Source: Chrysochromulina tobinii
Taxonomy: Eukaryota; Haptophyta; Prymnesiales; Chrysochromulinaceae
DNA length: 23,527 nucleotides
Assembly (NCBI GenBank): GCA_001275005.1
Contig: JWZX01002233.1
Coordinates: 1-23,527 of the forward strand
Reading direction: 5' to 3'
Both the position numbers and the translations under genes were made by a program. Below are positions 1 to 23,527 of the stretch, piece after piece. The notes beneath the pieces are model-generated. The model did not search any database. It was not told the origin of the DNA and worked only from the letters and a program-made list of their open reading frames with translations. How positions within the stretch are numbered: the first letter of the stretch is position 1; the number at the start of each line of letters is the position of its first letter.

Positions 1-438
1 AGTAGTCATGTAAGCGCGCCCCCCCGGGGACGCGCCTGCATGAGCGCCGCTGTACTGTGTGGTCCTGTTTCTAATTCACACGCACACGTGAAAAAAAGGC
101 CTCGCCGGCCAAAACCTATCGGGTCGCGCGCGCGCTATTTTCACGCGGGCGGTTAATCTCAGAGGCTTCCCTCCCGGTGTTCCAACGGGGGTGGGGAAGA
201 ACAGTACTGCGTAGTGGAACCCGCGCCGCTCGCACCGTGCTGGACGCCGTTCGCTGCTTCGCTCTCACGATCGCTCCGTCAATAGCGATAGAGGCGCTAG
301 GGGGTCCGGAGAGTGTGCGTGTCGTGTGTTTCACAGCAGCAGCAGAGGCTCGGCGTTCACGCCGTCGGTCGTCTTTGTGACTTGTGCATGGAAAGAGCTC
401 CGCCAAGTCTTTCCCCGATCGTATCCGACCCGACGAGC
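1..438. other. Upstream region of the alkaline phosphatase gene
   Basis: No gene is supported here. The stretch is GC-rich with CpG-rich patches and runs up to the chosen start codon at 439. An in-frame ATG at 313 and another at 388 would add 42 or 17 residues, but these extensions have no signal peptide or family similarity, so the region is read as promoter plus 5' untranslated sequence. No TATA box or other core element is convincing. Confidence 0.5.
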
Positions 439-3400
439 ATGGGAACGCCAGACGACGACGACGACGAGTCGAAAAAGGGCCACCGAGAACTGCTCACGCC
501 GGAACCCAACCAGCTCGGCAAGTACATCCAGCCGTACGCGTGCGCCACCATCCTCTTCCTCGCCTTCATCTTGATGGTCCTCTTCGGGCTGCACGACCTC
601 GCGAGCGGCTGGCACAACCACGTCGACCACTCGGACTCCACGTACACCTCGGCCGGCCGGCCGAAGAATGTCATCTTCATGGTCTCCGACGGCTTCGGCG
701 AGGCCGGCCTGACGCTCGCACGCACATACAAGAACACCGTGCTCGCGCCCCAGCCTGTGGCTGCGAGCAAGCAGCCGGCCGAGCACGTGCCGTTGTACCT
801 CGACACGTTCAACGTGGGCAGCGCGCACACTTACTCGGCGGACAGCCTGCTCACAGACTCTGCCGCGGGCGCGACCGCGTGGGCGTGCGGTCTCAAGGCG
901 AACAACTACCAGATTGCGGTCACGCCGCTCGAACGGCCGTGTGCGACCTTGATGGAGGCTGCCAAGGCGAAGGGCATGAGGACGGGGCTGGTGGTGACGT
1001 CCTCGCTGACGGACGCGACACCGGCCGCGTTCAGCTCACACGTGCGCCATCGAGGCCTGGAGCACTCGATCGCCCTCCAGCACGCCACCGACCGTACTGC
1101 TGACGTCCTCCTCGGAGGCGGCCGCCGGTGAGAGTGCATGCTGAGGCCCACTGATTGCATGCTGTACTGCTGACGTCCTCCTCGGAGGCGGCCGCCGGTG
1201 AGAGTGCATGCTGAGGCCCACTGATTGCATGCTGATAGCGGCCGCCGGTGAGAGTGCATGCTGAGGCCCACTGATTGCATGCTTTACTGCTGATTGCACG
1301 CTGAGTGCTGATTGCATGCTGAGTGCGCCACGGAGTGCGCCTCGGATGTCCCCTCGGATGCCAGGTTCTACAACGCCCCCGAGCCCCCCTCCCACCCGAA
1401 CCCGTCCCTCGCGAACCAAACTCCGACGAACCTTCTCCGCGCCGCTGGCTACGAGTATGTGGAGACGCGCGACGAGCTGCTCGCCACAGCGCTCGGCGCC
1501 GCGGTGACGAAGCGCAGCACCAAGCCGCTGCTCGGTGAGATTGCATGCTGATTGCATGCTGATTGCTGATTGCCGGTGACGAAGCGCAGCACCAAGCCGC
1601 TGCTCGGTCTCTTTGAGTCGAACCTTCCCTTCCGACCGGCTCGCATGCAAGTGCTCACCACGGCGCCCCTCACCAGGCCTCTTTAGCGAGACGAACATGC
1701 CGTATGAGATCGATCGGAGATGGCCCGAGAAATCGTCCCAGTTCCCGAGCTTGAGCGAGATGGCGATCTCGGCCGTGCAGGTACTCTCCGAGCTCGCGCG
1801 CGAGGAAGGCGCGCCCTGCATGCCCACGCTCAGCACGGCGCCCCGCCCCTCTTCCCCACAGGTGCTCTCCCAGCTCGCCGGCGAGGAAGGCTTCTTCTTG
1901 ATGGTCGAGGGCTCCAAGATCGACAAGGCCGCCCACCCCAACGACCCCGGTGCCCTTGATTGCCTTGATTGCCTTGATTGCCTCCCCCATCAAGATCGAC
2001 AAGGCCGCCCACCCCAACAGCCCCGGTGCCCCAATGTAATGAGGATCCAATCTGAGTGGATCTCCCTTGATTGCCTCCCCCATCCCAACGACCCCGGTGC
2101 CAGTTTAATGAGGAACCAAGCTGAGTGCATCCTCCACACGTGGCTGCATGCACGCGCTCACCACGGCGCCCCCCCTCCCCCTCCCCCCCACCAGGTGCCC
2201 ACCTGCATGAGATCCTCGAGTTTGATAAGACGGTGGGCGCGATGCTCCGGTTCGCAGAGCAGGTGATTGCAATTATTGGGACTTGATTGAAATGGATGGC
2301 CACCGATGGCTGCTTATGGCTACTGATGGCCACTGATGGCTGCTGATGGCCCATGTTCGACGCTGCTTGTCGGTTGCAGGACGGTCGCACCCTCGTCATC
2401 TCACTGATGACCTCCCTCACGACCTCCCTTGATTGCCTCCCTCATCAGGACGGTCGCACCCTCGTCATCTCCACAAGTGATCACGAGACGGGTGGCCTCG
2501 CGCTCGGGCGCTCGCATTTCATAAAGGACGGCAACCTGAGCGGTCCTCTCGGCGACGGCACCTTGCTCGAGGTTCATATCTCCCTTGATTGCCCTTGATG
2601 CCCCTGATGACCTCCCTGATGACCTCCCTGATGACCTCCCTCATCAGGCACCCCTCGCCACGAGAACGCTGCTCGGCGAAGCTTACGATCTGGTGGATGA
2701 AGCGTACGCTGCTTGATTGCGCCTTGATTGAGCCTTGATTGAGCCTTGATGGTCACTGAGTACCTCTTGAGTACCTCTTGATTGCGCTCCTGATGGCCTT
2801 CCTCCCTGATGACCTCCCTTGATGGCCTCCCTCATCAGGTACACCATCGAGCTCAACGTGCTGCGCAATCAGTCCAAGTCGGCTGAGTCGATGGTCGCTG
2901 CGGCCCTCGCGCACCCATCACTCGCGCTGCCCACGGGCAGGTGAGATTGCATGCTGATGACACAGGATGACGACTGATGACGGCTGATGACCACTGACTT
3001 GCCCTCGTGTGCTCGCCTCCCCCCGCAGAGCACCGACCGTGGAGCAGGTGGCTGTGAACGCGACGCAACGGGCGATCCTCGTGGGGTTGCTCCGCAATGC
3101 CCTCGAGCTCGGGTGCAATCTCGGCCCATTAACCGCATATGAGCTCGCCTTCGTGCGCTCGGCGGTGGAACTCATGGGCGCGCACCGGGAAGACGCGTAC
3201 CGGTCGCTCAGCCCACTGACTCCACAGGGTTCCTATGGCCTTGTGAAGATGCTCGGAAATGTCCTCTCGGCGCGCGCGAAATTGGGATGGTCCACTTTTG
3301 GACACACAGGCCAGGACGTCAAGGTGCGCCGCCCCGCTGATTGCATGCTGATTGCATGTGGATTGCATGCTGATTGCATGCTGATTGCGTGCTGATTGCC

Positions 3401-3760
3401 TTCCTCATCAGAGGCATGGACGTTAAGGTGCGCCGCCCCGCTGCGTGCGCGCTGAGTGCCTGCTGAGTGCCTGCTGAGCGCCCCTAGTGAAACCAACTGC
3501 CTCACCAAATGCTTTCTCTCTCGTGCGCTCTCGCTCTTTGCCTAATATGGCAGGTGCATGCGGCCGGCGTGGGCGCATCGCTCTTCGCGGGTACGAAGGA
3601 GAACACTCAGCTGGGACGGATCGTCGCCGACCTTCTCCGCTTCAACCTGACGAGCTTGAACGCGTCGCTCGCGACCCTGAGGTCACCCACCCTCTCAGAG
3701 AAGGACCGCGCATACGCGGCGGAGAAGAATCTGACCTCGTACCTCTCGTGGGGCAGATAA
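439..3760 (+). CDS. Membrane-anchored alkaline phosphatase (PhoA-like), 10 exons
   Basis: Hydrolyses phosphate monoesters, probably at the cell surface for phosphate scavenging. Exons: 439-1127, 1365-1534, 1677-1780, 1862-1949, 2195-2262, 2449-2571, 2648-2703, 2839-2940, 3029-3323, 3554-3760. They sum to 1902 nt, keep one frame and give 633 residues. After an acidic N-terminus, a hydrophobic segment (about residues 34-54) looks like a type II anchor. Family motifs occur in order: MVSDGFG (D84), TDSAAGATA with nucleophile S141, LTDATPAAF (D192/T194), GLF..TNMPYEIDR at 287-300, VEGSKIDKAAH (E337, D342, K343, H346), STSDHETGG (D384/H385) and GHTGQDV (H559). The D192/K343 pair matches E. coli Asp153/Lys328 rather than the His-type animal enzymes. 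All introns are GT-AG. The start at 439 precedes the acidic leader; ATGs at 313 and 388 are alternatives. The enzyme looks catalytically intact. Exon borders come from frame and alignment only. Confidence 0.93.
1094..1293 (+). repeat. Tandem repeat in intron 1 with three copies of the splice donor
   Basis: A 70-bp unit containing the last bases of exon 1, the donor and the first intron bases is present at 1094-1163 and again at 1164-1233. A shorter third copy covers about 1238-1293, offset by 50 bp. Donor-like GT sites therefore occur at 1128, 1198 and 1248 in the same context. Only the first keeps the protein open, because reading past it meets TGA at 1129-1131. Intron 1 is 1128-1364. Confidence 0.9.
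1535..1676 (+). other. Intron 2 of alkaline phosphatase, holding a copy of the exon 2 end
   Basis: The donor follows CTGCTCG and the acceptor is CTCACCAG at 1669-1676. Inside, at about 1573-1606, lies a copy of the last 33 bases of exon 2. After this copy the sequence runs on without interruption into codons reading LFESNLPF, resembling the true start of exon 3 (LFSETNMPY). The 3' part (GCATGC, then CTCACCACGGCGCCCC) resembles the ends of introns 3 and 4. Retention would meet a stop soon after the donor. Confidence 0.75.
1781..1861 (+). other. Intron 3 of alkaline phosphatase, an 81-bp tandem-duplication intron
   Basis: The first 29 bases of the intron (1781-1809) repeat the first 29 bases of the next exon (1862-1890) with about four mismatches. 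The repeat offset equals the intron length. Both junctions read CAG|GT. The intron length is a multiple of three and it has no in-frame stop, so a retained form would add 27 residues. Confidence 0.8.
1916..2120 (+). repeat. Three tandem copies of the exon 4 end and donor inside intron 4
   Basis: A segment encoding the metal-site region and the donor CCCCG|GTGCC occurs at 1916-1955, is copied 76 bp later at 1992-2031, and its last part is copied again 71 bp later at 2084-2101. Copies two and three share their downstream sequence (TAATGAGGA, then CTGAG). GT sites lie at 1950, 2026 and 2097. Intron 4 spans 1950-2194 and its acceptor follows a C-rich tract. Short TTGATTGCC repeats separate the copies. 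Confidence 0.8.
2263..2448 (+). other. Intron 5 of alkaline phosphatase with a duplicated acceptor and exon start
   Basis: The first 23 bases of exon 6 (2449-2471) also occur at 2380-2402, preceded by their own acceptor-like TTGCAG. The offset is 69 bases, so using the upstream acceptor would insert 23 residues in frame with no stop, just before the STSDHETGG metal motif. The start of the intron is a run of GATGGC-type repeats. Confidence 0.75.
2572..2838 (+). repeat. GATGACCTCC/GATTGCC repeats filling introns 6 and 7
   Basis: Intron 6 (2572-2647) and intron 7 (2704-2838) are made almost wholly of short repeats of the forms CTGATGACCTCC and CTTGATTG. Both end in CCTCATCAG. The 56-nt exon 7 lies between them and is supported by frame continuity. 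Confidence 0.75.
3324..3553 (+). repeat. Intron 9 repeats and a 16-nt pseudo-exon
   Basis: The intron begins with a copyable donor region (GT at 3324), then six tandem GATTGCATGCT-type units (about 3338-3400), then an acceptor-like CCTCATCAG ending at 3411. A 16-nt copy of the exon 9 end follows at 3412-3427, with its own donor and the same next bases (GTGCGCCGCCCCGCTG) starting at 3428. Including the 16 nt would shift the frame, so it is read as a non-used duplicate. The true acceptor is probably ATGGCAG, ending at 3553. Confidence 0.75.
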
Positions 3761-3845
3761 AGGCGATGATCCCTTACCTCTCGTGGGGCAGATGAAGGCG
3801 ATGGTCCCTTACCTCTCGCGGGGCAGATAAAGGCTCGGACCCGAA
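3741..3845 (+). repeat. 35-bp tandem repeat, three copies, over the stop codon
   Basis: Units starting ACCTCTCG at 3741, 3776 and 3811 are spaced exactly 35 bp apart. The first contains the last codons and TAA stop (3758-3760) of the alkaline phosphatase; the next two lie in the 3' untranslated region. Confidence 0.85.
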
Positions 3846-4706
3846 ATACCTTCCGTGTTCGGGCATGTGTTAGCTGCACAGCTGCAGGGTGCATGCAACC
3901 TCGAACAACCAGATGTAACGGCTGGGTCTCGACGTTATCTCGACGGCTCTCCCTCTCTCGGCTTTGTGCAGTGAGTTAAGTTGGGGCTGGTCTTGTGGTT
4001 TCTGCTTCAATGTCGCAGCGCGGGGAGCACCGGCGGCCAGCACAAGAATTGTCGTGTCCTCTGTCCAAGCCAAATAAAAACAGAAGAAGGAACGTGTAGA
4101 AACGATACCGCGAGGGGCTCGACGGCCGGGTTTGGGGGCACTGGAGTGTGCGTGGGGGGTGCGTTTTGTGAGCCTGCCAAGCGAGGATTCAATGGTGACG
4201 AATGGTGACCGAAAGACCAACATTTTCGGAAAGTTGGTCCGGCAAAAAGTTGGTCTTTTTTCAAAAGTGTACTGAGCCCCGAGCTCCAAGACATGCTCCA
4301 AGAGTGTATGGATCGAAACGAAGGGGGCGCTGCTACGAGCACACGCGGGCGGGACGAGACCGCAACCGCTCAACGGCGAAGCTCACACCGCCGGGGGCGA
4401 AGTAGGTGTGAACGCAAAAGGCGGGCACCGAGATCCCCCGGGCGCCCGGGGAATCTCATTTGCCGCCCTTAGACGTCATGCCGAAAAGCATGGCAAGCCG
4501 AACTCGGCACACAAGCCCCCGCTCACGCTCAAGCTCCAAAGAGCCAAACCCACCAACCAACCCCAGCAACCTCCTTGCTGATATCCAGACGGTACTGACT
4601 GTCACTCAGGACGTCGTAGCGGACAGTAGCCAGAACGAAGAGATATCGGAGAGCCAATCTCGCAGATAATCTCAAAGGAGATATCGGAGATGAGATCACG
4701 GAAATA
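3846..4706. other. Intergenic region between alkaline phosphatase and the inverted-repeat element
   Basis: No gene is convincing. It holds a hairpin-forming motif (4212-4258) and a 13-bp direct repeat GAGATATCGGAGA at 4640-4652 and 4678-4690, just outside the transposon-like element. A 69-codon open frame at 4460-4669 lacks recognisable features and is not called. Confidence 0.4.
4212..4262 (+). repeat. AAAGACCAAC inverted-repeat hairpin with T-run
   Basis: AAAGACCAAC (4212-4221) can pair either with GTTGGTC at 4233-4239 or with GTTGGTCTTT at 4249-4258, and a T-run follows. A related sequence starting AAAGACCAAC with a TTTT spacer and a later T-run lies at 8221-8260, upstream of the channel gene. 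The function is unknown; it could be a dispersed repeat or a 3'-end or promoter signal. Confidence 0.5.
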
Positions 4707-4754
4707 GGAAGGTGGGAGGTACCAACCCAAAGGGACAGACCAACCCAAAGTTGT

Positions 4755-4830
4755 CTCAGTGAGGCACGATTCCCGCCTCAGTGAGTCGTTAAAACCGTCT
4801 CACTGAGGCTGGAAAATCCGACTCACTGAG
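4755..4830. repeat. Left-arm CTCASTGAG box array
   Basis: Four boxes occur: CTCAGTGAG at 4755 and 4777, and the reverse form CTCACTGAG at 4799 and 4822. The spacing is about 22-23 bp. They may be binding sites for the transposition machinery. Confidence 0.8.
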
Positions 4831-4954
4831 GCGGATACAGTCTTCCCCCCCCATTAAGAAAACACGATGTTAAGAAACTACGGCAAGCAAAAGTGCCCTG
4901 GGGCTCTAAGAAAACAGCCCATGGCTAGAGGTGAGGGCCCGCTGGTCACCCTCT

Positions 4955-5466
4955 CTACATGTCCGCGTCCACGTCCGGGCCGGGTCCGCAAGCCCAGCTA
5001 CTGTGTGCGCCTGGCTCGGGCCCCGGCTCTATTGGGACTGTGGTGTCGATGCTTGCCAACAAAACCCACTCACTGTCATAGTCATCCAGGCGTAACACTG
5101 TCTTCACAGTCTGCTGGGCGATCTCATAGAATATGAGAAAATTTACTTTCACTCGCTCACCGCTAATCGTCTTGAACAAGCGCCCATCCGTGTTGCGCTC
5201 CACAATCTGTCCCATGCACCAGCCCACACCACTGGCCAATTGTAGAGAATTGATACGCCAACCAGCGCATCACCTGGTTACTGGCACCTCCTTCTCCTTG
5301 CTGAAGGCGAGCTGCTCTGCACTCGGCGGTTCATCCGGGCGATCTTGAAGCCCACCGCGCCGCCATCCGCGACCAGCATACGCGCTGACACGGTGCCTGC
5401 AAATTTGCGGTGGATGATCTCGTCGATGTCCTCCTCGTGCGGCTTCTCCTTTAAGTACCCCCCCAA
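4955..5466 (-). pseudogene. Possible decayed coding sequence inside the inverted-repeat element
   Basis: Two minus-strand open frames, 5466-5278 (62 residues, with YLKEKPHEEDIDEIIHRKFA) and 5239-4955 (94 residues, with RVKVNFLIFYEIAQQTVKTV and LDDYDSEWVLL), look more protein-like than the surrounding shadow frames. They are in series and separated by about 40 bp, so they could be exons or a broken frame. I do not recognise the family. They may be captured host sequence or the remnant of a mobile-element protein. Confidence 0.3.
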
Positions 5467-5659
5467 TGTACATGTAGTGGTGTATATGTACGCAACTGAC
5501 GAAAACGCTTAGAAATACGTGTAAGAAAACGCCCCAAACGATCAGCACCTGATCGGCCGGCCCGCTAAGAAACCAGCCCATGGTGCGCCAAAGGCGCTAA
5601 GAAACTACGGCAAGCCTAAAATTCCTGTTTTCTTAATGGGGGGGGAAGACTGTATCTGT

Positions 5660-5778
5660 CTCAGTGAGTGGGAAAATCCGCCTCAGTGAGACAGAAAACT
5701 GTCTCACTGAGGTGGGCAGTGAGTCAGATTTCTGTCTCAGTGAGGCACAAAACACGTCTCAGCGCACGCCTCAGTGAG
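5660..5778. repeat. Right-arm CTCASTGAG box array
   Basis: Perfect boxes lie at 5660, 5682, 5703, 5736 and 5770, with a diverged one near 5716. The right arm therefore has more boxes than the left, showing that the two arms have changed copy number since they formed. Confidence 0.8.
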
Positions 5779-5896
5779 ACGTGCATTGAGGCACTTTGGG
5801 TTGGTCTGTCCCTTTGGGTTGGTACCTCCGACCTTCCTAACAAGTAAGCCCAGTTCAAGACATGCAGGAGAAGCGGACGCTTTGAGCACTTCGAGC

Positions 5897-7806
5897 ATGG
5901 CGACCATCGCGTGCCTCCCCATCTGCGAGAATGCGTGCGCGCTCCTCGGCGATGTCGATGCACGCTTCGACCCATTACGCGCACGCGAGTACTGCGGTGG
6001 CTGCACGCAGCCTCAGCACGCGGCATACCGCTGCCGGCCACTGCCGAGCGGCATCATGCGAGAGTCGTGCAACGTGCTGCATGCCGACAAGGCCAAGGCG
6101 AGGCCCAAATTTCGCCCGGAGCTCTTCGCGCCCGCGTGCCCGGGCGGCCACTGGCAGCTCGAGCCCAACTATACCATGGGCTATTGCGAGCATTGGAGCC
6201 TCGGTGAGGAGGGCCCGCTCGACGCGACCCAAGTGGAGCAGAGCGAGCACCGACGGGCCGTGTACTCTTGCATGGAGCCGACGCTGCGTGGCGTGGTGGC
6301 CGGCCCCTTTTACAGCCTGCCAGGCCAATTCACCTCCTTCTCGATCGAGCTGAGCCGGATCCTGCGCGCGGACGACCGGCTGGTGGAGTACGTGAATAAC
6401 AAGGCGCCACTGATGGCCCGTTGGGCCAGCTGATTGCCTCGCTGAGTGCCACTGATTGCCTCCCTGAGTGCCTCTGATTACAACCTGATTGCCAGCTGAT
6501 GGCCTCGCTGAGTGCCACTGATTGCCTCCCTCATCAGGTACCACGGCGAGGCGGTGAACGCCTTCGGCGTGCCGATCGCGTACCCACCGTTGCACATGCA
6601 CCACATCCATATCGGTCGATCCTTCCCCTCACCGCTAGGGCTCACGCTACACTGGTTCGAGACGCATGGCGATTACGGGGTGGGCCCCAGCGGCGTCCAG
6701 CCGGGCACCCGAGTGGCCGAGGGCTACTGCGATGTGCTCGCGTCGCTGCGTACATTTGGCGATGGCCAGGTGATGAGCCTCTGGCGAACCTCTGAGTGCC
6801 TCTGACGAACCTCTGACGACCACTGACGAACCTCTGACGGACCACTGACGAACCTCTGACGACCACTGACGAACCTCTGACGAACCTGCGCGCATTTGGC
6901 GATGGTCAGGTGAACGACGTTCGCTTCACCTCGGACACGGCGATGAGCTCCGATGGGAAAAGTGAGCTGACGGCGGGCGGCGGGCAAGGCGGCGGGCAAG
7001 GCGGCGGGCAAGGCGGCGGGCAAGCGCTCAAGGCCGCCGCCGCGCCGGCGATTGAGTGGTATATGCGTCTGTACTTTCGCATGTCGGCGGCGCCGTGCAA
7101 GCTGGCGAACAAGCTCATCCTGTGGCATCCGGTCGATGCACTCGTCAATTTGGAGAAGTTGAACCGTTTCCCGGTGGGGCCTGCGCCCGAGGTACGCTGG
7201 TGGACGAGTCGGCTCCGACGCGGAGGGACCATCCTACCCGAGACCTGGGTCCATTCACACCGAGGGCGCTACGGAGGCTGCTTGGTGGTCGCCGGACGGC
7301 ACAGCCTCTGGTCGCTCGCCGGGGCGCCCACGACGGCGCGCGACCGGACGGTGCCCACGACGGCGCCCAACGGGTTCATCGAGAGCGCGTCTGAGCTGCG
7401 CGCTCACCTTGCCCATCGAGCGAAGGAGGCCGGGACGCTCGTGTGCCATGACGTGGCGGAGGAGCCCGTCTTCCTGCGCCTGCCGCCCGCGGCGGACGGC
7501 TCGGGGGGGTACCACGACCGCGCCGGTCGCTTTGTGTGCGAGACGGGACGTCACTTTGAGGCCGACGAGGAATGGACCGTCTTCTTCTTCTCGACTCCAA
7601 ACTTCACACCAAAGATGCGCATGTATATGCAGCACATGCTCGTGATGCTGCGCTACGCACCCGACGCGCCGCTGCGCACCTCGGTCGTCGATGAGGTCTA
7701 CCCGAACGAGTACGGAAAGTGGGAGCTCGGCTCACCCATGTTTGAGGTGTGCCTCTCGTCCAACGGCAACGCCACGTGTACGCCTCGACCCACAGGGCTG
7801 CCCTAG
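5897..7806 (+). CDS. Uncharacterised His/Cys-rich protein, three exons
   Basis: Exons 5897-6405, 6538-6769 and 6910-7806 give 545 residues. I do not recognise the family with confidence. Exon 1 is Cys-rich (CLPICENAC, YCGGC, GYCEHW). Exon 2 holds the striking PPLHMHHIHIG and HWFETHGDYG. Exon 3 has a Gly-Gln linker, WVHSHRGRYGGCLVVAG, and ends with an Asn/Cys-rich tail. The HxHHxH plus HSHxGR pattern recalls the paired His sites of copper type II monooxygenases (PHM/DBH), but this is only a suggestion. Intron 2 is GT-AG. Intron 1 keeps frame only with a GC donor (AAGGC|GCCACT) and the acceptor CCTCATCAG; the GT donor at 6391 would break the frame. The start at 5897 lies 58 bp from the end of the inverted-repeat element. 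The frame stays open upstream to ATG 5774 inside that element, so a longer N-terminus or an upstream exon is possible. Confidence 0.78.
6406..6537 (+). other. Intron 1 of the His/Cys-rich gene, probable GC-AG intron
   Basis: It is composed of CTGATTGCC, CTGAGTGCC and CTGATGGCC repeats and ends CCCTCATCAG, exactly like alkaline phosphatase introns 5-7. Phase 2 is required by both flanking frames, and only the GC at 6406 satisfies it in this stretch. Confidence 0.6.
6770..6909 (+). other. Intron 2 of the His/Cys-rich gene, a 140-bp tandem-duplication intron
   Basis: The sequence CATTTGGCGATGGYCAGGTGA spans the donor (6753-6773) and recurs across the acceptor (6893-6913) with one mismatch. The offset of 140 equals the intron length. 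The interior is repeats of GACGAACCTCT and GACSACCACT. Confidence 0.85.
6973..7025 (+). repeat. 12-bp coding minisatellite (Gly-Gly-Gly-Gln)
   Basis: Four tandem copies of GGCGGGCAAGGC encode a GGGQ linker in exon 3 of the His/Cys-rich gene, likely a flexible and length-variable spacer. Confidence 0.85.
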
Positions 7807-8361
7807 TGTCGACTGACCTGATCTCAAATGAACACCGCTCGAAGCGACCGCTGCGTGGCCGTGTTTCGTGTGGCTAGTGACCAAGGCGGTGCGTGTGTCG
7901 TTCTGAGCTGACCTTTTCGCGATGAAGGATGAACACACGCCACATCACACGCCACACGGAAACTCTACAAGTTAACACTGAGAAATTCAAGCTACCGCCC
8001 CTCCCCCCTCCTCCTTGGCTGTGAAGCGCAGACGGACCGTTTTTCGTGAAACGAAAAGCGTGCCCGTGCGGCCCCGCTCCAAACGTCGACGACACAAGCA
8101 ATCAACATGCAACTTGACACAAGACACGTCAGTGTGTGCCCACGACAAAAAGTGTGGATCACAACTTAAGACACATTCATAACACATTCACTTTCACACC
8201 GCACAGCAATCGTGTGGGGAAAAGACCAACGTTTTGGGAGTCCAGTTCTCAACTTTTTTTGGCGAACACAGCCTCGCAATTCTGCTTTTCGCGTCGCGGC
8301 GCGTGCGCTGCTTTTCGACGCCCGGGCTGTCGGGGCGCTCAGTGTGGCGGCATCCGCACCA
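7807..8361. other. Intergenic region upstream of the channel gene
   Basis: It holds the 3' flank of the His/Cys-rich gene and the promoter and 5' leader of the channel. Base composition is more AT-rich between about 7920 and 8280. The second AAAGACCAAC-type motif is at 8221-8260. No gene is supported. An in-frame ATG at 8212 would lengthen the channel by 50 unremarkable residues. Confidence 0.45.
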
Positions 8362-11300
8362 ATGGCGGCGAGGGTGAGCAGCAGATATGAGATGGGTCAG
8401 ACGACCCGCTCGGAGTGGGAAAAAGACATGAAGGAGCATCGCGAGCTGCTGCGGAACGTCATCGAGGAGCATCGCGAGGGGCGCGATGGGGGTGTGATGG
8501 ACTGGAGTGACATCGCGGCTGAACTCGCCTTCGAGGAGGAGAAAGTGTACCCACCTGTCTCCATGCTTGCGTCGAGCAACCCGCCTTCTGTGGTCAAGGG
8601 CAAGAGCGGGTGGATCTACCACTCGACTTCACTCGGCTGCCTGCGCCCGTACCACTTGCCCCGTCGCCTTGCCATCAACGTGGTGGAGTCGGCGGTGTTC
8701 GATCCGTTCATCCTCCTCACCATCATGGTCAACTGCACTACGATGGCGTGGGCCTCACCAATGGACCCACCCGGCACGCAAAAGCAGGACATCCTCGCGG
8801 TACGCTGCCGCCGCCGCTGATGCCGAGGCTGCCCTTGCGCGGCGGGCGCTCACCCGCCGCGCGGCGGCGCCGCGCCCCGTGGCCACTCCTCTCGCCGCTC
8901 GGGCGCGATGCCCTGGTGCTCCGTGTGGTGGCTGCGCCGCTGGCCGTGTGTGGCGTTTCTGGCCATGGCCGCTAATGCTCGGGCTGAGCCGCTGTCGCTG
9001 GACCCACTGTGTGTACGCTGACCTGATTGCTCGTGCGAGCGCTCGCAGGTGCTCGAGTGGGTGTACTTGTACATCTTCACGTTCGAGCTGTGCACGAAGG
9101 TGATCGCGTACGGCTTCCTCTTCCACAAGCACTCGTACCTGCGCGATGCGTGGTGCCAGCTCGACTTTGTCGTCGTCTCTCTCGCGTGGCTGCCCATCCT
9201 CTTCCCTTCCGTGTTTGGCAACATGTCCGCCGTCCGTTCGGTGCGTGCGCTGCGTCCGCTGCGCGCGCTCCGTCGCGTGCCGGGCATGCCCGTGCTCGTG
9301 GGCTCCATCCTGCAGTCGATGCCCGCGCTTGGCAATGTGGGTGCCCTCGCTGGCTTCATCTTCCTCGTCTTCGGCATCGTGGGCATGGAGCTCTTCAAGG
9401 GCATCTTGCACTACCGGTGCGCGCTTCCCGGGGTGCCAGAGGACGCGCACGGGATCCCTGCATCGCCCTTCGAGCGCATGCTCGCCGAGGTCGATGCGCC
9501 CGCCCTCGTGACGAGCGCCCTTGGCAACGCCGCTACTTCGGCGGGCGCGGCCCTCGCGGCCGCCTCGCTCCCGGCATTCAAGCAGCTGCTCGTCTCGCCC
9601 ACCGAGGCGCTCGCGGCACCGGTGACGGCGATGGAGGCGATGCATCTGGCCCGTCGCCAGCTTAAGGGCGGTGGTGGTGGCGTGACGAGCATGAACCCAC
9701 AAGGCTCGTTCGACACGGGCACGCTTTGCTTCGCCGACCCCTCCGTGTGCGAGGAGGATGGCACGACCTGCTTCTACTTCCAAGAGAACCCCGACGGCGG
9801 CACGATCTCGTTCGACAACGTCGCCGCGGCGATGATCCCGATCATCCAGTCAATCACCTTCGACACTTGGACCGGCCCCATGTTCGACGTCATGCTGGCC
9901 TACCATTATGACGCGTGGATCTACTTCATCGGCATCGCCGTCATCGGAGGTATGTTCGTCGTCAACCTCTTCCTCGCGGTCATCTTCGACGAGTTCATGC
10001 GCGCGCAGGCGAGCAATGATGCCGAAAAGGAGATCAACGAACGTGCGCCGAAGGGCGACCCCACCTTTGATGTGAACCAGGAGGAGACGACCGCCCTCAT
10101 CAAGGCCGGGCGAGCCATGTCCGATGGCACCGAGAAGGCGGGTCCGGGCTGCTGCGACTGCACGCCCACGGGTGGCTGCCGACTCGCGCTCAAGGAGCTG
10201 ATGACTGGCAAGACGATGGGCGACATCTCGACGGGGTTTGTCGTCTTCAACCTCGTGGTCATGTGCATGCCCTACGCGGGCCAGCCGGAGTCGTGGGAGA
10301 ACCTGACCGAGGGGCTGAGCTCCTTCATCACCTGGGTCTTCATCGTTGAGATGTTCTTCAAGATCATCGCTCTCGGCTGCAAAGGGTACTGGAGTGACAG
10401 CTGGAACTTGCTCGATGGCATCATCGTGTCCCTCTCGATCGGCGAGATGCTCATCACCATCCTCCTCGCGGACACGGGCATCAACATCTCCTTCCTTCGG
10501 ATGCTTCGTCTCCTCCGTCTGCTGCGGCTGCTCAAGGCATGGCCCGGGCTGTACAAGATTGTGATGAGCTTCGTCAAGGCGGTGCCGCAGATCTCCAACC
10601 TGTTCGTGCTCATGTTCCTGATGATGTTCATCTTCTCCCTGCTCGGCATGCAGATCTTTGGCGCCACAGGCGTCTCGGAGAACAGCCGTTGGCACTTCGA
10701 CTACTTCTTCACGGCGATGCTCACCGTCTTTGGCATCTTCACAGGCGGCTGGGTCGACGCCTTCCAGGTGTGCGCCGCGATCAACGGAGTGCTCCTGACG
10801 AGCGCGTTCTTCATCCCCGGCCTCATCATCGGCTTCTTCATCATCATGAACCTCTTCGTGGCCATTCTGCTCGAAGCGTTCGCCGACGAGGAGGAGGAGG
10901 AGGAGGAGGCGCCCGAGGAAGAAGGGGCCGAGCCTGAGCCCGAGCCTGAGCCCGTCGTGGTGGAGGTGGCCCCGGAGCCTGTACCCCTCGAGGGCGTCTC
11001 GCTCTTCTGCCTCGGCCCCGAGAATGGCTTCCGCAACGGCGCCCGGTGGCTCGTCGAGCACCCATCCTTCGACACGTTCATCGTCATCCTGATCATCATC
11101 TCGTCCATCTCCCTCGCCATCGACGTGCCGCGAGTGCCAGATGACTCTGAGCTCAAAGTCTACCTCAAGAACGCCAACTACGTCTTCACCTTCTTCTTCG
11201 TGATCGAGATGACCCTCAAGATCATCTCATACGACTTCCTCTTCGCGCCCAACGCGTATCTCAAGAGCGGCTGGAACATCCTCGACTTCTGCATTGTCAT

Positions 11301-13818
11301 CATCTCGATCCTCAGCTTCTTCGCCGACGTCGTGCCGGCCTTTGGTCAGCTCAAGTCGCTGCGTATCCTTCGTGTGCTCAGGCCGCTTCGGCTGCTCCAG
11401 CGCAACCCGGGTATGAAGCTCATCATCGGCTCCCTCATCAAGACGCTCCCCTCGGTCGTCGAGGTGATGGCCGTCGTCGGTGTCTTCCACATCGTCTTCG
11501 CCATCATGGGCATGCAGCTCTTCGCGGGCAGGTTTGGCAGCTGCACCGATGAGGAGATCACTACGCGCGCCGAGTGCGTGCCCGCCGAGGGCGAGATTCG
11601 CCGAGCTCTCTTCAACGCGCCCGCGCTCGCGCCGCCCCTCGCCGCCGCGGCGCCGCAGTACGTCGCCCCCGGGCTCGCGTTCGATGTGGCGGCGTTCAAC
11701 GCGTACGCGTACGACGACGCCGAGGTGCCGGCGCCCTTCGTGACTGCGACGCCCTCGGCCGCGCCGCTCATCGACGAGCCCGCGCTCGAGGCGCACATGC
11801 TCGCCTCCTCACAGCCGCTGCAGCCCGCCGCCATCGAGAGTGCCGCCGACAAGGCGGCACGCCTCGACCTCGCGCGTCGGCGCCACGAGCGGCGCGTGCT
11901 CATGAGCACGCGCGAGTACCGCGACGAACGCGATAAGCGGATGAAAGCACGCGCGGCGGCCGAAGAGGGGGGCGAAGAGTTCGTGGCGGCGCGCCGGCTC
12001 GGCGAAGACGATCTGCCCACCGAGTGGCTCAACCCGGCCTTTGGCTCGTTTGACGACTTCAAGTCGGCGATGCTCGTGCTTTACGTCTCTTCGACCGGTG
12101 ACGGCTGGGAGGAGTTCATGTTCGCGGGCATGGACGCGACGGGCGTCGACATGGCGCCCGTGCGCAACGACTTTTCGCCCATGTCCATCTACTTCCTAAT
12201 TTGGATGCTCGTGGGCAACTTCGTGTGCCTCAACCTCTTCGTGGGCGCGATCGTGGACAACTTCACGCGCATCAAGCAGGAGAGCGATGGCTCGGCCACG
12301 ATGACGCCCGAGCAGCAGCAGTGGGTGGCCGCTCTCAAGGAGACAATGTCCAACACGGCGGTCAAGGCACCGCGTGAGCCCAAATGGGCCCCACGCAAGG
12401 CCGTCTTCCACCTCGTGCGCTCCAAGGACTTCGACATCACTGTCATCTCGGTCATCATCCTCAACGTGCTCGCCATGGCGTGCAACTTCCACCGCATCGA
12501 GGAGACCAGCTTCTACAGCTTTTACACCCAGGGAATGATGTTCTTCACGTACTTTTACTATTGCGAGTTTGTGCTCAAGTTTTTTGGGCTCGGGTGCGCC
12601 TACTTCGGGGACACGTGGAACCGCTTCGACTTTTTCCTCGTGTGCGTCTCGTTTGCCGACCAAAACTTTTCGGAGCTCCTCGCGACTTACCTGCCCGTCC
12701 CGCCCACGATGCTGCGTATCTTGCGTGTGCTGCGCGTGCTGCGCATCTTGCGGTTGCTTCGTAACCTCAAGGGGCTGCGCGACCTCGTGATGACCCTCGT
12801 CTTCTCGATCCCGGCCCTCGCCAACGTCGGCTCCCTGCTCGGCCTCGTCATCTTCATGTACGCGGTGCTCGCGATGAACATCTTCACCTACGTGCAGCAC
12901 GGCGAAAACCTGTCGGACGAGCGCAACTTCGAGACCTTCATCTCGTCGTGCCTGCTTCTCTTCCAATGCCTCACGGGCGACAGCTGGTCGGCGCTCATGT
13001 CCGACGCGATGATCTCCGAGGAGCGCGGCTGCGACCCTCACCCCGCCGACGGCTCGCCCTCGGATTGTGGCTCGTGGTTGGCTCTCCCCTTCTTCATCTC
13101 GTTCCTGGTCATTGGCACCTTCGTGATGCTCAACCTCGTGGTCGCCGTCATCCTCGAGAACTTCACCTCGCTCGGCAACGTCAACCCCGACCTGGTCTCG
13201 CCCGACGACATCACAGACTTCAAGGAAGCGTGGGCCAAGTACGACCCCGACGCCAACGGCCAGATCCCGGCCAAGGTCCTTCCGGAGCTCGTGCTTGCGC
13301 TCGCGCCGCCCTTGGGCATCTCGGGCACCAAGGAGGGCACCTCCGCCTCCAAAGCGTACCGCTTCTGCCTCTCGCTCGGCCTCACGCAGGATAAGGGCGA
13401 GATCGCCTTCCGGCAAACGCTCGATGCTCTCATCAATAAGAACTACGCCAACAAGCAGGTTCGCGTCGCCAAGGGGCAGGACTCGCCGCCCGCGGTGCGT
13501 GAGATGCTCATGATGCGCCAGCAGACGATCTCGAACGTCGACGTGTCCAACATCACCCCCGGGGGCCTCAAGGGGCCTCTCTCGGCGCGTCGATTCGAGA
13601 TGAGCCGGATCCTCGCTGAGGAGCTGCTGCGCATGTTCATCAAGCGCAAGCGTGAGCATTGGGAAGAGAACCCGACCGCCCACCCCTCGTACCGAAAGGG
13701 CGGACCCGACGCGGCGGCAGCGGCGGCGGGCAAGGCGCCGCCCAAGCCCGCGCCCCACGCTCGCGCCCAAGCCCGCGCCCACACCCGCGCCCGCCAAGGC
13801 GGCGGCCGCCCCTGCTAA
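8362..13818 (+). CDS. Four-domain voltage-gated cation channel (Cav/Nav-like alpha subunit)
   Basis: Two exons (8362-8799 and 9049-13818) encode 1735 residues of a plasma-membrane ion channel. Four repeats each show S1-S6. S1 of domain I (residues 111-131) is in exon 1; S2 starts exon 2 with VLEWVYLYIFTFE. The S4 segments carry regular Arg: VRALRPLRALRRV, LRMLRLLRLLRLLK, LRILRVLRPLRLLQR and LRILRVLRVLRILRLLR. The pore motifs are TFDTW (D418), FTGGW (G712/G713), STGDGW (D1164) and LTGDSW (D1457), so the ring is Asp/Gly/Asp/Asp instead of the Cav EEEE. After domain IV an EF-hand-like region (YDPDANGQI, near residue 1543) fits the family. The II-III linker is Glu/Pro-rich, and the domain I and III turrets are long and Ala-rich. 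The intron at 8800-9048 is GT-AG and phase 0. The frame ends at 13816-13818, but the adjacent frame continues the Pro/Ala/Lys tail. The length suits the family; ion selectivity cannot be read safely. Confidence 0.95.
8800..9048 (+). other. Single intron of the channel gene
   Basis: A GT-AG intron of 249 bp in phase 0 separates S1 from S2 of domain I. Unlike the introns of the two upstream genes it is not built from GATTGC repeats (one isolated copy near 9023) and holds no visible copy of the neighbouring exons. It is GC-rich. Confidence 0.85.
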
Positions 13819-13924
13819 GGCGACGCCGGCGGCACCGGCGAGCCAACCAAAACCCTCGGCGGGCGCAAAGCCTGCCCCTGGGGGGAATAAGCAGCCCTCG
13901 GCCGCGCCGCCCAAGAAGAAATGA
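13753..13924 (+). other. Apparent C-terminal frame break of the channel
   Basis: Just after a Lys/Pro/Ala stretch the frame meets a four-C run (13753-13756) inside a CCCAAGCCCGCGCCC repeat. The annotated frame then reads Arg/His-rich sequence to TAA at 13816. One frame over, the sequence continues the low-complexity Pro/Ala/Lys tail for about 55 residues, ending in PPKKK and TGA at 13922-13924. One extra C, real or a sequencing error, would explain it. Confidence 0.6.
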
Positions 13925-14804
13925 AGGGAAGGCGCACAGGGCAGCATGTTCACAGGGCAGCATGTGAAGGGATGGGCGGGCGTGTACTCGGCGCCGTCGC
14001 GGGCGTGTGACAATCAGTAGAGCGTCGACTGGGCATGCCACCTACTCACGCCGTGACGGCGGCGCGCGGCTCGCTCGAGAGCTGCTCGGGAGCTCGATCG
14101 GGCCTCATGCCATGAAGATGTTGTCCATGCGCCTTCCACTCCCGGGCATGACCCCCCCCCGGCACTGCGGGTGGGGAGTGCATCTGTCGAGTCCTGGCGC
14201 GCATCGGGGAGATCTGAATAATATGGGGTCTGGCTCTAGGCGCGTGTATCTGGTTGCAGAGAAGCGGTGTTTTGTGGCGTGTGTGCGCGGTATGGGATGC
14301 CGCTCAAGGCGTGTTGACTGAGACTGTTGTGCGTTATAGGCGGAGACGGGCCACTCGCGCGTGCGGGCGCGGTCCGCAGAGCCTCGCTGTGTCACACCCG
14401 GTGTGAATGCCCTACAAGTGATTTCGTCGCTCGTTTCGTGGATTCCGCGGTCGCCGTGTCGAACCGCTTGCGCTAAAAATGTTGCCGAAACGGACCGAGG
14501 TATCGCCGCGAAAAGCGCCCCGGCTAATACGGGAGCTAACCGGAAGCATACGTCCAACGCGGCGCGTCTCCGATCTCCGCCGCCGCGCCGCGCGGCAGCC
14601 GGCCGGGCGCACGCGGAGGGGCAGCGCTCCGCGGCCGCGGTCTGCACAAACGACACTCAACGGGTGCACACCGTGTCCGCGAGGTGGATGCCGCTCACCC
14701 TCACGTAGCAGCGTGAACGCACACGCGCGCGCCGGCGCCTGAAGATGGCTCTCTGCTCTTGCGCGCGCGCCCTCAGCGCAGTGCGCACGCCTCAGTCGTG
14801 TGCA
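13925..14804. other. Convergent intergenic region between channel and kinesin-like genes
   Basis: Both flanking genes point into this stretch, so it holds two 3' ends. A 17-bp tandem copy (CACAGGGCAGCATGT) lies at 13936-13968. A minus-strand open frame at 14656-14105 lacks domain features and is not called. No tRNA or other RNA gene was seen. Confidence 0.45.
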
Positions 14805-17198
14805 TTAGCCGTGCTGGGGCTCGGCGGCCAGTCGCTCGCGCGTCTCGGCGAGGAACTTTTCGACGGCGACTAGATTGGGATGGGTGGGCTCGAGCTGCGA
14901 GCTGAGCGTCTGCTGCGAGCTCTCCAGGTGGGGCAGCGCCTCCCTCCATTTGCGCTGGCTCGCGAGCACGAGGCCGATCGAGGCCAAGTCGGTCGCAGTG
15001 TGCACGTGGTCGGCGCCGTACTTGGCGAGGTCGATGGAGTACGCGTCGCGATAGGCTGCCGCGGCGGCATCGAGGCGGTGCAGATCGCATAGGCAGTTGC
15101 CAATGTTGGCGAGATCGCGTGCGACCTCGTGGTGGCTCTTGCCCAGGGCGCGCTCGTGCAGTTTGCGTGCACGCTGCTGCAGACGGAGCGCCTGCTCTCG
15201 TCGCCCATCCTGTCGGCAGAGGAGCCCGAGCACCCGCGCCTCGCGTGCAAACTCGGCCTGGACCGTCTCGGCGCCGCCGCCCAGCCCGCTCGCGCGCGCC
15301 GCGTCGAGCGCGGCCTCGGCTTGCTCGGCGCGCGCGTTGGCCTCCTCGAGCTCGTGCCGCCAGCCAGCCTCGGACTCGAGCTGCGCCCGCAGCTGTGCCG
15401 AGAGCGAGGCGTTTTCGCGCTCGAGGCGCTCACGATCCGCAGCCTGAAAGGCGGCGCTCGTCGCCATCGCCGCCGTCGCGTGGGCCAGCTGCCGGCGCAG
15501 CTGGGACACAAGCGACGCCAGCCCGCGCGGCGTCGAGGGCTCCGGAGGCGCGAGCCGCGCATGGCTAGCGGCGATGGCGACCCGCAGCGTGCGCGCCCCG
15601 AGCGCGGCCGCCGCCTTGCCGGGTCCGATGCACGCGACGAAGGACACGTCGGCGCCGCGCTGGAGCACGCGCGCGTCGTGCAGCAAGGTCGTGAGAGTGC
15701 TCTCGAAGAAGGGCGCATCCACATTCACATTCACAGCCGCGCTTGGTTCGGAGGCAGCGGACGCGCTCGAGGCGGCGCCCAGGGCCGAGAGAACTCGTTG
15801 CAACGTGTCGAGGGAGGCATCGGGCGGCAGCGCGCGCACGCTCAGAGCCTCGCTCTCGCCGCCAGTGACCGCCGCGAGCTCGACCAAGCACAGCAGGCCG
15901 CCGGCGCTGCTCGCACCCTCGGCCGCGCCCTCGGAGTCGGCGAAATCGGTGTCGGTGTCCAAGGGCGGCGGCGACTTGCGCTCGGGCGAGGCGGGGCCGG
16001 CAGAGGGTGGCGGCGTGGCGGCGCGCGCGAGCGGCGGCGTGCGCACCAGGACGATGGTGTGCACCGTCGACGGCGTCGCGCTCAGCCGTCCCATCGCGGC
16101 TTGTCGCCCCTTGTGGCAGCGCTGCAGCACCAGCAGGCCCTCGCGCGCCGATCGGGCTCCCACCCAGCTGGCCCCGTCGATGAGGGACACGGGGGTGCCT
16201 CCCTCGCGCACCGCCCCAACGTTGGGGCGTGAGAGGGCGGCGTGGCCGAGCGCACTGCTGGGCGGCGGCAGCGTGGCGGTCGCCGCGTCCGAGTCGGCCA
16301 CCGGCCCGAGGGCGTGCGCCGTGGTGGGCGGCTCCACTCCACTCGTCTCCAGGAGCACATCTATCGCGAGCTCCTCATGGATCAGCCAGCAGGCCATCTC
16401 GACGCAAGGGGCGCTCGGGCTGCCTCCCGGCTCGAAGGCGGCGCAGACTTCGGAGACGGCGCGCGGGGCGAGACCCCACTCGCCTATGTTCGTGCGCAGC
16501 AGCGTGTACGATTTGCCGCCGCCGCTCGGGCCGTAGCACATGATGCAGCCGCGACCGCCCTGCATGGCCGCCAACACCGACGGGCGCACGTGGCTGTACA
16601 CGACCGACTGGTTGGTGGATGGGCCGCAGACGGCGTCGGCGGTGCACCGGAGGGAAGTGGGCGCACCGCTCTCGTCAGTCGTCGCTATGCTCACCTGCGC
16701 CGCCTGCTCGTCCACCGCGACCGTCGAGCGCTCCTCAACGCTTGCCTCCGCGACCGTCACCGGCGGCCGCACGCGCACGACGACACGCAGGCGCTGGTCG
16801 GCGGCGCGCGGCGAGAGGCCAACGCGGCTGCTCAGTGGGTAGGCCAGCATGCTCGACGGGCGCGAGGAGGCCAGCATCCCTCCAATGTGCGTGGGCATTG
16901 CTGCATTCGTCCTGCGGCCCGCGGGCGGCTTTGTGAAGAGATGTCCGGCGCCGCCGCCCACAGAGCTGAAGCCAGCGTGCGAGCTGCTGCTGCTGCTGCT
17001 GCTGCTGCCGATGTCGGCGGACGACGAGGCCTCTGGTGCTGGCCGTCGTGCCGTGCCGCTGAACCCGGGAGAGGACACCACGCGCGCCTGACGCGCGGAT
17101 GGCTGGCTGGTGTTGCGAGGCGTGCTGAGCGTGCGCTTGGGCGACGGGCCCCGGGGCGTCTTCGAGCCGGCTCCGCCGCTGTTCACGCGAGTCGACAT
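14805..17198 (-). CDS. Kinesin-like motor fused to light-chain-type TPRs
   Basis: Intronless, 797 residues, ATG at 17198 and TAA at 14807. The N-terminus (1-135) is Ser/Pro/Arg-rich with a poly-Ser run. The motor-like region (about 136-545) has the kinesin beta-1 LRVVVRVRPP, a P-loop CYGPSGGGKSYTL (221-233), a switch I counterpart SATPSTVHTI (373-382) where kinesins have NxxSSRSH, a switch II counterpart LVELAAVTGGE (438-448) where they have LVDLAGSE, and ESTLTTLLHD (499-508) like the DSKLTRLLQD motif. A coiled coil follows (about 560-645, with RERLERENASLSAQLRAQLE). Then come TPR-like helices (655-795) with the spacing and HP/DH-type motifs of kinesin light chain. The P-loop is good but both switches are degenerate, so ATP-driven movement is doubtful; it may bind microtubules or nucleotide passively. 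The fusion would put motor and cargo-binding module in one chain. Confidence 0.88.
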   Translation of the reverse strand: MSTRVNSGGAGSKTPRGPSPKRTLSTPRNTSQPSARQARVVSSPGFSGTARRPAPEASSSADIGSSSSSSSSSHAGFSSVGGGAGHLFTKPPAGRRTNAAMPTHIGGMLASSRPSSMLAYPLSSRVGLSPRAADQRLRVVVRVRPPVTVAEASVEERSTVAVDEQAAQVSIATTDESGAPTSLRCTADAVCGPSTNQSVVYSHVRPSVLAAMQGGRGCIMCYGPSGGGKSYTLLRTNIGEWGLAPRAVSEVCAAFEPGGSPSAPCVEMACWLIHEELAIDVLLETSGVEPPTTAHALGPVADSDAATATLPPPSSALGHAALSRPNVGAVREGGTPVSLIDGASWVGARSAREGLLVLQRCHKGRQAAMGRLSATPSTVHTIVLVRTPPLARAATPPPSAGPASPERKSPPPLDTDTDFADSEGAAEGASSAGGLLCLVELAAVTGGESEALSVRALPPDASLDTLQRVLSALGAASSASAASEPSAAVNVNVDAPFFESTLTTLLHDARVLQRGADVSFVACIGPGKAAAALGARTLRVAIAASHARLAPPEPSTPRGLASLVSQLRRQLAHATAAMATSAAFQAADRERLERENASLSAQLRAQLESEAGWRHELEEANARAEQAEAALDAARASGLGGGAETVQAEFAREARVLGLLCRQDGRREQALRLQQRARKLHERALGKSHHEVARDLANIGNCLCDLHRLDAAAAAYRDAYSIDLAKYGADHVHTATDLASIGLVLASQRKWREALPHLESSQQTLSSQLEPTHPNLVAVEKFLAETRERLAAEPQHG
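16983..17008 (-). repeat. CTG/CAG microsatellite encoding poly-Ser
   Basis: A run of GCT triplets on the plus strand (AGC on the coding strand) encodes nine consecutive Ser residues in the disordered N-terminus of the kinesin-like protein. The tract is likely length-variable. Confidence 0.85.
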
Positions 17199-17800
17199 TG
17201 CCGGACCGGTCCCGCAGAGCCTTCTTGTTCGCGAAGTGCAGAGGCGGACCGGCGTTGACTCAGAGCAATCAGACCAATCAGTTCCGCAAGGACGATCATC
17301 TCAAATCAAAAAGTGCATCAGTTACATGGTCCCCCGGCGCTCACCACACTCCGTCTCAAAGGACGGCTCCGCTCGTCCGCTGCCCTCTCGGACAACAAAA
17401 GCTGCATGCTTGTGCGCAACGTCTCGCCGGACGGCCGGACGAGGACCAATTCGCGGCAATTGATTCGCGGAGGACGGAGGGTCGGAGCTGCTAGGAGCTA
17501 GCTCTGCTCCCCCTGCTGGCAGCCTGCTCCCTCCGAGATAAAATACCCTGCCTTGGATCTTCCGCTCTCAGAGGCCCCAAACATATTGAGTATTACGCTC
17601 GACACACACCGTGCATGCGTGTGTAGAGAGAACCTCAGCACACAATCTATGAGCGGCCCACTAGCGGCCCACCGGGTCGCAGAGGTTGCAGTGACGAGTG
17701 AGCGCCGCAAGACTTGGCCGGGTCATTGGCGCCGTCGTGGTCGCCATGCGCCTTGCGTGCACGCAACTCTCTCGCCGTGCACGCGACCCTCACCAGAGCC
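17199..17800. other. Intergenic region between KH-domain and kinesin-like genes
   Basis: It holds the 3' end of the KH gene and the promoter and leader of the kinesin-like gene. Visible structures are an imperfect palindrome at about 17603-17624 (ACACAC, GTGCATGC, GTGTGT) and a doubled GCGGCCCAC at 17652-17672. No gene is supported. Confidence 0.45.
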
Positions 17801-19387
17801 TCACGCGCGGAGCGGCGTGCAGACGGCCCACTGCCACACCCACGTGTCGAAATCGAAGGATGCGAGCTCGGCTGGGTTGGCCTTGGTCTGATTCTCCGAG
17901 GGGGGCGGCGCAGTCCCATACTTGTCCCGGTGCGCCTGCAGCGCCATCTCCCTCGTCGCGTCCGCCACCGGCGGCGCATCGCGCTCGCCGCCGCGCAGCA
18001 CCGCCACAATCTGGCCCCAGGCCTCGAGGCGCCTCTGGTACTCCGCCTTATGTTCAAGCGACGCGTTCGGGTCGGGCACAGCCTCGAGGACGACCCTTGC
18101 GGCGGTGACGCAGGCCTCGAGATCAGACGCTTGCACGGTGCAAGCCTGCGTGACCGATCGGCCTCCCGGCTCCTTGTCAAAGGAGAGACGAGACGCTCCC
18201 GAGGCGCGCTGCAGCAGTTTGATGTTCGCGCCCTTGGAGCCGATCAGTCGTCCAACGCAGCCGCGCGGCACCATCACATATCCCGACACATCGAGACGCT
18301 GAAGCAGTGCGAGCCGATCCTCGATGCGCTTCACTGCCACGCGGCACCCACTCTCAAACTTGTGCTTGCACACAAAATGTCCCTTCGACTTGGCCTCGGC
18401 GCCGCCACCCTCGGCGCCGCCACCCTCGGTGCCGCCCTCCTCCTCCTCCTCCGGCTCGATGTACTCGATGATGCACCCAGTCTCGCTCGCGATCGCCTTG
18501 ATGCCCGCCCCGTGCCGGCCGATGACCGCACCGGCCCATTCCTGTGGACACGGGACCTCGAGCGAGCCGCTCCACGGCGCCGCCACGACGAGCAGCGCGC
18601 CGAGCTTCTCGCGCGCCGCGTTCCCGGTGCCATCGACGAGGTCGTCCACCAGCGAGCGCGCCGCGTCCGCCTGCTCCTCCGTCCCGTCGACCGTCACGTG
18701 GCCTGTCGGCAGGGCGAGCAGCGTCGCGCCGGTATGCGTCGCGATCGCCTTGAGCATCCGTTTGCCCTCATCGCTCTTGTCGAGCAGCGCGAGCTTGGCA
18801 CCGACGGCGCGCACGTACGGCTGCTCGGCTGTGCCCAAGGTCACTCCCTTGAGGTCCGTTCGCCATGTGAGCAGATGCTCGCGCCCCTCCGCGTCCGTGA
18901 GGAAGGCGACGCCCTTGCGATTATAGATTCGGCCACCCTCGACCGTCTCGAGCGTGCCCTCCTTCTTGGCCTTCTTGTAGAGCTCGGCCGTGGTGTCGAT
19001 GACGACCATGCGCTCCCAGCCTGCGCCGACGCTCGGCAGCTTGGTCGCGTGCCCCGTGCCAGTTCCGTCCGTGAGCGTCGAGGCCACGTATTTCGCCGCC
19101 GCTGACGTGGCGTCGCCGTCATCGTCGTCGATCCAGTCGCTTCGGTCCTTCGCGCCCGATGCCGGCGCCGCCGAGTCCAATTTCATGCCCGCCATCGCCG
19201 CTGAGTCCGGCGGTGGCGGCGGTGGCGTGGGCGCGCCGCCCTCTCCGTCACCGCTGCTCGGCTTCGGCTTCGCAGGCGCCTTGCCGCCGGCGGCAGGCGC
19301 ACCGCCACCGAACATGGCCATAGCTGCCGCGCGCTTGGCCGCAATTTGCTCCGGCGTCAGCGTCGGGGGCGCCTTCTTCGAGGGCAT
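17801..19387 (-). CDS. KH-domain RNA-binding protein
   Basis: Intronless, 528 residues, ATG at 19387. The N-terminus starts with a Lys/Pro leader and TPEQIAAKRAAAMAMFGG, followed by a Pro/Gly-rich disordered stretch to about residue 80. Two KH domains with intact GxxG loops are clear: VPCPQEWAGAVIGRHGAGIK (277-296, GRHG) and VMVPRGCVGRLIGSKGANIK (371-390, GSKG). Residues about 205-252 look like a third KH fold without the GxxG loop (TGATLLALPTGHVTVDGTEE). An acidic Glu/Gly-rich insert (311-332) separates the domains. The family binds single-stranded RNA in splicing, stability or translation. The C-terminus ends in an aromatic FDFDTWVWQW. ATG 19387 is chosen because the upstream frame is Arg-rich shadow sequence. 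No named orthologue is assigned. Confidence 0.9.
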   Translation of the reverse strand: MPSKKAPPTLTPEQIAAKRAAAMAMFGGGAPAAGGKAPAKPKPSSGDGEGGAPTPPPPPPDSAAMAGMKLDSAAPASGAKDRSDWIDDDDGDATSAAAKYVASTLTDGTGTGHATKLPSVGAGWERMVVIDTTAELYKKAKKEGTLETVEGGRIYNRKGVAFLTDAEGREHLLTWRTDLKGVTLGTAEQPYVRAVGAKLALLDKSDEGKRMLKAIATHTGATLLALPTGHVTVDGTEEQADAARSLVDDLVDGTGNAAREKLGALLVVAAPWSGSLEVPCPQEWAGAVIGRHGAGIKAIASETGCIIEYIEPEEEEEGGTEGGGAEGGGAEAKSKGHFVCKHKFESGCRVAVKRIEDRLALLQRLDVSGYVMVPRGCVGRLIGSKGANIKLLQRASGASRLSFDKEPGGRSVTQACTVQASDLEACVTAARVVLEAVPDPNASLEHKAEYQRRLEAWGQIVAVLRGGERDAPPVADATREMALQAHRDKYGTAPPPSENQTKANPAELASFDFDTWVWQWAVCTPLRA

Positions 19388-19491
19388 TGTGTATCCGAGG
19401 GTTTTGCCTCGATGTTCAAGTTTACCGACCAGGGCGACGACGTGGACGATCAACACGGCGCTTTGTGTACAAATATGCGCAAGCCTCATCC
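19388..19491. other. Short spacer between the chimeric enzyme and KH-domain genes
   Basis: Only 104 bp separate the stop of the upstream minus-strand gene from the ATG of the KH gene. It must hold a 3' end and a promoter or leader. No distinct signal is visible. Confidence 0.5.
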
Positions 19492-22400
19492 TCATGCCTC
19501 GTCCTCGTCGTACTGGTCGATGCCCTTCATCTCCGAAGCCGTGTAGCCGCGGCGCTTCTCCTCGTCGCGCTTGATCCGGTGGAGCGCGAGGCGCAGGATG
19601 ATGAGCCCGACTCCCAAGCCCGCGAGCACGCTCAGCACCACGAGCACGTACAGGGTTGAGTGAGAGATGGCCTCCAGGCCCTGGTCGGCGAGCACGGCGG
19701 CCGTCAGGTCGAAGCCCACGCCGCAGTCGCCCATGTCGTACGAGCAGCTCGAGATGTTGCACCGCAGCTCGCAGATGTCGTTACCGAGGAGCGCCTTGCA
19801 GTCGAGTGGGCACAGCGTGTGGAACCGGTGCGGGTTGGCCGAGGCGCGCACCTCGCACCCGACAGCGCTCGGTGGCACGTGGCACAGCTCCCAGGGCACG
19901 CTCGGGTCCATCGTATAACACCATACGCCCTCTCGCGCGCCCCCTGGGTTACGGCATGCGTTGTGGCCGCCCAGACCGGCGTTGGGGAAGGCGGCATGCG
20001 TGTGCGTGTGCGCGTGCGGCGTCTGGTGTGACCACATCTGGCACGTGCGCCCGCTCACGCTCACGGCCACAGAGCCTCGGTAGTCGGAGCCGTTGCGCAG
20101 CACGTGGCAGCCGTCCTCGCCGTGGTCGCAGTCGGCGCCGTCCCAGCCGCACGCCTCGTTGTGGCACAGCTCGTCGCACTCGTCGTCCTCGAGCCACGAG
20201 GGCACGCACCCGTCGGAACAGCCCTCGCGCGCGGGCGTGCAGTCGTCGGCATCCCACGAGCACGCCGCATTGAAGCACGCCTCATCGCACTCGCCATCGT
20301 CCCTCCACGAGACGGGACAGCCGGTGTTGCAGATGGGCTCGCGCGCACCGCCCAGCACGGCGCCCAGCCGCGCCTCGCCCAAATAGCCGCAGTCGCCGCT
20401 GTCCCAGAAGCACGCGCTCGTGTTGCAGGACACGTCGCACACGTGGTTACCCAGGCCGCGCTCGTCGCACCCGGGCGAGCACGAGTACGCCACCGGCGCC
20501 TCCGTCGGCGCTGCATGCCCGCCGCCGGCCGCCGGCCCACCGCCGGCCGCGGCCGGCTCGGGGTCGGCGGCGGCATCGTACGGATACACGGCAAGCTTGA
20601 AGTCGCCTTCCTCATAGCCGGAGACCCCAATGTACAAGTGGCAGCTCGTCGGGTCCGCGAGCGGCATGGGTAACCCTGTGTCGCGCGCCGCCGCCGCGCA
20701 AAAGTACGGGCTCGTGCGCGGGAGCGTGAACTGCTTGACGCCGATCGAGTCGATGATCCAGGTCGCCTGCTGTCGCGTGGGCGCGCGCTGGCTGAAGGAG
20801 AGTAGAAGGTCGCTGTCTCCCGTGATAGGCACGAGCACGATCTTGAGGCCAGCGAGCGCCGGCGGCACGGCGAGCTCGTACGCACGCGTCTCGTCCTCCC
20901 TTACGCGCCCATCTGCAAAGCTGCCGAGCGTCAGCGCCGTTGAGGTGATGAGGGACGCGTCGGCAGTCTTAACGGCGGCAGGAGCGCCAGGGGCGACGGC
21001 ATTGTGCGAGGCGTCACACGCGGGAGCGGGAGCGCCTACTTGGCACGCCTCGCGCCGCATGTTGGGGAAGTCCATCGTGAAGCACCACGGACCCTCGGGG
21101 CTGCGGTCAGGGTTGCGGCAAAAGTTGTGCCCACCGAGCCCGGCGGATGGGTGCTCGTTGGTCGAGAAGGTGTGATGGTTGGGCACCTGTGCAGACCACG
21201 CCTGGCACTGGCGGCCGCTCTGGGTCGATGAGACGCGCCCGCGGTAGTCGGAGCCGTCCGCTTCGCTGTAGCATTCGCCCGCATTCCAGAAGCAGTCGTT
21301 GGCGTCGTGCTCGCACTCGGGGTTGTTGCATGCCTCGTCGCACACGTCATCGCCTACCCAGCTGTTCGGGCAGCCGAGTGAGCAACCCTCGTACTCGCCC
21401 AGCTCCCGGCGCACATGACGTGCCGCCGCCAGCGCGGCCGCGTCCCCCTCCGCCACGTCCCCCTCCGCCACGTCCCCCTCCGCACCCTGTGCGCCCTTGA
21501 CGTCCTCTGCGCCACCAGCGAGCGCGGCGATGCCGGTGCGTGCGTAGACGCGCCACCACAAAACGTACAGCGATGCACTGCAGCCAGCGGGCAGGGCGCG
21601 GGCGAGCGAGGGCTCAGCGAGCGAGGGGTCACCTACACCCTTCGCCGCGTCCTCCTCGGCCTCCGCCGCCTCCGCTACCGCCACCGCCGCCTCCTCGGCA
21701 GCGGCGGCGGCCTCGGCCAAAGCTCGAGGCACATCCCAAGGCTTCGGGCAGCGCGTTGTGATGAAGTGGGCCGCCACGGGCGCCGCGTCGGCGACTGCAG
21801 CGACTGCTGCGGGGCGTGCGACGGGGAAGCGGGCGGGCGTCAGCTCGGGGTTACTGCCGTCGTAGTGCAGGTTGAGCAGCGCCTGCTCGGTGCAATCGAC
21901 GACGCTGCGGTAGATAGAGGGGGGGCTGCCGCGCGAGAGCGCGAGCAACGCCGCGAAGGTGGCCTCTGATGGCCGGAGGCGCATCACGCCGGCGTTGAAG
22001 GTGGCGGCGTGTGCGCCCGCGGCTGCCTCCGCTGCAAAGGCGGCGGGTGAGCGGAAGAGGGACGTGGGGTCGCGCAGGAGCAGAGCGTCCGCGTCAAGGT
22101 AGAAGATCGACGAGGAGTTGGGCAGGGCGAAGAGGCGGAGTTTGGTAAACATGTGGCCCCACCGTGCATTCTCATCCGCAGCGTAGCGCACGCATCGCGG
22201 GTGGGTGCCCCACCATGGCTCGGGCAGCGACTCGATGCGTACCACCCGCCAGCCGACGCTCTCGAGCAGCGGCGTCCAGCTCTCGGGCACGGCGGCGGTG
22301 ACGAGGGCGAGGAGCGGCCGGCCCGACACCTCGACGGCGCGTATGGACGATCCGAGGGCCACCGCCCCTGCGAGGTACCGACGGTCCGCTGTCGTGAGCA

Positions 22401-23400
22401 GCGTCGCGTACGTCTCGCCGGTAACGCCGCCCGGGGCGTCCACGCCGGAGGGCAGGGGCGGCCATGCAGTTGGAGGCACCTCGATCGGCGGCACCGCGGA
22501 CGTGGCCGTGCCCACGGCAGCTGCGTCGTCGTCGTCGTTGGCGGACTCATCGATGGCCTCCTCCGCGAGGGCGCGGGTGACGAGGCCGTGGTAGAGGCGG
22601 AGTGCGGCGGGTGGCATCTGCTCGAACTCCTCGGGCCGCCAGCGCGGCGACGGCGGCGGCGCGTCCAGCCGCGACATCGCAGCGGCGAGCGCCGTCGCAT
22701 TGGGTGGCCGCACGCGCACCCCGAGTCGGCCCAACCGGGCGTGTAGCGCGTACACGGTGCGCTCGGGCTGTCGGACGAGGGCGTCGTGGCGCACGAGCAC
22801 CAGCGGCTGTGCGGCGCACGCGCGCAGCGCCTCGCCCATGTAGTGCTCCCAGATCGCGCCCCAGTGCCAAAGGGCGAGGGTGCGCGAGTAGCGCAGCATC
22901 GTTGACGCAAAATCGAGCGGGTGGCGCACGGTGAGGATGCACGCGGCGTCATGGCCGAGCAGCGGTAGCCAATCGGCCGCGGTGAGCGAGAAGCGTGGGT
23001 CTTTGATCGCCCAGCCGCCGCGGCGGTCAAGCTTCGCTACGATGGCTGTCGCCGCCAAGATGTCGAAGTGTGTGGCCACGCCGTCGCGACGGAAGCCGTA
23101 GCCGACCCAGGCGGGAAGCTCGCCGGGCACGTCTTGTGCGCCGCCGGCGAGCAGCCGCTGCATGTTGAGCCTGACCACATCGCGACGCTCGTGGTACTTG
23201 AACGGGTTCGCCTCCGACGACTGCTGCATGAGCAGCTCCGACGGCTCGCCGAGGTGCAGGCCGAGCTCGCCGAGCGCCCACGCGACGAGCGAGGTGCCAG
23301 AGTGGTGCGGGCCGAGGACAAGCACGCGCGATGAACGTGGCGCCGACGGCGAGGATGGCGCGGAGGCGGCGGAGAGGAGGCCGTGAAGCGCAATCAACAT
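19492..23400 (-). CDS. Sulfotransferase-GT8-LNR-kringle-PPC transmembrane chimera
   Basis: One uninterrupted frame of 1302 residues. Residues 1-20 resemble a signal peptide. Sulfotransferase: VLVLGPHHSGTSL (26-38) as the 5'-phosphosulfate loop and TVRHPLDFASTM (157-168) as the 3'-phosphate site. GT8 glycosyltransferase: YATLLTTADRRYLAGAVAL (331-349), FYLDADALLLRD with the DxD (433-444), NAGVMRLRPS (469-478), DCTEQALLN (502-510) and HFITTRCPKPW (545-555). Then a Notch/Lin-12 repeat (673-703), a kringle (710-786, GSDYRG, CRNPD, PWCFT), a PPC-like beta domain (about 817-942), three LNRs (974-1004, 1024-1054, 1061-1091), a second kringle (1098-1173), a fifth LNR (1197-1226), one membrane helix (1249-1273) and a 29-residue charged tail. 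It is probably a type I protein of Golgi or cell surface that adds sulfate and sugar to a glycan, with Ca-binding LNRs and kringles for binding partners. The substrate is unknown. Confidence 0.9.
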   Translation of the reverse strand: MLIALHGLLSAASAPSSPSAPRSSRVLVLGPHHSGTSLVAWALGELGLHLGEPSELLMQQSSEANPFKYHERRDVVRLNMQRLLAGGAQDVPGELPAWVGYGFRRDGVATHFDILAATAIVAKLDRRGGWAIKDPRFSLTAADWLPLLGHDAACILTVRHPLDFASTMLRYSRTLALWHWGAIWEHYMGEALRACAAQPLVLVRHDALVRQPERTVYALHARLGRLGVRVRPPNATALAAAMSRLDAPPPSPRWRPEEFEQMPPAALRLYHGLVTRALAEEAIDESANDDDDAAAVGTATSAVPPIEVPPTAWPPLPSGVDAPGGVTGETYATLLTTADRRYLAGAVALGSSIRAVEVSGRPLLALVTAAVPESWTPLLESVGWRVVRIESLPEPWWGTHPRCVRYAADENARWGHMFTKLRLFALPNSSSIFYLDADALLLRDPTSLFRSPAAFAAEAAAGAHAATFNAGVMRLRPSEATFAALLALSRGSPPSIYRSVVDCTEQALLNLHYDGSNPELTPARFPVARPAAVAAVADAAPVAAHFITTRCPKPWDVPRALAEAAAAAEEAAVAVAEAAEAEEDAAKGVGDPSLAEPSLARALPAGCSASLYVLWWRVYARTGIAALAGGAEDVKGAQGAEGDVAEGDVAEGDAAALAAARHVRRELGEYEGCSLGCPNSWVGDDVCDEACNNPECEHDANDCFWNAGECYSEADGSDYRGRVSSTQSGRQCQAWSAQVPNHHTFSTNEHPSAGLGGHNFCRNPDRSPEGPWCFTMDFPNMRREACQVGAPAPACDASHNAVAPGAPAAVKTADASLITSTALTLGSFADGRVREDETRAYELAVPPALAGLKIVLVPITGDSDLLLSFSQRAPTRQQATWIIDSIGVKQFTLPRTSPYFCAAAARDTGLPMPLADPTSCHLYIGVSGYEEGDFKLAVYPYDAAADPEPAAAGGGPAAGGGHAAPTEAPVAYSCSPGCDERGLGNHVCDVSCNTSACFWDSGDCGYLGEARLGAVLGGAREPICNTGCPVSWRDDGECDEACFNAACSWDADDCTPAREGCSDGCVPSWLEDDECDELCHNEACGWDGADCDHGEDGCHVLRNGSDYRGSVAVSVSGRTCQMWSHQTPHAHTHTHAAFPNAGLGGHNACRNPGGAREGVWCYTMDPSVPWELCHVPPSAVGCEVRASANPHRFHTLCPLDCKALLGNDICELRCNISSCSYDMGDCGVGFDLTAAVLADQGLEAISHSTLYVLVVLSVLAGLGVGLIILRLALHRIKRDEEKRRGYTASEMKGIDQYDEDEA
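21442..21483 (-). repeat. 15-bp coding repeat (Glu-Gly-Asp-Val-Ala)
   Basis: A 15-bp unit (GTCCCCCTCCGCCAC on the plus strand) is repeated nearly three times and encodes EGDVAEGDVAEGD in the linker between the GT8 domain and the first LNR. Confidence 0.85.
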
Positions 23401-23498
23401 TGTTCACGGCCTGACGAGCGAAAAAACTCGTCTTCTTACCTGACGAGCAAACATCTCGTCTTCCCACAGCCCGCGGAAGCAGAAGTGCGTCCACAGCC
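23401..23498. promoter_or_regulatory. Short upstream region with twin hairpins, possible bidirectional promoter
   Basis: Two copies of a GACGAG-loop-CTCGTC inverted repeat lie at 23413-23432 and 23442-23460, in direct tandem with a 29-bp period. They sit just upstream of the chimera's start codon and could be protein-binding sites or a leader RNA structure. If the ATG at 23499 on the plus strand is real, 98 bp serve both genes. Confidence 0.4.
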
Positions 23499-23527
23499 AT
23501 GGTAGACGAGGGGGAAGCGGCGGCCGA
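23499..23527 (+). CDS. Possible 5' end of a divergent gene (partial)
   Basis: An ATG in a strong eukaryotic context (GCCATGG) opens a frame reading MVDEGEAAA that leaves the window after nine codons. Its acidic/Ala-rich start suits a soluble protein, but nine codons are too few to identify anything. It may instead be chance. Confidence 0.3.

Follow-up and report, generated by a model that had tools for sequence, protein, structure and literature searches.

A haptophyte family of predicted double enzymes that join sulfotransferase-fold and GT8 domains to LNR, kringle and PPC-like modules

Introduction

To our knowledge, few of the enzymes that make the scales and acidic coat polysaccharides of haptophytes have been identified. 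The window analysed here, a stretch of 23,527 nucleotides from Chrysochromulina tobinii (contig JWZX01002233.1), holds a long open frame that a sequence-only reading took to encode two glycan-modifying enzymes followed by animal-like extracellular modules, and so raises the question of whether one protein truly carries all these parts and what it would do with them. Combining profile searches, predicted structures and comparison with relatives, we posit, with a probability of roughly 0.6, that the product is a haptophyte type I membrane double enzyme that tailors glycans, its GT8 and sulfotransferase (ST) halves working beside an ectodomain that holds the substrate. The literature covered, mostly open-access papers, yielded no description of this sulfotransferase-GT8-LNR-kringle architecture.

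Results

A single frame with relatives in Prymnesium parvum and elsewhere

As the sequence-only reading had claimed, all parts lie in one continuous frame of 1302 codons with no internal stop, on the minus strand, which that reading had left unstated (Table 1). The frame opens with an ATG at 23400, two codons downstream of an in-frame TGA, and closes with a stop at 19492-19494. Seven of 13 database matches (P0002-P0008) align over 98-100% of the window protein, and six of these (P0003-P0008) keep the same domain order across 98-99% of it at 45-48% identity. Among them, P0004 is AB1Y20_001463 of Prymnesium parvum, encoded on a 7.3-Mb contig and annotated only as 'hypothetical' or 'Kringle domain-containing protein', which answers a check that the sequence-only reading had proposed, the presence of the architecture in other haptophytes, for one named species. 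These relatives with the same order, that of P. parvum included, suggest that the window protein belongs to a genuine enzyme family that seems not to have been described before.

Table 1. Positions of the coding frame and its predicted parts in the window
Feature	Position	Strand	Basis
Whole coding frame	19492..23400	minus	1302 aa + stop; homologs cover 98-100% of length
Short hydrophobic N-terminus, likely signal peptide, residues 1-20	23341..23400	minus	hydropathy only
Sulfotransferase-fold domain, residues 25-230	22711..23328	minus	Pfam, predicted fold, motif alignment
5'-PSB-like loop GPHHSGTS 30-37; KDP 133-135; 3'-PB-like RHPLDFAST 159-167	in sulfotransferase-fold domain	minus	
GT8 (glycogenin-like) domain, residues 327-630	21511..22422	minus	homolog Pfam, profile, structure matches
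DxD 436-438; EQ 505-506; H545...KPW 553-555	in GT8 domain	minus	alignment
LNR 1, residues 669-704	21289..21396	minus	Pfam, cysteine count
Kringle 1, residues 705-796	21013..21288	minus	Pfam, cysteine count
PPC-like beta-sandwich, residues 819-942	20575..20946	minus	predicted structure, Foldseek; no Pfam match
LNR 2, 3, 4, residues 969-1096	20113..20496	minus	Pfam, cysteine count
Kringle 2, residues 1097-1183	19852..20112	minus	Pfam, cysteine count
LNR 5, residues 1194-1228	19717..19821	minus	Pfam, cysteine count
C-terminal membrane helix, about residues 1249-1271	19588..19656	minus	hydropathy; limits by eye
Cytosolic tail, about residues 1272-1302	19495..19587	minus	positive charge at membrane; RRGYTxxEMKG-type motif conserved

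Relatives retain both enzyme domains and exchange the binding modules, as would be expected if these modules choose the substrate; a sibling protein carries the same kind of ectodomain without the enzyme halves. The family count leaves out P0014 (kringle receptor-like), the bacterial-type proteins P0022, P0027, P0028 and P0030, and P0029, in which GT8 comes with an FAD-type domain. Being nearly identical, P0015-P0019 and P0025 do not count as independent, and P0020, P0025 and P0026 seem to be truncated or affected by gene-calling errors. The kringles of P0011, P0015 and P0017 fall just under the Pfam cut-off (31.9-32.7 against 34.3), yet are listed in precomputed tables. Scans with profile A7 confirmed none of 10 pattern matches in viral contigs and none of 25 in genome contigs, so neither a giant-virus nor a prokaryotic source of the whole architecture is proposed; such scans start from brief exact patterns and may overlook relatives that have diverged.

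Two enzyme folds in one chain

The first enzyme half adopts a predicted sulfotransferase fold. Pfam Sulfotransfer_3 (PF13469) aligns with residues 26-224 at 23.3 bits, below its cut-off of 27; seven of the 13 members of alignment A1 match it at E<=0.1, and none of seven homologs scanned passes the cut-off. Human TPST1 with peptide, at row 49, is the one sulfotransferase among the 50 VIA rows for the structure of the N-half, and the 50 Foldseek matches listed for this half are all glycosyltransferases. By sequence, the ST profile found no sulfotransferase in the PDB (two matches, both unrelated and with E over 0.1) and had no match in NCBIfam.

Sulfotransferase 5'-PSB loops as a rule place an Arg or Lys before S-G-T. 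Here that position is H33, and His stands there in all 17 family members that cover it, whereas four matches outside the family (P0022, P0027, P0028, P0030) have Arg; because of this substitution, sulfotransfer could be altered or lost. R159 with S/T at +8, as in a 3'-PB loop, and K133 in KDPR, which we equate with K159 of TPST1, are likewise present in 17 of 17; R79 of TPST1 presumably sits in the 5'-PSB loop. Conversely, the loop, KDPR and R...S/T are retained in relatives whose ST domains are 44-53% identical to that of the window protein, which argues against a decaying site, and a paralog in the same genome also carries HHSGTS and KDPR. With the fold in place, we infer that this half may transfer sulfate from PAPS.

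For the second half, Pfam GT8 (PF01501) scores 12.1 bits at residues 337-451, below the cut-off of 24.3, which five of seven homologs scanned pass (P0003, P0004, P0007, P0009 and P0012, but not P0011 or P0013). Fold and profile both match solved GT8 enzymes: the family profile reaches glycogenin-1 at E 8.5e-31, and a Skp1 galactosyltransferase is among the matches listed. D436-A-D438 and H545...K553-P-W are kept in 13/13 of alignment A1; across all 22 sequences, DxD is found in 21 and KPW in 19. The segment IYSYLPAF of glycogenin, which we take to hold its self-glucosylated Tyr, aligns with an Ala/Ser/Val-rich consensus where the alignment is loose, and KPW is preceded by a two-residue insertion. 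The idea of two glycan-modifying enzymes in one protein thus stands as regards the frame and both folds, although in the window protein both Pfam scores lie under their cut-offs; the further claim of intact catalytic motifs in both enzymes holds well for the DxD, EQ and H...KPW of GT8, but has to be softened for the ST loop with its His.

A cysteine-rich ectodomain and a C-terminal anchor

Downstream of the enzymes the order is LNR-K-PPC-LNR-LNR-LNR-K-LNR-TM. All three kinds of module that had been named are found, but as two kringles (PF00051, 146.4 bits against a cut-off of 34.3) and five Notch/LNR repeats (PF00066, 94.2 bits against 21.2) rather than one of each, and with PPC recognized by its predicted fold and not by Pfam. 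Each LNR and each kringle has six cysteines, and with two more in the PPC-like domain these account for all 44 cysteines of residues 661-1240, leaving none in the linkers. Pfam PPC (PF04151) matches neither the window protein (P0001) nor nine members of alignment A3, and a PPC profile found no match in the PDB by sequence; the predicted beta-sandwich has as its top Foldseek match the pre-peptidase C-terminal domain 5sv5 (E 2.0e-5, TMt 0.66), consistent with a PPC/collagen-binding fold. AF2 modelled the C-half with low confidence (mean pLDDT 41.3), and we therefore leave the packing of kringles and LNRs uninterpreted and use only the beta-sandwich, where block means are mostly 52-82. We do not claim a kringle lysine-binding site: the acidic pair after RNP, presumably the relevant feature by comparison with plasminogen, is by eye incomplete in both kringles.

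The proposal of an N-terminal signal and a C-terminal membrane helix is sound at its C-terminal end, where 19-mer Kyte-Doolittle values reach 2.7 ahead of a positively charged tail, but weaker at the other: the N-terminal stretch, judged by hydropathy alone, is short and weakly hydrophobic in the window protein, and in P0008 long enough for the 19-mer membrane-helix threshold. It is likely a signal peptide, and the ST domain, beginning at about residue 25, leaves no room for a stem, while the strong membrane helix is C-terminal; the predicted topology is type I. We do not read a further hydrophobic stretch at 843-861 as a membrane helix: it lies inside the PPC-like domain and, among the members of A1, exceeds the threshold in P0001 and P0002 alone. 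Plant TPST, a type I sulfotransferase in the part of the source available (PMC6272617), offers a precedent, whereas human TPST is described as type II (PMC5562738).

Discussion

How might these parts cooperate? We suggest that the N-terminus would send the protein into the ER and that it would act either within the Golgi lumen or on the cell surface. There the GT8 domain, judging by motifs and fold, would use a UDP-sugar and Mn for sugar transfer, GT8 membership alone fixing no donor, and the ST-fold domain would move sulfate from PAPS, with one growing glycan or glycoprotein as the shared acceptor. The cysteine-rich ectodomain next to the membrane may bind and position a glycan-bearing protein or fibre, on the model of the Notch repeats in GlcNAc-1-phosphotransferase, and the C-terminal helix and conserved tail could hold and sort the enzyme. 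The likeliest destination would be the scale or cell coat, the link to scales coming from other proteins. The sequence-only reading had proposed a sulfated polysaccharide, such as scale or coccolith matrix, as something that the protein could make and hold at the membrane.

Other readings share much of this evidence. A fusion of two genes by misassembly or gene calling would fit a contig that ends only 127 bases upstream of the ATG and a joined frame known here from genomic sequence alone; the open frame, similar GC3 in its halves (0.852 and 0.869) and an order kept in P0002-P0008 on separate contigs make it highly improbable. Because six diverged proteins share that order, one of them on the 7.3-Mb P. 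parvum contig, we exclude an assembly join or two genes, named beforehand as what would undo the claim, at the genomic level. It is rather unlikely that only the GT8 half is enzymatic, the ST fold having lost catalysis to serve as a PAP/PAPS- or glycan-binding domain. The replaced basic loop residue points that way, R79, E100, K159 and S286 being the catalytic residues given for TPST1 (PMC5562738), but the retained motifs speak against a site in decay, and the His itself is invariant.

An enzyme for proteins, combining tyrosine sulfation with protein glycosylation and using the ectodomain as a protein receptor, would suit TPST1 as the sole sulfotransferase among the VIA rows, the type I topology reported for plant TPST (PMC6272617, in part) and the Skp1 galactosyltransferase match. 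We hold it unlikely, given that the nearest outside ST by sequence, P0027, shares its chain with a glycosyltransferase and that the PDB sequence search gave no sulfotransferase. Quite improbable, too, is a self-primed, membrane-held sulfated glycan, enzyme and proteoglycan in one, in which GT8 would begin the glycan on the ectodomain of the same protein and ST would sulfate it: the closest solved relative among the matches listed, glycogenin, primes on itself, a large cysteine-rich ectodomain lies within the same chain and an enzyme-less sibling of it exists, but the glycogenin Tyr is not conserved in the loose alignment there. Beyond the glycan-tailoring double enzyme that we prefer, a wider and less likely proposal is a lineage-specific haptophyte family of type I double enzymes, each assembling a glycan and sulfating it within one chain, which would dock through interchangeable ectodomains (LNR-kringle-PPC, Pro-rich or GH7 cellulase-like) on the cellulose-protein scaffold of scales, add an acidic sugar and so link a bacterial-type polysaccharide sulfotransferase to the algal scale coat.

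Each half has known counterparts. Glycogenin shares the GT8 fold and motifs, but its solved chains show, as far as the matches go, neither an ST half nor an LNR/kringle ectodomain; human TPST1 has the same strand-loop-helix at both cofactor loops, but presumably Arg for His in the loop, and no GT8 half. A further counterpart is P0027, in which a Sulfotransfer_3 domain (34.9 bits, over the cut-off; 40% identical to that of the window protein) is joined to a glycosyltransferase; its partner is GT4 and not GT8, and LNR, kringle and PPC-like modules are absent from its listed domains. P0022 and P0028 combine an HRSGTS loop with GT2/GT4 domains, but neither matches the Pfam ST profile at E<=0.01. 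We call P0027 bacterial-type because of its domains and the label of P0022 (Acidimicrobiia). The ST half may have a bacterial source. A search for its arrangement in named bacteria returned nine loci, none matching the ST part (matches start at residue 361 or later), and PMC13390465 was set aside as a fusion precedent, the genes being separate in the portion available.

The family offers a concrete candidate for scale or coat synthesis, with two separable active sites in one gene and a named haptophyte carrier, and in it animal-like LNR and kringle modules appear as exchangeable building blocks of glycan enzymes in algae. Similar additions occur elsewhere. In the glycan-modifying Golgi enzyme GNPTAB (GlcNAc-1-phosphotransferase alpha/beta), Notch repeats help to bind the protein substrate, but the catalytic core is Stealth, and ST, GT8 and kringle are not in the domain list of the source (PMC11418123, in part). 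Ichthyosporean LOXOb, a protist enzyme, has likewise gained kringle and Notch domains, along with a membrane region, but is a lysyl oxidase with PLAT, not a glycan enzyme, in the part available (PMC4448552). As for a coccolith matrix, one proteomics study does not mention sulfotransferase, kringle, LNR or Notch in its main text, though it reports proteins with glycosyltransferase domains (PMC11685980).

A conserved two-enzyme family

Using a combination of database searches, domain assignment and a scan of its own genome, we conclude from sequence that the double enzyme (P0001), which joins a sulfotransferase-fold (ST) to a glycogenin-like GT8 domain, represents a real, conserved and apparently undescribed two-enzyme family with a putative function. 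The single continuous frame proposed by the sequence-only reading is borne out, running uninterrupted from its ATG to its stop (Table), with an in-frame TGA two codons 5' of the ATG. The window is the whole of contig C1122 (23,527 bases), one of 2253 contigs in a 53 Mb assembly.

Table. Features of the window and of related loci in the same assembly
Feature	Location	Strand	Remarks
Double-enzyme coding frame, 1302 aa	window, ATG 23400, stop 19492-19494	minus	one open frame
Inverted repeat GACGAG...CTCGTC	window 23413-23460	minus	two tandem copies separated by CAGGTAAG; immediately 5' of double-enzyme ATG
KH-domain protein gene	window 17801-19387	minus	3' neighbour, same strand; ATG 104 bases past double-enzyme stop
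Kinesin motor domain and TPR repeats, 797-aa frame	window 14805-17198	minus	Pfam
Voltage-gated channel type, 1589-aa frame	window 9049-13818	plus	Pfam GPHH (L-type calcium-channel-like) and four Ion_trans stretches (675.5 bits)
Alkaline phosphatase, N-terminal part	window 313-1131	plus	132.6 bits
Second ST-GT8 gene	L009 (contig C984) 4721-7896		two frames; C-terminus unlike that of P0001, with Pro-rich and Cys-rich stretches and a membrane helix; contig ends there
Enzyme-less sibling, 775-aa frame	L010 (contig C1093) 3587-5911		LNR-kringle-PPC-LNRs-kringle block
Repeated IPT/TIG domains with single kringle, long frames	L013 (contig C2172) 2-5101; L012 (contig C1570) 3060-5765

Protein searches returned 27 distinct proteins at E<=0.001, scoring having covered the 7994-7997 candidates sharing most words per search. 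With six matches outside the family left out of the count (P0014, P0022, P0027-P0030), the family among the matches scored comprises 22 sequences, namely 21 database proteins and P0001. Pfam lists kringle and LNR modules for 18 of these; the four exceptions are the apparently truncated P0020, P0025 and P0026 together with P0013, whose Pro-rich C-terminus includes a membrane helix. The complete domain order extends over 98-100% of the query in seven relatives (P0002-P0008), and for all of these except P0004 the longest contig exceeds the coding frame by only 287-568 bases, flanks that would fit transcripts. P0004, the sole named full-length relative, places the architecture in a haptophyte, Prymnesium parvum. 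P0009 and P0010 are without N-terminal parts, while P0011, P0021 and the near-identical group P0015-P0019 carry a Pro-rich ectodomain of another kind, with LNRs and one kringle. In P0012, which is missing the start of its ST domain, a cellulase-like GH7 domain (residues about 540-900; match to 8pof, E 6.3e-12) sits behind ST-GT8-LNR-kringle where the PPC-LNR-kringle part would be, its EIDLIE stretch aligned with the GH7 ELDIWE stretch.

Active site and membrane topology

The claim that the catalytic motifs are intact holds for the ST half only in part. KDPR is present in all 17 family ST domains covering the site and in the non-family matches P0022, P0027, P0028 and P0030; the loop, however, reads HRSGTS in those four matches but HH-S/T-G/A-TS in 17/17 family proteins covering that region (five others do not cover it) and is of the same type in the paralog from the same genome. 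We take R79 of TPST1 to be its loop arginine and K159 to lie within a KDP motif, on which placements H33 and K133 of P0001 would be their equivalents. From this equivalence and the conservation of loop and KDPR, the P0001 site is recognisable, yet with an invariant Arg-to-His change. The catalytic residues reported for TPST1 are R79, E100, K159 and S286 (PMC5562738).

Hydropathy finds a hydrophobic C-terminal segment, the proposed helix, in all 13 aligned family members, and charge around the P0001 helix changes from -2 before to +3 after. Identity between P0001 and P0003-P0008 is higher in the C-terminal tail (46-62%) than in the helix itself (only 31-40%), which argues for constraint on the tail. 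At the other end, hydropathy shows a short hydrophobic stretch that is weak in P0001 (best 11-mer 1.89; 1.49-2.62 in P0003-P0008) and in P0008 exceeds the 19-mer threshold applied to membrane helices. A type I orientation is therefore likely. Plant TPST, described as a type I sulfotransferase, offers a precedent for this topology (PMC6272617).

Proposed mechanism and origin of the modules

We propose that the double enzyme would enter the secretory pathway and be held in the membrane by its predicted C-terminal helix, its GT8 site using a UDP-sugar, as fold and motifs suggest, and its ST site, where the fold is observed, presumably using PAPS. The LNR, kringle and PPC-like modules may hold the acceptor, a role suggested by GlcNAc-1-phosphotransferase, in which Notch repeats help recognise the protein substrate (PMC11418123). 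Our best guess for the destination is the scale coat, because cellulosic scales made in Golgi-derived vesicles cover most haptophytes (PMC6930497), the authors of a study on Phaeocystis connect its expansions of sulfotransferases and glycoside transferases with scales and filaments (PMC12480563), and P0012 bears GH7; these facts concern other proteins and are no evidence on P0001 itself.

The individual parts of the double enzyme are of known kinds, and an ichthyosporean LOXOb likewise combines an enzyme with kringle, Notch and membrane regions (PMC4448552). The sequence-only reading knew of no described protein with this order, and in the literature searched we found no description of the ST-GT8-LNR-kringle-PPC combination, although the P. 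parvum copy is already deposited, as a hypothetical protein.

The enzyme-less sibling is colinear with the C-terminal half of P0001 (37% identical, E 3e-93). It also contains a Pro-rich stretch, and a helix at its C-terminus was recognised by eye; Pfam detected neither ST nor GT8 in it. The two frames of the second ST-GT8 gene were read separately, with an inferred intron between them. ST-GT8 pair and module block are thus each found separately in the genome, the pattern expected of a swappable substrate-binding part, which the block would look like. Genome-wide, we count at least 7 kringles on at least 5 contigs (2 in the window) and at least 16 LNRs (5 in the window). The TIG-kringle frames are plexin-like in make-up.
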